64,000 bases of DNA, taken from assembly GCA_030145625.1 (NCBI GenBank), contig JAQYVF010000009.1:1-64000 (forward strand). The letters are read 5' to 3'. Positions 1 to 64,000 of the stretch are shown here, piece after piece. Numbering within the stretch: position 1 is the stretch's first letter; every line of letters starts with the position of its first letter. The notes beneath the pieces are model-generated. The model ran no database searches and was not told where the DNA came from. It saw only the letters and a program-made list of their open reading frames with translations. A program made the translations under genes and the position numbers. This DNA is from Desulfocapsa sp. Its GTDB lineage: Bacteria; Desulfobacterota; Desulfobulbia; Desulfobulbales; Desulfocapsaceae.

Positions 1-1018
1 GGTTAGCGAGATCCAGGATGGTCTCGGCAAGACCGGTCGCCACCCGAGCCATCCGTTCATAGTCGAGTTTTTCTGGTGTATCTGCAATGGTATGATAGGG
101 GGCATAGCGATTAAACGCGGTGTCGGTAATCATGATAGCCGGAACCCCTTCCTGCCAGAACGACCAGTGGTCGGACCAGCCGATACCGGCAATAAAACTG
201 GGTGCTGCTATACCCTCAGATGGAAAACGGGTATGACGACGAAAGGAAGCGATGGATTTACGAACGAGTTGGTGCGAGCGGACATTGCCGACAAAGCCGA
301 TGAAATTGGCAGTATCAGGGTAGAAGATGGAAAAAGGATATGGGTACTGCTGGCTGCCTGGCTGATCACTATAATAGCCCATGGTCTCCAGAGAAAGCAT
401 GGCCACGAGCTTCTCCTTTCGCTTGCGACTCAATGCCGCATAGTGACGGCTGCCCATATCCGAACTAAAGAAGAAAGGCGACTCCTCGTTGGCAAAGGCC
501 ACCAGCCTGATGGTGCGCAGTGGATGGGCGTCCGCAAGCATCCGGGCCAATTCCAACAGGACAGCAACACCCGAACCATTGTCATTTGCTCCAGGGGATC
601 CGGAAACCGTGTCGTAATGGGCTCCGACCACCACTATTTCTTCGGGCTGAAGACTACCACTGATCTCTACCTCCAGATTGAGCGCAGTGATATTATGGGC
701 TGAAAATTCCTGTAGTCTGACCACATATCCCAAACCGGTTAGCACCTCCTTCAGGTAAGTGACCGTGGCGGACATTGAAGAGGCTTGCCAAATATTGCGA
801 GGACCGATATCCCTGGCCAGGGTGTAGGCATGATTTTTAAGCAGTTCAGATGATTGACGTTCCTGCGAGGTCAATGGAGGCAACGAGCCGCTGAAGGATG
901 AACCAGGCATACGGGTAGAGAAAAGCATAGCACCAAGCAGCAGCAGAATACAAACAATCAACCGCATCAGAGACGACAGCCACTGCCGGGGTCCACGCGG
1001 ATACAGTGAAAATTTCAT
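1..1018 (-). CDS. M28-family zinc aminopeptidase, C-terminus cut by window edge
   Basis: Read on the minus strand from an ATG at 1018 that overlaps the stop of the upstream hydrolase gene (ATGA), with the reading frame open to the window edge. The first 30 residues contain a hydrophobic stretch (LIVCILLLLGAMLF) that acts as a signal peptide or membrane anchor. The zinc-peptidase core follows: GAHYDTVSGSPGANDNGSG supplies the metal-binding His and Asp, and FANEESPFF supplies the catalytic and metal-binding Glu pair. The last residues seen (YHTIADTPEKLDYERMARV) match the C-terminal zinc-His region of M28 enzymes. The role inferred is removal of N-terminal amino acids from peptides outside the cytoplasm. 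Only a short C-terminal piece should be missing. Translational coupling with the hydrolase suggests joint expression; the exact substrate cannot be read. Confidence 0.88.
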   Translation of the reverse strand, partial: MKFSLYPRGPRQWLSSLMRLIVCILLLLGAMLFSTRMPGSSFSGSLPPLTSQERQSSELLKNHAYTLARDIGPRNIWQASSMSATVTYLKEVLTGLGYVVRLQEFSAHNITALNLEVEISGSLQPEEIVVVGAHYDTVSGSPGANDNGSGVAVLLELARMLADAHPLRTIRLVAFANEESPFFFSSDMGSRHYAALSRKRKEKLVAMLSLETMGYYSDQPGSQQYPYPFSIFYPDTANFIGFVGNVRSHQLVRKSIASFRRHTRFPSEGIAAPSFIAGIGWSDHWSFWQEGVPAIMITDTAFNRYAPYHTIADTPEKLDYERMARVATGLAETILDLAN

Positions 1019-1857
1019 TGGACCCACGTCGATAAAAATCTCTCCAACTCCTGCGTATAGGTCTGGCCAACCAGGATAAAACCATCGTTATGACCGCCGC
1101 CAATCTCCAGAAACTGCTTTGGTTCACTGGCTGCTGCATACAGTGCCCGGCCATGGCTGAAAGGGATGATCTCGTCGTCCCGGCTGTGCACCACCAATAC
1201 CGGGCAAGCGACCTTCTGCAGCTGCTCCTTAACATTGTAATCAAGCCGACTCAGCAATCTCACAGGCAGGAAAGGATACAGTTCTGCCGCTCTATCAGGC
1301 ACAGAGGTAAAAGTAGACTCAACAATCAACGCCCCGGGGGGATGCACAACGGCCTGATGAACTGCCACGGCAGCACCAAGCGAACGGCCGAACAGGATGA
1401 TACGTGACGGAGATATGGAGCGTTCTCTAATCAGATATTCCCAGGCAGCCTCCACATCCAGGTAGGTGCCTGCCTCAGACGGTCGCCCCTGGCTGCGACC
1501 ATAGCCCCGGTAATCAAAGATCAGGACACTGTAACCCATCCTATGAAACTGCAGCAGTGAATCAAACCGGTGGGAAATGTTGCCGGCATTACCATGGCAG
1601 AAGATGATGACACCTCGGTTTTCAGATGCAGGAATGAACCAGCCATCCAGATGAATCTTGTCGCTGGTCACCAGATCCACAGTCTCATAATCCAGGCCCA
1701 CCGCAGAAGGCGTCCTCTCCACAATGCGGGAAGGGAGATCAGGTAGAAACAGCATCCGCTCTTGATAGAAATATAAGAAAATCAGTAAAATTGTATAGGC
1801 GAACAGAGCCATCAACAAGATGTAGATCAGACCATTCATTACCATGCGTCCATACAT
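1015..1857 (-). CDS. alpha/beta hydrolase, BEM46/S33-like, membrane anchored
   Basis: A 280-residue protein with an N-terminal membrane segment (about residues 8-28) followed by an alpha/beta hydrolase fold. The oxyanion region is CHGNAGN, the nucleophile elbow is FGRSLGAAV (GxSxG type), and the acid and histidine come from HSRDDEIIPFSHG and GGGHNDG, so the catalytic triad looks complete. This arrangement is typical of the BEM46-like group often annotated as dienelactone-hydrolase or serine-aminopeptidase-like enzymes; the natural substrate is unknown. The stop overlaps the start of the M28 peptidase by four bases, so the two probably form an operon. The start could also be the internal ATG six codons in (MVMNGL). 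Confidence 0.88.
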   Translation of the reverse strand: MYGRMVMNGLIYILLMALFAYTILLIFLYFYQERMLFLPDLPSRIVERTPSAVGLDYETVDLVTSDKIHLDGWFIPASENRGVIIFCHGNAGNISHRFDSLLQFHRMGYSVLIFDYRGYGRSQGRPSEAGTYLDVEAAWEYLIRERSISPSRIILFGRSLGAAVAVHQAVVHPPGALIVESTFTSVPDRAAELYPFLPVRLLSRLDYNVKEQLQKVACPVLVVHSRDDEIIPFSHGRALYAAASEPKQFLEIGGGHNDGFILVGQTYTQELERFLSTWVQ

Positions 1858-2174
1858 TTACTCTGCCCAGATCACAATGATTTTCTAACTGCTCTATAAG
1901 TTGGGGCCTTACAACCACATTCCGGAGATACCTCTTTTCCCCCTTCCCTGCTCCCCCTTCAAAAGGACTTTTCAAAGAAGTGTCTCCTTATATTCTATTC
2001 TTTTATCTTTTCTTTATCCAGGAAATGAACGAGCACCCACTTGAAGCCGAGACTTATTTCATTTGCGCCCCCAAATATCGCCTTATGAAAACCATCAAAT
2101 GACTCGGGTTTCTCCACCTATCGGCCCATATAATTTTCCGAGCACCATCCTGCTTGATCGACCTTACTTCATTA
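1858..2174. other. non-coding stretch upstream of hydrolase
   Basis: This holds no convincing gene. It lies upstream of the minus-strand hydrolase and next to a 187-bp copy of the dispersed palindromic repeat. It should contain the promoter for the hydrolase/peptidase pair, but no clear -35/-10 pair could be picked with confidence. Confidence 0.4.
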
Positions 2175-2361
2175 GGCCACCTAGCAAAATTGCCTTTTCA
2201 CCCAAACTTTTTGTTATGATATAAATTTTATCCTCGGAATATCAAATTTATGTACCCCAAGGGCACTTGTACCCGTAGTTAGGGTGATTCTTGCAGGGCA
2301 TCTGCGGTAAAATTTTTCTCATGCCTCAATTTTGGACGAAAAATCTTATTTCCAAAGTACC
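2175..2361 (-). repeat. 140-bp palindromic MITE-like element, copy 1 (enlarged)
   Basis: In this orientation the element runs from GGCCACCTAGCAAAATT to the GTACC end. It aligns with five other copies but is 187 bp, because about 47 bp of unrelated sequence sits at the apex of the palindrome (roughly 2252-2298). Exact 5-bp direct repeats CATTA flank it at 2170-2174 and 2362-2366, supporting insertion by transposition. It lies 180 bp upstream of the Cache sensor kinase. Confidence 0.85.
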
Positions 2362-2543
2362 CATTAGTCTTTTCATATCAACTGGCTGGTAACATCCTGT
2401 TTCTCCATTTTTTTCACAGTGAAACTGATTTTTCGAGATCACTGTTTTTATTTATTACTGATTTACATTATCAAAGTAAATAAGATAAGATTATCTAAAA
2501 GTGAAGGGAATGATCACTCCATTAAGAGACAAACAGAGACTCT

Positions 2544-4805
2544 ATGCCTGAACAAAACATAAACAGTTTCAGGGAGATGATTCGCATTATCATCCCTGCC
2601 TTGGTTGCTGTTTTTCTCTTTATATTCTCCTCTTTTTATCTTTTCATCCCAAAATTTGAAAAAAGTTTACTTGAAGACAAAAAACTGATGTTAAGGGAAC
2701 TTGTCCAGTCTTCCTGGTATGTGGTCAAGCACCTTGACAAGGAAGTCAGCCAGGGAAAATACAGCCTCAAGGATGCACAAACCAAGGCCATACATCATTT
2801 CCAATCCATGCGTTACGGAAGTGATGACAAAGACTATTTCTGGATAACCGATTTCACTCCAGTCTGCATCATGCATCCCTACAGACCAGACCTGGAAGGG
2901 AAAGACCTCTCCGCTCTTGTTGACCCCAACGGCACCAGGATTTTTATGGAGTTTGTCCAAAAGGTTGAAGAGCAAGGAGAAGGTTACGTATCTTATATGT
3001 GGCAGTGGATGGACGACCAAACTCGGATTGTCCCCAAAATTTCATTCGTCAAAGAATATAAACCCTGGGGATGGATAATCGGCACAGGAATTTATCTTGA
3101 AGATGTCGAGGCGCAAATTGCTTCGATGAAGAAAGGATTAACAGTTGCCTCGGTGAATATCCTTATCCTTGTCTTACTCATAGCATCATACCAAATTTAT
3201 CGAGCCTTCAATGTGCTCAAACTGCGCCAACAAGTGCTAAGAGATTTGGCATTTAAAAATTTAATCCTTTCAACCCAGCAGGAAACTTCACTTGATGGAA
3301 TTATAGTAGTAAATGAAAATGGGGAAATGGTCTCCTCTAATCAACGTTTTCTCACCATGTGGGGCATTCCGGCAGCGGCTGTCAAACCAAAGAATAATGA
3401 ATTAATCTTGCAGTTAATTCTCCCAAAACTGGTCAACCCTGAACAATTTCTAGACAAAGTCAACTACCTGTATGATCACCAAAACGAGAAAAGCATCGAT
3501 GAGATTATCTTAAAAGATGATCGGGTGTTTGACAGATATTCTTCCCCCATGTCCGGACCAGACGGTACTTATCTTGGCAGAGTATGGTATTTCCGCGACA
3601 TCAGTTACCAAAAACAGGCTGAGGAGGAAAAAAGCATACTGGAAGACCAGCTCCGCCAAGCACAGAAGATTGAAGCCATCGGCACATTGGCTGGTGGCAT
3701 TGCCCATGATTTCAACAACATCCTCACTCCCATCCTAGGGTATTCGGAGATGGCATTGGAAGATCTCCCCCCTGACAGCCCTGCTGTTTCAGAGATCCAA
3801 GAAGTAGTGCGTGCCGCAAACCGCGCTAAGGAATTAATTTCTCGAATTCTCACTTTCAGCCGCCAGGCAGAGCAAGAGTGGAAGCCTCTGAAAATTCAGT
3901 ATGTTTTAAAAGAAGCACTCAAATTACTACGGGCCTCCATTCCAACCACCATTGAAATCAAGCAAGAAACTGACCCACAGTGCGGAGCAGTCTTTGCTGA
4001 TCCCACACAAATTCACCAAATCATCATGAATCTCTGCACTAATGCCTATCACGCCATGCAAAAGAGTGGCGGGATATTAGCTGTCTCTTTAAATGAGATT
4101 GAACTTGACGCTGAGGACCTGCCATCCAAAATCACTCTGGTCCCTGGCCCCTACGTAAGGCTTGAGGTTACCGATAACGGTGTTGGCATGAATCAAGTCA
4201 CCATGGGAAGAATTTTCGAGCCCTACTTTACCACCAAACCAACAGGCAAAGGTACTGGGCTGGGACTTTCCGTTGTTCATGGTATTGTTAAAAGCTGTGG
4301 CGGAGAAATCACTGTTTATAGCGAGCCTGGTCTGGGTACAACCTTTCACCTCTATTTTCCGGTTATTGAGGAAGAACAACTTCTATCAGAAACTGACAAT
4401 AACCTCCAGATTCCTACTGGTGATGAAAAAATTCTACTGGTGGATGATGAAGAAATAATAGTAATTTTAGAGAAACAGATATTAGAGAAACTCGGTTATC
4501 AGGTCACTGCCTTCACTGACAGCGAAGAGGCATTACATGCCTTTAGCAACAAACCTGAATCATTTGACCTTCTCATTACCGATCTGACAATGCCACGAAT
4601 TACCGGTATACAACTAGCCAGGGAAGTGATTTCTGTCAGGGATGATATTCCAATAATTCTCTGCTCTGGATTCAGTGAAACAATGAATGGGGAACAAGCA
4701 ATGGCCCTGGGAATTCGGGAATATATCATGAAACCCGTCATCAAGAAAAACTTTGCTCAGACAGTACGAAAGGTACTGGATGAAAAGAGATCACCAGCCG
4801 TCTAA
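2544..4805 (+). CDS. Cache-PAS hybrid sensor histidine kinase with C-terminal receiver
   Basis: A 753-residue membrane sensor. Order: membrane helix (about 13-35); periplasmic single-Cache-type domain (about 40-195) with the typical DYFWI and PWGWIIGTGIYLED motifs; second helix (about 197-218); PAS-like region (240-350); dimerisation/phosphoacceptor helix with GGIAHDFNNIL (His about 388); HATPase with DNGVGM and GTGLGLSV; and a C-terminal receiver with LLITDLTMP (Asp about 680). Cache domains of this type bind small extracellular ligands such as organic acids or amino acids. The His-Asp fusion indicates a phosphorelay that needs a separate output protein. No response regulator gene is adjacent, so the partner lies elsewhere. 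The ATG at 2544 puts the first helix close to the N-terminus, as expected. Confidence 0.9.
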   Translation: MPEQNINSFREMIRIIIPALVAVFLFIFSSFYLFIPKFEKSLLEDKKLMLRELVQSSWYVVKHLDKEVSQGKYSLKDAQTKAIHHFQSMRYGSDDKDYFWITDFTPVCIMHPYRPDLEGKDLSALVDPNGTRIFMEFVQKVEEQGEGYVSYMWQWMDDQTRIVPKISFVKEYKPWGWIIGTGIYLEDVEAQIASMKKGLTVASVNILILVLLIASYQIYRAFNVLKLRQQVLRDLAFKNLILSTQQETSLDGIIVVNENGEMVSSNQRFLTMWGIPAAAVKPKNNELILQLILPKLVNPEQFLDKVNYLYDHQNEKSIDEIILKDDRVFDRYSSPMSGPDGTYLGRVWYFRDISYQKQAEEEKSILEDQLRQAQKIEAIGTLAGGIAHDFNNILTPILGYSEMALEDLPPDSPAVSEIQEVVRAANRAKELISRILTFSRQAEQEWKPLKIQYVLKEALKLLRASIPTTIEIKQETDPQCGAVFADPTQIHQIIMNLCTNAYHAMQKSGGILAVSLNEIELDAEDLPSKITLVPGPYVRLEVTDNGVGMNQVTMGRIFEPYFTTKPTGKGTGLGLSVVHGIVKSCGGEITVYSEPGLGTTFHLYFPVIEEEQLLSETDNNLQIPTGDEKILLVDDEEIIVILEKQILEKLGYQVTAFTDSEEALHAFSNKPESFDLLITDLTMPRITGIQLAREVISVRDDIPIILCSGFSETMNGEQAMALGIREYIMKPVIKKNFAQTVRKVLDEKRSPAV

Positions 4806-5127
4806 ATATTTTCTCCTGTTAAGAGGCTTTGGTAAAGGATTCAACAATCGAGATATGAAATAGTTATAAGTATCAGGGAATGTCAACAATTAAAACCATC
4901 AACTCTTATCTCCCACCGGTACCTCTCGCCCTACACCCATTTTTGAAGCCATTTCTACGACATACCAGAAACAGACTCCAGCTGATTTTCAATACCAAAG
5001 AGAATTCCGTATTCCGTCTCTGACAGTCCATAATGAGCAGAGTAAGAAGTTGCTTGTCATTAATAATTATTCAGGTATAACGGTTGATCTAACTCTTCAT
5101 CATCCTAATGCCTAGAAACGGCCTTGT
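4806..5127. other. intergenic, nothing recognised
   Basis: This stretch separates the sensor kinase from the EamA transporter. No conserved open frame, strong hairpin terminator or clear promoter was found. It presumably carries the transporter promoter. Confidence 0.35.
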
Positions 5128-6033
5128 ATGTCTGAAAATTCCCAATCCCGCGGCGTCCATATTCGCCTTGTCCTGACCATGATGTTCTGGGGCGGCACCT
5201 TTGTTGCCGGACGCATACTGGCCGAAGAACTGCACCCAGTGACAGCCTCCTCGCTTCGATTCATCCTTGCCTCCGTAATGCTGTTAACCACGATCCTTGT
5301 TCGCGACAAATCCCTGCCCCGGCTCAATAGAAAACAATGGGTGGCCATGACCCTGCTTGGCCTAACCGGTGTCTTTACTTATAACATCTTCTTTTTTACC
5401 GGCCTGCAGACTGTGGAGGCAGGACGGGCGTCTATGATCATCGCCGTTAATCCTGTAATTACTACCTTTCTGGCAATATTTTTTTTTGGTGAACGATGCA
5501 GCCTTATTAGAAGTATGGGTATGATACTGGCTGTCTGCGGTGCTCTTGTCGTCATTTCCAGAGGAGACCCGGGCTCTCTTTTTCAGGGAGACATCGTAGG
5601 AATGGGCGAGCTCTACATAGTGGGCTGCGTGTTAACCTGGTCCGCATACACCCTCATCGGTAAAAAGCTGCTCACCAACATCCAGCCCCTGGTAGTGGTG
5701 GCTTATTCCTGTAGTATTGGCGCCCTTCTCCTTATTATTGCCACCCTCTTCGATGGACACCTGGCAGAAGTCAGCAAACTCAGCGCTAAAGGTGCAGGCT
5801 GCGTCTTTTATTTTGCTTTTTTCGGAACGACCCTTGGGTTTATCTGGTTTTACGACGGGGTCAAGAAGCTCGGAGCTGGAAGGGCAGCCATGTATGTCAA
5901 TCTGGTCCCGGTAAGCGGAGTCCTACTCGGCACCCTGCTTCTCGGCGAACACCTGGGGAGTTCTCTTCTTATTGGCGGCGCACTTGTTTTTTTAGGGCTT
6001 TACCTTATCAACCACCGACCTTCTTCTGCATGA
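5128..6033 (+). CDS. EamA/DMT-family transporter
   Basis: A 301-residue, very hydrophobic protein with about ten predicted membrane helices arranged as two EamA repeats. The first repeat begins with RLVLTMMFWGGTFVAGR, and the second repeat ends with LLGEHLGSSLLIGGALVFLGLYL. The conserved half-site ASSLRFILASVMLL after helix 2 is typical of the drug/metabolite transporter superfamily. Family members export amino acids, nucleobases or other metabolites across the inner membrane; the substrate cannot be read here. The length matches the 280-310 residue norm. It stands alone between a sensor kinase and a TetR unit, with its own intergenic spaces. Confidence 0.9.
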   Translation: MSENSQSRGVHIRLVLTMMFWGGTFVAGRILAEELHPVTASSLRFILASVMLLTTILVRDKSLPRLNRKQWVAMTLLGLTGVFTYNIFFFTGLQTVEAGRASMIIAVNPVITTFLAIFFFGERCSLIRSMGMILAVCGALVVISRGDPGSLFQGDIVGMGELYIVGCVLTWSAYTLIGKKLLTNIQPLVVVAYSCSIGALLLIIATLFDGHLAEVSKLSAKGAGCVFYFAFFGTTLGFIWFYDGVKKLGAGRAAMYVNLVPVSGVLLGTLLLGEHLGSSLLIGGALVFLGLYLINHRPSSA

Positions 6034-6122
6034 AGGGGTTAAACGAAAGAGCGGATTCATTCGTAATTGGGCTTTGGCACGTTCTTCATCTCTCTAGCAC
6101 AGTGTTGGGAATTGTCTTTTTT

Positions 6123-6216
6123 GTTGGAGCGGATTTATCCGCGAACTGGAGGGGATGCACGCCATTTGAGTAAATCAGCTGCCTGGAGGGTTGTTCGCGG
6201 TTGAAACCGCTCCTAC
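6123..6216. repeat. REP/BIME-like inverted pair, unit 1
   Basis: The left arm is a small palindrome (GGAGCGGATTTATCCGCGAA) and the right arm is its inverted partner (TTCGCGGTTGAAACCGCTCC), about 48 bp apart. Each arm can fold alone and the two can pair with each other. The GTAGGAGCGG..CCGCGAA type resembles repetitive extragenic palindromes associated with REP transposases (RAYT) in other proteobacteria. No RAYT gene is present in the window. Confidence 0.75.
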
Positions 6217-6304
6217 TTTTCCTGTGAACTCTTTATTGTTGAGTCTTTGGTACTATTGGGATTTGCATACAGGGAGGCGGTGCAATTAATGGGGATTATG
6301 TTTT

Positions 6305-6396
6305 GTTGGAGCGGATTTATCCGCGAATAGGGGTAGTGCGGGACAATTGGGTGATTCAGTTGCCTCGGGGGTGTTCGCGACTGAAGTCGCTCCTAC
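6305..6396. repeat. REP/BIME-like inverted pair, unit 2
   Basis: A second copy of the same unit, 89 bp after the first. The left arm is identical over 23 bases, the right arm differs at a few compensating positions (TTCGCGACTGAAGTCGCTCC), and the inner spacer is recognisably homologous (ATTCAGTTGCCT versus AATCAGCTGCCT). Confidence 0.75.
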
Positions 6397-6472
6397 ACTA
6401 TAAAACCTCTAAGTTGGCATAATCCAGCTGAAAGATAAGGCCCAGGCCTTCTCTAGAACCGGGAAAAATAAC

Positions 6473-6501
6473 TTGCTTTTTGAGCTGCCATACCCTAATA
6501 T
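6473..6501 (+). promoter_or_regulatory. sigma70-type promoter of tetR
   Basis: TTGCTT at 6473-6478 and TAATAT at 6496-6501 are separated by exactly 17 bases. The predicted start of transcription, near 6508, falls inside the ACCAAACGGT operator. This also argues that translation starts at 6543 and not upstream of the promoter. Confidence 0.65.
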
Positions 6502-6516
6502 GTACCAAACGGTCAG
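6501..6516 (+). promoter_or_regulatory. putative TetR operator 1
   Basis: TGTACCAAACGGTCAG contains the dyad ACC-AAAC-GGT. The 10-bp core ACCAAACGGT recurs, on the other strand, in the palindrome after the tetR gene (7150-7177). Its position over the transcription start suggests autorepression. Confidence 0.6.
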
Positions 6517-6542
6517 TTTTTTTTCAAACAAGGGCACTCCAC

Positions 6543-7130
6543 ATGCACACAAAAGGTCAAGAAACCCGTCAACGTATCCTGGTAGAAAGCCGCAAACTTT
6601 TCACTGTTCAAGGATTTCAGAACACCAGCATCAGTCAAATTATTGCTGCCACTGAGGTAAAAAAGGGCAACCTCTACTATTATTTTCCAAGTAAGGAAGA
6701 ACTCGGTATTGCTGTGCTCATTGATGCCAGATGTCAATTTTCACAGATTCTTGAAAATTCTCTAACCGGAAAAACTCCAATCCTCAGGATCATCAACTCC
6801 TGTAACTCAATCATGGAATTGATGCAGCAAACCAACTTCGTAGGCGGCTGTTTGTTTGGCAACACAGCTCTGGAAATGACAGATTCGAACTCCAGGTTCG
6901 CCAAGATTATTCAAGAGATTTTCTCCTACTGGACAAAAAGGCTTGAAGACGAATTACAACAAGCATCCGACATGGGCCTTCTTAAGAGTCATGTCCCGCC
7001 AAGTTCTTTGGCAACAGCCATTGTCGCAATTCTTGAAGGTGGAATCATGCTTTCGCGGGTCTATAAAAACAGAACTGAACTGGCGGACTGCATTGTGGTC
7101 ATCCGTTCACTGATTGAAATCAAGAAGTAA
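6543..7130 (+). CDS. TetR/AcrR-family transcriptional regulator
   Basis: A regulator of about 195 residues. The N-terminal TetR DNA-binding domain is clear: RQRILVESRKLFTVQGFQNT, then the recognition helix region KGNLYYYFPSKEELG. The C-terminal half is helical and resembles the ligand-binding domain of TetR members with a FVGGCLFGNTALEM segment. The frame is open for 21 codons upstream, but a good promoter and an operator lie there, so the ATG at 6543 is chosen. Matching operator cores before and after the gene suggest it represses both itself and the following lipoprotein gene. The ligand is unknown. AcrR/YcdC-like relatives respond to toxic small molecules, but that is only family knowledge. 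Confidence 0.88.
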   Translation: MHTKGQETRQRILVESRKLFTVQGFQNTSISQIIAATEVKKGNLYYYFPSKEELGIAVLIDARCQFSQILENSLTGKTPILRIINSCNSIMELMQQTNFVGGCLFGNTALEMTDSNSRFAKIIQEIFSYWTKRLEDELQQASDMGLLKSHVPPSSLATAIVAILEGGIMLSRVYKNRTELADCIVVIRSLIEIKK

Positions 7131-7149
7131 AAAAGTTTTTTTTAAAACA

Positions 7150-7177
7150 TTTTTTGTACCGTTTGGTCGGTACAAAA
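7150..7177. promoter_or_regulatory. putative TetR operator 2 (long palindrome)
   Basis: A near-perfect inverted repeat: arms TTTTTGTACC and GGTACAAAAA around an 8-base centre, GTTTGGTC. On the minus strand it contains the ACCAAACGGT core seen upstream of tetR. It lies between tetR and the lipoprotein gene, 30 bp before the latter. It could also act as a weak terminator, but the shared core favours an operator. Confidence 0.6.
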
Positions 7178-7207
7178 AAAGCCGACGCATACTGGAGGTG
7201 TGCCTAG

Positions 7208-7744
7208 ATGAAAAACAGAATCAAAAATCTTATCGAAAACACCAGAACAATCTCGAAACACAATGAAACGTGGGGGCGAGCACAACAGGTCTTGCCGACC
7301 ATTCTTATACTCTTACTCTTCCTGTTGATCAGTGGATGTTCAACTCATTCAGGCCAATCAACAAATGGGACAGTGACCTCTGATTCCAGGCTCATTGATA
7401 TGGGAAATGGCATCTGCCAAGACACCAAGACAGGAAAAATGTGGCAGGTAGGCAGGAGTAAAACCATCAAATCCCTGGCCGAAGCCAAAAGCTATACCGA
7501 AAACCTGGAAGAAGGAGGGTATCAAGACTGGCGACTGCCCATGATCTCAGAACTCTACGAACTCTATATGATCTTCGATCTTCACGAAAATGGGAACTGC
7601 AATCTACAGGCAGAAGGAACTTACTGGTCGGGTGAAGCAGACCTTGAGGACAGAGTCGGCACCTGGGAACTGGATGACAACTGCGACCCGGAACGTCGAT
7701 ATATCCCAAAGAAAAAAGGCCTTGTACGGGCAATTCGTTCTTAA
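7208..7744 (+). CDS. lipoprotein with DUF1566 (Lcl C-terminal)-like domain
   Basis: A 178-residue protein with a positively charged N-terminus, a hydrophobic segment (about 29-42) and a lipobox, LLISGC, putting the lipidated cysteine at residue 44. The mature part carries the DUF1566/Lcl pattern: DTKTGKMWQ, YQDWRLPMISEL, GTYWSGE and a final GLVRAIRS. These domains occur in secreted or surface proteins and are related to sulfatase-modifying/lectin-like folds; no activity can be assigned. It follows the TetR gene after a palindrome sharing the tetR operator core, so it is probably the regulator's target. The N-terminal extension before the hydrophobic core is longer than usual for a lipoprotein signal, and no better internal start was seen. 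Confidence 0.8.
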   Translation: MKNRIKNLIENTRTISKHNETWGRAQQVLPTILILLLFLLISGCSTHSGQSTNGTVTSDSRLIDMGNGICQDTKTGKMWQVGRSKTIKSLAEAKSYTENLEEGGYQDWRLPMISELYELYMIFDLHENGNCNLQAEGTYWSGEADLEDRVGTWELDDNCDPERRYIPKKKGLVRAIRS

Positions 7745-7792
7745 CTCGGATTTCTTACACAATACCTTGAGGTGAATTCAATTCACAGGGGG

Positions 7793-8422
7793 CTAAGACG
7801 TCAGGGCCAGACGGACACCAAGGATGATAAAGAGGGTCCCGACCAGGGATTTAAGCAGGCGAGGCAAGGTGGAACCGGCCTTGATTTTCAAGGCCAGGGT
7901 CGAGGCAAAAAGGGCAAAGAGAATATTGACCAGGGTGCCGTTCACATTAAAGAGCACGCCGAGGAAAAGAAAGGCCAGAGCCGGATTCTCAGCAGCAGGA
8001 GAGACAAACTGCGGCAAAAGAGCCATGAAAAAGAGGGCCACCTTGGGATTAAGGACATTGACCAGGGCCGCCTGCCAAAAAATCTTTGTGAGGGGCAGCA
8101 CATTAGAGGGCCGCGATTTCCGGCCCTCTTTTTGTTTCAAGCTGAGAAAAGTAGTGATCCCCAGATAGATTAGATAGGCCGCCCCCAGATACTTGACCAC
8201 GGAAAAGGCAAGAGCAGAAGAGACCAAGATCATAGAGAGGCCAAAGGCAGCAGCCAGGACATGGACGACACAGCCCGCCCCAATGCCTAAGGCAGCAACC
8301 ACACCAGCCCTGCTGCCCTGAACACCACTCCGGTTGGTGATATAAAGGACATCCACACCCGGAGTGATGTTCAGGATCAATCCGGCAACGACAAAAACGC
8401 CAAGATCAACGACTCCGAACAT
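7793..8422 (-). CDS. LysE/RhtB-family amino acid exporter
   Basis: A 209-residue protein with about six membrane helices. The family hallmark is near the N-terminus: LILNITPGVDVLYITNRSGVQGSRAGVVAALGIG, with NxTPGxD in helix 1. Charged loops and AAYLIYLGITTF follow, as in RhtB/LysE exporters. Such proteins export amino acids or their analogues from the cytoplasm. It converges with the lipoprotein gene (49 bp apart) and is followed upstream by a repeat-bearing intergenic region, so it is probably monocistronic. Confidence 0.9.
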   Translation of the reverse strand: MFGVVDLGVFVVAGLILNITPGVDVLYITNRSGVQGSRAGVVAALGIGAGCVVHVLAAAFGLSMILVSSALAFSVVKYLGAAYLIYLGITTFLSLKQKEGRKSRPSNVLPLTKIFWQAALVNVLNPKVALFFMALLPQFVSPAAENPALAFLFLGVLFNVNGTLVNILFALFASTLALKIKAGSTLPRLLKSLVGTLFIILGVRLALTS

Positions 8423-8747
8423 GGTTATTCCTCCCCGGCTGGCGAAACATTATGAAACATCCGGGCTGAGCAGCAGCTCAAGCCTAGTTATTCCTGATAC
8501 GCAGAGCGTATCCCCCATAACACACAAATCTATTCAGGATAAGATCTCACAAAGACTATTGATCGCAAATCAGCAACAATAAAACAGATAACTCATTCTG
8601 ATTAGCTACAACGCTCAGCAAATTTTCTTGAAAAATTCGTCGCAAGAGGGGACTGATTTTATTTTTCTTTCGTCGCCGGGAGACAGAATGATTTTCGCAA
8701 AAAGCCACGAAAAAAATTCAATCTGTCTCCCGCATTACAACGCTCTC
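8423..8747. other. intergenic with a GGGAGACAGA hairpin
   Basis: This separates the LysE start from the RNase PH stop. Its right half is a palindromic repeat (annotated separately); the left half should hold the LysE promoter. No gene is seen. Confidence 0.5.
8678..8731. repeat. GGGAGACAGA-type REP-like hairpin
   Basis: GGGAGACAGA at 8678-8687 pairs with TCTGTCTCCC at 8722-8731, and the inner flanks are partly complementary too. A related half-site, GGGGACTGATTTT, lies just upstream at 8648. GGGGACAGATT..-type palindromes are common dispersed elements in desulfobacterial and other genomes. On the minus strand the hairpin could also slow or end transcription after rph. Confidence 0.6.
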
Positions 8748-9449
8748 TTACTTCCAGAGCTCGAAGAGCTCTTTAATCCCTTTTTCTGCAAGAGCTGTCA
8801 TGGCCTGAAAATCCTCACCGCTAAAGGGGACGCCTTCAGCCGTGGACTGGATCTCGACCCATCGTCCGTCACCACTCATGACAAAATTGGCATCAACCTC
8901 GGCCCGTGAGTCTTCCGGATAATCAAGGTCAAGACTGGGTACACCGTCAATAACCCCTACCGATATTGCCGCCACCGGCAAGATCTCCGGCATCTTCTGT
9001 AACCGTCTGTCTACCACCAGTTTTTCCAGGGCCAGTCGCAGAGCCAAGGCTCCACCGGTGATGGAGGCAGTACGCGTTCCGCCGTCGGCATTTAATACAT
9101 CGCAATCCACACGCAGGGTACGTTCACCAATTTGAGACAGATCGACCATCATGCGCAGACTGCGGCCAATGAGGCGCTGAATCTCAAGGGTGCGGCCTGA
9201 TCGTCCCCCTACACTCTCTCGCTTATAACGCGATGACGTCGCACAGGGCAACATCCCGTATTCTGCGGTAATCCATCCCTTCCCGCTATCCTTGAGAAAA
9301 GGCGGCACCTTTTCTTCTATACTCACCCCGCACAGGACATGGGTTCCGCCCATACGGATAAGGAGCGAAGCATCAGCTCCGGGCTGAACACCCCACTCCA
9401 AGGAGACCTCTCGCAGGCTATCAGCACTTCTATTTTTAAATCGACTCAT
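8748..9449 (-). CDS. rph: ribonuclease PH
   Basis: A 233-residue phosphorolytic 3'-5' exoribonuclease that trims the 3' ends of tRNA precursors in the cytoplasm. The sequence begins with [20 protein letters not shown] and continues with [34 protein letters not shown] and [19 protein letters not shown], all signatures of RNase PH, including the phosphate-binding and catalytic region. The length is typical (230-240). It follows paaK on the same strand with a gap of about 105 bp and may have its own promoter. Confidence 0.95.
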
Positions 9450-9554
9450 ATCTATTCACGAAGACTACTTGCATTTTTTATAACTCTCAGTTCTGTAAGA
9501 ACTCACAACGCCAAAGGCTTACACCTCATCGGGCTGGTGAATTCTTACAACGAC

Positions 9555-10853
9555 TCATATCTTTCTCTTGTCGATCACCCGTTGCCCCTTGCCCTCAAAA
9601 CGTTCCAGGGTCTTCTCTTCCACAAGTTTAACTGCCACCCCGATACCCAGCTCGGAATTGAGCTTCCGTTTGATTGTATCGATGAGGGCCCGCTGCTTAC
9701 TCATCTGGTCAGAAAACAGTGATTCCCTGACCTCCACCATCACTGTCGCCCTATCCTGATGGTTCTCGCGCTCCACAACGATTCGATAATGGGGTTCGGT
9801 GCCGTCGATGTTAAAAAGTATGGATTCGATCTGGGTGGGAAAGACATTCACCCCCTTGATGATAAGCATATCATCGGTACGTCCCAGGATGCGGTGCATG
9901 CGGGTAAAGATGCGGCCACAGGGACAGGGCTCATGCAGGAGGCGGGTCAGATCCCTGGTCCGATAACGAATCATGGGAAAGGCCTCTTTGGTGAGTGTAG
10001 TAATGACCAGTTCCCCCACCTCGCCCGGTTCCACCGGTTCCAGGGTCTCGGGGTCGAGAACCTCGACCAGGAAATGATCTTCATTGATGTGAAGTCCGTT
10101 ACACTCCTGGCACTCGCCGGCCACCCCAGGCCCCATAACCTCTGAAAGTCCATAGTTATCGGTAGCTTTAATGCCAAGCTTTTCGTTGATCTCCCGCCGC
10201 ATGGCCTCGGACCAGGGTTCGGCACCAAAGAGCCCGACTTTTAAAGACAAACCTGCCGGATTAATCCCCATATCAAAAAGGACATCGGCAATATTTAAGG
10301 CATAGGAAGGAGTACAGACCAAGGCAGTGGTCTTGAAATCCTGCATAATCTGGATCTGACGTTTGGTATTGCCCGCAGAGATGGGGATAACCGAGGCCCC
10401 CAGCCGTTCCGCCCCGTAGTGGATACCAAAGCCGCCGGTAAAAAGACCGTAACCAAAAGCAATCTGGATGACATCATCGGCTGTGACCCCTGCTGCACAA
10501 AGGACACGTGCCACCAGATCAGACCAGTTTTTGATATCGTTTTTGGTGTAGCCCACCACCGTTGCCTGACCAGTGGTGCCGGATGAAGAATGGACCCGGA
10601 CCACCTCCCTGAGCGGTACCGCAAAGAGCCCGTACGGATAACTATCACGGAGATCCTGCTTTGTGGTAAAGGGCAGCTTACGGATGTCTTCCAGAGAGTT
10701 GAAGCCCTCATAATCCAGCTTCATCTCGCTGAACTTCTGCCGATAGAAGGGCACATGGGTACCAACCCGATATAAAGTGGATTGAAGACGTTCCAGTTGG
10801 AGTTGTTCCAAATCCCCACGACTCATGCATTCTTTATCTTCCTGCCAATACAT
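9555..10853 (-). CDS. paaK: phenylacetate-CoA ligase, copy 1
   Basis: A 432-residue AMP-forming CoA ligase of the PaaK family that activates phenylacetate or a related aryl acid. It starts with [10 protein letters not shown] and shows a nucleotide-binding motif, [16 protein letters not shown], followed by [28 protein letters not shown] and the adenylation hinge [16 protein letters not shown]. The C-terminal catalytic Lys region is [13 protein letters not shown]. In the P-loop the usual Lys-Pro after TTG is Gln-Ala, unlike the second copy at 16488. It is the last gene of the liv/ior block, just after livF. In such operons the acid arises from the aryl-CoA/2-oxoacid step. The substrate is inferred, not seen. 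Confidence 0.92.
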
Positions 10854-10936
10854 AATTGATTAGTAAGGTTAAGGTTTTATATGGTAAGCGATTCCCTTTC
10901 GCTCTGCAGCATGAATGAAATGCCCTGTGAGCAAAC

Positions 10937-11665
10937 TCATTTTTCTTCTGTCTTTTCCCGTCCCAGATAAGCACGTTGAACGTCCTGGTTGGCCAGAAGA
11001 TCTTCTGCAGGGCCCTGAAGGATTATTTTTCCGGTCTCAAGAACATAGCCTCGATCGGCAATACCTAAGGCGGCCTTGGCGTTCTGTTCCACAAGCAGTA
11101 CGGTGTTGCCTTCCTGCCGCAGACGGACAATGATCTGGAAAATTTCCTTGACGATGAGGGGAGCAAGCCCGGTTGAAGGCTCATCCATCATCACCAGTGA
11201 TGGTTTAGACATCAGCGCCCTGCCCATTGCAAGCATCTGCTGCTCGCCCCCGGAAAGTGTCCCTGCCAGCTGGTTTCTGCGATCACGAAGAATGGGAAAA
11301 AGTTCGTACTGATATTCCAGCAACTCAACCAGGACCTGCTTTCCCTGTTTCTGCAGGACATGACCGCCAAGGAGCAGGTTTTCTTCCACAGTCATGGTGG
11401 CAAAGACCTGTCGTCCTTCAGGGACCATAACACACCCCAGAGCAGGGATAGCTGCAGCCTTGGATTTCAGGATATTGGTTCCCTTGAACTCGGCCTCACC
11501 GGAGGCGGCCTTAACCAGGCCGGCGATGGTAGAAAGCAGGGTGGTCTTTCCGGCACCATTGGCCCCGATAATGGTCACGATTTCACCTGGGTCCACGTGC
11601 ATGGAGACATGTTTAAGGACCTTGATTTTTCCGTATCCGGATTCCAGGTTGCGAATTTTCAGCAT
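10937..11665 (-). CDS. livF: branched-chain amino acid ABC transporter ATPase LivF
   Basis: A 242-residue cytoplasmic ABC ATPase. Walker A is IGANGAGKTTLLSTIAGL, the signature is LSGGEQQMLAMGRALMS, and Walker B is LVMMDEPSTGLAP. MLKIRNLESGYGKIKVLKHVS at the N-terminus is typical of LivF. It powers uptake together with LivG, LivH and LivM. It is separated from livG by 190 bp holding a copy of the 140-bp palindromic element, while the other liv genes are tightly packed. Its expression may therefore be partly uncoupled from livG. Confidence 0.94.
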   Translation of the reverse strand: MLKIRNLESGYGKIKVLKHVSMHVDPGEIVTIIGANGAGKTTLLSTIAGLVKAASGEAEFKGTNILKSKAAAIPALGCVMVPEGRQVFATMTVEENLLLGGHVLQKQGKQVLVELLEYQYELFPILRDRRNQLAGTLSGGEQQMLAMGRALMSKPSLVMMDEPSTGLAPLIVKEIFQIIVRLRQEGNTVLLVEQNAKAALGIADRGYVLETGKIILQGPAEDLLANQDVQRAYLGREKTEEK

Positions 11666-11690
11666 AATTTTCTATTTAAAATAACTTCAG

Positions 11691-11830
11691 GGTACCTTGA
11701 AAAATTAGATTTTTTGTTCAAAATCGAGGCATGAGAAAAATTTTACCGCAGGCATATATTTGATATTCCGAGGATAAAATTTTCCTCATAACGAAGAGTT
11801 TGGGCGAAAAGGCAATTTTGCATGGTAGCC
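11691..11830 (+). repeat. 140-bp palindromic MITE-like element, copy 2
   Basis: A canonical 140-bp copy running from GGTACCTTGAAAAATTAG to CATGGTAGCC. Exact 5-bp direct repeats TTCAG flank it (11686-11690 and 11831-11835). It is inserted between livG and livF inside the liv operon. Confidence 0.9.
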
Positions 11831-11855
11831 TTCAGATGGCAACAGCGAGAAGCCA

Positions 11856-12614
11856 TCACTCTTCGCCAAGATAGATCTTGATCACTTCCGGATTCTGCTG
11901 AATGGCTGTCGGCAGATCCTCGGCAATCTTTTCCCCAAAGCAGAGCACAACAATCTCATCAGAGATATCCATAACCAGAGACATGTCATGTTCCACCAGC
12001 AGGACCGTGATGCCAAGATCACGAATCTTGGTGATCAGACGCCCCACCTCAGCCGTTTCATAGATGTTCAGTCCTGCTGCCGGTTCATCGAGCAAAAGCA
12101 GAGTCGGCTCCAGGGCAAGAGCCCGTGCCAGCTCCACGGCCCGCTGCTGCCCAAAGGCCAAACTTGCAGCCTCGGTGTGGGCATGCTCCTCAATCTCCAA
12201 CAGGGCCAGGAGCTCCATGGATTTCTCCCGGATATCTAGCTCCTCTTTCCAGGTCCAGGGCATATGGAACATGGAAGAGAGAAAGCCTGCATGGGATTGG
12301 ACATGACGGCCAACCATCACATTTTCAAGGGCAGTCATACCACTGAACATCTTAATATTCTGATAGGTCCTGGCCATTCCCAGGGAGGCGACCTGAAAGG
12401 GTTTTTTCCCCCGCAGCTCTCTGCCCTGAAAAAGCACGGCCCCGGAAGTTGCAGGAAAGGTTCCGGAAATCATATTGAACAGGGTGGTCTTGCCCGCACC
12501 ATTGGGTCCGATCACCGCCTTGATCTGGCCCGGTTCCACCTGAAAAGAGACATCATTTACGGCATGCAGGCCTCCGAATCGCTTATGCAGTTGTTTGACT
12601 TCCAAGAGAGCCAT
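11856..12614 (-). CDS. livG: branched-chain amino acid ABC transporter ATPase LivG
   Basis: A 252-residue ABC ATPase. Walker A is IGPNGAGKTTLFNMISG, the signature area is LAFGQQRAVELARALA (the LAFGQ form typical of LivG), and Walker B is LLLLDEPAAGLN. The C-terminus has VLCFGEKIAEDLPTAIQQNPEVIKIYLG, as in LivG. An in-frame start 57 bp further upstream would overlap livM. The ATG at 12614 is preferred because GGGAGG lies eight bases before it and the protein then begins MALLEVKQLHKRFGG. It forms the ATPase pair with LivF. Confidence 0.93.
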   Translation of the reverse strand: MALLEVKQLHKRFGGLHAVNDVSFQVEPGQIKAVIGPNGAGKTTLFNMISGTFPATSGAVLFQGRELRGKKPFQVASLGMARTYQNIKMFSGMTALENVMVGRHVQSHAGFLSSMFHMPWTWKEELDIREKSMELLALLEIEEHAHTEAASLAFGQQRAVELARALALEPTLLLLDEPAAGLNIYETAEVGRLITKIRDLGITVLLVEHDMSLVMDISDEIVVLCFGEKIAEDLPTAIQQNPEVIKIYLGEE

Positions 12615-12616
12615 CG

Positions 12617-13693
12617 CTATACCTCCCCTTCCCTGTCCTGCTTGTTTCTGCCTGTAAGCTGTTTCAGACAATAACGGACATTGATGCTCAAGATACCGTT
12701 GGGAGCAAAGAGCATGATCAGGATCAGGATCAGGCCAAAGACCGCATCATCATAAGAACCGAAAACTCCGCGCAGGGAAAGAAAATTCAAGACTATCCCC
12801 ATGAGCAGCGTCCCCCAGAGATTGGCCATACCACCCACGGCAACAATAGCCACATAGCGTACCGACTTCATCACCCCGGCCTCGGACGGCCCGATTCCAC
12901 CGTTGTAATGGGTGAGAAAGACCCCGGCAATGGCAGCAAAGACTGCAGAAAGGACAAAAGTTTGCAGCTTGAAACGGGCCGTATTGACACCCATGGCATC
13001 GGCGGCCTCCTCAGAGCCATGAATACCACGCAGAGCGCGCCCCACACGAGAGTCCATCAGATTAAGCAGGAGGACCATACCTATGAGAAGCAGTCCCCAG
13101 GCAATATAGTAGTTTGAGACTCGATCCCCGAAATTTCCGCTGACACTGAGACCGGGAAAGAGCATAAAAGCAGGGACCTCTGAGATCCCATCCGCCTCAC
13201 CAAAATACTCACAGGCCAGGGCTACCCGATAGACGATAATCCCGAATCCCAGAGTGGCCATGGCCAGATAATGCCCTTTAAGCTTGAGGACCGGAATACC
13301 GATGGCCACGGCAATAAGAGCAGCGGTGACGACTGCGATAATACAGGCTGCCCAAGGGGTAACCACCAGCAGGGAGTCGCCATAGATGTCCTGACCGGCA
13401 AGGAGAAATCCTGCGGAATCAAGCAACTTGACCGGCAAGGTATCCTGATAGGGAATCAGGCTGCGGGTGGTAAGAGCTGCTGAGAGATAGCCGCCAATGG
13501 CAAAGAACCCGGCATGGCCAAGGGAGATTTGACCGGCATACCCCATAAGAACACAGAGACCGATGATCAGCAGTGAGTAATACGCCGACATGGTCATCTG
13601 GGTCAGATAATACATGGTGTCGGTGGCGCTGGTCAGGAGATGGACTCCGATCACGACAACGAGCAAGGGCAGGATGGAAAGAAGTTTTTTCAT
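12617..13693 (-). CDS. livM: branched-chain amino acid ABC transporter permease LivM
   Basis: A 358-residue inner-membrane permease with about ten helices. Family motifs include LMGYAGQISLGHAGFFAIGGY near residue 55, GHYLAMATLGFG, and the EAA-like coupling loop GRALRGIHGSEEAADAMGVN. It forms the translocation channel with LivH. It lies between livH (4 bp away) and livG (2 bp away), consistent with a single transcript. The length is slightly above the usual 320-350 because of an insertion after SLIPYQDTLP. Confidence 0.93.
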   Translation of the reverse strand: MKKLLSILPLLVVVIGVHLLTSATDTMYYLTQMTMSAYYSLLIIGLCVLMGYAGQISLGHAGFFAIGGYLSAALTTRSLIPYQDTLPVKLLDSAGFLLAGQDIYGDSLLVVTPWAACIIAVVTAALIAVAIGIPVLKLKGHYLAMATLGFGIIVYRVALACEYFGEADGISEVPAFMLFPGLSVSGNFGDRVSNYYIAWGLLLIGMVLLLNLMDSRVGRALRGIHGSEEAADAMGVNTARFKLQTFVLSAVFAAIAGVFLTHYNGGIGPSEAGVMKSVRYVAIVAVGGMANLWGTLLMGIVLNFLSLRGVFGSYDDAVFGLILILIMLFAPNGILSINVRYCLKQLTGRNKQDREGEV

Positions 13694-13697
13694 GATG

Positions 13698-14588
13698 CTA
13701 ATACTCCTTCAATCCTGCTGCCTCTTTAGATCCGAATAAGCCTTGAGGCCGGACAAAGAGGATAGCAAGAAGGATGGCTATGGAAATCGCATCCTGGAAG
13801 GCAAGGGGTACCACAGAGACGGAAAAAGCCTCGATAATACCAAGAAGCAATCCTGCAGCCACTGCGCCTCCTGAACTTCCAAGTCCCCCGAGTATGGCCA
13901 CGGTAAATCCCTTGATGGCCAGCCCCGTCCCCATGTCATATTGGCTATAGGTGATGGGCGACATAACACAACCGGCCAGGGCTCCGATACCTGCACTGAG
14001 GATAAAGGAGAGGGTCACCATGTTCTGTGTATTGATACCGCAGAGAGTAGCCGCCTTGCGATTGGCGGCACAGGCCCGCATCTCCCTGCCCACCGATGTA
14101 GTTTTGAAAAAAATGCCCAGGCAGAGCACCATCAGAGCAGAGACAAGGACCACCCACAAGACCTGCGGAGAAATCCGTGCTCCTAATATTGGGATGGAGG
14201 TTATCTCGTTGCCGACGAAATAGGGCAGCGAGCGAATACTCTCCCCCCAGATATGAACGGCAACCTCACGAGAAAGAATGGAGATACCGATGGTGATAAT
14301 GATCATGCGCAGGACCGAAGGAGACTTCAGCCAGCGAATAAAGCAGATTTCGATCAACGCCCCGATAACCATAGTAATCGCCACAGCCAGGAAGATGGCA
14401 ATAGGCAGGGGCATAAAGTTCAGGAGGGTAATGGCAATCATCCCGCCAAACATGACAAACTCACCCTGGGCAAAATTGATGATCCCGGTGGTATTATAGA
14501 TAATGTTGAACCCAATGGCGACAATGGCATAAATACTGCCATAAGTAATACCGGCCATGAGGTACTGAATAGCGAGTTCGAGGGTCAT
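13698..14588 (-). CDS. livH: branched-chain amino acid ABC transporter permease LivH
   Basis: A 296-residue permease with about eight helices. Hallmarks are GSIYAIVAIGFNIIYNTTG near the N-terminus, NFAQGEFVMFGGM, the coupling loop GREMRACAANRKAATLCGIN, and a C-terminal VRPQGLFGSKE. It partners LivM. It is the first gene after the strong terminator that follows livK, so livHMGF expression depends on read-through or its own promoter in the 14,589-14,690 gap. Confidence 0.94.
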   Translation of the reverse strand: MTLELAIQYLMAGITYGSIYAIVAIGFNIIYNTTGIINFAQGEFVMFGGMIAITLLNFMPLPIAIFLAVAITMVIGALIEICFIRWLKSPSVLRMIIITIGISILSREVAVHIWGESIRSLPYFVGNEITSIPILGARISPQVLWVVLVSALMVLCLGIFFKTTSVGREMRACAANRKAATLCGINTQNMVTLSFILSAGIGALAGCVMSPITYSQYDMGTGLAIKGFTVAILGGLGSSGGAVAAGLLLGIIEAFSVSVVPLAFQDAISIAILLAILFVRPQGLFGSKEAAGLKEY

Positions 14589-14621
14589 AGAAAAATCGTT
14601 TTTCCTAAGGGCATAAATCAG

Positions 14622-14679
14622 TTTTCAGTATTCAATGTTCAGGGACATCTCTGTGAGACTGAACATTGAATACTGAAAA
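14622..14679. repeat. perfect 21-bp inverted repeat upstream of livH
   Basis: Arms TTTTCAGTATTCAATGTTCAG and its exact complement are separated by 16 bases (14,643-14,658). It has no T-run and sits 33 bp before the livH start, so it is a candidate operator or transcript-structure element more than a terminator. Confidence 0.7.
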
Positions 14680-14691
14680 ATCATAAACATC

Positions 14692-14724
14692 AAAAACCGG
14701 GCTGGGAGCATTCTCCCAGCCCGG
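14692..14724 (-). terminator. rho-independent terminator after livK
   Basis: On the minus strand, a perfect 12-bp GC-rich stem (CCGGGCTGGGAG with CTCCCAGCCCGG, loop of four) is followed by TTTTTGATG. It stands 30 bp after the livK stop and before livH, so it should lower livHMGF expression relative to the binding protein. Confidence 0.85.
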
Positions 14725-14754
14725 CAAGTCCAACAGTGTCGAAATACGGAAATT

Positions 14755-15906
14755 TTACTTTCCGGTATAGGCGACAAATTTACCATCTTTTACGGTCATC
14801 ATCTGAAAGGCATCAAGACCAAGGCCGTTATGATCTTCAGCAGAGAAGTTGAAAACACCGCCGGTTCCGGCAAAGTTTGTCAAGCCCTCAACAGCGGCAC
14901 GAACCTTATCCCGATCATTTCCGCCCTCGGCAATGGCTGCCATGAGAATAGTGAAGGCATCATAGGCATGACCACCAAAGGTGGATACGGGTTCGTTATA
15001 CTTCTCTTCGTAGTTTTTCTTGTACTCCAGCAGCAAACCCTTCTGCGGATTATCGTCAGTCAGACTGTCGGCAATAAGGAGACGTCCTGCCGGGAAGATA
15101 ATTCCCTCGGCGGCGGCACCGGCAGCCTCAACGTACTTGATGTTTCCAAAACCGTGACTCTGAAAAAGAGGCACATCCCAACCGGCCTGACGCATGTTTT
15201 TGGCCACAATGGCCTGAGCAGGGACGATGGACCAGTTGACCACGGCCTGTACGTCTTTATTCGCCTTGATCTTGGCAACTACGGCAGAAAGATCATTGGA
15301 TTTTTTATCATAAACCTCTGTTTCCACGACCTCGATATTGAACTCGGGGGCGATTTTCAACAACTGCCCTTTTCCTGCCTTACCAAAACCGGTATTACCG
15401 GCAAGGACCGCAATCTTGCTGATCCCCATCTTGTTCATTTCCATAAAGATCTTTTGGGCGGCAAATGAGTCTTTCTGTGGAGTTTTGAAAACATAGGCTG
15501 CAACAGGTTTGACAATAACCTCGGCGGCTGCGCAGGAAAGCAGTGGGGTCTTGGCCTGTTCGCAGATATTTTTGATCTTCATGGTCTCACCGGAGGTGGA
15601 GGGTCCGATGATGGCCAGAACCTTCTCCTCTTCGATCAACTGTTTGGCAAATGAGATGGCCTTTTCCGGACTGGCCGCAGAATCTTTGATGATCAATTCA
15701 ATCTTATTGCCATTGATACCGCCACGGCTGTTCACCTCATCAACCAACATCTCCAGAGTACGGGCCTCCGGGCCGCCTAAAAAGGAAGCACCACCGGTAA
15801 CCGCCAAAATAGCGCCAACCTTAATGGTCTCGGCCCAGGCCCCAGGCACAACGAACAGACTGATGGCCAACACGGCCATGAGAAACTTTGACACCAATTC
15901 TTTCAT
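14755..15906 (-). CDS. livK: branched-chain amino acid ABC transporter substrate-binding protein
   Basis: A 383-residue periplasmic binding protein. The signal peptide is MKELVSKFLMAVLAISLFVVPGAWA, cleaved after AWA. The mature protein starts with ETIKVGAILAVTGGASFLGG, the type-1 periplasmic binding fold of the Leu/Ile/Val family, and includes IGPSTSGETMKIKNICEQ and GGHAYDAFTILMAAI. In this operon context the ligand may be a branched-chain or aromatic amino acid or an aryl acid. GGAGG lies just upstream of the ATG. It is bounded by terminators on both sides, so it is probably the most abundant product of the transporter set. Confidence 0.93.
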   Translation of the reverse strand: MKELVSKFLMAVLAISLFVVPGAWAETIKVGAILAVTGGASFLGGPEARTLEMLVDEVNSRGGINGNKIELIIKDSAASPEKAISFAKQLIEEEKVLAIIGPSTSGETMKIKNICEQAKTPLLSCAAAEVIVKPVAAYVFKTPQKDSFAAQKIFMEMNKMGISKIAVLAGNTGFGKAGKGQLLKIAPEFNIEVVETEVYDKKSNDLSAVVAKIKANKDVQAVVNWSIVPAQAIVAKNMRQAGWDVPLFQSHGFGNIKYVEAAGAAAEGIIFPAGRLLIADSLTDDNPQKGLLLEYKKNYEEKYNEPVSTFGGHAYDAFTILMAAIAEGGNDRDKVRAAVEGLTNFAGTGGVFNFSAEDHNGLGLDAFQMMTVKDGKFVAYTGK

Positions 15907-15930
15907 CTTGTTCTCCTCCTTTCAATTAAA

Positions 15931-15962
15931 AAAATAATGGCAGGGTCTCTTCCTCCCTGCCA
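15931..15962 (-). terminator. rho-independent terminator after the ACT gene
   Basis: On the minus strand, TGGCAGGG pairs with CCCTGCCA around a 9-base loop and is followed by TTATTTTTTT. It separates the iorAB-paaK-ACT unit from livK. Confidence 0.7.
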
Positions 15963-16034
15963 GGGAATAGTTCCGGAACCGCCGGAGATCTATTAACGCC
16001 CCATCCTCTTCAGCTTTTCACCCTAAACCTAAAT

Positions 16035-16466
16035 CTACAAGGCACAGATTTCCTTACCGCTGAGAATGGTGTAGCCAGTGCGCTGCAAAGACTCTATCGC
16101 TTTATCCATGTCGTCAAAACGAAATATGAGAACGGCATTTTCTCCAGTCTTGTTGACAAAGGCGTACATGTATTCCACGTTCAGTTTTTCTTCTTCGATG
16201 GTCTTTAACACATCTGCCAGCCCACCGGTCTTATCAGCAACTTCCACAGCAACGACATTGGTGATGCCCACGGTAAAGCCGTTGGATTTCAAGGTGGCTT
16301 TGGCCTTTTCCACGTTGTCGACAATAAGCCGCAGGATGCCAAAATCGGCTGTATCGGCGACTGAAAGAGCCCGGATATTGATATTTTCCGCCGCAAGCGT
16401 TGCCGTAATCTCGGCCAGGCGTCCTGATTTATTCTCTAAAAAAACTGCAATCTGCTCAACCTTCAT
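16035..16466 (-). CDS. tandem ACT-domain protein
   Basis: A 143-residue cytoplasmic protein with two ACT repeats: residues about 1-68 ([29 protein letters not shown]) and 70-140 ([26 protein letters not shown]). ACT domains bind amino acids and act as allosteric sensors. Stand-alone double-ACT proteins are frequent beside paaK and iorAB in anaerobes, where a role in sensing aromatic or branched-chain amino acids is supposed but not proven to my knowledge. It follows paaK copy 2 by 21 bp on the same strand and is followed by a terminator. Confidence 0.88.
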
Positions 16467-16487
16467 GCCAAATCCTCCGTAAACTTC

Positions 16488-17795
16488 TTACAATTTTCTG
16501 TTATCAATTACCCGCTGTGCCTTACCTTCACTGCGCTGAATGGTCTTGTGTTCCACCAGTTTCACCTTACAGGTAACGCCCAGCATATCTTTAATATCTG
16601 CAAGAATACGCTTGCTGAGAGCCTCAAGTTTCCTTATCTCATCCGAGAAAATATTTTCACTCACCTCAACTTCAACAGACATGGTATCCATATTCCCTTC
16701 CCGGTTGACCACAATCTGATAATGGGGTTCCACCCCTTCAATACCCATGAGCACATGCTCAATCTGAGAAGGAAAGACATTGACGCCGCGGATAATAAGC
16801 ATATCATCAGTACGTCCGGTAACCTTTTCCATACGGACCAGGGTTCGACCGCAGGCGCACTCATCATACATGAGCCTGGAGATATCCTTGGTACGATAGC
16901 GGATTATGGGGAAGGCCTCTTTGGTAAGTGTTGTGAAGACCAGTTCGCCCTTTTCGCCGGGAGGAAGAACCTCGCCGGTATCCGGATCAATGATCTCGGG
17001 GAGGAAATGATCTTCAAAGACATGCAGCCCTTTCTCCCCTTCCAGGCACTGCATGGCCACACCCGGCCCCATGACCTCAGAGAGGCCATAGATATCCACG
17101 GCCTTGATATTCAATTTTCGCTCCACCTCATCCCGCATATTCTCACTCCAGGGCTCCGCCCCGAAAACGCCCACCCGCAGAGACAGGGACTGGGGATCAA
17201 CCCCCAAGCCTTCCATGGTCTCGGCCAGGTTCAGGGCATAGGAGGGAGTGGCCAGAAGAACGGTGGATTTAAAATCCTTCATGATGGTGATCTGTCGTTT
17301 GGTATTCCCGCCTGAGACCGGAATAACAGTGGCCCCCAGTCGTTCAATCCCGTAATGGGCGCCAAGCCCACCGGTAAAGAGACCGTAGCCGTAGGCATTG
17401 TGTACCATGTCCTTGGAGGTGGCCCCGGCACAGGTCAGCGCCCTTGCCATAAGACCGGACCAGGTCCTGATATCCTTCTTGGTATACCCCACAACCGTAG
17501 GTTTGCCGGTGGTACCGGAAGAGGCGTGGACCCGGACAACCTGATCCATGGGCACGGTAAAGAGGCCAAAGGGATAGTTATCGCGCAGATCTTCCTTAAC
17601 TGTAAACGGTAACTTGGCAAGATCTGCCAGGGACTGGATATCTTCCGGTTTGACACCTGCAGCATCCATCTTTTCGCGATACGGAGCAACAGTCTTATAG
17701 ACCCGAGCCACCAGATGCTGAAGCCTTTTCAGCTGAATAGACTCCAACCCCACCCGAGGCAGAGTTTCCATCTCCTCTTCCCAATACAGTGTCAT
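16488..17795 (-). CDS. paaK: phenylacetate-CoA ligase, copy 2
   Basis: A 435-residue AMP-forming aryl-acid CoA ligase. It begins [14 protein letters not shown] and carries the complete motif [16 protein letters not shown], then [45 protein letters not shown] and the C-terminal [20 protein letters not shown] lies 7 bases before the ATG at 17795; a start 42 bp further upstream is possible but has no better ribosome site. It is directly downstream of iorAB, whose aryl-acyl-CoA product it could interconvert with the free acid while making or using ATP. It differs from copy 1 in the P-loop (Lys-Pro present). Confidence 0.93.
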
Positions 17796-17840
17796 AACTC
17801 TCTCCAACTTTAGCTTAAATAGTAAAACACCCCGCAACGA

Positions 17841-17946
17841 TAAGCGTTCACAGGTGCTGAAGATTTACGCGATCAATATTCCCAGCTATACACCAGTATG
17901 CTGGGAATATTGATCGCGTAAAGGTTCGGTGCCTGTGGGCGCTTAC
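17841..17946. repeat. long hairpin element, type D copy 1
   Basis: The outer arms are TAAGCGTTCACAGGTGCTGA and its near-complement ending CGCTTA. The inner perfect 23-bp stem runs from 17,864-17,886 to 17,900-17,922 around a 13-base loop. The right end overlaps the stop codon region of iorB. The outer arms resemble those at 60,687-60,796 (RTAAG-x-G-xx-YAC-xxG). Confidence 0.75.
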
Positions 17947-18527
17947 TAGGAACTGATTTGGCGGCCTGCGCTAAATGCCTTAAGGTTCACCTCACGAAAC
18001 CGCTCCGGAACCCGTGTATTGATAATATTTTCGTACACATCAACAGCCATGGGCAAAAAGTTCGACATGGCTCCGACCATAACCACATTGGCTGCCTTCA
18101 CCTCACCTGCATCCCTGGCAATATCAAAGGCATCCACTGTCACCACCTGAATACCAAGGGATGTGATGGCATCCAAGACATTTTCGGGGTAGGCGACCTG
18201 CCCCATGGCCACAGATGGCGGTTTGATCTGCTGGGTATTGACAATCACCTTGCTCTCTTTATGGAGATAGGGCAGGTAACGGGCAGCTTCCATCATCTCA
18301 AAAGAGATCAGGATATCGGCCTTACCCGGCTCGATCAGAGGTGAATAGACCTTATCACCATAACGCAGCTGGGCAGTCACCGAACCGCCTCGCTGGGCCA
18401 TACCGTGGACTTCACTCTTTTTGGCATCGTACCCGGCGGAAAGCAGGGCATAGGCCGTGATCTCACTGGCCAGAAGGATACCTTGACCACCGACTCCGGA
18501 AAAGAGAATATTTCCTATTGCTCCCAT
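17946..18527 (-). CDS. iorB: indolepyruvate:ferredoxin oxidoreductase, beta subunit
   Basis: A 193-residue subunit of the oxygen-sensitive 2-oxoacid oxidoreductase that decarboxylates aryl pyruvates to aryl-acetyl-CoA with reduction of ferredoxin. ILFSGVGGQGILLASEITAYALL is the pyruvate/ketoisovalerate oxidoreductase gamma-domain signature, followed by SEVHGMAQRGGSVTAQLRYG. The length is typical for IorB. It starts 3 bp after the iorA stop. The stop codon lies at the edge of a long hairpin that separates it from paaK copy 2. Confidence 0.95.
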   Translation of the reverse strand: MGAIGNILFSGVGGQGILLASEITAYALLSAGYDAKKSEVHGMAQRGGSVTAQLRYGDKVYSPLIEPGKADILISFEMMEAARYLPYLHKESKVIVNTQQIKPPSVAMGQVAYPENVLDAITSLGIQVVTVDAFDIARDAGEVKAANVVMVGAMSNFLPMAVDVYENIINTRVPERFREVNLKAFSAGRQISS

Positions 18528-18530
18528 CTC

Positions 18531-20339
18531 TTACTCCCCCTTCCTGTTGATTGCTTCAAACTTGCAGAGCGCAGCACACTGGCCGCAGCCGTTACATTGC
18601 ACTTCCGTAATCACTGCAAAACCCTTCTGTTTTTTCTTATACCCGAGAGCCTCGGCCTCCTCGGGAGTCAGAGGGGTCCAACTGATGGCAGGACAACCAA
18701 GCTGGACACAGGCCTTGCAGCCGCTGCACTTCTCGGTAGTTGTCAGGTACGGTATATGCTGGGCCTTTTTCATCTCCGGGATTAGCACACAAGGCGCTCT
18801 GGAGATGACCACCGACATCTCATCCCGCTCCAAAGCCGTCTTCAGAGCAGTGCGACAGGCACTGATATCATGGGGATTGACTTCCTCCACGTGTTTGACG
18901 CCCACTGCACGACACAGCTCTTCCAGATTAATACTGTTGGCCGGCTCTCCCTTGATATTGCAGCCTGAGGCCGGGTTGTTTTGCTGCCCGGTCATGGCTG
19001 TAATCCGATTATCAAGAATGATGAGGACTGAGGCGGAATTATTATAGACTGAGTTAATAAGGCCATTGATACCGGTATGAATAAAGGTGGAATCACCAAT
19101 CACCGAGACCAGTTTTCCCTTCCCTTCATCACCCAGCGCCTTAGCCATACCATGGGCAATGGTGACCGATGCCCCCATACAGACGCAGGAGTCCATGGCA
19201 GACAGAGGCGGCAGAAACCCTAAGGTATAACAGCCGATATCGCCTGAGACAAAGACATCTTTCATCTTTGAGAGGTTAAAAAAGACCCCCCGATGCGGGC
19301 AGCCGGCACACATATTGGGTGGACGCATGGGCAGGTCCGGGGCAGCAAAGAGTTCCGGAACAGAGTCAGCATCAATGGAGTTACGGACAATGGCAGTATT
19401 GAGCTCACCCTGGTTGGGTATGCAATCTTTGCCACGACAGGTAACCCCCATGGACTTGATGTGGTGCTCAAGGAAGGGATCGAGTTCTTCCACCACAAAG
19501 AGTTCATCTACCGTTGCGGCAAAGGCCTTGATCTTTTCTTCCGGCAAGGGCCAACTCATGCCGAGCTTCAACACTGCAGCCTCGGGAAAGGCCTCTTTGA
19601 CATAGAGGTAGGAAACACCGCCGGTAATAAAACCACGCTTTGTGTCCCCTGCTTCCACCCTGTTATAAGCGTCGGTCTCGGCAATCTTCCGCAACTCACC
19701 CATACGCTCTTCCACCACCTTTCTCCGGTTGCGTGCATTTCCGGGAAGCATGACAAACTTGGCAGGCATTTTCTCAATACCACACGTTGCTGCCGAAGTC
19801 TTCATCTCTCCCTTGTTCACCACGCCCTTGACATGGGCAACACGGGTGGTAATCCGAAAAAGAACCGGGGTATCAAGGCTTTCGGAAAGTTCAAAGGCCT
19901 CTTTCAACAGCGTTTTGGCCTCCGAAGGATCGGAAGGCTCAAGCATGGGAAGCTTGGCGGCATAGGCATAATTACGATTATCCTGCTCATTCTGGGAAGA
20001 ATGCATCTCCGGATCATCGGCGGTGATGACAACCAATCCTCCACGGCAACCAGTATAGGAGGCGGTAAAGAGGGGATCGGCAGCCACATTGACGCCCACA
20101 TGCTTCATAGTCGCCAGGGCGCGAACTCCGGCAAAAGAGGCACCGATGGCAACTTCAAGACCAACCTTTTCATTGGGAGCCCACTCGGTATAGACTCCTT
20201 CATACCTGGAGAGATTTTCCATGATCTCTGTGGATGGCGTTCCGGGATACCCCGATGCCACCTTAACCCCTGCCTCGTAGGCAGCCAGGGCAATGGCCTC
20301 ATTCCCGGACATCCAGAGTGAATTGCTGCTTTTTGTCAC
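18531..20339 (-). CDS. iorA: indolepyruvate:ferredoxin oxidoreductase, alpha subunit
   Basis: A 602-residue thiamine-diphosphate enzyme subunit. The N-terminal pyrimidine-binding region is GNEAIALAAYEAGVKVASGYPGTPSTEI. The ThDP/Mg region is GDIGCYTLGFLPPLSAMDSC..GASVTIAHG, with VIGDSTFIHTGINGLINSVYN. The C-terminus carries two 4Fe-4S clusters: CSGCKACVQLGCP and CNGCGQCAALCKFEAI. It oxidises transaminated Phe, Tyr or Trp. The start is GTG with AGGTGA before it; an ATG nine codons in is an alternative. It lies 57 bp after the FG-GAP gene, so the two may share a transcript. Confidence 0.95.
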   Translation of the reverse strand: MTKSSNSLWMSGNEAIALAAYEAGVKVASGYPGTPSTEIMENLSRYEGVYTEWAPNEKVGLEVAIGASFAGVRALATMKHVGVNVAADPLFTASYTGCRGGLVVITADDPEMHSSQNEQDNRNYAYAAKLPMLEPSDPSEAKTLLKEAFELSESLDTPVLFRITTRVAHVKGVVNKGEMKTSAATCGIEKMPAKFVMLPGNARNRRKVVEERMGELRKIAETDAYNRVEAGDTKRGFITGGVSYLYVKEAFPEAAVLKLGMSWPLPEEKIKAFAATVDELFVVEELDPFLEHHIKSMGVTCRGKDCIPNQGELNTAIVRNSIDADSVPELFAAPDLPMRPPNMCAGCPHRGVFFNLSKMKDVFVSGDIGCYTLGFLPPLSAMDSCVCMGASVTIAHGMAKALGDEGKGKLVSVIGDSTFIHTGINGLINSVYNNSASVLIILDNRITAMTGQQNNPASGCNIKGEPANSINLEELCRAVGVKHVEEVNPHDISACRTALKTALERDEMSVVISRAPCVLIPEMKKAQHIPYLTTTEKCSGCKACVQLGCPAISWTPLTPEEAEALGYKKKQKGFAVITEVQCNGCGQCAALCKFEAINRKGE

Positions 20340-20395
20340 GTTTTCACCTGTATCTACTCGTTAATAAGAGAAGTTCTGCTATAAAGCAGTTCTTT

Positions 20396-22108
20396 TTATT
20401 GATTATTTTCTTCTGTTTTAGCCTTGAATGGATAGATCAACAGGGTTGAGGTGTCACCGGTGACCATGTTCATAACCCCACCCTGAGTCACCACACCCAC
20501 ATAGAGCCTGTCCTCTCCATCCTCTGTTTTCATATGTTCAGATTCCAGCTCATAGTCTACCACGTATCCGTCTATACGCTTTGTCTGCCAGATCTCTTCC
20601 AGCCCCAGACCGTTCCACCTCATCCCCATGGCCATACCAGAGGGAAATTTTTGTACATTCCGCACAACAGAAGTCATGCTGGAGGCATTCTTATTGAGGA
20701 TCACATCATCAATGCCGTCCTGGTCGATATCTTTGATGATAATGCGGGAAGGAATCCAGATTTTCAGGAACTGCTCTCCTTTGCCATCAGTCATCTCGTC
20801 ATAGTCTCTAGAAGTAGGTCTGTAGAGAAGATCTTCCCCCCCAATAAAGCGTTTTGTTGCGCCGTAATAGTCCTGACTCTTCCACAGCATCTTACCTCCA
20901 CTTTCCATGACCCGCAGCTTGCTGAACTCATCGAAAGCCACGATCTCCCAGTCACTGTCCCCATCGAGATCACCAATGGCAAAATTAAAGATCACCAACG
21001 TATCAGGTAAGGGTAAGGTCTCATCAACAACCAGTCTATTGCCATCCTGTAACAGGCTATAGAGAGGTCCGCCAATGGCTTTGGCATCCTTGCCTGTTCT
21101 CTGCCCGGCGAGGATGGTTCCAAAACCCGGCACCATGAGCGGACGAATATAAAATCGAGCTTCCTTAAAGAGGGTCGTAAGCTCTGTGCCGTTCCACTCC
21201 ATCCCCCACGAACCCGGCTGTTTGGTATCAGCGGCACTAATATAGATCTCGGACTTGCCATTATCATTTAAGTCCGCCACATTCACGGCGTGAATCTTAT
21301 AACGGGGAGGAAGTTTGGTCTTGGCAAACTCATTGAGACGATTGTTATTGAGGTGATAGACCGTGACGTATTGCCTGTCGGCCATGACCACATCCATACG
21401 GCCATCACCATCCACATCCCCCACAGCCATTGCCTCCAGGGCAAGATCAACATTAGAAACCTTGACAAAACGCTGGCCGCCATCGATCCATTTACTCGAT
21501 GCACCGCCATAATATCCGCCGCTCTTCATATAGGCTCGATCAGGATGGGCCGTCTCATAGGGACTTGCCGCTGCCGGATCCTGAGCGCGCACTGCAGCAT
21601 ATCTTGCCGGACGCTTTTTACCAAAAACCCCTGCTGCCACATCCCAGGATAAAGAATCAATGGCACTCATCACCTCTCCTTCGGAAGCGGCAGTGGCATA
21701 GAATGTTTCACTTGTGTTCTTTGCTGTTGAATAGACCTTGGCATCAAAACTCATTCCGCCGCCCAGAGCAGTCACGGAACCATACATGAGATAATCAGCG
21801 CCCACCTTTTTGGCAAAAGCTGCAACTTTGTCTGCAGTGAGAGAGCCGCCGATCGCCTTCAGAGTCGCATCGACCTTCCTTTTATCAACCACGGCAACAC
21901 CCGCCTCTGCCGAGAGCCGGCTGATCAACATCTCCCTCATCCCCTCACGAAGGTAGCTCATATCTTTGGCACTGTTAACGGTAAAGGGCAAAAAAGCCAT
22001 CTCCGCCGGTTTTTCAGAGGCCTGAGCCATTCCGAAAGAGTGCAGCAACACCAGACAGCAGAGGAACAAAAACGGTCGTATCATACTTTTTTTCATAATT
22101 GATCTCAT
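20396..22108 (-). CDS. exported FG-GAP/VCBS-repeat protein with TolB/CsgG-like N-terminal domain
   Basis: A 570-residue protein with a cleavable signal peptide ending near MAQA. Residues about 35-165 look like the penicillin-binding/CsgG-FlgO-type domain that recurs in lipoprotein and outer-membrane factors (REGMREMLISRLSAEAGVAVVDK, then KKVGADYLMYGSVT). The rest has at least four FG-GAP/VCBS calcium-loop repeats: VGDVDGDGRMDVVMAD, ADLNDNGKSEIYIS, IGDLDGDSDWEIVAFD and KDIDQDGIDDVILNK. This suggests an extracytoplasmic beta-propeller scaffold. The biological role is not known. Its position upstream of iorA may be incidental. Internal ATGs four and eight codons in are alternative starts. Confidence 0.75.
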   Translation of the reverse strand: MRSIMKKSMIRPFLFLCCLVLLHSFGMAQASEKPAEMAFLPFTVNSAKDMSYLREGMREMLISRLSAEAGVAVVDKRKVDATLKAIGGSLTADKVAAFAKKVGADYLMYGSVTALGGGMSFDAKVYSTAKNTSETFYATAASEGEVMSAIDSLSWDVAAGVFGKKRPARYAAVRAQDPAAASPYETAHPDRAYMKSGGYYGGASSKWIDGGQRFVKVSNVDLALEAMAVGDVDGDGRMDVVMADRQYVTVYHLNNNRLNEFAKTKLPPRYKIHAVNVADLNDNGKSEIYISAADTKQPGSWGMEWNGTELTTLFKEARFYIRPLMVPGFGTILAGQRTGKDAKAIGGPLYSLLQDGNRLVVDETLPLPDTLVIFNFAIGDLDGDSDWEIVAFDEFSKLRVMESGGKMLWKSQDYYGATKRFIGGEDLLYRPTSRDYDEMTDGKGEQFLKIWIPSRIIIKDIDQDGIDDVILNKNASSMTSVVRNVQKFPSGMAMGMRWNGLGLEEIWQTKRIDGYVVDYELESEHMKTEDGEDRLYVGVVTQGGVMNMVTGDTSTLLIYPFKAKTEENNQ

Positions 22109-22425
22109 TGGTTAGGACTGTTCACAGAAACAGAGGTGTTTTTCAGGACAGCCAACACCCCTATTAGAATCGCATCTATCCTGCAAAAAAGTCTCAAACT
22201 ACCCTGAAAACCAACCATCAGGCAAGGTTTTTTTCAGAACAGCAACCTGTAAATCCATTTGATTTTGGTTCACCCTTTCCTTTCTGCCACTTTCTTTTTT
22301 TGATGAAATTTTCTATTCAAAGATTTCCTTAATAACTTTGCGGCAATCCCCTCTGCGTATAAGGAATCACCTCCCTTCTCCCTATATTTAAATAAAATAT
22401 TTTCAAGCAAATGTTTAAAAAAACC

Positions 22426-22454
22426 TTGACTGAAAGCAACTTCAACGTTATGAA
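22426..22454 (+). promoter_or_regulatory. sigma70-type promoter of tetR-sulP
   Basis: TTGACT at 22,426-22,431 and TATGAA at 22,449-22,454 have 17-bp spacing. The TetR-type palindrome begins 17 bp after the -10 box. Confidence 0.55.
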
Positions 22455-22471
22455 ATGTGGAAAAATAAAAC

Positions 22472-22489
22472 TGACTGTGTAGTCAGTCA
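22472..22489. promoter_or_regulatory. putative TetR operator of the sulP unit
   Basis: TGACTG and CAGTCA form a perfect dyad around six bases, just downstream of the promoter and 31 bp before the tetR start. The TGACT-type dyad is typical of TetR-family operators, suggesting autorepression of the tetR-sulP pair. Confidence 0.65.
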
Positions 22490-22519
22490 GTCAATTTCAA
22501 TAACCTTCCAACAAGAGCA

Positions 22520-23170
22520 ATGCACCCCCCACATTCCAGAAAAGAAGCCATCCTGCAAACCGCCACCATGTTTTTTTCGGAAAAAGGTTACCAGGACACC
22601 TCCATGAGCGAAATTGCCAAGATTACAGGTGTCGCTGACGGAACGATCTTCTACCATTTCAAGACCAAAAGTGAATTGTTCCTTGCAGTACTGAAAAACT
22701 TCAAGGAAGGAATCATCAGAGAGCTTGAAGCGTTTCAAAATATGGCGGTTTTCAACACCGGTCTGGATATGGTTGAAGGAACTGTTTCATTTTATTTCTC
22801 TCTTGCCGATAGAATGGAGGATCGTTTCCTCCTGCTCCACCGTCACTACCCCTACAAGCTTGCCATGAAAAATCCCGATTGCCGCGAGCACCTTGAAGAG
22901 ATCTACACCTGTTTTATCGATCTTTTTGAACGGGCCATCCTCAAAGGGCAGAAAGACGGATCCATTCGAGAAGTCCACAGTAAAAAACAGGCTCTCCTCC
23001 TCTTTACTCTGGTGGATGGCCTGGTTCGACTTGGAACCTATAACCTGTATAAGGCCGGTCCTCTATATAGCGACCTTATAGATTCCTGTCGCTGCATGCT
23101 GACAAACAAACAACAAGAAACGAAGCCTACTTTTATCAACCCACAAAACAAAAGAGCCCACTCACTATGA
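22520..23170 (+). CDS. TetR/AcrR-family regulator of the SulP unit
   Basis: A 216-residue regulator with the classic N-terminal TetR helix-turn-helix: RKEAILQTATMFFSEKGYQD, TSMSEIAKITGVADGTIFYHF and KTKSELFLAVL. The C-terminal domain is helical and divergent. It overlaps the SulP transporter gene by four bases (ATGA), so they are translated together, and a dyad TGACTG-N6-CAGTCA sits between promoter and start. The likely role is control of anion uptake, possibly in response to the transported anion or a fatty-acid-like ligand. The ligand cannot be deduced. Confidence 0.9.
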   Translation: MHPPHSRKEAILQTATMFFSEKGYQDTSMSEIAKITGVADGTIFYHFKTKSELFLAVLKNFKEGIIRELEAFQNMAVFNTGLDMVEGTVSFYFSLADRMEDRFLLLHRHYPYKLAMKNPDCREHLEEIYTCFIDLFERAILKGQKDGSIREVHSKKQALLLFTLVDGLVRLGTYNLYKAGPLYSDLIDSCRCMLTNKQQETKPTFINPQNKRAHSL

Positions 23171-25326
23171 TCCTTGCAAAAATTTTCCCTTTCATACTCT
23201 GGTTCAAGGGGTACAAGCTGGACGAATTCAAGCTGGACCTTATGGCCGGTATCACGGTAGCACTGGTTCTAATCCCTCAATCCATGGCCTATGCTCAACT
23301 AGCAGGTCTTCCCGCTTACTATGGCCTCTATGCCGCTTTTCTACCGCCCATGGTGGCAGCTCTTTTTGGTTCCAGTCGTCAGCTGGGCACCGGCCCGGTG
23401 GCCGTTGTCTCCCTGATGTCGGCTGCCTCCCTTGAACCTTTGGCCACTGCCGGTTCCCCTGAGTTCATCGCCTACGCTATCGTTCTGGCCCTGGTTGTCG
23501 GTATTTTCCAATTCTCCCTTGGCGTATTGCGCCTTGGAATGGTGGTTAACTTCCTCTCCCATCCGGTTATTAACGGTTTCACCAATGCTGCAGCCATCAT
23601 CATTGCCTCATCTCAGTTCTCCAAGTTTTTCGGGGTCTATGTGGATAAGGCAACTCATCACTATGAGACCATGACTCGGGTTTTCCAAGCAGCAATGGAC
23701 TACACCCATATTCCCACCCTTGCCTACGGCGTCAGTGCCGTGGTCATTATGGTCGTCTTGAGAAAAATTAATCCGAAAATCCCCGCCGTACTGGTCGCTG
23801 TTACCATCACCACCCTTTTCTCATACTTTACCGGCTTCAGCAATGATGCCTATGTTCCTGTTTCATCTGTCAAAGCTCCTGGTATCGAAGCAAAGATTCA
23901 CGAGTACAACGAGATCACAACCCTTATCAATACACATGGTGAAGAGCGTGCCCGTATCGGTAATGCTGCCGATGATCTGCGTAAAGCGGAATCAGGAAGC
24001 CATGGTGGCGGTCCCTCCGTTGAACGCCTAGAACTTGAAAGCGAAGTAAATATCCTGACCGTACACATGGCGCATGGCAAAGAAGAAGCACACCTGCTCC
24101 GCAAAGATCTCAGGGATATGAAATTTGAGGCAGTCAAAGAAGGAGAGACTTACACCTTTTACCCCAAAGGAACTATCCCCGCAGGCTTAGAGACCGATGG
24201 CGGCACCTGGCGCCTCAAAATGAAAAACGCTGTGCTGGACACCAGCAAACTGACCATGATGGGCGGTGGCGCCATTGTCGGAAAGATCCCAGAGGGACTT
24301 CCGACCTTGAGCATGCCTGATCTGACCGCTAAGAGCTTTTTCAAACTGCTGCCCACAGCCATTATTATCTCTCTGCTGGGATTCATGGAAGCCATTGCCA
24401 TTGCCAAGGCCATGGCTGCCAAGACCGGTCAGAAGCTTGACCCCAACCAGGAGCTGATAGGCCAAGGTCTTGCCAACATGCTCGGTTCTGTTGGATCGAG
24501 TTACGCAGTTTCCGGCTCCTTTTCCCGTTCAGCAGTCAATCTACAGGCCGGAGCGGTCTCCGGTATCTCGTCCGTGGTCACCTCCATGATGGTGGTCCTA
24601 ACCCTGCTCTTCTTCACCCCTTTGCTCTATCATCTGCCCCAGGCCACCCTGGCTGCCGTTATCATGATGGCGGTTATCGGCCTGATCAATGTCAAAGGAT
24701 TTATCCACTCATACAAGGCCCAATGGTATGACGGTGTCATCTCCGTTCTCAGTTTCCTGGTCACCCTGTACTTTGCTCCGCATCTTGACAAAGGTATCAT
24801 GGTCGGTTTTGTCCTCTCCATGGGCGTATTCCTCTACAAGTCCATGCGCCCGGTTGTAGCCGAACTCTCCATGTGTGAAGACAAGGTACTCAAGAGTTCA
24901 GAGTATTACAGACTCAAAGGCTGCCGTCATATCTCGGTAGTTCGCTTTGACGGCGCCCTGTTCTTTGCCAATGCCAGCTATCTCGATGAGCAGGTAGCCA
25001 AATTCAGGAGTGAACGCCCGGACCTCCGCTATATCCTCCTTGATGCCAAAGGGATCAATGAGATGGATGCATCGGGTGAAGAGGCCCTGGCCATGATCGT
25101 CGACCGTCTCCGCGCGGCGGAACTAGGTTTTGCCATGTGTGGTGTCAAAGGCCAGGTTCTTGCGGTCATGGAACGGACACACCTGCTGGATAAAATCGGC
25201 ACGGAAAATCTGTACCCGGATACGAAGAATGCCGTTGCCGACATCATCACCAAGGTCCATACAGACAGTGACCTGCCTAAAGAAGGCTGCAAAAACTGTC
25301 CGTTGACCAAATACATCCCGGCCTAA
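23167..25326 (+). CDS. SulP-family anion transporter with STAS domain and large soluble insertion
   Basis: A 719-residue inner-membrane transporter. The N-terminal half matches SulP: DLMAGITVALVLIPQSMAYA, GLPAYYGLYAAFLPP, FGSSRQLGTGPVAVVSLMSA. The rest of the membrane domain resumes at LLPTAIIISLLGFMEAIAIAKAMA. Between them, residues about 225-372 are a soluble insertion of roughly 145 residues with heptad-like, charged stretches (ELESEVNILTVHMAHGKEE) and a GSHGGGPS linker, not usual in SulP proteins. A C-terminal STAS domain follows (about 570-690: VVRFDGALFFANASYLDEQV, DAKGINEMDASGEEAL). Substrates of the family are sulfate, bicarbonate or dicarboxylates. In a sulfur-metabolising anaerobe sulfate is an attractive guess. 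The C-terminus ends with a CKNCP motif. A strong terminator follows. Confidence 0.92.
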   Translation: MILAKIFPFILWFKGYKLDEFKLDLMAGITVALVLIPQSMAYAQLAGLPAYYGLYAAFLPPMVAALFGSSRQLGTGPVAVVSLMSAASLEPLATAGSPEFIAYAIVLALVVGIFQFSLGVLRLGMVVNFLSHPVINGFTNAAAIIIASSQFSKFFGVYVDKATHHYETMTRVFQAAMDYTHIPTLAYGVSAVVIMVVLRKINPKIPAVLVAVTITTLFSYFTGFSNDAYVPVSSVKAPGIEAKIHEYNEITTLINTHGEERARIGNAADDLRKAESGSHGGGPSVERLELESEVNILTVHMAHGKEEAHLLRKDLRDMKFEAVKEGETYTFYPKGTIPAGLETDGGTWRLKMKNAVLDTSKLTMMGGGAIVGKIPEGLPTLSMPDLTAKSFFKLLPTAIIISLLGFMEAIAIAKAMAAKTGQKLDPNQELIGQGLANMLGSVGSSYAVSGSFSRSAVNLQAGAVSGISSVVTSMMVVLTLLFFTPLLYHLPQATLAAVIMMAVIGLINVKGFIHSYKAQWYDGVISVLSFLVTLYFAPHLDKGIMVGFVLSMGVFLYKSMRPVVAELSMCEDKVLKSSEYYRLKGCRHISVVRFDGALFFANASYLDEQVAKFRSERPDLRYILLDAKGINEMDASGEEALAMIVDRLRAAELGFAMCGVKGQVLAVMERTHLLDKIGTENLYPDTKNAVADIITKVHTDSDLPKEGCKNCPLTKYIPA

Positions 25327-25345
25327 GGCCAGGTTGCATCACAAC

Positions 25346-25383
25346 AAAAAGGCCGCTGACCCAAAGGGGTCAGCGGCCTTTTT
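25346..25383. terminator. rho-independent terminator after sulP
   Basis: A perfect 17-bp stem (AAAAAGGCCGCTGACCC with its complement) has a 4-base loop and ends in TTTTT. The leading A-run would let it act in both directions. It lies 20 bp after the transporter stop. Confidence 0.92.
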
Positions 25384-25611
25384 GTTTGCAGGAAAAGATT
25401 AGCTCCTGAAACTGGTGGTGAAAAGGAGATCGTATAAAAGATGTCAACACACAGAAGCAACACGCCTCTGAATGTGTGAAGTGTTCTCCAGGTATCTTGC
25501 GGAGATGCCTGGTCAAGAATCAACTGACAATAACAGCCATGGGGTTTTCCGAATAAAGAACAGTGGTTCTTTAGATTTTACTCAGTGACAGGCAACGTCC
25601 TTCTCTTCCTC

Positions 25612-27120
25612 TCATACTGTTCCGACTTCCACTCTGTTACGCCCATTTCGCTTAGCCCTGTACAGGGCTTGATCACCGGCTTTAATCAGTGCTGCACGGC
25701 TTATTTTCGACTTCCCCGCATCGCTGCTGGCCGCAAGCCCTATGCTTATGGTAACAGAAATAACCTGCCCGTTATATTCAATCCGTTCCTGCTCAACCCC
25801 TCTGCGCAGGCGCTGGGCAAGGACCTTGGCTCCGTGAGTATCAGTTACAGGCAGAACTATGGCAAACTCTTCTCCCCCATAGCGGGCAACAAAATCACAT
25901 TGCCGCACCAGTGCAACAAATACACGGCTCACCTCTTTCAAGACGTGGTCACCGGCAGGATGTCCATAGTTGTCATTGACCTTTTTGAAAAAATCGATAT
26001 CCAGCATCAGCAGAGAAATGGGGTGTTTATAGCGGCCTGCGCGTTCCAGTTCCGTTTCCAGTACTTCCTGAAAATATCTATGATTATTCAGACCAGTCAA
26101 GCCATCAAGCAAAGCAAGTTCACGGAGACTATCATTTGCCTGTTTCAACTCCATGGCAAGTTTTTCGGCACTCTGTTTTGCCTGTTTCAGTTCAAGAACA
26201 ATCTGCTCATAAGAGAGATTCAATCGGCCCAGCTCGTCATTTGCCTCCTGCATGATCTGAGAAAAGGGTTTGATCTCTCCTGAATCAATTGCAAAGAGAT
26301 CCATGACCTCACGAGCCTTCTCACCAACAGTATCAATCAAACGATCTATCTGTTCATTGGAAAGCTGACAGCTCTTAGCCAGGCCTGCGTGCACCTCCAT
26401 TGATTTTCTGTTACTGCGCACACCATGATACATGGCTGAAATCTTATCAGCAAAACCAAGTACCAATGCCGCCTGGCCATACGTTTCATCAGAATTCTCA
26501 AGGTGATGAAAACGTATCGGTTGACAGATCGAATCAGGCAGATTCCAGGATTCAAGAAAATGACAACCTACCTCTGCATGGTCATAGCCAAACTGTTCCT
26601 TTTCCGTTGCACAGACACTTTTCCCGCTTACTCGCTTATCATCCAAAACCGTGGCATAGGCACTGGAGTCAGAAAGAAAGAGGATCAGCACACCAATGTC
26701 CTGTAATAAAGCAGAGACAAAGATATCCCTATCCTTACAACCAATATCTTTTCCGAGAACCTCTGCAGCAACAGCAGAAGTAATAGCCCGCCGCCAAAAA
26801 AGATTCAGGTCAAAATTCCCCTGGGGTGCATCCTGAAAATCCTGAACAATGACAAATGAAAGGGCTATATTTCTTAGGGCATCGGTGCCGATCAGGGCTG
26901 TGGCCTGTGAAAGAGAATCAACAGGTTTAGGAAGCCCATAGAGACAGGAATTAGCAATTTTCAGGATGCGGGCACTCAGGGCAGGATCTGCGGAGATAAT
27001 CCGCGCCAGCTCATCAAATGAATTTTCATCCTGTTGAACCGCTTCAAGGATTTTAAGGGCAACGGCAGGTGGGGAAGGTAACCTGCATTTTTCATCAAAA
27101 AACCCCTGCAAACTGTCCAT
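25612..27120 (-). CDS. HDOD-GGDEF diguanylate cyclase
   Basis: A 502-residue cytoplasmic protein. The N-terminal HDOD domain (about 10-210) has LPSPPAVALKILEAV and SADPALSARILKIANSCLYG. A helical and coiled-coil linker (about 270-335) leads to a C-terminal GGDEF domain with DGLTGLNNHRYFQEVL, MLDIDFFKKVNDNYGHPAGD and the active site YGGEEF. An RxxD pattern (RQCD) five residues before GGEEF is a candidate c-di-GMP inhibitory site. All catalytic elements seem intact, so it should synthesise c-di-GMP from GTP under control of an HDOD sensory/regulatory module. It is monocistronic, converging on the SulP terminator. Confidence 0.92.
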   Translation of the reverse strand: MDSLQGFFDEKCRLPSPPAVALKILEAVQQDENSFDELARIISADPALSARILKIANSCLYGLPKPVDSLSQATALIGTDALRNIALSFVIVQDFQDAPQGNFDLNLFWRRAITSAVAAEVLGKDIGCKDRDIFVSALLQDIGVLILFLSDSSAYATVLDDKRVSGKSVCATEKEQFGYDHAEVGCHFLESWNLPDSICQPIRFHHLENSDETYGQAALVLGFADKISAMYHGVRSNRKSMEVHAGLAKSCQLSNEQIDRLIDTVGEKAREVMDLFAIDSGEIKPFSQIMQEANDELGRLNLSYEQIVLELKQAKQSAEKLAMELKQANDSLRELALLDGLTGLNNHRYFQEVLETELERAGRYKHPISLLMLDIDFFKKVNDNYGHPAGDHVLKEVSRVFVALVRQCDFVARYGGEEFAIVLPVTDTHGAKVLAQRLRRGVEQERIEYNGQVISVTISIGLAASSDAGKSKISRAALIKAGDQALYRAKRNGRNRVEVGTV

Positions 27121-27318
27121 TCACTTCCCCCCTTTGCTAATTACAAAAAAAGAATTTCACTGTCATTTCAGTATGCCACAGTAACCAATAGCACACTAGA
27201 GGGAGAAGAGCCAAGCAAAGATTTTCCCATTCCCATAGAAGAATGAAAAAAATATGAGACTGCAGATGCTACACATTTTTGGAGTTTGTTACCCTGCTGT
27301 ACTGCCAAGCCCTCTATC

Positions 27319-29289
27319 TTAGTCCTCTAACATCTCCATTTCTCCCTGGGCTGCCTCCCACTTTTCATACCAGTGCTCAAGGCTGCTGACACAGGTATCA
27401 TAGTCACCTGACGTTGCTGTCCAGGCCTCCTGATCCTGATAGAGATCCGGATCAGCCATGCGGGCCTCAAGATCTGTCTTTTGCTCTTCGAGCTTCTCCA
27501 CCTGTTTTTCCGCCTCTTCAGCCTTCTTCTTCCATGGGCCAAATTTGCGGTTGCGTTCCTTGCGCTCTTGTGCTTCCTGCTTTCGTTTTTCCTTACGCGA
27601 CACCTGTGAATGAGGAGTGTCATTTTGGGGCACTGATGAGGAAACACTCTCCTGTTTCTGTGTGCTCTCATGCACTGCTGCTTCGGCCTCAATTTTTTGT
27701 AAATAGTCGCTTATATTTCCCTCGTACACTGCAACCCTGCCCTCCTTCACCTCCACCACCTTATTGACAAAACTGTCAAGGAAGTAACGGTTATGAGAAA
27801 CCACTAGAAGAAACCCGTCATACTGGGCCATGGCCTCCTGCAGCACCTCCTGAGAGCTCATGTCCAGATGGTTGGTGGGTTCGTCCAGGAGCATGCAGTT
27901 GGCTGGCGTGGCAATCATCTTGGCCAGGGCCAATCGACTCTTTTCCCCTCCGGAGAGGACCGAGACCTTTTTATCCACCTCTTCCCCACGGAAGAGGAAG
28001 GCACCGAGCAGAGAACGTATCCGAGTGATAGGCATATCCTTGACAGAAAGAGACAGAGTCTCCAGGGCAGTGAGAGATGGTGAGAGCTCCTGGGCCTGAT
28101 GCTGCCCGAAATAGGAGAGATGGACATTGTGCCCCAGCTTCACCTCACCTGAATCCATAGCAATGGCACCGCTGACAATCTTGAGCAGGGTCGATTTTCC
28201 AGCCCCATTGACACCAACCATTGCCACCTTGTCGCCACGCTGGAACTGAAAGCTCACATCTTTAAACACATCCTTTCCGGCAAATGCCTTGCACAGACGC
28301 TCTACCTGCAGCACATCCCTGCCCGAGGCCGGAGCCGGTGGAAAGCTGAAACGGATCTGCCTGTCCTCATCCCCAATTTCGATCAAATCCATCTTTTCCA
28401 ACTGCTTGACTCGGCTCTGCACCTGTTTAGCCTTAGTGGATTTTGAGCGAAACCGATCGACAAAACGCATGGTCTGCTTGATCTGTGCCTGCTGATTGTC
28501 ATAAGCAGCCTTCTCGATGGTTCGACGTTCTGCCTTCTCCTTCTCATAGTAGGAGTAGTTGCCCTTATAAATCGACAACCTGCCCAGACTCAACTCCCAG
28601 GTTGATGTGGTCACCTTATCGAGAAACATCCTGTCATGGGAAATAATGACCATGGCCCCCTTGTAGGAACGGAGAAAATCCTCCACCCAGGTGAGCGAGC
28701 TGAGATCCAGATGATTGGTGGGTTCGTCGAGGAGGAGAAGCGAGGGCGCGGCCAGCAGCATCTTGGCCAGCATCAGACGCATAATCCAGCCTCCGGAAAA
28801 AGAAGAGGCCGGTTTGTCCATATCCTCCTGATGAAAGCCCAGGCCCAACAGGATTTTTTCAATCCGGGCCCGCATGGTATATATGCCGCTTCCCTCCAGC
28901 CGATGCTGAATCTCACCCTGCCGCTGCAGCATCTGGGTAAACTCTTCCGACTGATGATCCACCAAAGCAAGATCCTGGTGAAGGCGATCTGCCTCCCTTT
29001 GCAGCTCCAGCAACTCTGCAAAGGCACTCTCCGCTTCTTCATACAAGGTCTGACCGGACACCAGAGCGCTGGACTCCTGGGGAAGATAGGCCACGGTGAA
29101 ATACTTTGCCCGGTTGAGAACCCCGTCATCACAGGTACTGACCCCTGCCATAATTTTAAGCAGAGTTGATTTCCCTGCTCCGTTGACCCCCATAAGGCCG
29201 ATACGATTTCCCTCATGAACCTGAATCGAAAGATCTTTAAACAGGTGTTTTTCTCCGTAACGAATATCCAGGTGATTAAGCGATAACAT
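27319..29289 (-). CDS. ABC-F family ATPase
   Basis: A 656-residue soluble protein with two ABC ATPase domains and no membrane segment. The first has GVNGAGKSTLLKIMAGV and LLLLDEPTNHLDLSSL. The second has a further GVNGAGKSTLLK, LSGGEKSRLALAKMI and CMLLDEPTNHLDMSS. Between them is the ABC-F linker (KQVQSRVKQLEKMDLIE). The C-terminal about 120 residues are a charged coiled coil like that of Uup/YheS. Members act on the ribosome to resolve stalled translation or give antibiotic protection; Uup-like versions also bind branched DNA. It overlaps the upstream radical SAM gene by 14 bp. Confidence 0.92.
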   Translation of the reverse strand: MLSLNHLDIRYGEKHLFKDLSIQVHEGNRIGLMGVNGAGKSTLLKIMAGVSTCDDGVLNRAKYFTVAYLPQESSALVSGQTLYEEAESAFAELLELQREADRLHQDLALVDHQSEEFTQMLQRQGEIQHRLEGSGIYTMRARIEKILLGLGFHQEDMDKPASSFSGGWIMRLMLAKMLLAAPSLLLLDEPTNHLDLSSLTWVEDFLRSYKGAMVIISHDRMFLDKVTTSTWELSLGRLSIYKGNYSYYEKEKAERRTIEKAAYDNQQAQIKQTMRFVDRFRSKSTKAKQVQSRVKQLEKMDLIEIGDEDRQIRFSFPPAPASGRDVLQVERLCKAFAGKDVFKDVSFQFQRGDKVAMVGVNGAGKSTLLKIVSGAIAMDSGEVKLGHNVHLSYFGQHQAQELSPSLTALETLSLSVKDMPITRIRSLLGAFLFRGEEVDKKVSVLSGGEKSRLALAKMIATPANCMLLDEPTNHLDMSSQEVLQEAMAQYDGFLLVVSHNRYFLDSFVNKVVEVKEGRVAVYEGNISDYLQKIEAEAAVHESTQKQESVSSSVPQNDTPHSQVSRKEKRKQEAQERKERNRKFGPWKKKAEEAEKQVEKLEEQKTDLEARMADPDLYQDQEAWTATSGDYDTCVSSLEHWYEKWEAAQGEMEMLED

Positions 29290-30283
29290 ATTTCATTGTA
29301 CCCCGTTGCATGGTTGTATCCGTTTTCAGATCCATTCGTTCTTGAAGCCCCAGCTCCTGCAGGCGTTTCATGTTTATCCGTTTCGGGCCGACAAAGGCAG
29401 AAAGATCCCGATCCGAGATATCCAGTCGAAGCCGACTTTCCGGCGGACAGGAGACAAGCAACCTGCGCACACGCCTGAACCAGTGTCTGGCTGCCACCAA
29501 TTCTCCAAATGATGGATGATAGGGACCTGCCAAAAGTTCTTTTTCAAGTGATGTTGAAGCCTGCAATCCCATCCGCATTATTGCAATCCCGGCCTGATCC
29601 AGCATCTCTTTAGCCCGACAGCAAAGAGCAATTGCCCGATTCATGGTCATGGGGTGATACACACCCCGACGATACTGTTCAGCCAGGCCGGAACCGTCAA
29701 TAACCAGTGTAGGATAGAGTCGGACAAAGGCGGGTTCGAGTTCTACCACCTGCCTCAAAGTCCTCAAAAAGGAGATGCTTGTCTCCATGGGAAGACCCGG
29801 CATCAGTTGAATCCCAAGCTGCAGACCTTTTTCTTTCACGATCCGGACAGCCCGTATTGAATCTTCACTGCTGTGTCCCCGCTCTGCTGCCAGCAACACA
29901 CGGTCATCCAGGGATTGCACACCAAGCTCCACTGTCTTGACCCCATTCTTCAACAAAAAATCACAAACATTCTCATCGACACAATCGGGCCGGGTGGAGA
30001 GCCTGACAGACCCCACCTCCCCCGCCTGCAAAAACGGCTGAACAGCACCCAGCAATGTCTCCTGGCGAGCCAAGGAAAGGCAGGTAAAGGAACCTCCGTA
30101 AAAGGCCACCTGCACCTCACTATAACGACGGGAATAACCGAGCCATTCTGTGATGGTCTGCCGAACCAGGGCTGCATCGTCTTTTTCCTGCCCTTGCATA
30201 CCACTGATAGAAAGCTGATTACAGAAAAGGCAGTGGCAGGGGCAACCCTGATGAGGAATAAAAACAGGAATAACAAGAATCAT
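29276..30283 (-). CDS. radical SAM protein, Elp3-like
   Basis: A 335-residue protein with the radical SAM cluster motif right at the N-terminus: HQGCPCHCLFCNQL, giving C14-x3-C18-x2-C21. Further Elp3/MiaB-like features are VAFYGGSFTCL, VRLSTRPDCVDENV, VKTVELGVQSLDDRVL and LGIQLMPGLPMET. The acetyltransferase half of true Elp3 is absent. This type is widespread in desulfobacteria and clostridia as an uncharacterised oxidoreductase, and the substrate is unknown. It lies 113 bp after RNase III and overlaps the ABC-F gene, suggesting a translation/RNA-linked operon rnc-rSAM-abcF. Confidence 0.85.
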   Translation of the reverse strand: MILVIPVFIPHQGCPCHCLFCNQLSISGMQGQEKDDAALVRQTITEWLGYSRRYSEVQVAFYGGSFTCLSLARQETLLGAVQPFLQAGEVGSVRLSTRPDCVDENVCDFLLKNGVKTVELGVQSLDDRVLLAAERGHSSEDSIRAVRIVKEKGLQLGIQLMPGLPMETSISFLRTLRQVVELEPAFVRLYPTLVIDGSGLAEQYRRGVYHPMTMNRAIALCCRAKEMLDQAGIAIMRMGLQASTSLEKELLAGPYHPSFGELVAARHWFRRVRRLLVSCPPESRLRLDISDRDLSAFVGPKRINMKRLQELGLQERMDLKTDTTMQRGTMKYVIA

Positions 30284-30396
30284 ATACGATATCTTTTCAG
30301 CTAGTTAAACTACAGGCTGAAAGAAACACAGGTTACAGGTCAAAACACAATCCCGCAAGATCCGTTCAGCCTTCGGCCTCCAGTCTCTCGCCTCTC

Positions 30397-31140
30397 TTAC
30401 TCTGAAAACTGAGCCACCACATCATCCAGTTCATTAAGAGTTGCCGCTGCCGCCCTCTGCTCCGCCTCTTTCTTCGATCCGGCAACACCGGTGCCAAGCG
30501 GAGTATCACGGAACAGAACCGAGACAGTGAAAATCTTCTGATGGGAAGGCCCCTCTTCCAAATCAAGTCGATAGGAAGGGGCTTCATTGAATTTCTCCTG
30601 CAATGCCTCCTGCAGCCTGCTCTTCGCATCTGCCATCAGCAGCTCTTCCTTTTTGGCATCAATGGCCGGAATAAAAAAACGAGCAATAATCGCTTCCACG
30701 GTGACATAATCACTATCTTCAAAGATCGCCCCTATCAGTGCCTCATAGGCACAGGAGAGAATAGACGACTTCTTCCGGCCATTGGAGGAATCTTCCCCTT
30801 TTCCCAGACAGAGATAATCACCCAACTGGATGTTCCGGGCCATGGTTGCCAGATGAGTCTCATTGACCAGCGAAGAGCGCAGTCGGGTCAACTCACCTTC
30901 CCGCATGTCTCGAAATTGTCTGCACAGGGTGTGTCCTATGACCAGATCAAGAACTGCATCGCCAAGGAATTCTAAAATTTCATTGTTTTTATCGATCCGG
31001 GCCTGTTCAAAAGCAAAGGAAGAGTGAATCAGAGCTTTTTGCAACAGGCGCAGATCGGTAAAACGATAACCAAGGACCTGTTCCAACACCGCCAGGTCTT
31101 CCTTGTTTCGTTGTACCAGTGAATCAATATCCATCACCAT
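30397..31140 (-). CDS. rnc: ribonuclease III
   Basis: A 247-residue double-strand-specific endoribonuclease that processes rRNA and mRNA. The catalytic domain has the signature NNEILEFLGDAVLDLVIG, and the C-terminal dsRNA-binding domain ends with GVAGSKKEAEQRAAAATLNEL. The frame stays open upstream into the tRNA-Cys gene, so the start must lie inside. AAGGGGAAA precedes the ATG at 31,140, and a second ATG six bases later is equally possible. Both give the usual length of 230-250 residues. It is divergent from tRNA-Cys and heads the rnc-radical SAM-ABC-F unit. Confidence 0.94.
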   Translation of the reverse strand: MVMDIDSLVQRNKEDLAVLEQVLGYRFTDLRLLQKALIHSSFAFEQARIDKNNEILEFLGDAVLDLVIGHTLCRQFRDMREGELTRLRSSLVNETHLATMARNIQLGDYLCLGKGEDSSNGRKKSSILSCAYEALIGAIFEDSDYVTVEAIIARFFIPAIDAKKEELLMADAKSRLQEALQEKFNEAPSYRLDLEEGPSHQKIFTVSVLFRDTPLGTGVAGSKKEAEQRAAAATLNELDDVVAQFSE

Positions 31141-31202
31141 TTTCCCCTTGTGAAAAAAACAAACTATGGTATAAAGTTGTTCGTGCCTATCAGGCACCTT
31201 CC

Positions 31203-31278
31203 GGCGGCGTAGCCAAGCGGCTAAGGCACTGGTCTGCAAAACCATGATTCAGCGGTTCAAATCCGCTCGCCGCCTCCA
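31203..31278 (+). tRNA. tRNA-Cys (GCA)
   Basis: A complete cloverleaf: acceptor GGCGGCG/CGCCGCC, D arm AGCC..GGCT, anticodon stem TGGT/ACCA with loop CTGCAAA (anticodon GCA), T arm AGCGG-TTCAAAT-CCGCT, discriminator T and encoded CCA. The U73 discriminator and GCA anticodon both fit cysteine. Confidence 0.95.
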
Positions 31279-31286
31279 GCACTTTC

Positions 31287-31325
31287 AAGGCGATAACCAT
31301 ACAACCGGTTATCGCCTTTTTTTTA
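31287..31325 (+). terminator. terminator of tRNA-Cys
   Basis: AAGGCGATAACC pairs perfectly with GGTTATCGCCTT around an 8-base loop, followed by a T-run. It starts nine bases after the tRNA CCA end. Confidence 0.9.
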
Positions 31326-31333
31326 TGCTTTAG

Positions 31334-31472
31334 GGTACCTTGAAAAATTAGATCTTTTGTTCAAAATCGAGGAACAGACAAAAAACAAGCGCAGCATATA
31401 GTTGATATGTGAGCATTATTTTTTTGGCTGTAACGAAGAGCTTGGGCAAAAAGGCAATTTTTCGGGGTGGCC
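31334..31472 (+). repeat. palindromic MITE-like element, copy 3 (divergent)
   Basis: A 139-bp copy running from GGTACCTTGAAAAATTAG to GGGGTGGCC. The middle third is more diverged than in the other copies. The flanking pentamers TTTAG and TTCAC no longer match well, consistent with an older insertion. It sits just after the tRNA-Cys terminator. Confidence 0.8.
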
Positions 31473-31478
31473 TTCACA

Positions 31479-31510
31479 TAAAAAAGGGGGCAGGCTTAGC
31501 CCCTACCCCC
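31479..31510 (-). terminator. terminator of glycogen phosphorylase
   Basis: On the minus strand, GGGGGTAGGGGC pairs imperfectly with GCCTGCCCCC, followed by six T. It is located 65 bp after the glgP stop. Confidence 0.65.
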
Positions 31511-31575
31511 TCTAAAAGAAGTCTTATAGCACAAAACGTGCTTTCCAGCACCTTTTTCCTTTTCCACCTATCAGA

Positions 31576-34083
31576 TCAGGAAAGCTTCTCCACCGGAATT
31601 CCCCATATTTCTTCGGCATACTGACGAATGGTCCGATCTGTGGAGAATTTTCCCATCTTCGCCACATTGCGTATGGCCATACGCGTCCACTGCTCCTGAT
31701 CTTTAAAGGCCTCACCCACCCGCTGCTGGCAATCCAGATACGATTCAAAATCGCGCAACAGGAGATAGGGGTCATGGGGATTCATCAGACTCTCCACCAG
31801 GGGCATGAACAGCTCTTTATTACCGCGGCTGAAAGCACCGTTACGCAGACTTTCCATCACTTCTGCTACCACAGGATTTTCATCGCAGATAAGCTGCGGC
31901 GAACGACTGATATTCAGACGTTCATACTCTGCCTCTTCTGCCGTCATGCCGAAGATGAAAATATTTTCCTCGCCCACCTCTTCTAGAATCTCGATGTTGG
32001 CACCATCTAAGGTACCGATAGTAAGCGCACCATTTAAGGAAAATTTCATATTGCCAGTACCCGATGCCTCGGTACCTGCGGTGGAGATCTGTTCAGAGAG
32101 ATCTGCCGCCGGCATGATCACCTCGGCCTGGGAGACATTATAGTTTGGCAGAAAGACCACTCGCAGCCGTTTCCCGATCCGAGGATCATTGTTAATCACA
32201 TCAGCCACTGAGTTGATCAGCTTGATAATGAGCTTGGCTATCCAATAGGAAGGTGCCGCCTTACCGGCAAAAATCACTACGCGTGGTGCCAGATCCCGCT
32301 CCGGATGCTGAATCATCTGGTGATAGAGACTGATAATATGCAGGCAATTGAGCAGCTGTCTTTTGTACTCATGGATTCGCTTCACCTGCACATCAAACAT
32401 GGCGTCAGGGTCAACATCCACACCGCAAAGCTCATTTATGAGCATGGCCAGTCGCTTCTTATTTTTCAGCTTGACCTCCCGCCACTTCCGGCAAAATTTC
32501 TTGTCGGCAGCCAGGGGGAGCAGACCGCGCAACTGATCCAGATCCGTGACCCAGTCAGAACCGATATGGCTGCTGATCAGTTTGGCCAATCCCGGATTGG
32601 CGAGAAGCAGCCAGCGTCTGGGGGTAATTCCGTTGGTCTTGGAATTGAATTTATCGGGATAAAATTCATTGAAAGTGGGAAATATATTTTCTTTCAACAA
32701 CTTGGCATGAAGCTCTGCTACACCATTGACCGAATGACTGCCGATGATGGCCAGGTGGGCCATACGGATCTTTTTTCCATCCCCACTCTCTTCAATGATG
32801 GACATAGTCTGCAAACGATTCATATCACCGGGGTACTGCATTTTGACAGTATCGAGAAACCGTTGATTGATTTCATAGATAATCTGCAGGTGACGGGGCA
32901 GGACCCTTTCCATCATCTCCACAGTCCATTTCTCAAGCGCCTCGGGCATCAGGGTATGATTGGTATAAGCAAAGGTGTGGGTACAGATATCCCAGGCCTT
33001 TTCCCAGGTCAGTCCCTCCTCGTCCAGAAGCAGACGCATGAGCTCGGGAATGGCAATGGCCGGATGGGTATCATTGAGTTGAACCACTATCCGCTCACTG
33101 AATTTATTAAAATCGTGATGCTTTTTCTTGTAGCGACGCATAATATCCTGGAAAGTGGCTGCCACAAAAAAGTACTGCTGTTTCAAGCGCAGTTCCTGCC
33201 CTGCCAGGTTATGATCTGGTGGATAAAGGACCTTTGAGATGGTCTCGGAACTCACCTTGGACTGTACGGCACCGATATAGTCACCACGGCTGAAGTAACT
33301 GAGATCGAGTTCACGGGATGCCCGGGCCGTCCATAAGCGCATGTTGATGACATGGTCATTTTCAAATCCAGGCACCAGGATATCGCAGGGCATGGCCATG
33401 ACATCAGCGGTATCTATCCATCGTACCCGGTAACGCCCTTCAGCATCCAGATAGGTGGAGACACGGCCGTAAAAATGGACTGGAAAGACAGGGAGTTTTC
33501 GATCAAACTCCCAAGGCGTCCCATAGCGCAGCCAGTTATCCGGACTCTCCACCTGATAACCATCGATCAGTTGCTGATAAAACAGACCATACTCATAGCG
33601 GATTCCATAGCCATATGCCGGAATTTTAAGAGTAGCAATGGAGTCCATAAAACAGGCGGCAAGACGGCCAAGGCCACCGTTGCCAAGGGCGGCATCTTCT
33701 TCCTCTTCAGCCAGGATACTCAGATCATAGCCCAGCTCTTCCACTGCATCTTTTACCTGATCATAAATTCCCAGGTTGATGATTGCGTTGCTCAATGAGC
33801 GACCGATCAAAAACTCCAGCGAGAGATAATAAACCCGCTTCTTTTCTTTGTCATAATAGGCCTTCTGTGTATCAATCCACTTCTCGGTCATGATGTCACG
33901 AAGTGTATAGGCCAGTGCCTTGTAGATATCACTCTTCCCGGCCCGCTCCGGATCACGTCCTTGAAAACTCATCACATGGTGGAGAATATTTTTTTTCAGC
34001 GAATCCACCGTGGTCGGACACATTTCCGACGGCAGCATTTTACTTTCAATCTTGCACTGCTTTGCTCTTTTGGGGGGGGACAT
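31576..34083 (-). CDS. glgP: glycogen/alpha-glucan phosphorylase
   Basis: An 835-residue PLP enzyme that releases glucose-1-phosphate from glycogen or maltodextrin. Family landmarks: YLSLEFLIGRSLSNAI, EDAALGNGGLGRLAACFMDS, the active-site stretch NDTHPAIAIPELMRLL, NGITPRRWLL, VKRIHEYKRQLLN and the PLP-lysine motif EASGTGNMKFSLNGALT. The length is normal. The ATG at 34,083 has AGGTGAG at good spacing; a GTG nine bases earlier is less likely. The promoter region directly upstream is occupied by a palindromic element ending 35 bp before the start. The gene stands alone, suggesting stored glycogen is used as carbon reserve. Confidence 0.96.
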   Translation of the reverse strand: MSPPKRAKQCKIESKMLPSEMCPTTVDSLKKNILHHVMSFQGRDPERAGKSDIYKALAYTLRDIMTEKWIDTQKAYYDKEKKRVYYLSLEFLIGRSLSNAIINLGIYDQVKDAVEELGYDLSILAEEEEDAALGNGGLGRLAACFMDSIATLKIPAYGYGIRYEYGLFYQQLIDGYQVESPDNWLRYGTPWEFDRKLPVFPVHFYGRVSTYLDAEGRYRVRWIDTADVMAMPCDILVPGFENDHVINMRLWTARASRELDLSYFSRGDYIGAVQSKVSSETISKVLYPPDHNLAGQELRLKQQYFFVAATFQDIMRRYKKKHHDFNKFSERIVVQLNDTHPAIAIPELMRLLLDEEGLTWEKAWDICTHTFAYTNHTLMPEALEKWTVEMMERVLPRHLQIIYEINQRFLDTVKMQYPGDMNRLQTMSIIEESGDGKKIRMAHLAIIGSHSVNGVAELHAKLLKENIFPTFNEFYPDKFNSKTNGITPRRWLLLANPGLAKLISSHIGSDWVTDLDQLRGLLPLAADKKFCRKWREVKLKNKKRLAMLINELCGVDVDPDAMFDVQVKRIHEYKRQLLNCLHIISLYHQMIQHPERDLAPRVVIFAGKAAPSYWIAKLIIKLINSVADVINNDPRIGKRLRVVFLPNYNVSQAEVIMPAADLSEQISTAGTEASGTGNMKFSLNGALTIGTLDGANIEILEEVGEENIFIFGMTAEEAEYERLNISRSPQLICDENPVVAEVMESLRNGAFSRGNKELFMPLVESLMNPHDPYLLLRDFESYLDCQQRVGEAFKDQEQWTRMAIRNVAKMGKFSTDRTIRQYAEEIWGIPVEKLS

Positions 34084-34117
34084 TGTACTCACCTGTATCT
34101 ATCATTTATGATTCTAG

Positions 34118-34257
34118 GGTACCTTGAAAAATTAGAATTTTCGTTCAAAATCGAGGCATGAGAAAAATTTTACCGCAGACATATATTTGATATTGCGAGG
34201 ATAAAATTTTCCTCATAACGAAGAGTTTGGGGGAAAAAACAATTTTGCACGGTAGCC
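34118..34257 (+). repeat. 140-bp palindromic MITE-like element, copy 4
   Basis: A full-length copy running from GGTACCTTGAAAAATTAG to CACGGTAGCC, with exact 5-bp direct repeats TCTAG at 34,113-34,117 and 34,258-34,262. It occupies the immediate upstream region of glgP. Confidence 0.9.
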
Positions 34258-34262
34258 TCTAG

Positions 34263-34649
34263 ATGTTACCAGCCACATACAACACTACAGCGACCAACGA
34301 ACAGCAGTTTCTCTACATTTCCAAAACCTTATATAGATGCTACCAAATCCTCAGAAAAAAAGGAAAAAAAATATCCCCCCTATCCACACCTCCTCGCCCC
34401 TGTCAGGGCCTGATCTCTTTTACAGCCCAGTACAGAATCGATTTGACAGAGGCGTAATCCTGGCTATACTTTCTGTGAGCAGTTATTTGCATAAAAGATA
34501 TTTTTTAGTGGATAGGTGTTGAGTATCCCCTTTAGAAAAATTTTATGCTACAATGTAGCCCAAACAAACAATTATAGCACGGCGGGGAACCGAATCAACA
34601 CGCCCTCCTATGCATGCGACGGCTTAACAGAGAAAAAGGATAACAGAAG
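34263..34649. other. intergenic upstream of TPR-cysE
   Basis: A 387-bp AT-rich region with no recognised gene or strong hairpin. It must hold promoters for the TPR-cysE pair and possibly for glgP beyond the repeat. Confidence 0.4.
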
Positions 34650-35291
34650 ATGACAGAAAAGAGTGGCTTGGTCAAAAAAGAGACATTAATTTATGCTCTG
34701 CTTATCGGTTTTGTGGCAGGATTTATCAGTGGGGCAATATTTGCCGTATACAAACTAAGCCCCAGCACCTCATCCCAACAAGTTTCAGAGACAATACCCA
34801 ACATCAACACATCATCCCAACTGAACAACCAGCAGAAAGAGGCCATAGCCAACCTGGAAGCCGAGGTTACGGCAAACGCAGACAACGTGGAGGCCTGGAC
34901 CAGACTTGGCCACCTTTACTATGACACCGAGCAACCAGACAAGGCCATTGCAGCCTATACGCACTCTCTTGCCCTGCAGCCAAACAATCCGGATGTCTGG
35001 ACGGATATGGGAGTCATGTACCGAAGGAATAAACAACCTGACAAGGCCATAGAATCTTTTGAAAAGGCCTACTCCATCCAACCAGGCCACGAACCCTCAC
35101 GCCTGAACAAAGGAATCGTCCTGCTCTATGACTTTGACAAACCCCTGGAAGCCATTGCTGCCTGGGAAGAGCTCCTGGCAATCAATCCCCAGGCAAAACT
35201 AAACAGCGGCATGGCGTTACAACAGGCGGTGGAGGAAATAAAGAAAGAACTCGCCACCATGACACCTGCTGAAGCACAGGAACAAAAATGA
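34650..35291 (+). CDS. membrane-anchored TPR protein (NrfG/CcmH-like)
   Basis: A 213-residue protein with one N-terminal membrane helix (about 13-33, LIYALLIGFVAGFISGAIF) and at least three tetratricopeptide repeats: NVEAWTRLGHLYYDTEQPDKAIAAY, PDVWTDMGVMYRRNKQPDKA and EPSRLNKGIVLLYDFDKPLEAI. Similar proteins serve as scaffolds, for example in cytochrome c maturation, but nothing ties this one to that task. It overlaps cysE by four bases (ATGA), so it is translationally coupled to cysteine biosynthesis, an uncommon pairing. Confidence 0.82.
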   Translation: MTEKSGLVKKETLIYALLIGFVAGFISGAIFAVYKLSPSTSSQQVSETIPNINTSSQLNNQQKEAIANLEAEVTANADNVEAWTRLGHLYYDTEQPDKAIAAYTHSLALQPNNPDVWTDMGVMYRRNKQPDKAIESFEKAYSIQPGHEPSRLNKGIVLLYDFDKPLEAIAAWEELLAINPQAKLNSGMALQQAVEEIKKELATMTPAEAQEQK

Positions 35292-36256
35292 CAGCCGATA
35301 TTAATATCCCGGAACACTGCGATCATGAGACTTTCAGCTCCGCCTGCCTTCATGACAAGGTGCCACCAGTGGTCAAAACCCTGGTGGCCGCCTGGCAGAC
35401 CGAAGACTGTTTCGACCATGTGGGCCCTGTCCCCATCCCGTCGCACAAATCAATAATCGACATCATCTACCAGGTACGGCAGATCCTTTATCCCGGATAT
35501 TTCACCAAGACCAAACTACACGCCTCCAATCTCGAATACTATCTGGGAAAAGAGACAACAGAACTCTACGAGCGACTGACCAATGAAATCATCATGGCCA
35601 TTCGTCATGATTGCCGTCGGAGCAACCAGCCATGCACTCAATGTGAAGAACGCGGCCACCGCATGGCGCTCTCCTTTATCGAAACCCTGCCCGGAATTTC
35701 TGCTCTGCTCTCCACCGATATCCGGGCAACACTGGCCGGAGACCCTGCCACCGCAAGTTCCGACGAGGTCATCTTCTGCTATCCCGGCCTGCTGGCCACC
35801 TCCATCTACCGAATGGCCCATGAACTCTACCTCCTGAAGGTCCCCATCATCCCCCGCATCATGACCGAACACGCCCACAGTCTCACCGGGATCGACATCC
35901 ACCCGGGTGCCTCCATCGGGCCGGGATTCTTCATCGACCATGGCACCGGCGTCGTCATCGGCGAAACCACCTTGATTGGGGCCAATGTCCGCATCTACCA
36001 GGGCGTAACCCTAGGCGCCCTGTCCCTTCCCAAAGATGCCGGCAAGACACTGCAGCATGTCAAACGCCATCCCACCATAGAAGATGATGTGATCATTTAC
36101 GCCAACACCACCATCCTCGGCGGCAACACAAAAATCGGAGCACGATCAGTAATAGGAGGAAATATCTGGCTGACCGAAAGTGTTCCCTCCGACACCAGGG
36201 TCATACTCAAACGACCGGAGCTCATCTATTCCGGAAGAAAAGGCGGGACATCGTGA
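35288..36256 (+). CDS. cysE: serine O-acetyltransferase
   Basis: A 322-residue enzyme that makes O-acetylserine from serine and acetyl-CoA. The C-terminal left-handed beta-helix is evident from hexapeptide repeats: TGIDIHPGASIGPGFFIDHGTG, IGETTLIGANVRIYQGVTLG, and the late GGNTKIGARSVIGG. The catalytic-type residues DIHPGA and DHGTG are present. The N-terminal helical domain is longer than in E. coli CysE (273 residues), as in the SrpH/EpsC-like group. It is followed by cysM 100 bp downstream, so the two steps of cysteine synthesis are adjacent. Confidence 0.93.
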   Translation: MTADINIPEHCDHETFSSACLHDKVPPVVKTLVAAWQTEDCFDHVGPVPIPSHKSIIDIIYQVRQILYPGYFTKTKLHASNLEYYLGKETTELYERLTNEIIMAIRHDCRRSNQPCTQCEERGHRMALSFIETLPGISALLSTDIRATLAGDPATASSDEVIFCYPGLLATSIYRMAHELYLLKVPIIPRIMTEHAHSLTGIDIHPGASIGPGFFIDHGTGVVIGETTLIGANVRIYQGVTLGALSLPKDAGKTLQHVKRHPTIEDDVIIYANTTILGGNTKIGARSVIGGNIWLTESVPSDTRVILKRPELIYSGRKGGTS

Positions 36257-36303
36257 ATCGGCTTTGCCGGAGTTGAAAGTGGCACGTTAAAAGAGTACAG
36301 AAG

Positions 36304-36324
36304 ACTCCGCTTCGCGGAGTTTCA
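36304..36324 (+). terminator. small hairpin between cysE and cysM
   Basis: ACTCCGC and GCGGAGT form a 7-bp stem with a TTC loop, followed by TTTC. The T-run is short, so it is at most a weak attenuator between cysE and cysM. Confidence 0.4.
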
Positions 36325-36356
36325 AACCTGATTCTTCAGCAAAGGAGCCTTTGCCC

Positions 36357-37271
36357 ATGACCTGTTCCGTTACCGCCACCGTAGGCAACACTCCACTCCT
36401 CTCCCTTTCCCGTCTTTGTCCAAACTGCCTGGCTCAGATACTGGCCAAACAGGAATCCCGTAATCCCATGGGCAGTGTCAAGGACCGTATTGCACTGGCC
36501 ATGATTGAAGCCGGCGAACAAGACGGTCTCATTCGAGAAGGGACAACTATTATCGAGGCCACCTCCGGCAATACCGGATTGGGCCTGGCCTTTGTCTGTG
36601 CCGAAAGGGGACTCTCCCTTATTCTCACCATGCCGGAAAGCATGTCCCTGGAACGGAGAACGCTCCTCAAACATCTGGGGGCTCGTCTTGTCCTCACTCC
36701 GGCCGCCAATGGCATGAAGGGGTCCATTGGGGCGGCTGAAGAGCTATTGCTGAACACACCTAACAGCTTCATGCCCAGACAGTTTGACAATCCGGCCAAT
36801 CCCAAAATCCATAGGGAGACAACCGCCGAAGAGATCTGGCAGGCCACAGCAGGGAATATTGATATCTTTGTGGCAGGCGTTGGCACCGGAGGCACCTTCA
36901 CAGGAGTTGTAGAAACGCTCAAAGAAAAAAATCCTGCCCTCCTTGCCGTTGCAGTGGAGCCAGCCGACTCTCCGGTCCTTTCCGGGGGCAAGCCCGGGCC
37001 CCATAAAATCCAGGGAATCGGGGCGGGCTTCATTCCCTCCATCCTGCAAACCGAACTTATCGACCATATCATCACCGTCACAAACAGCGATGCCATGGAA
37101 ACAGCCAGACTACTTGCCACACAAGAAGGCCTGCTGGTCGGCATCTCCTCAGGGGCAGCCGCCTGGGCAGCACTGCAACTGGCACGGGAAGAGACAAACA
37201 GCAACAAAACCATTGTCACCATCCTTCCGGATACCGGTGAGCGTTACCTGAGTACTGAACTCATGGAATAA
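36357..37271 (+). CDS. cysM: cysteine synthase (O-acetylserine sulfhydrylase B type)
   Basis: A 304-residue PLP enzyme that makes cysteine from O-acetylserine and sulfide. Motifs: VGNTPLLSL at the N-terminus, the PLP lysine in [14 protein letters not shown], the substrate loop [14 protein letters not shown], the phosphate-binding [11 protein letters not shown] and [10 protein letters not shown] near the end. The start ATG at 36,357 has AAAGGAG nine bases upstream; a TTG six bases earlier would also be in frame. It forms a functional pair with cysE. CysM versus CysK subtype is assigned only from length and general pattern. Confidence 0.93.
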
Positions 37272-37559
37272 GCGAAGATACAGGTGGTCTTCCTTCTCCT
37301 TCCAAGCTGGACTCATCAGAAGGTGAGTAACCTTTCAGGATCACACTAACAACCTGTATCCCAATTTAACACCCCTTCCACCTTCTCATTTGACTCCTTA
37401 CCTCTCTTTATCATAGACTGTTGATAGAGTAAAAAATACGTACAATTATTTTCCTGTTACATGAATTGCCCCTTGCTTCTATGATTTTGCATTCATCGTC
37501 AACCTCCACAGGCAATGCCGCACGGTTTGGATTTTTTTGAAAAATCTAAGGTCTCGCTT

Positions 37560-39137
37560 ATGACAACAGATCACTCCGTCACCATTCTTACCATAGAAGA
37601 TGACCAACTGGTGCGTAAGGCGATCACTGCGTACCTGCAGAGACTTGGTTATCTTGTGCTCCAGGCTACAGATGGGGAAGAGGGTCTTGAGATATTTCGG
37701 AGGGCACACCCCGACCTTGTCCTCACCGATCTCCGACTGCCAAAACTTGATGGCATGGCACTCCTCTCTACTATCCAAAAAGAATCTCCAGACACTCCTG
37801 TTATCATTGTTTCCGGCATGGGTACCCTGGAAGACGCTATCAAGGCCTTAAAACTTGGTGCCAGAGACTATGTCACCAAACCGATTACCGACATGGGCCT
37901 GCTGGAACATGCAGCTGCCCGAGCTTTGGAACGAGTCAGACTGATCAAGGAAAACAGACGGTATCAGTCCTTTCTCGAAGAAGAGGTCCAGAAAAAGAAC
38001 GCTGAGCTCCAGCAGGCCCAAAAGCTTGAAGCCATCGGTACCCTTGCCGGAGGGATTGCCCATGACTTTAACAATATCCTTGCAGCCATCATAGGTTTCA
38101 CAGAACTTGCCCTGCTTAAAACAGAAAAAGAAAGTGAGGTCGCTGACTATCTGGGCCAGGTACAAAAAGCCGGTCGACGTGCAAAAGAACTGGTACTCCA
38201 ACTCCTCACCTTCAGTCGCAAGACAGATACAAAACGTCACCCTATTCAAGCAGCGCTCATCATCAAAGAGGCCTTGAAATTTACCCAGGCAACGCTGCCG
38301 GCCACAGCCCGAATATCTCATTTCATCAATGCAAAAGAGACAATGATCCTGGCAGATCCTACCGAGATTCATCAGATAATCACCAACCTCTGTACCAATG
38401 CCTTCCATGCCCTGCCTGATGAACAGGGTACAATCACAGTAACCCTTGATGACGTCAACAACAGCACAGACGAACTGAGAAAGCAGCCGAAGCCGGCAGT
38501 CGGCAACTATCTGCAACTTACGGTCAGTGATGATGGATGCGGCATGGACCAGAAAATCCAGAATAGTATTTTCAACCCCTTTTTTACCACCAAGGAAAAG
38601 GAACAAGGCACCGGTCTTGGTCTTTCCGTGGTGCATGGTATCGTCACAGACATCGGCGGCACTATCAAGGTGAAGAGTGAAGCGGACAAGGGTTCGACAT
38701 TCACCCTCCTGTTTCCGGCAATAGAGACAAGCACACAAGAAACTGTCCCTGTCGTCTCCCTGCCCTGCGGCAACGAGCGCATCCTGTTTGTTGATGATGA
38801 AGAGGAGTTACGACTACTGGCCGAGCGAATGCTTACCTACCTCGGTTACTCTGTTCTCTGCTGCTCTTCCGGTCAAGACGCCCTGGAAAAATTCAAAGAG
38901 GATACTGCCGCTTTCGACCTGGTCATCACTGATCAATCCATGCCTCAGATGCCAGGAACAGAGCTGACAAAGGAAATATTAGCCATCACTCCTGGTCTGC
39001 CGATACTCCTCTACACCGGCTACAGTTCCATGATCGACAAAGAAAAAGCCATGGCCATGGGAATCAGGGGGTTTCTTCTAAAACCACTCTCAATCAGCAC
39101 AATGGCCCAGGAGATACGAAGCATTCTTGATAACTAG
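37560..39137 (+). CDS. hybrid histidine kinase REC-HisKA-HATPase-REC
   Basis: A 525-residue soluble kinase. It has an N-terminal receiver (Asp about 57 in LVLTDLRLPK), a short coiled coil, a phosphoacceptor helix GGIAHDFNNIL (His about 168), an HATPase with DDGCGMD and GTGLGLSVVHG, and a second receiver (Asp about 458 in LVITDQSMPQ). No membrane segment or sensory domain is present, so input comes through the first receiver. The ATG at 37,560 is preferred over one 45 bp upstream because the receiver begins there. The last codon is five bases from a palindromic MITE copy. It probably acts as a phosphorelay node for the neighbouring kinases. Confidence 0.9.
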   Translation: MTTDHSVTILTIEDDQLVRKAITAYLQRLGYLVLQATDGEEGLEIFRRAHPDLVLTDLRLPKLDGMALLSTIQKESPDTPVIIVSGMGTLEDAIKALKLGARDYVTKPITDMGLLEHAAARALERVRLIKENRRYQSFLEEEVQKKNAELQQAQKLEAIGTLAGGIAHDFNNILAAIIGFTELALLKTEKESEVADYLGQVQKAGRRAKELVLQLLTFSRKTDTKRHPIQAALIIKEALKFTQATLPATARISHFINAKETMILADPTEIHQIITNLCTNAFHALPDEQGTITVTLDDVNNSTDELRKQPKPAVGNYLQLTVSDDGCGMDQKIQNSIFNPFFTTKEKEQGTGLGLSVVHGIVTDIGGTIKVKSEADKGSTFTLLFPAIETSTQETVPVVSLPCGNERILFVDDEEELRLLAERMLTYLGYSVLCCSSGQDALEKFKEDTAAFDLVITDQSMPQMPGTELTKEILAITPGLPILLYTGYSSMIDKEKAMAMGIRGFLLKPLSISTMAQEIRSILDN

Positions 39138-39142
39138 TAAAG

Positions 39143-39282
39143 GGTACCTTGAAAAATTAGAATTTTCGTTCAAAGTCGAGGCATGAGAAAAATTTTACCG
39201 CAGACATATGTATGATATTCCGAGGATAAAATTTTTCTCATAACGAAGAGCTTGGGCGAAAAGGCAATTTTGTAAGGTGGCC
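39143..39282 (+). repeat. 140-bp palindromic MITE-like element, copy 5
   Basis: A full-length copy running from GGTACCTTGAAAAATTAG to AAGGTGGCC. The flanking pentamers TAAAG and TAAAA differ at one base. It is inserted five bases after a kinase stop codon and 130 bp before the next kinase operon. Confidence 0.9.
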
Positions 39283-39383
39283 TAAAACAGATGGAAACAA
39301 TCATCAACCGCCTAACAAGCATCTACGTTTTGCTATCAGGTCTCAGCTGAATAGAGTGAACTCCTCAAGGGAGAGAAGAGAAG

Positions 39384-39416
39384 ATGGAAACAACAACAGA
39401 AAAAAAAACATCATGA
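39384..39416 (+). CDS. possible 10-codon leader peptide
   Basis: An ATG at 39,384 preceded by GGGAGAGAAGAGAAG opens a 10-codon frame (METTTEKKTS) whose TGA overlaps the ATG of the sensor kinase at 39,413. The kinase start itself lacks a ribosome site, so translation may be coupled through this leader. It is purine-rich and short, so chance is a real alternative. Confidence 0.35.
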   Translation: METTTEKKTS

Positions 39417-41368
39417 AAGAAACACATCCATCCCGGAAATCACTATTCCCTCTAAAGCGCCATACCATTATTCTGACAACTGTGTGGACTGCATTCATCA
39501 TCCTGGGGACGGTCTGGCACTTGTTCGAGGCGTACCAGAATACGATGCAGTCAGCATACATCCAGGCGACACGCTCATTTGAAAAGGATCTGGTATACCG
39601 ACAATGGGCCGCGAGTCATGGTGGCGTTTATGTACCGATAAGCAAAGAGACTCCCCCCAATCCCTACCTGTCGCATATAAAAAATCGTGACATCACCACC
39701 ACAGACGGACAAAAACTGACCCTGGTCAATCCCGCCTACATGACCCGTCAGGCATATGAAATCGGGTACAAAGAATTTAACCATCAAGACCATATCACCA
39801 GCCTCAATCCCATTCGCCCTGAAAATAAACCGGATAGTTGGGAGGCCAAAGCGCTGCAAAAATTTCAACAGGGCAAGACCGAGGTAAGCGAATCCGCAAA
39901 AATCGGAGACACTGAATACTTCCGTATGATGCGACCACTGATCACCGAGTCCTACTGTCTAAAATGCCACGCAACACAGGAATACAAAGAAGGCGACCTG
40001 CGTGGCGGCATCAGTATATCTGTACCGACAGAACCGCTATGGATACTCATGCACAATCATTTAACTACCTTCATCATGAGCTACGGCCTCGCCTGGCTGC
40101 TGGGCCTGGCCGGCATAAAATTCGCTACCTTGCGCATAGGACAACATATCCGTAAGCGCGACCAGGCTGAGGAGGCGCTGCAGAACACATTGACGGAATA
40201 CACCGATCTCTACAACAATGCCCTGGATATGTTTGTCTCAGTGGATACCACCAATGCACAGATCATTCAGTGCAACCAGACTCTGCTTTCGACTCTGGGC
40301 TACAACAGGGAAGAAATCATCGGCCGCCCTGTTTTTGACATCTACCACCCTGACTGTCTTGAAGAAATCAAAAATGACATCCTTCCCACCTTTTTCAGAA
40401 CAGGGCTCATTACGAACAAGGAGGTAATGCTGCACTGTAAAGATGGCTCTCCCTTGTCCGTGACCCTTGATCTTTCAGCTGTTCGAGACAAGAACAACAG
40501 GATCATTCAAAGCAGATCAATCCTGCATGATATTTCTGACCGAAAAAGTCTGAGAGAACAACTCATTATCAGTGAGAAAATGGCTACTATCGCAGGACTG
40601 GCCGCAGGTGTTGCCCATGAAATCAACACCCCTCTTTCGGGAATTCTTCAATCAATTCAAATCATTGAATTGGGACTTGACCCGGAGCAGAAAGAGAACC
40701 GCAGCCTTGCCGCCGACTGCGGCATAGAACTTGCCAATGTCCAAAACTACCTGCAGAAAAAAGAGCTTGATTTCTTTCTCAACGGCATCAAAGACTCTGC
40801 CACCACGGCAGCCCATATTATCTCCGACCTCCTCCAATTCAGCCGACCGCAGATGAGTGAACGCATTACAGTCGACCTATCTGATCTGATTGACCGTTCC
40901 GTGGAACTCGCCAAGACGGATTATTTACTGAAGAAGGAGTATAATATACTCAATGTGAAGTTCATCAAAGAGTACAGTTCGGATCTCCCCGAAGTCAACT
41001 GCATGGCCATGGAGATAGAACAGGTTCTCATCAACCTCATCAAGAACAGTTGCCAGGCCATGGCAGAAGATGGAGGTCCTGCAGCCCCGCACATTATTAT
41101 TCGCACAAGGCAACGGGACATGATGGCAGTGATTGAGGTGGAAGATAATGGTCCAGGTATAGAAGGAAAGATCCACCGTCAGATCTTTGATCCTTTCTTC
41201 ACCACTAAGGATATCGGCAAAGGAACCGGTCTTGGTCTTACCGTATCCTATTCCATTATCTGTGACAAACATGGTGGCACCATGCAGGTAACGAGCATAC
41301 CCGCCAACCACACAATAATTATCATAGAACTTCCTATCACAGGAGTCAGGGATAATACAAATGAGTAA
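39413..41368 (+). CDS. sensor histidine kinase with DUF3365/Tll0287-like heme-motif domain and PAS
   Basis: A 651-residue membrane kinase. A first helix (about 17-37) is followed by a periplasmic DUF3365-like domain (about 40-215) carrying ESYCLKCHATQEYKEGDLRGGISISVP, where C182-x2-C185-H186 is a c-type heme motif. A second helix (about 220-240), PAS (270-380), phosphoacceptor helix AAGVAHEINTPLSGIL (His about 402) and HATPase with DNGPGIEG and GTGLGLTVSYS follow. The domain suggests sensing of redox state or a gaseous ligand. It is the first gene of a four-gene overlapping unit. A GTG 57 bp upstream is an alternative start. Confidence 0.9.
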   Translation: MKETHPSRKSLFPLKRHTIILTTVWTAFIILGTVWHLFEAYQNTMQSAYIQATRSFEKDLVYRQWAASHGGVYVPISKETPPNPYLSHIKNRDITTTDGQKLTLVNPAYMTRQAYEIGYKEFNHQDHITSLNPIRPENKPDSWEAKALQKFQQGKTEVSESAKIGDTEYFRMMRPLITESYCLKCHATQEYKEGDLRGGISISVPTEPLWILMHNHLTTFIMSYGLAWLLGLAGIKFATLRIGQHIRKRDQAEEALQNTLTEYTDLYNNALDMFVSVDTTNAQIIQCNQTLLSTLGYNREEIIGRPVFDIYHPDCLEEIKNDILPTFFRTGLITNKEVMLHCKDGSPLSVTLDLSAVRDKNNRIIQSRSILHDISDRKSLREQLIISEKMATIAGLAAGVAHEINTPLSGILQSIQIIELGLDPEQKENRSLAADCGIELANVQNYLQKKELDFFLNGIKDSATTAAHIISDLLQFSRPQMSERITVDLSDLIDRSVELAKTDYLLKKEYNILNVKFIKEYSSDLPEVNCMAMEIEQVLINLIKNSCQAMAEDGGPAAPHIIIRTRQRDMMAVIEVEDNGPGIEGKIHRQIFDPFFTTKDIGKGTGLGLTVSYSIICDKHGGTMQVTSIPANHTIIIIELPITGVRDNTNE

Positions 41369-43079
41369 GAACGAAGAGACAATTCTAATTGCTGAAGATG
41401 ATCCGCTTGTTCGTAAAACAACGGCTCATTATCTGGCAAAAAAGGGTTTTATCATCCTTGAAGCCGGCAATGGAGATGACGCATTACAGTTGTTCAGAGA
41501 AAAAAAACCGGACATCCTTCTTACTGACCTGCGTATGCCGAAACTGGACGGCATGCAGCTCATTCAAACAGTAACGGAAGAATATCCGCATATACCGGTG
41601 ATTATTTTCTCCGGCATGGGAACAATGAGTGATGTCATAGAGGCATTGCGCGCCGGAGCCTGGGATTATCTCACCAAACCGATAACAAACCTGGATATTC
41701 TTGTTCACAGCATCAACAAGGCCTTGGAACGGGCAAAACTTCTTCGCCAGGAAAAATTATACCAGGAAAAACTTGAACAGGAAGTAAATAAACGCACCAT
41801 AGAACTGCAGCAGCAGAACAGACAGCTCGAACAGGAGATACAGGAACGTAAGGTGCAGGAAGCTCTGGTTCTCCATGCCAAACAGGAGTGGGAACGTACC
41901 ATTGACGCCATGCCTGATATGGTTGCCATTATTGATGTGGAACACTCCATTGTTCGCATGAATAAAACCATGCTCGATCAACTTGGCAAATCCTACGATG
42001 AACTCCTGAATACAAAATGCTTTCTTTGTGCCCATGGCTCAGAGGAAGCGCCCGAGTACTGCCCGCACAGCAAACTCCTCCAGGACAGTAGGCCCCACCG
42101 AACTGAAATCTATGAAGAACGTCTTGGCGGACACTGCGAGGTCATAGTGACTCCCTACTATGACCCTGACGGTACTCTTCTCGGCTCCGTCCACATTGCC
42201 AGAAATATCAACGCACAGAAAAAGGCTGCCCTGGAAAAGGAGAAACTGCAATCCCAACTGCTCCATGCCCAAAAGCTTGAATCAGTGGGACAGCTGGCGG
42301 CCGGCATTGCCCATGAAATCAACACCCCCACTCAATTCATCGGCACCAACATCGCCTTTCTTGATGAAGCGGATCAGGACATCAGTGACTTCATGACACA
42401 GATCCAGGAAATTGCCAAGAAAGCCCCCCAGGAGATCGCTGCAGAGATAAACAAGGCCCTGGAAGAGATGGATTGGGCTTACCTGTCCAAAGAAATCCCC
42501 TTGGCCATTAAGCAATCGTTTGATGGCGTAAAACGTGTCAGATCCATTGTCCTGGCCATGAAGGAATTCTCTCACCCGGGAAATAAGAACAAAAACCCAA
42601 TGAATCTGAATCAAATCATCAACACCACTGTAACGGTTGCCCGAAACGAGTGGAAATACGTGGCCGACATGGAGATGGACCTTGATCCGGAGCTCCCGGA
42701 AATTCCACTGTTGGCAGATGAAATGAGCCAGGTTGTTCTTAATATGTTAGTCAATGCCGCCCATGCCATCGGTGAAAAACTGGGAGATGACCCGGCGGGA
42801 GACAAAGGAAAAATCTCCATCACCACCAAAAAGAATAAAAACGGAATTGAGATGCGTATCCACGACACCGGAGCCGGTATGCCTAATCATGTGCAGCTCC
42901 GTATCTTCGATCCTTTTTACACCACCAAAAAGGTTGGCAAGGGTACAGGCCAGGGTTTGGCAATCAGCCATGATGTGATTGTCGATAAACACCAGGGAAC
43001 CATTGAGGTAAAATCGGTCTTAGGTGAAGGCACAACATTTATTATCCAACTGCCTTTAAAAGATGGAGAAGAGCAATGA
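41361..43079 (+). CDS. receiver-PAS histidine kinase
   Basis: A 572-residue soluble protein. It has an N-terminal receiver (Asp about 56 in ILLTDLRMPKLDG), a long coiled coil (about 125-175), a PAS domain with a Cys-rich stretch, CFLCAHGSEEAPEYCPHS, a phosphoacceptor helix AAGIAHEINTPTQFIG (His about 318), and an HATPase with HDTGAGMP and GTGQGLAISHDVIV. It overlaps the upstream kinase by 8 bp and the downstream gene by 4 bp. It is probably the target of the DUF3365-type kinase and in turn phosphorylates the following REC proteins. The clustered cysteines in the PAS might bind a metal or respond to redox, which is only a suggestion. Confidence 0.9.
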   Translation: MSKNEETILIAEDDPLVRKTTAHYLAKKGFIILEAGNGDDALQLFREKKPDILLTDLRMPKLDGMQLIQTVTEEYPHIPVIIFSGMGTMSDVIEALRAGAWDYLTKPITNLDILVHSINKALERAKLLRQEKLYQEKLEQEVNKRTIELQQQNRQLEQEIQERKVQEALVLHAKQEWERTIDAMPDMVAIIDVEHSIVRMNKTMLDQLGKSYDELLNTKCFLCAHGSEEAPEYCPHSKLLQDSRPHRTEIYEERLGGHCEVIVTPYYDPDGTLLGSVHIARNINAQKKAALEKEKLQSQLLHAQKLESVGQLAAGIAHEINTPTQFIGTNIAFLDEADQDISDFMTQIQEIAKKAPQEIAAEINKALEEMDWAYLSKEIPLAIKQSFDGVKRVRSIVLAMKEFSHPGNKNKNPMNLNQIINTTVTVARNEWKYVADMEMDLDPELPEIPLLADEMSQVVLNMLVNAAHAIGEKLGDDPAGDKGKISITTKKNKNGIEMRIHDTGAGMPNHVQLRIFDPFYTTKKVGKGTGQGLAISHDVIVDKHQGTIEVKSVLGEGTTFIIQLPLKDGEEQ

Positions 43080-44293
43080 GTAAAAAAAAGATCCTTTTTG
43101 TAGATGATGAAGCCAATATCCTCTCAGGCTTAAAGCGCATGCTACGTTCAATGCGCAATGAATTTGATCTGCAATTTGCCGAGAGCGGCAAAGAGGCGCT
43201 TGAGATCATGGCAAGTGATAACTTTGACGTAGTGGTTTCAGACATGCGTATGCCAGGCATGGATGGGGCAGCACTGCTCACGGAAATACAGAAACTCCAC
43301 CCCTGTTCCATTCGCATCATGCTCACCGGACAGGCCGATGAAGAATCGATATTACGTACAGTAGGTATTGTCCATCAGTTTCTCGCTAAACCGTGTGAAT
43401 CGGAGCATCTCAAGGCTATCCTGTTACGAGCAAGTGCCTTGCATGAACTTATCTCTCAGGATGCGCTGAAAAAAATAGTCTCACAGCTTGGCACCTTACC
43501 CAGTCTGCCTGAAGTCTATGCAAAACTGCGCAAAGCCATGACAAACCCGGAGGTATCCATAGCAGAAGTTGCAGAAATCATAGAAGAAGATATGGCCATG
43601 AGTGCCAAGGTCCTGCAGTTAGTGAATTCAGCGTTTTTCGGTCTGTTTCAAAAGGTGGAGAGTCCGGCCCGTGCCGTAAATCTTTTAGGGCTTGATACCG
43701 TTAAAAACCTGGTCCTGGGTGTTGGTGCTTTTTCTGAGATCAAGGCCTCCTCCAAGCTTTTCTCTATCAAAAAACTCTGGTCACACAGTATGACAGTGGG
43801 AACCCTTGCCAAGGAAATTGCCTTGAGTGAGTCCGACGACAAGGAACTTATTGATAACTGTTTTCTTGCCGGTCTCCTCCATGACATCGGCAAGCTGGTA
43901 TTGCTTGCACAAATGGCGGACAAGTATGAAGAGGCAGTTCTGCTTGCCAGAGAGAACAATATCTGCCTGCGTACAGCTGAGAAGGAGATCTTTGATACGG
44001 TTCATGGGGACATCGGAGCATATTTAATGGGCTTATGGGGAATGCCCGGACCGGTGGTTGAGGGCATTGGCTTTCACCATCGTCTGGATAACTACCCAGG
44101 CAGGCAGTTTAACCCAGCAATTGCTGTCCATGCCGCCAATGCCATTTATTATGAAAACCGGCCCGATGAGCTTGTTGGCGCTCCCCATGAAATAGCCATG
44201 GTCCACTTGCAGAGCTTGGGACTAGGTGATAAAATAGACCACTGGCGTGAAGTTTGTGCTAAATCGTTTGAACAGGATAACAATGATGATTGA
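43076..44293 (+). CDS. response regulator REC-HDOD
   Basis: A 405-residue output protein. The receiver occupies 1-120 (KILFVDDEANILSGLKRML, Asp about 56 in VVSDMRMPGMDG, KPCE near its end). An HDOD domain follows (about 140-345: LPSLPEVYAKLRKAM, IEEDMAMSAKVLQLVNSAFFG, CFLAGLLHDIGKLVLL). HDOD proteins are regulators often linked to c-di-GMP signalling and motility, without a fixed enzymatic activity. It overlaps both neighbours, so the stoichiometry is tied to the kinases. The same REC subtype opens the following gene. Confidence 0.9.
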   Translation: MSKKKILFVDDEANILSGLKRMLRSMRNEFDLQFAESGKEALEIMASDNFDVVVSDMRMPGMDGAALLTEIQKLHPCSIRIMLTGQADEESILRTVGIVHQFLAKPCESEHLKAILLRASALHELISQDALKKIVSQLGTLPSLPEVYAKLRKAMTNPEVSIAEVAEIIEEDMAMSAKVLQLVNSAFFGLFQKVESPARAVNLLGLDTVKNLVLGVGAFSEIKASSKLFSIKKLWSHSMTVGTLAKEIALSESDDKELIDNCFLAGLLHDIGKLVLLAQMADKYEEAVLLARENNICLRTAEKEIFDTVHGDIGAYLMGLWGMPGPVVEGIGFHHRLDNYPGRQFNPAIAVHAANAIYYENRPDELVGAPHEIAMVHLQSLGLGDKIDHWREVCAKSFEQDNNDD

Positions 44294-45422
44294 AAAAATT
44301 TTACTGGTAGATGACGAACCGAATATCCTTCAGGCCATGCAACGTCAACTACGTAAGCGTTTTGAAATAACGACTGCGGAAAGTGGAACTGAAGCCCTTG
44401 CAAAATTAAAGGAGCAGGGGCCTTTTGCCGTTATTGTGTCAGATATGCGCATGCCCGGCATGGACGGCATACAACTTCTCAGCAGAGTGAAGGCCGGCTT
44501 TCCTGATACTGTTCGCATTATGCTCACCGGTAATGCCGACCAGGAAACAGCTACAGAAGCGGTAAATGTAGGCCAGATTTTTCGTTTCCTCAACAAACCC
44601 TGTTCGACTGGCGTGTTAGCAACATCCATAGCCCTTGCCGTACGCCAGTACAACTTGATTACCGCAGAAAAAGAGCTGCTCAATAAGACCGTGAAAGGCA
44701 GCATCACTGTTATGGCCGAACTGCTCAGCCTCGCCAATGCCACGGCCTTCAGCAGTGGATACAGAATCAAACCAATGGTCAAACACATTGCCCAAGAACT
44801 CCAAGTAACAAACCCCTGGCAATATGAAGTGGCAGCACTGATGTCTCAAATAGGATGCATCACCCTGCCCAGTGATATTTTACACAAGCTGCATGCAGGC
44901 ATCAGCCTCTCGGCGGAAGAACAGCAGATGTATGAAAATCATCCTAAAGTAGGCAGCAAGCTTATCGGAAAAATTCCCAGGTTGGAAAAAGTCGCTGCAA
45001 TGATCGAACATCAGCTTCGCCCTTTTGACTATTGCGACGAGCAAGACTCCCTGGACGAAGAAATTACCCTCGGTGCCAACACCCTGAAGGCGGTCATAGA
45101 ATACGACCTGCTGCGCCAGCAGGACCTGGGCCACCTGCGTGCTCTTAAGCACATGCGTAAACGAGCAGGGAGATACAACCCCGACATACTCGGTCTTCTG
45201 GAGAAGCACAAACCAAAAGAGGTACATGCCACAATCAAAAATCTCAGTTTTAAAGATATCATTCCCGGCATGATTGCAGTCGAAGATGTTTTTGCCAAGA
45301 ACGGCACTATGCTTATTCCGAAAAATCAAGAAATCACCTGGCCCGTCATCCAGAGTCTGACGAACTTTGAAAAACACATTGGCATTATCGAGCCGATTCG
45401 CGTACGTTCCAGTGAGGTGTAA
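44283..45422 (+). CDS. response regulator REC with degenerate HD-GYP-like domain
   Basis: A 379-residue protein. The receiver (1-120) has KILLVDDEPNILQAMQRQL and Asp about 54 in VIVSDMRMPGMDG. The next domain follows the HD-GYP pattern (AALMSQIGCITLPSDIL, YENHPKVGSKLIGKIPRLEKVAAMIEHQ), but the metal-binding HD is SQ and no GYP motif follows, so phosphodiesterase activity is unlikely. The C-terminus (FKDIIPGMIAVEDVFAKNG, TMLIPKNQEITWPVIQ) resembles the small module found after such domains. It overlaps REC-HDOD by 11 bp; the ATG at 44,286 is also possible. It is probably a non-catalytic c-di-GMP-related or scaffold output. Confidence 0.85.
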   Translation: MMIEKILLVDDEPNILQAMQRQLRKRFEITTAESGTEALAKLKEQGPFAVIVSDMRMPGMDGIQLLSRVKAGFPDTVRIMLTGNADQETATEAVNVGQIFRFLNKPCSTGVLATSIALAVRQYNLITAEKELLNKTVKGSITVMAELLSLANATAFSSGYRIKPMVKHIAQELQVTNPWQYEVAALMSQIGCITLPSDILHKLHAGISLSAEEQQMYENHPKVGSKLIGKIPRLEKVAAMIEHQLRPFDYCDEQDSLDEEITLGANTLKAVIEYDLLRQQDLGHLRALKHMRKRAGRYNPDILGLLEKHKPKEVHATIKNLSFKDIIPGMIAVEDVFAKNGTMLIPKNQEITWPVIQSLTNFEKHIGIIEPIRVRSSEV

Positions 45423-45514
45423 GGTGTGGGGTGTCAGTAAAGAGATATTGACAGATCAAGCAGTAACCTAAGAATGAATATCTGAGACAACACGATTTTT
45501 TTTCGATAAGAATT

Positions 45515-48226
45515 CTATTTCTCTTCCAGGACTTCCCAGACGGCATCAAGAAGCTTGTCCCCATGAATCGGTTTAAAAACATATCTTTTTATGCCCATGG
45601 CAAGGGCCTTTTCTTCGGAAACAATATCACTGTGCCCCGAACACATAATAATGGGCAGGGACGGTTTGATTTTCAATACGGCTTTAGCCAGTTCTGCACC
45701 CGTCAGTCCCGGCATGGTCTGATCAGTAATGAGCATATCAAACATCTCCGACTGACTGCGGAAGACCTCAAGGGCCTCCCTGCTGTCTGAAAACGCAGTG
45801 ACCTGATACCCTCTGCTTTCCAAACGCCTTTTGTTGATTTTCACCAGAAGCAGTTCATCATCCACCATCAATATTCTCGCATTACCGGTGGATATCACTG
45901 CCCTGTCTTTCTCTTCAGCAGCTATGGTCTGGGTAACCGACTCGTCTGTTACAGGCAAGTAAACGGAAAAAATGCTCCCCCTGCCAACGCGACTTTCAAC
46001 ATCAACAAACCCTTTACAATCCTCAACTGCACCATGGACAACAGCAAGTCCTAGACCGGTGCCTCTCCCCACTTCTTTAGTAGTGAAATAGGGTTCAAAG
46101 ATCCTATCAATGGTTGGCGAATCCATGCCACAACCGTTATCCATGACAGTGAGAACAACAAAGGAACCGGTAAAGACACCCCCCTCACTAAAGATTTCCC
46201 CACCACTGAGTTCCCGTCTATGTAAGCCCACACTCAAGGTTCCCTTCTGCTCATCCATGGCAGACAGGCCATTGGTACAGAGGTTGACAACCACCTGATG
46301 TATGACGGTAGGGTCAGCCAATATCACCCCACAATCAGGATCAATATCTTCCTTTATCTCAACAGTTGCAGGCATGGTTGCACGGAGCATCTTCAATGCT
46401 TCCTGGACAATCAGATGGGGGTGGAGGGCCTGTTTTTCACTGTCCACCTGACAACTGAAAGTGAGGATCTGTCTGACAAGACTTGTTGCCCGTTTCCCTG
46501 CTCTAAGGACCTCTGCAATATTCTTTCCAGCCTCACTCTCTGCCGAAACATCTTCTCGAACAAATTCGGCATATCCTAAAATTGCAGAAAGAATATTATT
46601 GAAATCATGGGCAATTCCACCTGCCATGGTGCCAATGGCCTCCATTTTCTGAGATTGGACAAGTTTCTTTTCAAGATTTTTCAGATCAGAGATATCCTTG
46701 GCCACATGGGCGATATATTCAAGTTCACCCGATTCATCAAATACCGGAGCGGCAGAGACCAAAAATGTCTTCCCCAGTTTTCCATGGTACATCTCGCGAC
46801 TACAGGGCACCAGGATCTTTTTAGTCTCCACAAGAGGGCACCCCGGACAGGGCTCTTCTGAACCATGAAAGAGCTCGTAACAATGATACCCGATAATCTC
46901 ATGACTGGGAGAAGCTAGCATGGTACATGCTGCTTGATTGGCCTTAACTATACGCAGGTCAGTATCATGGAGGATGACGATATCAGAAAACGAATTAAAA
47001 GTTCGATCCCACTGTTCCTTGCTTTTGCGAATAGCCCGTTCCACCTGTTTTCGCTCAGTAACATCATGGGCAATGCCACTAATGGATACAAATTCCCCCT
47101 GCTCATCATAAGAAAACCTGGCAGTCCACAACAAATCATGGACATCACCTGTTTTCAAATTAACCAGTCGGCTTTCAATCTTTGATTGAATCAGTTGTCT
47201 ATTGAGACAATTTTCAAACCAGCCTGCTGAGATTTCAAAATCATCCGGATGGATAAAATCAAAGACATTTTGACCTATCACTTTTTCAGGATCCTGACCG
47301 AATATTTCCTTGCTCATGTGGTTGATATAGACCAGATTTCCCTTCGCATTCACCTGAGCTATCAGATCAGTAGTTCCTTCCACCAGCTCCTGATATCTCT
47401 GCGCCATTTCTTTACGCAGTGTTATATCTAAGACAATGGCAGCAAAAACAGGCCTGGCACGATACTCTGTTTTCTGGAGATACACCTCTACAGGATAGGT
47501 GGAACCATCCTTGCGTCTGTGAACAGTCTCAAAAACTATTTTCTCTTTTTGGCCATCTTTTAATAATGCCCCTCTTTCTGCAAAAGCAAGGGATGTGCTC
47601 TCGGGATCAATATCCATGGGAGTCATTTCCATAAATTCCGACAGAGAGTATCCCATATTTGTCCGTGCACCTTCATTCATATACACAAACTTAGAGCTGT
47701 CAGCATCTATGAGGTAAATTTCATTAAGTGATTTTTCTATGATCTGAGTTAAATTTTTTTCCCGATTGAGCGACTTACGTAATTTGACGGTTCGCTCTTC
47801 CACCATGGATTCAAGACGTTCGTGATAGTTGCGCAATTCGTCTTCATTCTTTTTCCGTTTAAGCGCCTGTTTGACGGTGGCCGGCAGGATTTTGAGGTAA
47901 TGGCCATCAGGATCTTTGATGAGATAATCATAGGCGCCCAATTTCATGGCTTCCACAGCCACTTCTTCATTCCCGGTACCGGTGGTTACAATGACCGGGA
48001 GTCCTTTAAACTGGTCAAAGAGTTCAAAAGATACCCCGTCTCCAAGCCAATAATCTGAAATAACGACATCGAAATCGGTTGACTGGAGAATTTTCTCTGC
48101 CTCAGCAATGGACCCGGCAATGCTATAGTCATAAGGCAGCTCCTTCTTTTTGACGTACCTCTCAAACGCCATCTGATCCACTTTATCATCCTCAACAAGA
48201 AGAAGACGGATTGCTTTCTCTGTCAC
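45515..48226 (-). CDS. hybrid kinase REC-PAS-PAS-PAS-HisKA-HATPase-REC
   Basis: A 903-residue soluble kinase. It has an N-terminal receiver (Asp58 in VVISDYWLGDG), a coiled coil (125-160), and three PAS domains (about 165-270, 275-395, 400-515; the third has CPGCPLVETKK with paired cysteines). The phosphoacceptor helix is GGIAHDFNNIL (His540), the HATPase has DNGCGMD and GTGLGLAVVHG, and the C-terminal receiver has LITDQTMPGLTG. The start is GTG with AAGGGAAAA upstream. It is the last gene of the converging minus-strand signalling group, 95 bp after the single-domain receiver. The PAS with CxxCP could carry a cofactor, but that is not proven. Confidence 0.9.
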   Translation of the reverse strand: MTEKAIRLLLVEDDKVDQMAFERYVKKKELPYDYSIAGSIAEAEKILQSTDFDVVISDYWLGDGVSFELFDQFKGLPVIVTTGTGNEEVAVEAMKLGAYDYLIKDPDGHYLKILPATVKQALKRKKNEDELRNYHERLESMVEERTVKLRKSLNREKNLTQIIEKSLNEIYLIDADSSKFVYMNEGARTNMGYSLSEFMEMTPMDIDPESTSLAFAERGALLKDGQKEKIVFETVHRRKDGSTYPVEVYLQKTEYRARPVFAAIVLDITLRKEMAQRYQELVEGTTDLIAQVNAKGNLVYINHMSKEIFGQDPEKVIGQNVFDFIHPDDFEISAGWFENCLNRQLIQSKIESRLVNLKTGDVHDLLWTARFSYDEQGEFVSISGIAHDVTERKQVERAIRKSKEQWDRTFNSFSDIVILHDTDLRIVKANQAACTMLASPSHEIIGYHCYELFHGSEEPCPGCPLVETKKILVPCSREMYHGKLGKTFLVSAAPVFDESGELEYIAHVAKDISDLKNLEKKLVQSQKMEAIGTMAGGIAHDFNNILSAILGYAEFVREDVSAESEAGKNIAEVLRAGKRATSLVRQILTFSCQVDSEKQALHPHLIVQEALKMLRATMPATVEIKEDIDPDCGVILADPTVIHQVVVNLCTNGLSAMDEQKGTLSVGLHRRELSGGEIFSEGGVFTGSFVVLTVMDNGCGMDSPTIDRIFEPYFTTKEVGRGTGLGLAVVHGAVEDCKGFVDVESRVGRGSIFSVYLPVTDESVTQTIAAEEKDRAVISTGNARILMVDDELLLVKINKRRLESRGYQVTAFSDSREALEVFRSQSEMFDMLITDQTMPGLTGAELAKAVLKIKPSLPIIMCSGHSDIVSEEKALAMGIKRYVFKPIHGDKLLDAVWEVLEEK

Positions 48227-48321
48227 AAGTTTTCCCTTTCTTTGATCGGAACCAAGCCCCCTTGATAGGGCCTTGTCATTAAATTATTTTTTTGTGCTCA
48301 TATGGTTGCACACATATCTGC

Positions 48322-48735
48322 TTATTCCGGCAGTTCACTCAAGGTCCAATAGAGATCGATTGTTTTAACCACTTCAACAAATTTCCGATAATCGACCGGT
48401 TTGACCATATACCCGGCAATGCCTAGTTTGAAGCTGTCAATCTTATCCTGGTCGGCCCTGGATGTGGTGAGAACAATAACGGGAATCTTTTGCAGGCTAT
48501 CGTCTGTTTTGACTATCTGCAGAAATTCGATACCATTCATTCTGGGCATATTAAGATCAAGCAATATAATACCAGGCCTTTCATTTTCAGAATTTTGCAG
48601 AAAGGCCAAGGCCTTTTCGCCGTCATCCACAATCTCCAAGCGGTTGGCGACATTGATTTCCTTCAAGGCCCGTTTAACCGTCATGGCATCGACCTGATCG
48701 TCTTCCACCAAAAGAATGGGTTTAGAGCTTCTCAT
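48322..48735 (-). CDS. single-domain response regulator (Rcp1/CheY-like)
   Basis: A 137-residue receiver: KPILLVEDDQVDAMTVKRAL, phosphoacceptor in ILLDLNMPRMNGIEFLQ, LTTSRADQDKI, and KPVDYRKFVEVV. This subtype is the usual partner of phytochrome-like kinases. The ATG at 48,735 has GGGAG upstream and overlaps the kinase stop by 14 bp; an upstream extension lacks support. It should receive phosphate from the kinase at 48,722-50,815 and pass it to the hybrid kinase, having no output domain. Confidence 0.93.
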   Translation of the reverse strand: MRSSKPILLVEDDQVDAMTVKRALKEINVANRLEIVDDGEKALAFLQNSENERPGIILLDLNMPRMNGIEFLQIVKTDDSLQKIPVIVLTTSRADQDKIDSFKLGIAGYMVKPVDYRKFVEVVKTIDLYWTLSELPE

Positions 48736-50815
48736 CTTTTTCTCCCTTTTTTTTGGGTAGTGTAAAAAAGAATGTAGTCCCTTTTCCCGATTCCGACTCC
48801 ACCCAGACAGAACCACCATAGAGGTCGATAATTTTTTTGACCAGAGTCAGGCCGATTCCCGTACTTTCGTGTTCATCGCGAGGCCTCAGTGTCTGAAATA
48901 TCTGGAATATCTTCTCATGATATTTTTTGTCAATTCCAGGGCCGTTATCAGATACACTGAATTTCCAGAATGCTCCTTCGTCGACACAGCCCACTTTTAC
49001 AATCCCTTCATCCTTATCCATATATTTCATGGCATTTCCGAGAAGGTTCTGAAAGACCTGCTCCATCCGGGTGGAATCTTTGAAGACCACGGGCAACTTA
49101 TTTTCAAAGAGTATCTGAATAGTATCCCGCGGTGCGATGCTGTCAATCACCTCCTCAACAAGGAGGTTCAGATCCAAGCGTTTTTCCTTTTCTTTAATTC
49201 GACCAATACGTGAGTAGCGCAGAATACCATCGATAAGTCCATCCATACGTTTGACTCGTTGCAGGATTAAATGCATCTGCTCCTTCCCTTCTGCATCAAA
49301 CCCTGCGGAATAATCTTCAGAAAGCCAGTGAGTGAGTTGACTGATGGCCCTGAGCGGTGCTTTGAGATCATGGGAAACCACATAGGCAAATTCTTTCAAC
49401 TCCTTGTTTGCAGTATCATATTCACTGTTTACTTTCTGGAGCTTATCTCTGGAGTTGTTCACGTCTTCAAGAAGATATGTGAGGGCTTTGCTCGATTTTT
49501 CAACTTTTTCTGTCTTGTCCTGCAGTTCTTCTGTCCGTTCTTGAACCAATTCCTCCAACTGATTGCGATAGAGCGACAATTCAGCTTCTGCCTGCATGCG
49601 TTTAGTCACATCAGACAGTGAAACAAAGACCTTCGACCATGTATCTTCATAGCCTGGTACCACTGTCAATCCCAATACCACTTGAATTTCATTGCCCTGA
49701 AGCGTTTTATTGACAGTCTGTAACTCAAAATTATATTTCCCCTCAGCCAGACAAATAAGTTCTTCTCTAAAGGCCTCATAGGACTTCTGTCCGAAGACCG
49801 TATCCAGATTTCTATAAAGCAGGTCCTTACTGCCAGCCCCTAATATTTTCAGGGTTTCCCGATTTACATCTATAATCTTAATCAGCTGTGCGCATGTATC
49901 GACGGATTCCGGATGGATTGTAAAATAGGACCTAAAGTCAGTAACATCGGAAGAACGCAGTTGATCAATGCATTTCCTGACAGCTGAAAAGTCTTCTTCC
50001 CATAACGAAATGGGCGCCTCTTCAAATAACACTCGATAGCGACTTTCACTTTTCCGCAGCGACTCCTCCACCTGCCTGCGTTCAGTGATTTCCCCCTGAA
50101 GCTGATGATAGGATGCCTGCAAAGTCATTCGCATTTCATTGATAGCCTCTGCAAGTATATCAAACTCATCTTTTATCCTGTTCTGTTGCTTACGCATCAG
50201 AACAAAAGGTTTTTCCAAAGTATGCAGATCCAAGGCATTGGCATAACTTGCCAATGCATGAAGGTGTCGGGCAACTAACATATAGAAGATAAAAAAGATA
50301 AATCCGGAAACCATAAATGTTTTGATACTTTGTGAAACGATAATGACAATGGCTTTTTGTGTCAGGCGATCATATAGATTTTCCAAGGTGTAAACGATAT
50401 GAAGCCGTCCCAACGGAATCGTTTTGTTGCCATAGGTATAAGACAAAAGAAACTCATTTTTTACCACATGTGCAGCTTGAATCTCTCCAGCTTTTGCGAC
50501 TATTTCATTTTCATACACCACATCGACATACTGCATATCAGGCAATTTCAGTATCCCTTCAAGTTGGATCTGCAAAAGCTCCGTATCAGAAAGCCAGAGG
50601 CTTTTGATAATACCGTCAAGGTAGCTAACTTCAATCTGGGTGACACTTTTTTCTATTGAATCAAGTCCATACCTGTAGTCACCATGGAGCTGAATCACTA
50701 TCAAGACCAAGGTAACAGTAGAACTGAACAGCACAATGTACAAGATGAACTTTTGAACAATACTCCGTCCTAACACATTATTTTTATTTGTATTTCCAAT
50801 ATATTGCATGCTCAT
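48722..50815 (-). CDS. membrane sensor histidine kinase, phytochrome-like transmitter
   Basis: A 697-residue protein with an N-terminal helix (about 22-42), a periplasmic region of about 110 residues, a second helix (about 160-185), a HAMP-like segment (210-245), a PAS-like domain (265-400) and a long coiled coil (400-470). The transmitter has YVVSHDLKAPLRAISQLT, NLLGNAMKYMDKDEG, SDNGPGIDKKYHEKIF and GIGLTLVKKIIDLYGG. The transmitter type pairs with Rcp1-like receivers, as found downstream. The gene starts immediately after the binding-protein stop (TAA then ATG), suggesting the periplasmic protein feeds a ligand signal to this kinase. Confidence 0.9.
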   Translation of the reverse strand: MSMQYIGNTNKNNVLGRSIVQKFILYIVLFSSTVTLVLIVIQLHGDYRYGLDSIEKSVTQIEVSYLDGIIKSLWLSDTELLQIQLEGILKLPDMQYVDVVYENEIVAKAGEIQAAHVVKNEFLLSYTYGNKTIPLGRLHIVYTLENLYDRLTQKAIVIIVSQSIKTFMVSGFIFFIFYMLVARHLHALASYANALDLHTLEKPFVLMRKQQNRIKDEFDILAEAINEMRMTLQASYHQLQGEITERRQVEESLRKSESRYRVLFEEAPISLWEEDFSAVRKCIDQLRSSDVTDFRSYFTIHPESVDTCAQLIKIIDVNRETLKILGAGSKDLLYRNLDTVFGQKSYEAFREELICLAEGKYNFELQTVNKTLQGNEIQVVLGLTVVPGYEDTWSKVFVSLSDVTKRMQAEAELSLYRNQLEELVQERTEELQDKTEKVEKSSKALTYLLEDVNNSRDKLQKVNSEYDTANKELKEFAYVVSHDLKAPLRAISQLTHWLSEDYSAGFDAEGKEQMHLILQRVKRMDGLIDGILRYSRIGRIKEKEKRLDLNLLVEEVIDSIAPRDTIQILFENKLPVVFKDSTRMEQVFQNLLGNAMKYMDKDEGIVKVGCVDEGAFWKFSVSDNGPGIDKKYHEKIFQIFQTLRPRDEHESTGIGLTLVKKIIDLYGGSVWVESESGKGTTFFFTLPKKKGEKDEKL

Positions 50816-51517
50816 TTATTGAAAATCGAGATGAACCAGTTTTTGGTAGGTGCCATCTTTTTTCATTTCCTGAAGAGTTCTTACAATTGCGGGAATCAAT
50901 CCTTCATGCTTTTTGTGGACATACAAAAACATATCGCTGGTAACTATGGGCGGCTGCAATGCCTTGATATCCCAATAGCCAAGTTTTTTTAATACTTCTA
51001 TTCCAGTGGCCTGGCCAAAAACACCGACATCTGCCCGCTCTTTTTCCAGAAATGTGAAGAGAAGTTCTTCATTTTTAATAACGGTCTGCTCCTTGGCCTT
51101 TTTCAGCTCCCGCTCGCAATTTCTCCAACCGTTGACGTAGACCACATGGTATTCCAGGAGGCTTTTCCAGCCATTGACTGGAATATCAGTATGTTTTGAA
51201 AAAGCCACAATTCGATTCACAGTAACTTCCTCCGGCACTTTGATAAGATTCGGATATGCCTCTGTTATGCCATCTGTTCTTAGAAAATTTCCGTCTTCTA
51301 TGCCGTTGTTCGCATTTTCCAGCGACCTCTTGGACGGCATGGAAACAATTTCAAGCACTATCCCCATTCGTTTAAAGCATTCTGTAAGCACTCCATTCAT
51401 TGCTTGAGCACGACTATGCTCCTGATCGTCAGCCGTTGTAAATGTAAGTGTTGTCTGAGCCATGGCAGCAGATGACAAAACAAGAATTGAGACGATCAAA
51501 TATGTTACTATGTTCAC
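50816..51517 (-). CDS. periplasmic solute-binding protein (SBP family 3-like)
   Basis: A 233-residue exported protein with a signal peptide (VSILVLSSAAMAQ, cut near AMA). The mature part has family-3 binding-fold features: LTECFKRMGIVLEIVSMPSKRSLENANNG, RIVAFSKHTDIPVNGWKSL, ERADVGVFGQATG and the final LQEMKKDGTYQKLVHLDF. The start is GTG with a strong AAGGAGGAGCG ribosome site. No ABC permease is nearby. It sits directly before a membrane kinase and after a CHASE protein, so a sensing role is more plausible than transport. The ligand is unknown. Confidence 0.85.
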   Translation of the reverse strand: MNIVTYLIVSILVLSSAAMAQTTLTFTTADDQEHSRAQAMNGVLTECFKRMGIVLEIVSMPSKRSLENANNGIEDGNFLRTDGITEAYPNLIKVPEEVTVNRIVAFSKHTDIPVNGWKSLLEYHVVYVNGWRNCERELKKAKEQTVIKNEELLFTFLEKERADVGVFGQATGIEVLKKLGYWDIKALQPPIVTSDMFLYVHKKHEGLIPAIVRTLQEMKKDGTYQKLVHLDFQ

Positions 51518-51657
51518 CGCTCCTCCTTTATTTAAGGTGGCCTTAATATGTATACGCCTTCTGCCGGATTGTTTTTAATCATCAGAATAGGAGGGATCAT
51601 GAGAATGAATTTGATTCAAGGCCATGCTTCCCTGCTTTTTTTCATTTTAATGAAATG

Positions 51658-53151
51658 CTAGCCAGATGTTTTTGAGACGACATACAGATCCTTTTGCTCC
51701 TCAACCTTCTGAACCTTATCCCTGAGTTCCTTTATCCTGAACTCCCGCCCTACAAAAAGATCATTCATGCGTTCAAGGGCATCATTTTTTATTTCCAACT
51801 CAGCGGTTCGCTCCCTGATCAACTCCTCCAGATGATCACGATATCGTATTAATTCGTCCTCTACCTGCTTGCGCTCTGTAATGTCATTCATGGCGATAAG
51901 TGCAATGTCGCTGAGAATGGTCATTTGAAATTCCACACGACGAACAGAGCCGTCTTTGATAGTTATCCCCCACTCCTGCTTTTCAATTTCGTTACCGCTC
52001 TCTGTGGCTTGCATGATTGCTTCCTGCCATGTTTTCTGTACTGATTGCCTGTAGATTTCATCAGGATAGACAGCACGCCACCACTCTTCCGCCGTTGAAA
52101 CATCATCGTGGGTGTATCCAAATAATTCTGTGAATTTATCGTTATAAAGAACAATATCTTGATTGGCATCAACAATGACCATTGGAATAGGCGCACGTCT
52201 GATTGCTGTTTCAAATCGATCTTTACTTGCCCGCGACGCATCTTCCGCCTGCTGACGAACAGCAATTTCATCGATAAGCAACTTGTTGCTTTTAGACAGA
52301 TCCTTAGTCTGCCCTGTTACACTAAGTTCCAGGCCGCGAACCCGTTCCCACGAAAAATGAATGAGCAGTACAACAGACAACAGTAACCCACCTCCGAACC
52401 CCCATAGCAACATGCGGGATGCAACAGGGAACTGAGCTGAACCTGTTGTCCTGTACAACTCGATGGACCATTTGCTATCAGCCACCGAAACTGATTGCTC
52501 CTGAAAATTTTCCGAAATACTCTTTGGTCCCCAAAAAATCCGCCCCTCGCCATCTGCCAGGCGAAGACCAAATTGATCTAAATCCATTCCTGCAAGAGCC
52601 TCTTTGACCAATACCGGGACATCATAGACACCAATTGCCAGTCCTATGAATTTTTCCTCCGAGAATATCGGGGACCTGACAACAAGTCCTGTTCCGCCCT
52701 GACGGAGCTCAAAAGGCCCCTGTAGCGACATGCTTTTCTGATCGATTGCTTTTTTAACAAAAGGACCCCGTTCAGGATCGGCCAGCAAAAGCATTGGATT
52801 GCTGACAGTGATCTCATTTTCTTGAGAAGGGTAAACATAGGTTATCAGAGTGTTAGAATCTGCATATTGGAGTGCGCGGATAGGGGAATTTAATCTCAAA
52901 AGCATTGCGGCAAAGCCAGCGAATTCTTCAGCTGTCGTTTCCGGATGCAGTACAAATAAAGCTGTAACAGCCTCTATGGCGTTGAACCGTAAACCAATAG
53001 CATTTTCAAGGCGTATTTGGCTCAACTTGGTCGCGGCATGCAGTTCTATGTCCCTTGCCGCCCGCCAATGAATTACTTGTACTCTGTCAATAACAACCAG
53101 AACTACAACACCCACACAGGCTATTCCAACTAAGAATAATCTTCTCACCAC
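51658..53151 (-). CDS. CHASE-PAS membrane protein without transmitter domain
   Basis: About 497 residues. The N-terminal helix is LFLVGIACVGVVVLVVIDRV. The periplasmic CHASE domain (about 40-230) has QIRLENAIGLRFNAIEAVTALF, ALQYADSNTLITYVYPSQEN and FELRQGGTGLVVRSPIFSE. After a second helix (about 255-275) comes a coiled coil, a PAS domain (310-420) and a C-terminal coiled coil that ends with KEQKDLYVV and a stop. No kinase, cyclase or receiver follows. The GTG at 53,151 has AGGA before it; a TTG at 53,199 is possible but would add a Cys-rich stretch. It may pass signals to the adjacent kinase by contact through the coiled coil. Confidence 0.8.
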   Translation of the reverse strand: MVRRLFLVGIACVGVVVLVVIDRVQVIHWRAARDIELHAATKLSQIRLENAIGLRFNAIEAVTALFVLHPETTAEEFAGFAAMLLRLNSPIRALQYADSNTLITYVYPSQENEITVSNPMLLLADPERGPFVKKAIDQKSMSLQGPFELRQGGTGLVVRSPIFSEEKFIGLAIGVYDVPVLVKEALAGMDLDQFGLRLADGEGRIFWGPKSISENFQEQSVSVADSKWSIELYRTTGSAQFPVASRMLLWGFGGGLLLSVVLLIHFSWERVRGLELSVTGQTKDLSKSNKLLIDEIAVRQQAEDASRASKDRFETAIRRAPIPMVIVDANQDIVLYNDKFTELFGYTHDDVSTAEEWWRAVYPDEIYRQSVQKTWQEAIMQATESGNEIEKQEWGITIKDGSVRRVEFQMTILSDIALIAMNDITERKQVEDELIRYRDHLEELIRERTAELEIKNDALERMNDLFVGREFRIKELRDKVQKVEEQKDLYVVSKTSG

Positions 53152-53552
53152 AGCTCTGTCCTGTTTAAAGCAATTCCTAAAGCAGCATATTGCGCACAAC
53201 TCACACGATAAATCATAGGATATTTTCTACTATGAACAAAATTTAATCGATGCAGCCCCTCTACATCATGAATAGGTTATAGTATCTCCAGCCGATACTC
53301 TTCTCCCTCAAAACAAACAACACATTGTTTAACGGCTAAACCAGAGAAACATTTATGAGAAGACTTAAGGGGAATTATTGTGAAAGAAGAGTGTCATTAG
53401 TCGAACCTGAGAAAAGGCTAACTACTGCAGAAAACGGGAGTATTCAAAGTTCTGTGTCAGATCGATTATTTGCCACGAAGATACTCTCATGGTTTCTCGC
53501 AGAAGTTTTCATAGAGAAACCATGAGGTACCACCTACCTGTAGAAGATACTC
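53152..53552. other. intergenic with hairpin flanked by direct repeats
   Basis: About 400 bp between the CHASE protein start and the cytochrome stop. The right part contains a perfect 13-bp hairpin (CTCATGGTTTCTC at 53,486-53,498 with its complement at 53,514-53,526) and an 11-bp direct repeat GAAGATACTCT at 53,477-53,487 and 53,543-53,553. No gene is recognised. Confidence 0.6.
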
Positions 53553-54611
53553 TTATTTGTCATGCATCCCTTTAGCCTTACCAGATGCCCATTGCAGGTC
53601 TTGGTTCTTGTGGCAGTTCAGACAGGCAAAATCGAGAGTCACATAGCCACCAACAGCGAATTTACCATCATCTGTAAACATCTTTGCCTTGGGATCAGTA
53701 TTAATGGTAAAGATATGGGTCCTGACATCACCTTCAAACTGTGCCTTTTTAACAGCAGACTTGGTCGCCCGCGGCATATGACATTCTCTACACTGCATGC
53801 CTATGGCGGCGTGATTGCTTTTCTTATACGACGCTTCCTGGTCTTCATGACAGGAACCACAGGTCTTGACTATCCCCTCTTTCAGCCTTGCCATTTTATG
53901 AGGATCATGACAGGTCACACAGGAGATATCATTGTCATCGTTATGGGGACCGGAAAGGATTTCGTTAAACTGTTCATGATGCTTAATAAATCCTTTGCTT
54001 GCCGGTATCTTGCCTTTATCCCCACGGATATGGCAACCGCCACAGAGATTCAAGGTCTTATTCACTGCCAGCTTATTGGCCTTGGCATCAGCATCACTCC
54101 TGATATGATCTCCGGCTGGTCCGTGACAGGCCTCACAATGGACACCAGGTGCTGCCCATGTACCGATCAAACCTTCACGACCGTCCTGATTCCCCTCTTT
54201 CTTATAGCCGGTAGTGTGACACTTACCGCAGTTATAAGCCTTTTTTTCGCCTTTGTGATAAAAGGACCAGGAGCCATCCTCCATATTATACTGCGTCTTC
54301 AGTTCTGAACCATCTTTGGCCGCTGTGATAATGTATCCGTTTTTATCGATGAAACGGGCCTTTTTATACTTACCACCGATAACATAGGAGATATCATCCC
54401 AGGAATAGCCCTTGGGCAGGGGAATGGGCCTCTTCATGGCATCTTCCGCCCTTGAAAGTTTATAGGAGTGACCAGAGACAATAAAATCGTTGTACTTTCC
54501 TGGATGACACTTAAAACAGGTCTCTGAACCAACGTAGCCCGCAGAGTAAGATATCCCGCAACTTCCAACAATGATAGCCCCGCTAATCAGAAAACTTTGT
54601 ACAAGCTTCAT
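53553..54611 (-). CDS. octaheme c-type cytochrome
   Basis: A 352-residue exported cytochrome with a signal peptide (MKLVQSFLISGAIIVGSCGISYSA). Eight CxxCH motifs are visible: CFKCH, CGKCH, CEACH, CGGCH, CVTCH, CGSCH, CRECH and CLNCH, in line with eight covalent hemes. The arrangement (YVGSETCFKCHPGKYNDF, then GVHCEACHGPAGDH, then QCRECHMPRATKSA) is of the cytochrome c554 / decaheme-like superfamily common in metal- and sulfur-reducing bacteria. It should carry electrons in the periplasm. The ATG at 54,611 has AGGAGA upstream and is preferred over an ATG 30 bp earlier. No partner reductase gene is adjacent. Confidence 0.93.
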   Translation of the reverse strand: MKLVQSFLISGAIIVGSCGISYSAGYVGSETCFKCHPGKYNDFIVSGHSYKLSRAEDAMKRPIPLPKGYSWDDISYVIGGKYKKARFIDKNGYIITAAKDGSELKTQYNMEDGSWSFYHKGEKKAYNCGKCHTTGYKKEGNQDGREGLIGTWAAPGVHCEACHGPAGDHIRSDADAKANKLAVNKTLNLCGGCHIRGDKGKIPASKGFIKHHEQFNEILSGPHNDDNDISCVTCHDPHKMARLKEGIVKTCGSCHEDQEASYKKSNHAAIGMQCRECHMPRATKSAVKKAQFEGDVRTHIFTINTDPKAKMFTDDGKFAVGGYVTLDFACLNCHKNQDLQWASGKAKGMHDK

Positions 54612-54868
54612 AAGACGTTCTCCTGGTAATATTATTTTCATTAATGGAAATCGACGTCACCGTCAGATACCCTCCTACATTGTAGGATATGCGAAGCATG
54701 TGGTGTCTGTCAAAGAATAAGAGCAGTTACTATATTAAATGTGGTAGTGTGGCCATAAAGAGACCTTATGAGAATGCCTGGAACGAGATGAGATCAAACG
54801 GATAATTAATAATCTTGGGATGGGTCTTTTACTCTCATGAATCGATAGCAAATTATCAGGAAGTCATT

Positions 54869-55417
54869 TTACAACACCCAGGGAACAAACATTCTGGTTC
54901 GCTGCATATACTCCACATATGCTGTACCGAAAAACCGTATATTCTCCTGTTCTTCCACCCTTGCAACAATGATGAGCAAAGCATTCACCAGGAGAATCAA
55001 TCCAATATTGAGTGGTGTGATATGTTTTAAAAAGGCTCCCCAAGCCAGAAAAAGCAGGGAACTGTACATGGGATGACGAATATATCGAAACAGCCCCTCT
55101 TCCACAATACGTACTGTATTTTCAAAAGAGTGGTTTTCCGGCATATCCTTTCGCTCAGCATGTCCACCACGCTGCTTGAGCATCAGGATGGACTGGATAA
55201 CAAACACAATTGAGACAAGCAAAAGAAACCAGGACAAAAGGTGCAGCGGTGAAAGCGGATCCCTGAACCAGTAGGGATGATTCAGTAAGACCAGAAGCAA
55301 AATGCCTTCAAAAACAAAAAATCGATAAAAGCCATGTGTCCCGGGATTCGCTAAAGAGCGCCAGGAAAATCGAAGAAAAAACAGAGTACAGATGATAAAC
55401 AGAATAACCCGTATCAC
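54869..55417 (-). CDS. ICMT/PEMT-like membrane methyltransferase
   Basis: A 182-residue protein with four to five membrane helices. The C-terminal core FRYIRHPMYSSLLFLAWG..RVEEQENIRFFGTAYVEYM is the signature of isoprenylcysteine carboxyl methyltransferase/phospholipid methyltransferase relatives (S-adenosylmethionine dependent, RHPxY and E-E motifs). The start is GTG with AGGAG seven bases upstream. It closes the minus-strand lipid cluster, 65 bp after the CrtI-like gene, so an O- or N-methylation of a lipid made by that cluster is an attractive, unproven role. Confidence 0.85.
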   Translation of the reverse strand: MIRVILFIICTLFFLRFSWRSLANPGTHGFYRFFVFEGILLLVLLNHPYWFRDPLSPLHLLSWFLLLVSIVFVIQSILMLKQRGGHAERKDMPENHSFENTVRIVEEGLFRYIRHPMYSSLLFLAWGAFLKHITPLNIGLILLVNALLIIVARVEEQENIRFFGTAYVEYMQRTRMFVPWVL

Positions 55418-55482
55418 GACAAACTCCTGGAGTTGCCTTCATTAAGGGGAATCTTGTTACTCATCCGGTTTAACTCCCTGCA

Positions 55483-56973
55483 TCATAAACGAATCACTTC
55501 CCTGAACTCATCTGCCCCAAGAATCGATTTAACAGTACTAAAAGACCCCAGAATGGTGCCGATAATTCCGGGAGCCATCACGCTCTGACCTGCAAGATGC
55601 AATCCTTTCACGGAGGTACGATTGAGCATGGCAGTAGCCAGCATCTGACTGGAAGAACGCAGTACACCATAGGCACTGCCGCCAGGACTGTTCACCCAGT
55701 CCCGCATGGTCAAAGGAGTGTAGGCATCGAGCATCTTTAAGCCCTTGAAAGAGCCAAACAATCCCTCAGCCTCCCCAATCAGTTGCCTGGCATGTTTTTC
55801 TTTTGCTTCAGAGTAGTCATGACCCCGACGACCACTTTTTGTATTCGTCCAGGGTGCCCACAATTCATCCTTTCCAGAACTCAGAATCGAAAGGAGATTG
55901 ACGCCTTCCTTTTCGCTTTTCCGAATTTGATAATACCTGAGATCCGGCACATTCCCATCTGAATCCGTATCTACTTTAAAGATATTATATGGAATTTCAG
56001 GATGGTTGTTCCCATCCACTCGCGCATGAACCGAAAAGATACCGTGGGTATCTTGCAAGCCGCTGATCCGCTGCCGATAGGACGGCTTCACTGCCCCTTG
56101 CGGAAGCATCTGCAACACAACCTTCGGATGTACTGCCCCGATAACGGTAGAGGCTTGCAAGGACTCTCCGGATTTCAACTGCAGCCCGGTAACCACGCGT
56201 GAGCTGACAAGAATTTTACTGATTTCTGCTCCCGTAACAATCTTGCCCCCCAGTTCCTGCAGACGCCCGGCCAAAGCATCTGCCATATCCGAACCACTCC
56301 CTTGCAGACGATACGAGGAAGAGACATAGGAGGCAAGCGCCATATTATGATAGTATGCCGGACAGTCCTGCAGAGGCACACCAATCCAGCAAGATGGTAT
56401 GGCCAGGATACTGCGTAAGCCCGGTGAGCAGCCAAGATCATCTAAAATCTCTCCCAGGGGCTGGGACTGATCCAGTAGTGAAAAATCATTTTGCTCTGCA
56501 TACAATAAATCAAGACCATGCAGTTGCTCGGCTGCCTTACGTATGGGATCTACTATCTTGACTATGATTTCCTGTTCTTTCGGAAAAGTCTGTTTGAGCG
56601 CCTCTTCAAATTCATCCAGTCCCTCCGGCAAATCAAATGTTGCAGGATGATTGCCCGAGGAGATATCAAAAAGATAGCGGTCGATGATGCCGTCATGGCC
56701 CATGCGCGATACTGGAATTGAGGCGGTAACCCCTAAATAGTCAAAAAATTTTCGGAGAATCTGTCCCTGGTCGAGCGACCCAAGGTAGTGCACCCCAACA
56801 GCGCACTCGATCCCGTCTCGAGTGTAGCTGCGCATCAGTCCGCCAGGTTGACTGTTCTTCTCCAGAACGGTGACGTCAAAGCCTAGCTTGGCAAGTATAA
56901 TTGCAGTACTCAGGCCGCCGACACCAGAACCGATGATCAGGACATCTCTAGGGAAAGATGAAAAAGCTGCCAT
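55483..56973 (-). CDS. CrtI/phytoene-desaturase-like FAD oxidoreductase
   Basis: A 496-residue flavoprotein. The N-terminal Rossmann motif is VLIIGSGVGGLSTAIILAKLG, followed by EKNSQPGGLMRSY and VGVHYLGSLDQG. The C-terminal FAD-binding end is GLHLAGQSVMAPGIIGTILGSF, as in CrtI and retinol saturase. These enzymes desaturate, saturate or isomerise polyene chains. It is placed between a SPASM radical SAM gene (8 bp) and a methyltransferase, downstream of ACP, KS and acyltransferase genes. The substrate might therefore be a fatty-acyl or polyene chain and not a carotenoid; no phytoene synthase is present in the window. Confidence 0.9.
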   Translation of the reverse strand: MAAFSSFPRDVLIIGSGVGGLSTAIILAKLGFDVTVLEKNSQPGGLMRSYTRDGIECAVGVHYLGSLDQGQILRKFFDYLGVTASIPVSRMGHDGIIDRYLFDISSGNHPATFDLPEGLDEFEEALKQTFPKEQEIIVKIVDPIRKAAEQLHGLDLLYAEQNDFSLLDQSQPLGEILDDLGCSPGLRSILAIPSCWIGVPLQDCPAYYHNMALASYVSSSYRLQGSGSDMADALAGRLQELGGKIVTGAEISKILVSSRVVTGLQLKSGESLQASTVIGAVHPKVVLQMLPQGAVKPSYRQRISGLQDTHGIFSVHARVDGNNHPEIPYNIFKVDTDSDGNVPDLRYYQIRKSEKEGVNLLSILSSGKDELWAPWTNTKSGRRGHDYSEAKEKHARQLIGEAEGLFGSFKGLKMLDAYTPLTMRDWVNSPGGSAYGVLRSSSQMLATAMLNRTSVKGLHLAGQSVMAPGIIGTILGSFSTVKSILGADEFREVIRL

Positions 56974-56981
56974 GGACTTAT

Positions 56982-58028
56982 TTACACGCTACAGTTTTTT
57001 TTTAGATCGGCGTTTCGCCAACAGGTGGGGTCTGAGGCCAGATAATCGCCGGTGAGCTGGTATGCTGCGCCGCGACAGCCATAACATTCCTCCGCCTTTA
57101 CACAGTCACGGCACTCACCTTTGATCATTTCCCGGTAATTCTTCAGATTATTGATAACTTCACTATTTTTCAAGATATGGGCCAGTCTGTTGTTGCGCAC
57201 ATTATCCAGCGGGATAGTGACCCCGACACAGGGCATTACATCCCCGGTAGCCGTCACCAGGCAGGAGACCTGATGACGCATGCATTTATTGCCCACCAGC
57301 GGCGGCTGCGGTTCCCAATGACGGCCATATTTTTCCTTATCAATTTCCGAAAGTTGGGAGAATAAGGTTTTCAACTCTTCTGCATCAACTGAGAGCCAAC
57401 TGTTTTCAACAGCATTTTCCTGGGGAGTAATCACCTCAAAATAGGGTTCTATTCCCTCATCCCGCAGCCACTGCCACATCTCCGGCAGCTCGCCGATATT
57501 CTGCTGACAGATAATGGTGCTGAGAGCCAGAAAGAGATCCTGCGACGGATAGCCGGCCTCTTTCAGGTTGGCGAATGCGTTTTGGATGATATCAAAGGCA
57601 CCTGTTCTCCCCGCCAATTGATCCTGAATCTCCCTGTTCCTCGAATTCAGTTTCAAGACCACCCGCACCTGAGCGTCTGCCAGAATTTCGGCAAGTTCAG
57701 GGGTCACCCCGGTGCCATTGGTAAACATTTCTATTTCAAATTCATGCTCACTCAGGAAGTGTATCATCTCAGCAAGATGAGGATAAATACTTGGTTCCCC
57801 ACCTAAAATAATGATTTTACGCGCTCCCAGCTCCTTTGCCTGCAGGAGAACATCCTTAATCTCATCTCGTGACAGCTCACCTGTACATTCACGTTTTTCC
57901 GGAACATAACAGTAAGAACAACGAAAATTACATAGACGACTGAATTCGATTTCCATGGACAACAGCCTGCCTGCAGCCACCGCCTCTTTTATTTCCTGCT
58001 CAGTAAATTCGAGATTATAGAGTTGCAT
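56982..58028 (-). CDS. radical SAM/SPASM protein
   Basis: A 348-residue enzyme. The radical SAM cluster motif is RLCNFRCSYCYVPEKREC (CxxxCxxC) in the N-terminal third, with IIILGGEPSIYPHL and EMFTNGTG. The C-terminal SPASM region has GNKCMRHQVSCLVTATGDVMPCVG and GECRDCVKAEECYGCRGAAYQLTGD, able to bind one or two additional 4Fe-4S clusters. SPASM proteins usually modify peptides, but some act on small molecules or lipids. No precursor peptide gene was seen here. It is in the lipid cluster, directly before the CrtI-like gene. Confidence 0.9.
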   Translation of the reverse strand: MQLYNLEFTEQEIKEAVAAGRLLSMEIEFSRLCNFRCSYCYVPEKRECTGELSRDEIKDVLLQAKELGARKIIILGGEPSIYPHLAEMIHFLSEHEFEIEMFTNGTGVTPELAEILADAQVRVVLKLNSRNREIQDQLAGRTGAFDIIQNAFANLKEAGYPSQDLFLALSTIICQQNIGELPEMWQWLRDEGIEPYFEVITPQENAVENSWLSVDAEELKTLFSQLSEIDKEKYGRHWEPQPPLVGNKCMRHQVSCLVTATGDVMPCVGVTIPLDNVRNNRLAHILKNSEVINNLKNYREMIKGECRDCVKAEECYGCRGAAYQLTGDYLASDPTCWRNADLKKNCSV

Positions 58029-58132
58029 TATTCATTTTCACCTGCAATCAGGTCACTTGTATTAAATTTGTAACAAATCGACTTCCATTCGATGGCTCAA
58101 ACAGATACACGCGGGATTTGTTTGAGCCATTA

Positions 58133-59623
58133 TCAATATTCGTCAAGATCATTAAAGGTATTCATCCGCTCCCAGCGTTGAACTTCCCGCTGATAGCGCC
58201 CCTCCCATCCATATTTTTTCATCACGCGTCGATAATGCAGTTTCAAAAAGGGCTTAAACATGAAGCGCCATATGCCGGTCCAGAGTTTGCCCTGTTCACG
58301 AACCGACGAGGGCGGATTCCACCAACTGAGCACCACCTGGCGCTGATACCAGTAGTTATACTGCAGTTCATCAGAATCAAGGTACTTGGTGCGAACATTG
58401 GCCCAGAGTCCATTATATTTTTTATAGTTTGTCTTATTCGTGATCAAATCTTCCGCCAGCAGATGATCACGCATACCTGTTTTTGGATAAGGTGTGAGGA
58501 TCTGGCAATAGGCTGCGTCCGCTCCAATCTCCTTAAAAAACTCATAGTTTTCTTTGATGGACTGCACATCGTCCTCAGGAAAACCAAATATAAGGCCTCC
58601 GATTACCATCATTCCGTATTTATGGCAATTTGCAACGGCCTTTTTCGAGGCAGCCACAATATCTCCCTTGCCGGCAGCTGCCAGATTCTTTTTCGAACCA
58701 TTTTCGATGCCAAGGAAAACAGAACAAAAACCAGCCGCAGCCATCTTGGCCACCATATCCTCGCGCGTTGCCATGGTAATACAATCTGCCTGCACGAGCA
58801 GATGCAGATTTTTATATTTCCTGGCTATAATGGCATCACAGAGTTCCATCACCCGGGAAGGATTCAATACCATATTGTCATCGGTAATAAAAATCCACCT
58901 GACTTTTCGTTTGTGGTAGATATCATCAATGTCTTCCAGCACACGACTGATGGGGTAGGTACGAAATGTTCGACCATACATATGTTTCATACTGCAGAAG
59001 TTGCATGAACGGGTGCAACCGCGAGAGGTCTCTACCATCTCTATACTTGAGTTCATCACATGATAGCCCCAGGTCAACCTGCGCTTATCGCGAATGGGCA
59101 GTTTCAGGGTGGAGAGATCAAGATTATCACTCCGAGGGTTATGAACAAAGACACCATCCTTCTTATAGGAGAGCGAGGGTATCTCAGCTAAGGTATCACG
59201 ACCATCCAGACTATTCACCAGGCGACGGCAGACCTCCTCTCCCTCTCCCCTGACCATAAAATCAATCCATTTTGTCTCAGGGGATTCAGCGATTTCTTCG
59301 GCCATCAAAGTCGCATGATAACCGCCAATGACAATTTTAACCTCAGGCCGCAACTCTTTAATGAGGTGGGCTATCCTGATACAGGTATCATATTGCCAGG
59401 CCATGGCTGAGAGTCCCACCAGATCCGGCTTGATCTTGTTTATGACCTTGGTCAAATATTTTTTCACCGAGCGACGTTTACGGATAAGATCAACAAGATA
59501 GACATCATGTTCCTTATCGATATTCCCGCCGACACAGGCGATGCCATGATTAGGCATATGGATTGCCGTTTCATGGATAATTAACGGAACGACATCCGGC
59601 ATGGATATCAAAAGAACTTTCAT
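58133..59623 (-). CDS. B12-binding-type radical SAM protein
   Basis: A 496-residue enzyme. The N-terminal part (about 1-150) has the Rossmann-like cobalamin-binding fold (VYLVDLIRKRRSVKKYLTKV, VIGGYHATLMAEEIAESPET), though the classical DxHxxG motif is not evident. The radical SAM domain has MVETSRGCTRSCNFCSMKHMYG, with CxxxCxxC, and ITDDNMVLNPSRVMEL. Members do methylations, ring formations or C-C rearrangements on lipids and natural products (HpnJ/HpnP in hopanoids, for example). It is 105 bp upstream of the SPASM gene and directly after PlsC, both on the same strand. Cobalamin dependence is only inferred. Confidence 0.9.
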   Translation of the reverse strand: MKVLLISMPDVVPLIIHETAIHMPNHGIACVGGNIDKEHDVYLVDLIRKRRSVKKYLTKVINKIKPDLVGLSAMAWQYDTCIRIAHLIKELRPEVKIVIGGYHATLMAEEIAESPETKWIDFMVRGEGEEVCRRLVNSLDGRDTLAEIPSLSYKKDGVFVHNPRSDNLDLSTLKLPIRDKRRLTWGYHVMNSSIEMVETSRGCTRSCNFCSMKHMYGRTFRTYPISRVLEDIDDIYHKRKVRWIFITDDNMVLNPSRVMELCDAIIARKYKNLHLLVQADCITMATREDMVAKMAAAGFCSVFLGIENGSKKNLAAAGKGDIVAASKKAVANCHKYGMMVIGGLIFGFPEDDVQSIKENYEFFKEIGADAAYCQILTPYPKTGMRDHLLAEDLITNKTNYKKYNGLWANVRTKYLDSDELQYNYWYQRQVVLSWWNPPSSVREQGKLWTGIWRFMFKPFLKLHYRRVMKKYGWEGRYQREVQRWERMNTFNDLDEY

Positions 59624-59637
59624 AGCAATCTCTCGTT

Positions 59638-60447
59638 TTATACGCTGCCCTTCATTTCCTGATCACAGGAGTTAGGCCAAACTCGAAATGTCTCTCTCAC
59701 CTTTTTTTCCAAATCAACAATCGATATAGGACAAGGCTCCGGCTTAGGGTCAATACGATCGATGATCGTCACTCTGATACTGCTTTCCTGTCTGGTATTA
59801 AACAGAATTTTCCCCGGTGTAAACAGCTTATCCGTATTACCAAGACTCAACACATAGATAGGACATCTATACATACGGGCTATTTTAAAAACCCCTTTAT
59901 GCAAAGGGCCGATGTTTCCGTCACGGCTTCTGGTTCCTTCCGGGAAGACAAACAAATTGCCCCCAGCCGCCAAGAAATCCCCCATCGTTTCCATTTGTTT
60001 GATCATCCTCAGTCCATGCGCTCCCTCTATGGCAGCAGGCAGGTATCCGGAAACTTTGATAAGCCAGCCAAAAACTGGTGCCTGGAAAAACTTTGTTTTT
60101 ACGATGGTTTTTTGCCGACGAAGCAAAGAGATAAGGATAAGCGGATCCAGATAGGAAAGATGATTGCAAATGACAATAGACGATTTGATATTCCCTATGT
60201 TCGGATCAATATTCCACTCCTGCCGGGGAGAAAGTATACGGAGCAAGCCCAGAAACCCTTGGAAAAAAAGAGAATTGAGCCGCTGAAAGGCATATTCCCG
60301 GTTAGAAGCCAAGACAAAAGCCAGCACATAAAAAAAAGAAAAGAAAAACAGAAATCCAAAAATAAAATAGATCCAGCAGACCAAAGTCACGACCACATCG
60401 ATCACCCGGGCTCCGATATGCGCAGATTGTGGCCTAATTTCCAACAT
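59638..60447 (-). CDS. PlsC-type 1-acyl-glycerol-phosphate acyltransferase
   Basis: A 269-residue membrane-associated acyltransferase. An N-terminal helix (about 17-45) precedes the conserved blocks: ICNHLSYLDPLILI (HX4D catalytic motif) and VFPEGTRSRDGNIGPLHKGVF. The family transfers acyl groups from acyl-ACP or acyl-CoA to lysophosphatidic acid or related alcohols. In this cluster it may place an unusual acyl chain made by the adjacent ACP/KS system onto a glycerol backbone. It is separated from KS by 344 bp with two repeats, and from the B12-type radical SAM gene by 14 bp. Confidence 0.9.
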   Translation of the reverse strand: MLEIRPQSAHIGARVIDVVVTLVCWIYFIFGFLFFFSFFYVLAFVLASNREYAFQRLNSLFFQGFLGLLRILSPRQEWNIDPNIGNIKSSIVICNHLSYLDPLILISLLRRQKTIVKTKFFQAPVFGWLIKVSGYLPAAIEGAHGLRMIKQMETMGDFLAAGGNLFVFPEGTRSRDGNIGPLHKGVFKIARMYRCPIYVLSLGNTDKLFTPGKILFNTRQESSIRVTIIDRIDPKPEPCPISIVDLEKKVRETFRVWPNSCDQEMKGSV

Positions 60448-60791
60448 TGCAATGATTCACCAGACAATACCCCTCTTGTCAAAACTAATTCTGATTACGT
60501 ATGAAGCTCAGCCACTTTTTTCGTCATTCCCGCGGGAATCCAGGAACTTTGCATGTAACTGGATCTCCGCCTGCGCGGAGATGACATTTCGAGTGTGTTC
60601 ATTTTTTGTTTCTTTATCAGTAACTTATGCCTGTGCATGTGGAATTGGCTGAGCTTTGTATGTATTTAAAAAACTAATCAATACAAGGTAAGAGGTTACC
60701 AGTGCTCCAGCTGTGTACAAAGATAGCGTCACATAATAGTTTGCCTATATGGGACACTCTCTTTGTACACAGCTGGGGTGCTGGTGAGCTC
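60448..60791. other. gap in the lipid cluster, occupied by two repeats
   Basis: It holds a CATTCCCGC-type element and a long hairpin (both annotated). No gene is seen. Confidence 0.6.
60522..60587. repeat. CATTCCCGC-type palindromic element
   Basis: GTCATTCCCGCGGGAATCCAG is followed, inverted, by CTGGATCTCCGCCTGCGCGGAGATGACA. The CATTCCCGCG..GGAATCCAG consensus is a well-known dispersed palindrome in many bacterial genomes. A single copy was seen in this window. Confidence 0.7.
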
Positions 60792-60796
60792 TTACC
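60687..60796. repeat. long hairpin element, type D copy 2
   Basis: Outer arms GGTAAGAG and CTCTTACC, and a perfect 16-bp inner stem CAGCTGTGTACAAAGA at 60,708-60,723 with its complement at 60,760-60,775. The right end covers the stop codon of the beta-ketoacyl synthase. The outer arms resemble the element at 17,841-17,946. Confidence 0.75.
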
Positions 60797-62027
60797 GGTC
60801 ATTTGCTACGAGCAGGCAGGTGTTAACCCCACCAAAGGCAAAATTCTGTATGGCTGCTACCCTGGTCTCTGTGTTGGTGATTTCCCGTACGTGGTTCAAC
60901 ATACTGCAGCGCTCATCAACCGATTCCAGGTTCAAAGTGGGGGCAATAAAGCCCTGCTCCATCATGTACAGGGTCAAGATCATTTCAATGGCCCCGCAAG
61001 AGCCCATGGTATGGCCCATATAACTCTTGAGGCCAGTTACCAGTGGCTTGCTGCCATACACGGCATCAATGGCCTGGGCCTCAATAACATCACCCATCTT
61101 GGTGGCCGTGGCATGGGCACTGACAAAATCGACATCCTGCGGGCTGATGTCGGCATCTGCAAGGGCCAGACGCAGGGTTGCGGTTATCCCGTCAAGGTTG
61201 GGTAGAATAAGATCTCCGCCATTGTTGTTGCAGGCAAAACCGATCACCTCACCCAAGATATCGGCCCCGCGAGCCTTTGCGGACTCATACTCTTCCAGAA
61301 GCACGGCACCGGCCCCTTCTCCCACCACCAGACCGTCACGTCTGGCATCAAAGGGGCGAGGTGTACACTCGGGTCTGTCATTATAATCCACTGAACAGGC
61401 CAGCAGGTTGTCAAAAACCGCCACCGTTGTCGTATCATACTCATCAGCCCCGCCACAGATCATAGCGTCCTGCATCCCGTACTTGATCATCTCATAGCCA
61501 AAACCAATGGACTGACTGGATGTCGTACATGCCGTTGACGAGGCAATGACCCTGCCGGTGATACCAAACATCCTGGTGATGTTCACTGCTGTGGTATGCA
61601 CCATGGATTTAAGGTAATCCACCGCGCCGATGGAAGAGAACTCGGACTGCAGCTGACTGAAGAAAGTTTTGTAGATATTACGCTGCACCGTGGGACTGCC
61701 ATGGGTGGAGCTGAAGGACACACCTAACCGTCCAGAGGTGATAAACTCCTGCTCCAGGCCGGAGGTGGCCAGAACATCTTTGGCCACCTGGCAGGCGTAA
61801 AAGGCCACTGGCCCCATGGTCTTGGTATCTTTACGCGTAAAACCATAATCAATGGGATAATCAACCGTGCCAAACACTCTGGAATGGATATATTGAGTGA
61901 GCAGACCGTCATCCCGCAGGGGTTTTACTCCGGACCTGCCCTGTTGCAGGCTCTCTATAATATCACTGCGCTTGTAGCCAATGGGGGTAATGGCTGAACA
62001 GGCAGTGATAACAACTCGTCTTTTCAT
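60792..62027 (-). CDS. beta-ketoacyl-ACP synthase, FabF-like
   Basis: A 411-residue condensing enzyme. Catalytic Cys167 is in ASSTACTTSSQSIGFG, His305 in VSAHATATKMGD, and Lys334/His339 in KSYMGHTMGSCGAIEM, with FAFGGVNTCLLV near the end, so the Cys-His-His triad is complete. It elongates acyl-ACP in the cytoplasm. HATATK replaces the more usual HGTST/HATST, a hint of a specialised KS. The ATG at 62,027 is preferred over a TTG 15 bp upstream. It sits 38 bp after the ACP gene, which presumably supplies its carrier. The stop lies in a long hairpin. Confidence 0.93.
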   Translation of the reverse strand: MKRRVVITACSAITPIGYKRSDIIESLQQGRSGVKPLRDDGLLTQYIHSRVFGTVDYPIDYGFTRKDTKTMGPVAFYACQVAKDVLATSGLEQEFITSGRLGVSFSSTHGSPTVQRNIYKTFFSQLQSEFSSIGAVDYLKSMVHTTAVNITRMFGITGRVIASSTACTTSSQSIGFGYEMIKYGMQDAMICGGADEYDTTTVAVFDNLLACSVDYNDRPECTPRPFDARRDGLVVGEGAGAVLLEEYESAKARGADILGEVIGFACNNNGGDLILPNLDGITATLRLALADADISPQDVDFVSAHATATKMGDVIEAQAIDAVYGSKPLVTGLKSYMGHTMGSCGAIEMILTLYMMEQGFIAPTLNLESVDERCSMLNHVREITNTETRVAAIQNFAFGGVNTCLLVANDR

Positions 62028-62065
62028 AAAAAGCCTGACCAATCAGATTAGTTTTTCAGAAGTAT

Positions 62066-62326
62066 TCAACTCTTGTGAGATGCCTGTATGGCTTCAATAT
62101 AGTCAAGGATATCGTTGATGGTCCTGATAGACATGGCCTTTTCTTTTTCTTCTCTAGCCAACTGAAACCCGAGCATTTTTTCTATTTTTGCCAACAACTC
62201 AATGGCATCAATGGAATCAAAACCATGATCATCACGGAGGTTATCCGTCAGTCCCGGATTTTCAAACTCAAAATCATCTACTAAAATTGCAACAATCTGC
62301 TCTTGCAGTTCGTCTCTGTTCATCAT
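62066..62326 (-). CDS. acyl carrier protein
   Basis: An 86-residue acidic carrier with the phosphopantetheine attachment site GFDSIDAIELLAKIEKMLG (Ser38). It has the four-helix ACP pattern and the right length. DSI in place of DSL is frequent in dedicated secondary-lipid ACPs (aryl polyene or ladderane-type clusters). It is the first gene of the minus-strand lipid cluster and very likely serves the FabF-like synthase downstream. Two consecutive ATGs can start it; AGGA lies seven bases upstream. Confidence 0.92.
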   Translation of the reverse strand: MMNRDELQEQIVAILVDDFEFENPGLTDNLRDDHGFDSIDAIELLAKIEKMLGFQLAREEKEKAMSIRTINDILDYIEAIQASHKS

Positions 62327-62599
62327 GCAAAGGTCCTGGGAAAGTATTCAGACGTAAGGATATATTGAATTTTGATTGTACACAGTTTCCTACCAAAATG
62401 AAAATGAAAATCAACTATTCACCCACGCCGACAAATTCTAGCGCAGATTACCAGTGAACTCCATGCAGATTGCTTCAAAACATGAGAGACTGCCTGGTAA
62501 TAAGAAAACAAGGGATCAGAAAACAACAGAGGAACAGACTTACTCAGCGACTACTTTTCCGTTGCACACACCCCCACTCAATGGGTATTACTCTCTGTA
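62327..62599. other. promoter region of the lipid cluster
   Basis: A 273-bp gene-free stretch between the ACP start and MITE copy 6. It should hold the cluster promoter; no clear boxes were picked. Confidence 0.4.
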
Positions 62600-62739
62600 G
62601 GCCACCTTGCAAAATTTCCTTTTCGCCCAAACTCTTCGTTATGAAGAAAATTTTATCCTCGGAATATCAAATATATGCCTGCGGTAAAATTTTCCTCATG
62701 CCTCGATTTTGAACGAAAATTCTAATTTTTCAAGGTACC
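62600..62739 (-). repeat. 140-bp palindromic MITE-like element, copy 6
   Basis: A full-length copy in reverse orientation, running from GGCCACCTTGCAAAATT to AAGGTACC. The flanking pentamers CTGTA and CTTTA differ at one base. It lies between the divergent lipid cluster and the potassium channel. Confidence 0.9.
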
Positions 62740-62823
62740 CTTTAATAAAATCGAACAAAAAAAGACAAGACAATAGACTCCCTACCTGACAACACTCTTT
62801 TTTCATAGCTCCACAGGACAACA

Positions 62824-63828
62824 ATGAGCAAAAACGTTATACAGGTAATCAGGGCATTGCTGGTGTTCTTAGGAATATTGCTGACAGGCACCTTCGGCAA
62901 TATGTATTTTGAACACAATAATTTTGTTGATGCCCTTTACATGACAGTCATAACCGTATCCACAGTAGGATATGGAGATATGGTACCGGTGCAACCGGCA
63001 GGTAAAATATTTACCGTGCTTCTGGTACTTGGCGGTGTTGGCTATGTCATGTACATATTTTCAAAAGTCATGGAGGCCATGGTAGAAGGTGGTCTCCGGG
63101 AAATTCTGGGGAAAAGGAAGATGGCAAAGGAACTGGCTCGCTTAAAAAATCATTATATTATCTGCGGATATGGCCGCATCGGCAAGGTCATCTGTGAGAC
63201 ACTCTATGAAAACGAAAAGGATTTTGTAGTGATTGAGAACAATCCTGACGAAATGCAGACTATCATCAACAATGGTTTCTACGGGATAGAAGGAGAAGCT
63301 TCCGAGGACAGTGTCCTGGTTCAAGCCGGTATCCACCAGGCTGCCGGCCTGATCGCAGTTGTATCAACAGATGCCGACAATGTTTTTATCACGTTGACAG
63401 CAAGGGGACTCAACCCAGGCATTGACATCCTGGCACGTTCCAGCGGGGCATCTGGCTCAAAAAGAAAATTAAAGCGGGCAGGAGCCAATCGTGTGATTTC
63501 CCCCTATTCCATTGGTGGAAAACGAATGGCCCATGCAGTGGTTCGCCCCAATGTCATTAATTTCCTCGAAATGACCATGCAGGTTGATGAATATAACCTG
63601 CAGATGGAAGAGATGCCGGTCAGTGACACTGCAGAACTGCAGGGAAAAATGCTGCTGGATTCCAACATACGAAGTGATTTTAATATCATTGTCATTGGCA
63701 TCAAGCGGCGGGATGGAACAATGCTGTTTAACCCCAAACCAGACACCCTGATCCTGGCTGGAGATATTCTGATCGTTCTTGGGAAAAAGGCACAAATAGG
63801 ACGTCTGAAAAAAGTATTGTCAGACTAA
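62824..63828 (+). CDS. potassium channel with TrkA/RCK domains (MthK-like)
   Basis: A 334-residue protein. A first helix (about 6-24), pore loop with the selectivity filter TVGYGD (residues 47-52), and second helix (about 58-80) give a two-helix potassium channel. The cytoplasmic part has an RCK N-domain (IICGYGRIGKVICETLYENEKDFVVIENNP) and an RCK C-domain (about 245-330), for ligand gating. The length and order match MthK-type channels. It is divergent from the lipid cluster and convergent with an HD-GYP gene. Confidence 0.94.
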   Translation: MSKNVIQVIRALLVFLGILLTGTFGNMYFEHNNFVDALYMTVITVSTVGYGDMVPVQPAGKIFTVLLVLGGVGYVMYIFSKVMEAMVEGGLREILGKRKMAKELARLKNHYIICGYGRIGKVICETLYENEKDFVVIENNPDEMQTIINNGFYGIEGEASEDSVLVQAGIHQAAGLIAVVSTDADNVFITLTARGLNPGIDILARSSGASGSKRKLKRAGANRVISPYSIGGKRMAHAVVRPNVINFLEMTMQVDEYNLQMEEMPVSDTAELQGKMLLDSNIRSDFNIIVIGIKRRDGTMLFNPKPDTLILAGDILIVLGKKAQIGRLKKVLSD

Positions 63829-63861
63829 CGGTAGTCTAAGCCACACACTCCTTCCAGCATC

Positions 63862-64000
63862 TCATGAAGCTATGGTCATGAAGGCATCAACCACTTGGGG
63901 ATCAAACATCTTGCCCGCCTGTTCTTCAATATGGCCCAACACTTTCTCCTGGATCCATCCCTGCCGATAGGGACGCTCCGAAATAAGTGCATCATACACA
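63862..64000 (-). CDS. HD-GYP domain protein, C-terminal fragment at window edge
   Basis: Only the last 46 codons are inside the window. They read YDALISERPYRQGWIQEKVL followed by AGKMFDPQVVDAFM, the characteristic end of an HD-GYP c-di-GMP phosphodiesterase (the RPY and FDP..V motifs). The N-terminal architecture, for instance a receiver, lies beyond the right edge. Confidence 0.8.
   Translation of the reverse strand, partial: VYDALISERPYRQGWIQEKVLGHIEEQAGKMFDPQVVDAFMTIAS

Follow-up and report, generated by a model that had tools for sequence, protein, structure and literature searches.

Four plus-strand ORFs occupy positions 39413-45422 of the window, the whole stretch of 64,000 nucleotides that was analysed, and successive genes overlap by 8, 4 and 11 bp. 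The four-gene operon of the original prediction is thus confirmed in both coordinates and overlaps; the fixed stoichiometry that had been read from the overlaps was rejected, as gene overlaps do not imply it. The features of the locus are as follows.

37515..39137, + strand: upstream hybrid kinase REC-HisKA-HATPase-REC, 540 aa; probable fifth locus member (Pfam; relatives beside the same genes)
39384..39416, + strand: putative 10-codon leader ORF METTTEKKTS, its stop overlapping the gene 1 start (ATGA) (sequence)
39413..41368, + strand: gene 1, TM-sCache_heme(Tll0287)-TM-PAS-HisKA-HATPase sensor kinase, 651 aa (ORF, Pfam)
39686..40027, + strand: Tll0287-like / sCache_heme domain of gene 1 (PF11845, 82.4 bits; fold matches 5b82, 3b42)
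39956..39970, + strand: CLKCH c-type heme attachment motif, gene 1 residues 182-186 (sequence; alignment of 10 domains)
41361..43079, + strand: gene 2, REC-PAS-histidine kinase, 572 aa; H-box His318, REC Asp56 (ORF, Pfam)
43076..44293, + strand: gene 3, REC-HDOD response regulator, 405 aa; REC Asp56, HD residues H269 D270 kept (ORF, Pfam)
44283..45422, + strand: gene 4, REC-pseudo-HD-GYP response regulator, 379 aa; REC Asp54 (ORF, Pfam)
44844..44858, + strand: SQIGC replacing catalytic HDxGK, gene 4 residues 188-192 (alignment, 106 rows)

For gene 1 the ATG at 39413 is preferred to a GTG at 39356, a choice that agrees with where the relative in locus L047 starts. The hybrid kinase upstream of gene 1 was absent from the original four-gene description. 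At five loci a relative of it lies next to these genes: 79% in L085, 77% in L047 (where a contig end truncates it), 69% in L048 and L086, and 53% in L077. It probably belongs to the local arrangement as a fifth gene.

A predicted heme-Cache sensor kinase

The DUF3365-like domain with CxxCH claimed for gene 1 was borne out: PF11845 matches at 79.9-82.4 bits against a curated cut-off of 24.1, followed by PAS_9, HisKA and HATPase_c, and the CXXCH motif (C182-H186) lies between hydrophobic stretches at residues ~17-38 and ~217-238. Both Cys and the His are invariant in all 10 aligned domains, and the kinase half has its H-box (AHEINTP, His402), DxGxG and GxGxG. The predicted model of the sensor part (pLDDT 87.9) places a helix, 161-170, between strands, as in the Cache fold. 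Its best fold match is Tll0287 (5b82; E 2.3e-5, TM-score 0.53, rmsd 7.5) and its second GSU0935 (3b42; E 9e-4), the latter with the same E as the unrelated chain 3cax. Searched with phmmer against PDB, the single gene 1 sensor stretch gave nothing up to E 1, and a 10-row sensor profile found 5b82. The heme-Cache assignment therefore passes tests of both sequence and modelled fold, and the domain would presumably be loaded with heme.

Gene 1 is predicted to be a heme sensor in the membrane, responding probably to nitric oxide or to redox state. A 2026 preprint renames the DUF3365/Tll0287 family sCache_heme and, in its available text, describes one signalling-type protein without an axial Cys that binds NO tightly, behaves as an NO sensor and forms no stable oxygen complex, whereas a stand-alone protein shows no such tight binding (PMC12889525). 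Gene 1 shares with these NO-sensing domains the predicted Cache fold, CXXCH, two flanking TM segments, the fusion to a signalling module and the lack of an axial Cys, and is a candidate member of that class; the portion of the preprint available gives no account of this kinase or of the proteins it is encoded with (PMC12889525). C182 and C185 of the heme motif are the only Cys upstream of residue 287. There is no third Cys in the sensor domain, and Tll0287-type Cys/His ligation is therefore excluded.

In a rival form of this relay, the heme domain would respond to the redox state of the periplasm, or to an electron acceptor, by a redox-driven change of distal ligand and not to NO, a possibility to which we give a lesser but real weight. 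The closest named relatives are Desulfocapsa, which are sulfur disproportionators, and Met110 of gene 1, a candidate ligand only, is conserved in nine of the 10 aligned domains. The solved signalling-type relatives GSU0582 and GSU0935 of Geobacter change spin state and lose a Met ligand when oxidised, and the text available calls them redox sensors (PMC8396549). Against a redox function stand the NO and oxygen behaviour of the preprint protein (PMC12889525) and two relatives of the locus, L061 and L152, in which FIST/NosP and a kinase are co-directional with genes 3-4, so that a NosP-type protein is paired with the same cassette. Counting against the NO reading, FIST genes lie within 7 kb of gene 4 at only one of 40 loci (0.10 expected), and neither FIST nor H-NOX had a match in this genome. 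A link to H-NOX was also considered and rejected: the single H-NOX match in 29 genomes is on contig C52 of genome G083, where gene 4 is on C175.

A regulator pair with a degenerate HD-GYP output

Pfam detects no DNA-binding domain in genes 3 and 4, in agreement with the claim that the outputs are not transcription factors. Gene 3 combines REC, with its phospho-Asp56, and HDOD (PF08668, 201 bits), and matches structures 3ljx and 3p3q of MmoQ, which we take to be a REC-HDOD protein, in their HDOD part. To our knowledge, there is no consensus on what HDOD outputs do biochemically. In gene 3, as in the REC-HDOD protein DVU0330, the HD residues are kept; the accessible text on DVU0330 reports weak bis-pNPP activity and no c-di-GMP activity (PMC4114195). 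Unlike DVU0330, as described there, gene 3 is encoded beside a pseudo-HD-GYP regulator.

That regulator, gene 4, matches REC and HD_5 (84 bits). The assignment of its output half comes from Pfam HD_5, since the receiver domain dominated the rows listed when the modelled gene 4 protein was compared with known folds. As had been claimed, the HD-GYP is degenerate: in the alignment HDxGK has become SQIGC, HH has become QL and GYP is absent. An active HD-GYP c-di-GMP phosphodiesterase was accordingly rejected, the HD, HH and GYP residues being missing. Across 106 aligned rows the SQxGC positions are S in 99 (93%), Q in 98 (92%), G in 106 (100%) and C in 103 (97%), and Q244 is kept in 98%, compared with a mean of 52% for the HD part. 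These residues are among the most conserved of the HD part and are therefore selected for; judged from the alignment, SQxGC is a conserved replacement, not decay.

It is accordingly very improbable that gene 4 is a decaying HD-GYP without a function of its own, leaving gene 3 as the sole output. Among the catalytic residues checked, H220 alone is widely kept (95/106 rows), gene 3 is not nearby at 22 of 107 distinct gene-4 loci, some of them cut by contig ends, and one relative (G084) has an internal stop, all of which would fit decay; the 92-100% conservation of the replaced residues does not.

Model NF053512 (NosR) was the sole NCBIfam model matched at 1e-20 by 30 gene-4 rows, and all 30 matched it. 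Gene 4 itself scores 239.3 bits against a cut-off of 400 and has no FIST/NosP gene in its genome, and its identification as NosR was rejected on these two grounds; such a gene does accompany the relatives in L061, where SR stands in place of SQ, and L152. The locus resembles NosP-NosK-NosR systems (e.g. of Burkholderia), as far as the available text describes them, in joining a heme sensor (for NO in NosP), a kinase and a REC-degenerate HD-GYP protein (PMC12570481). It differs in that the sensor is heme-Cache and not FIST, in its additional REC-HDOD and second kinase, and in the motif, SQxGC here versus the HG-GTP reported for NosR in that text (PMC12570481).

Recurrence of the cassette with different sensors

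At 85 of the 107 distinct gene-4 loci, REC-HDOD is encoded close to gene 4, both in Desulfobacterota and in records whose labels name other phyla, and at 70 of the 107 a gene-2-type kinase accompanies it. Kinase, REC-HDOD and REC-pseudo-HD-GYP thus recur as a cassette, which is new here, and across many bacteria the regulator pair is combined with a variety of sensors: heme-Cache, FIST/NosP, GAF, phosphonate-binding, PAS, HAMP or REC-PAS. This three-part cassette, and not the four genes proposed, is the conserved unit. A dedicated NO module was rejected, since cassette kinases elsewhere carry phosphonate-binding, GAF, HAMP, PAS-only and REC-PAS inputs. A link between heme-Cache and these outputs is supported by heme-Cache genes within 7 kb of gene 4 at six of 40 loci in 29 genomes (0.64 expected), the six being three same-genus pairs, and by the fusions in L076, L077, L107 and L120 described below. 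At 1e-30 no gene 4 relative was found in plasmid records.

Within open-licence titles and abstract openings we found no description of a REC-HDOD and degenerate HD-GYP pair, which is weak evidence of absence. A composite proposal goes further. The cassette would be an unnamed one present across many bacterial phyla, its SQxGC would create a novel site binding a nucleotide, a metal or a partner enzyme in place of c-di-GMP hydrolysis, and in the window a relay of two tiers would connect it to a heme-Cache domain that senses NO in the periplasm; we regard this as doubtful as a whole. Because dozens of loci pair HDOD with a partner that recurs and with a cognate kinase, its role becomes testable. 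If our reading is right, it would also give a recently described NO-sensing domain of the periplasm a concrete pathway to act on, and define a conserved pseudo-enzyme family by an exact, testable motif, SQxGC.

A proposed signalling route

Gene 2 matches REC, PAS and HATPase_c. HisKA is not matched by Pfam, yet the H-box AHEINTP is present from residue 317 (His318), as are DxGxG and GxGxG. Among all other RECs of the genome, that of gene 2 is closest to the first REC of the upstream hybrid (51%, 146 matches) and that of gene 4 to the REC of gene 3 (47%, 106 matches). In the collected loci, 14 gene-1-type kinases score above 200 bits, on 11 distinct contigs, and every one of them adjoins a protein with the first of these REC types. 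Because of these two pairings and the 14/14 adjacency we read the system as two-tiered.

Our best explanation, which we hold tentatively and at somewhat short of even confidence, is a two-kinase operon in which an NO- or redox-responsive heme-Cache kinase acts through gene 2 on two non-DNA-binding regulators that tune c-di-GMP enzymes by contact, after the logic of HnoD and NosR. The periplasmic Cache domain of gene 1, with its c-type heme, would sense nitric oxide (or redox state), and gene 1 would pass phosphate to the one receiver type shared by gene 2 and the upstream hybrid. The gene 2 kinase would then phosphorylate the paired RECs of genes 3 and 4. Gene 3 may be a protein-binding or weak phosphohydrolase module. 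Gene 4 is without the residues for c-di-GMP hydrolysis and would most likely act by binding; it might, for example, hold or release true c-di-GMP enzymes in the manner of HnoD, a degenerate HD-GYP regulator of Shewanella oneidensis that, in the text available, acts by contact and has no PDE activity (PMC6335343). The locus shares a pair of kinases and a degenerate HD-GYP regulator with the HnoK/HnoS-HnoB/HnoC/HnoD system, as described there; unlike that system, it encodes no H-NOX, EAL regulator or DNA-binding regulator, and Pfam finds no EAL domain in the six locus proteins scanned.

Alternatively, genes 1 and 2 could work in parallel, both phosphorylating genes 3 and 4 directly with the gene 2 REC as a local brake and no relay. 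In L076, L077 (both of the same genus), L107 and L120, heme-Cache is fused to a gene-2-type kinase whose gene immediately precedes genes 3-4, and two Shewanella kinases converge on three regulators in the available account (PMC6335343). The heme domain of the window, however, sits on the other kinase type, which adjoins the different REC type in each of the 14 rows, and we consider the parallel arrangement unlikely.

In the tiered route that we prefer, a heme sensor appears to signal to two enzyme-like regulators, one without catalytic residues. The original idea of a redox- or gas-responsive relay to post-translational control, with its predicted heme loading and phosphotransfer, is partly supported: the heme-Cache tests, the rearranged relatives and the lack of a DNA-binding domain agree with it, and its fixed stoichiometry falls away. 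Several observations count against our explanation, among them the following: L048 and L086, close relatives, keep genes 2-4 with no heme-Cache match in the fetched stretches of either, L086 having a GAF-PAS gene-1-type kinase upstream; gene 4 was found at 1e-40 in only 4 of 8 same-genus genomes searched; and no c-di-GMP enzyme is encoded within the operon. Genome-wide there are 32 GGDEF, 6 EAL and 21 HD_5 matches. In favour of the proposed output, gene 4 of L088 lies divergent from genes for an intact REC-HD-GYP and for a heme-Cache-GGDEF protein. Contig C35 of this genome (G000) encodes an orphan REC-HD-GYP whose motif is intact; it is 36% identical to that of L088, and as a guess it could be the missing active partner.

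Composition of the operon and its heme-Cache sensor

The four-gene overlapping operon proved to be a real finding and an informative one. All four ORFs, with their overlaps of 8, 4 and 11 bp, were confirmed from the ORF coordinates, given here with the hybrid kinase encoded upstream.

37515-39137 (+): hybrid kinase, REC-HisKA-HATPase-REC
39413-41368 (+): gene 1, heme-Cache (Tll0287/PF11845) kinase
41361-43079 (+): gene 2, REC-PAS kinase
43076-44293 (+): gene 3, REC-HDOD protein
44283-45422 (+): gene 4, REC-pseudo-HD-GYP protein

Pfam searches bore out the domains that the original prediction had assigned. Gene 1, for which a DUF3365-like domain with a CxxCH motif had been claimed, carries a Tll0287-like match between two hydrophobic stretches (CLKCH at 182-186), followed by PAS, HisKA (H-box His402) and HATPase domains. 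Gene 2, named as a REC-PAS kinase, matched REC, PAS and HATPase; no Pfam match to HisKA was obtained in it, and the kinase boxes (AHEINTP at 317, DxGxG/GxGxG) are present in its sequence. Gene 3 is REC-HDOD as claimed, and gene 4, named as REC-degenerate HD-GYP, has a REC domain plus an HD_5 match devoid of the catalytic residues. The acceptor Asp is kept in the receivers of genes 2 (Asp56), 3 (Asp56) and 4 (Asp54).

Inspection by eye showed no clear ribosome site belonging to gene 1 itself. A 10-codon ORF (METTTEKKTS, 39384-39416) with a run of nine A precedes it, the TGA stop overlapping the gene 1 ATG, and could provide translational coupling. Convergent with the operon, further signalling genes occupy 45515-50815 (-): first a REC-PAS-kinase-REC protein with several PAS domains (Pfam), then a lone REC and another kinase (by eye). 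Locus L047, one of the collected loci with a gene 4 relative (L-numbers), holds a 918-aa relative at the same place.

The predicted model of the sensor domain (pLDDT 87.9) best matched the fold of Tll0287 (5b82; E 2.3e-5, TM-score 0.53, rmsd 7.5), followed by GSU0935 (3b42; E 9e-4, level with the unrelated 3cax), with GSU0582 (3b47) at rank 14 (E 0.024). The PF11845/Tll0287-like family is described as a heme-bearing Cache domain, in which the one signalling-type protein reported as tested, lacking an axial Cys, released NO slowly and formed no stable oxygen complex, and a stand-alone protein with Cys/His ligation bound NO weakly (preprint PMC12889525). Since gene 1 is kinase-fused and its sensor part contains no third Cys, it falls into the signalling-type class without axial Cys. 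Against NO alone speak GSU0582 and GSU0935, which are reported to bind CO as well as NO and to be Met-liganded redox sensors (PMC8396549); between NO and redox, we lean towards NO for gene 1.

A REC-HDOD and pseudo-HD-GYP cassette

Besides the window, 118 gene 4 loci were collected, 38 from 28 other same-order genomes and 80 from named records (the best 80 of at least 555 confirmed candidates, found with receiver peptides); the set leans to close relatives, so that conservation may be overstated. Among the 107 distinct loci to which these reduce, gene 3 lies within 3.5 kb on the same strand in 85 (order 3-4 in 74, 4-3 in 11), and a related kinase within 7 kb, again on the same strand, in 79; 72 loci show both, and 70 combine gene 3 with a kinase matching the gene 2 core. 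All of these are lower bounds because some loci end at contig ends. What is conserved is a kinase with genes 3 and 4, not the four-gene order; the sensors vary. Titles of the collected records, mostly MAGs and taken at their own labels, name Desulfobacterota, Planctomycetota, Chloroflexi, Acidobacteria, Nitrospirae, Calditrichaeota, Lentisphaerae and Dethiobacter. Among the best 80 of the at least 555 candidates, those nearest to gene 4 were a Proteobacteria MAG (89%), a Desulfocapsa sulfexigens MAG (80%) and a Desulfocapsaceae MAG (79%). The distribution of gene 4 is patchy, since only 29/146 same-order and 4/8 same-genus genomes, the window's own counted, gave a match at 1e-40.

The gene 4 alignment comprised 106 rows, namely the window's protein and 105 distinct relatives, after relatives below 29% identity had been left out. 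In place of the catalytic HDxGK stand S (99 rows), Q (98), G (106) and C (103); Q244 takes the place of one His of the HH pair in 104/106, and H220 is kept in 95/106; 15 rows deviate from SQ, including L061 (SR), a locus linked to FIST. The replaced columns are 92-100% conserved, whereas the HD part averages 52%, a pattern that a decaying gene would not display. It is this larger cassette and its conserved SQxGC site that look under-described. Gene 3 keeps H237, H269 and D270 in 19/19 rows; DVU0330, said to keep its HD residues, is reported to have weak bis-pNPP activity and no c-di-GMP activity (PMC4114195).

Several minor observations concern gene 4 relatives. That of L058 (G084:C45:21470-22600) is split by one in-frame TAG into a receiver and an output frame. 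A small REC protein (166-215 aa) lies directly 3' of gene 4 at L118:11183-11683, L121:4987-5634 and L140:11179-11748, REC being found in all three such proteins scanned; similarly sized genes come after gene 4 at further loci. PDB 3kcn, a solved Rhodopirellula receiver labelled 'adenylate cyclase', may be the receiver of a planctomycete gene 4 relative and not a cyclase, because it shares 50% identity with that of gene 4.

Exchange of sensors among loci

A separate heme-Cache kinase accompanies genes 3-4 in the window, L047 and L085, and a gene-2-type kinase itself carrying the heme-Cache domain lies just upstream of them in L076 and L077 (one genus), L107 and L120. Within 7 kb, a PF11845 match was found at 6/40 gene 4 loci of 29 genomes, against 0.64 expected from gene density; as these are three same-genus pairs (genomes G000/G093, G137/G108 and G101/G085), the association amounts to about three independent events. 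A FIST match lies within 7 kb at just 1/40 of these loci (0.10 expected). Among the collected loci, the order is FIST-kinase-3-4 in L152 and 4-3-FIST-kinase on a single strand in L061, and in L106 FIST lies about 5 kb off on the opposite strand. A phosphonate-binding domain occurs with the cassette in L101 and L149, Peripla_BP and NMT1-like neighbours in L052; elsewhere, cassette kinase inputs are HAMP, GAF, REC-PAS or PAS only. In L086 (Desulfocapsa-titled) a GAF-PAS kinase of the gene 1 core type follows the hybrid, and L048 has no gene 1 between hybrid and gene 2.

Receiver types, c-di-GMP and known systems

Two receiver types were distinguished, one formed by the hybrid's first REC and that of gene 2 (53% identical), the other by those of genes 3 and 4 (49%). 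Within the genome, no other receiver comes closer to that of gene 2 than the hybrid's first REC (51%, 146.6 bits, next 118.8; 146 matches including itself, 150/171 candidates scored), and none closer to that of gene 4 than gene 3's (87.8 bits, next 72.5; 106 matches, 150/164 scored). Of the gene-1-type kinases scoring above 200 bits in the collected loci, all 14 adjoin a protein with the hybrid/gene 2 receiver type, although three row pairs share a contig, leaving 11, and all come from gene 4 neighbourhoods.

After the hybrid's, the receiver closest to that of gene 2 in the genome belongs to an orphan REC-HD-GYP on contig C35 with an intact motif. Divergent from gene 4, L088 holds in a row a REC-HD-GYP whose HD and GYP are intact, a gene-1-type kinase, a gene 2 relative and the following fusion.

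L088:3296-4657 (-): heme-Cache-GGDEF fusion, beside gene 2 and REC-HD-GYP relatives

This would implicate c-di-GMP as the system affected. The original interpretation, a redox- or gas-responsive relay, is supported in part. For this relay, domain identity, conservation and gene order were observed; everything beyond these we infer.

Gene 4 resembles two described regulators and is assigned to neither: HnoD of Shewanella, a degenerate HD-GYP protein reported to act downstream of two kinases and to suppress the EAL enzyme HnoB through direct contact (PMC6335343), and NosR of the Burkholderia NosP-NosK-NosR system, reported to have HG-GTP instead of HD-GYP (PMC12570481). NF053512 (NosR) was the sole NCBIfam model matched at 1e-20 among 30 gene 4 rows, by 30/30; membership of gene 4 was rejected on its score of 239 against a cut-off of 400.

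The window's genome (4.98 Mb, 229 contigs, the window on C62) has 5 PF11845, 32 GGDEF, 6 EAL and 21 HD_5 matches; PF01578, the cytochrome c assembly family, is matched twice, and neither FIST nor H-NOX is matched. In a rough pattern scan, 15/21 HD_5 loci carried HDxGK or HDxGM together with HHE and either GYP or GFP, two of them (L176, L186) being stretches of one frame and perhaps the same motif. A 507-aa frame at G000:C61:33268-34539 combines a PF11845 heme-Cache domain with an intact HD_5 motif and is a predicted heme-regulated c-di-GMP enzyme.
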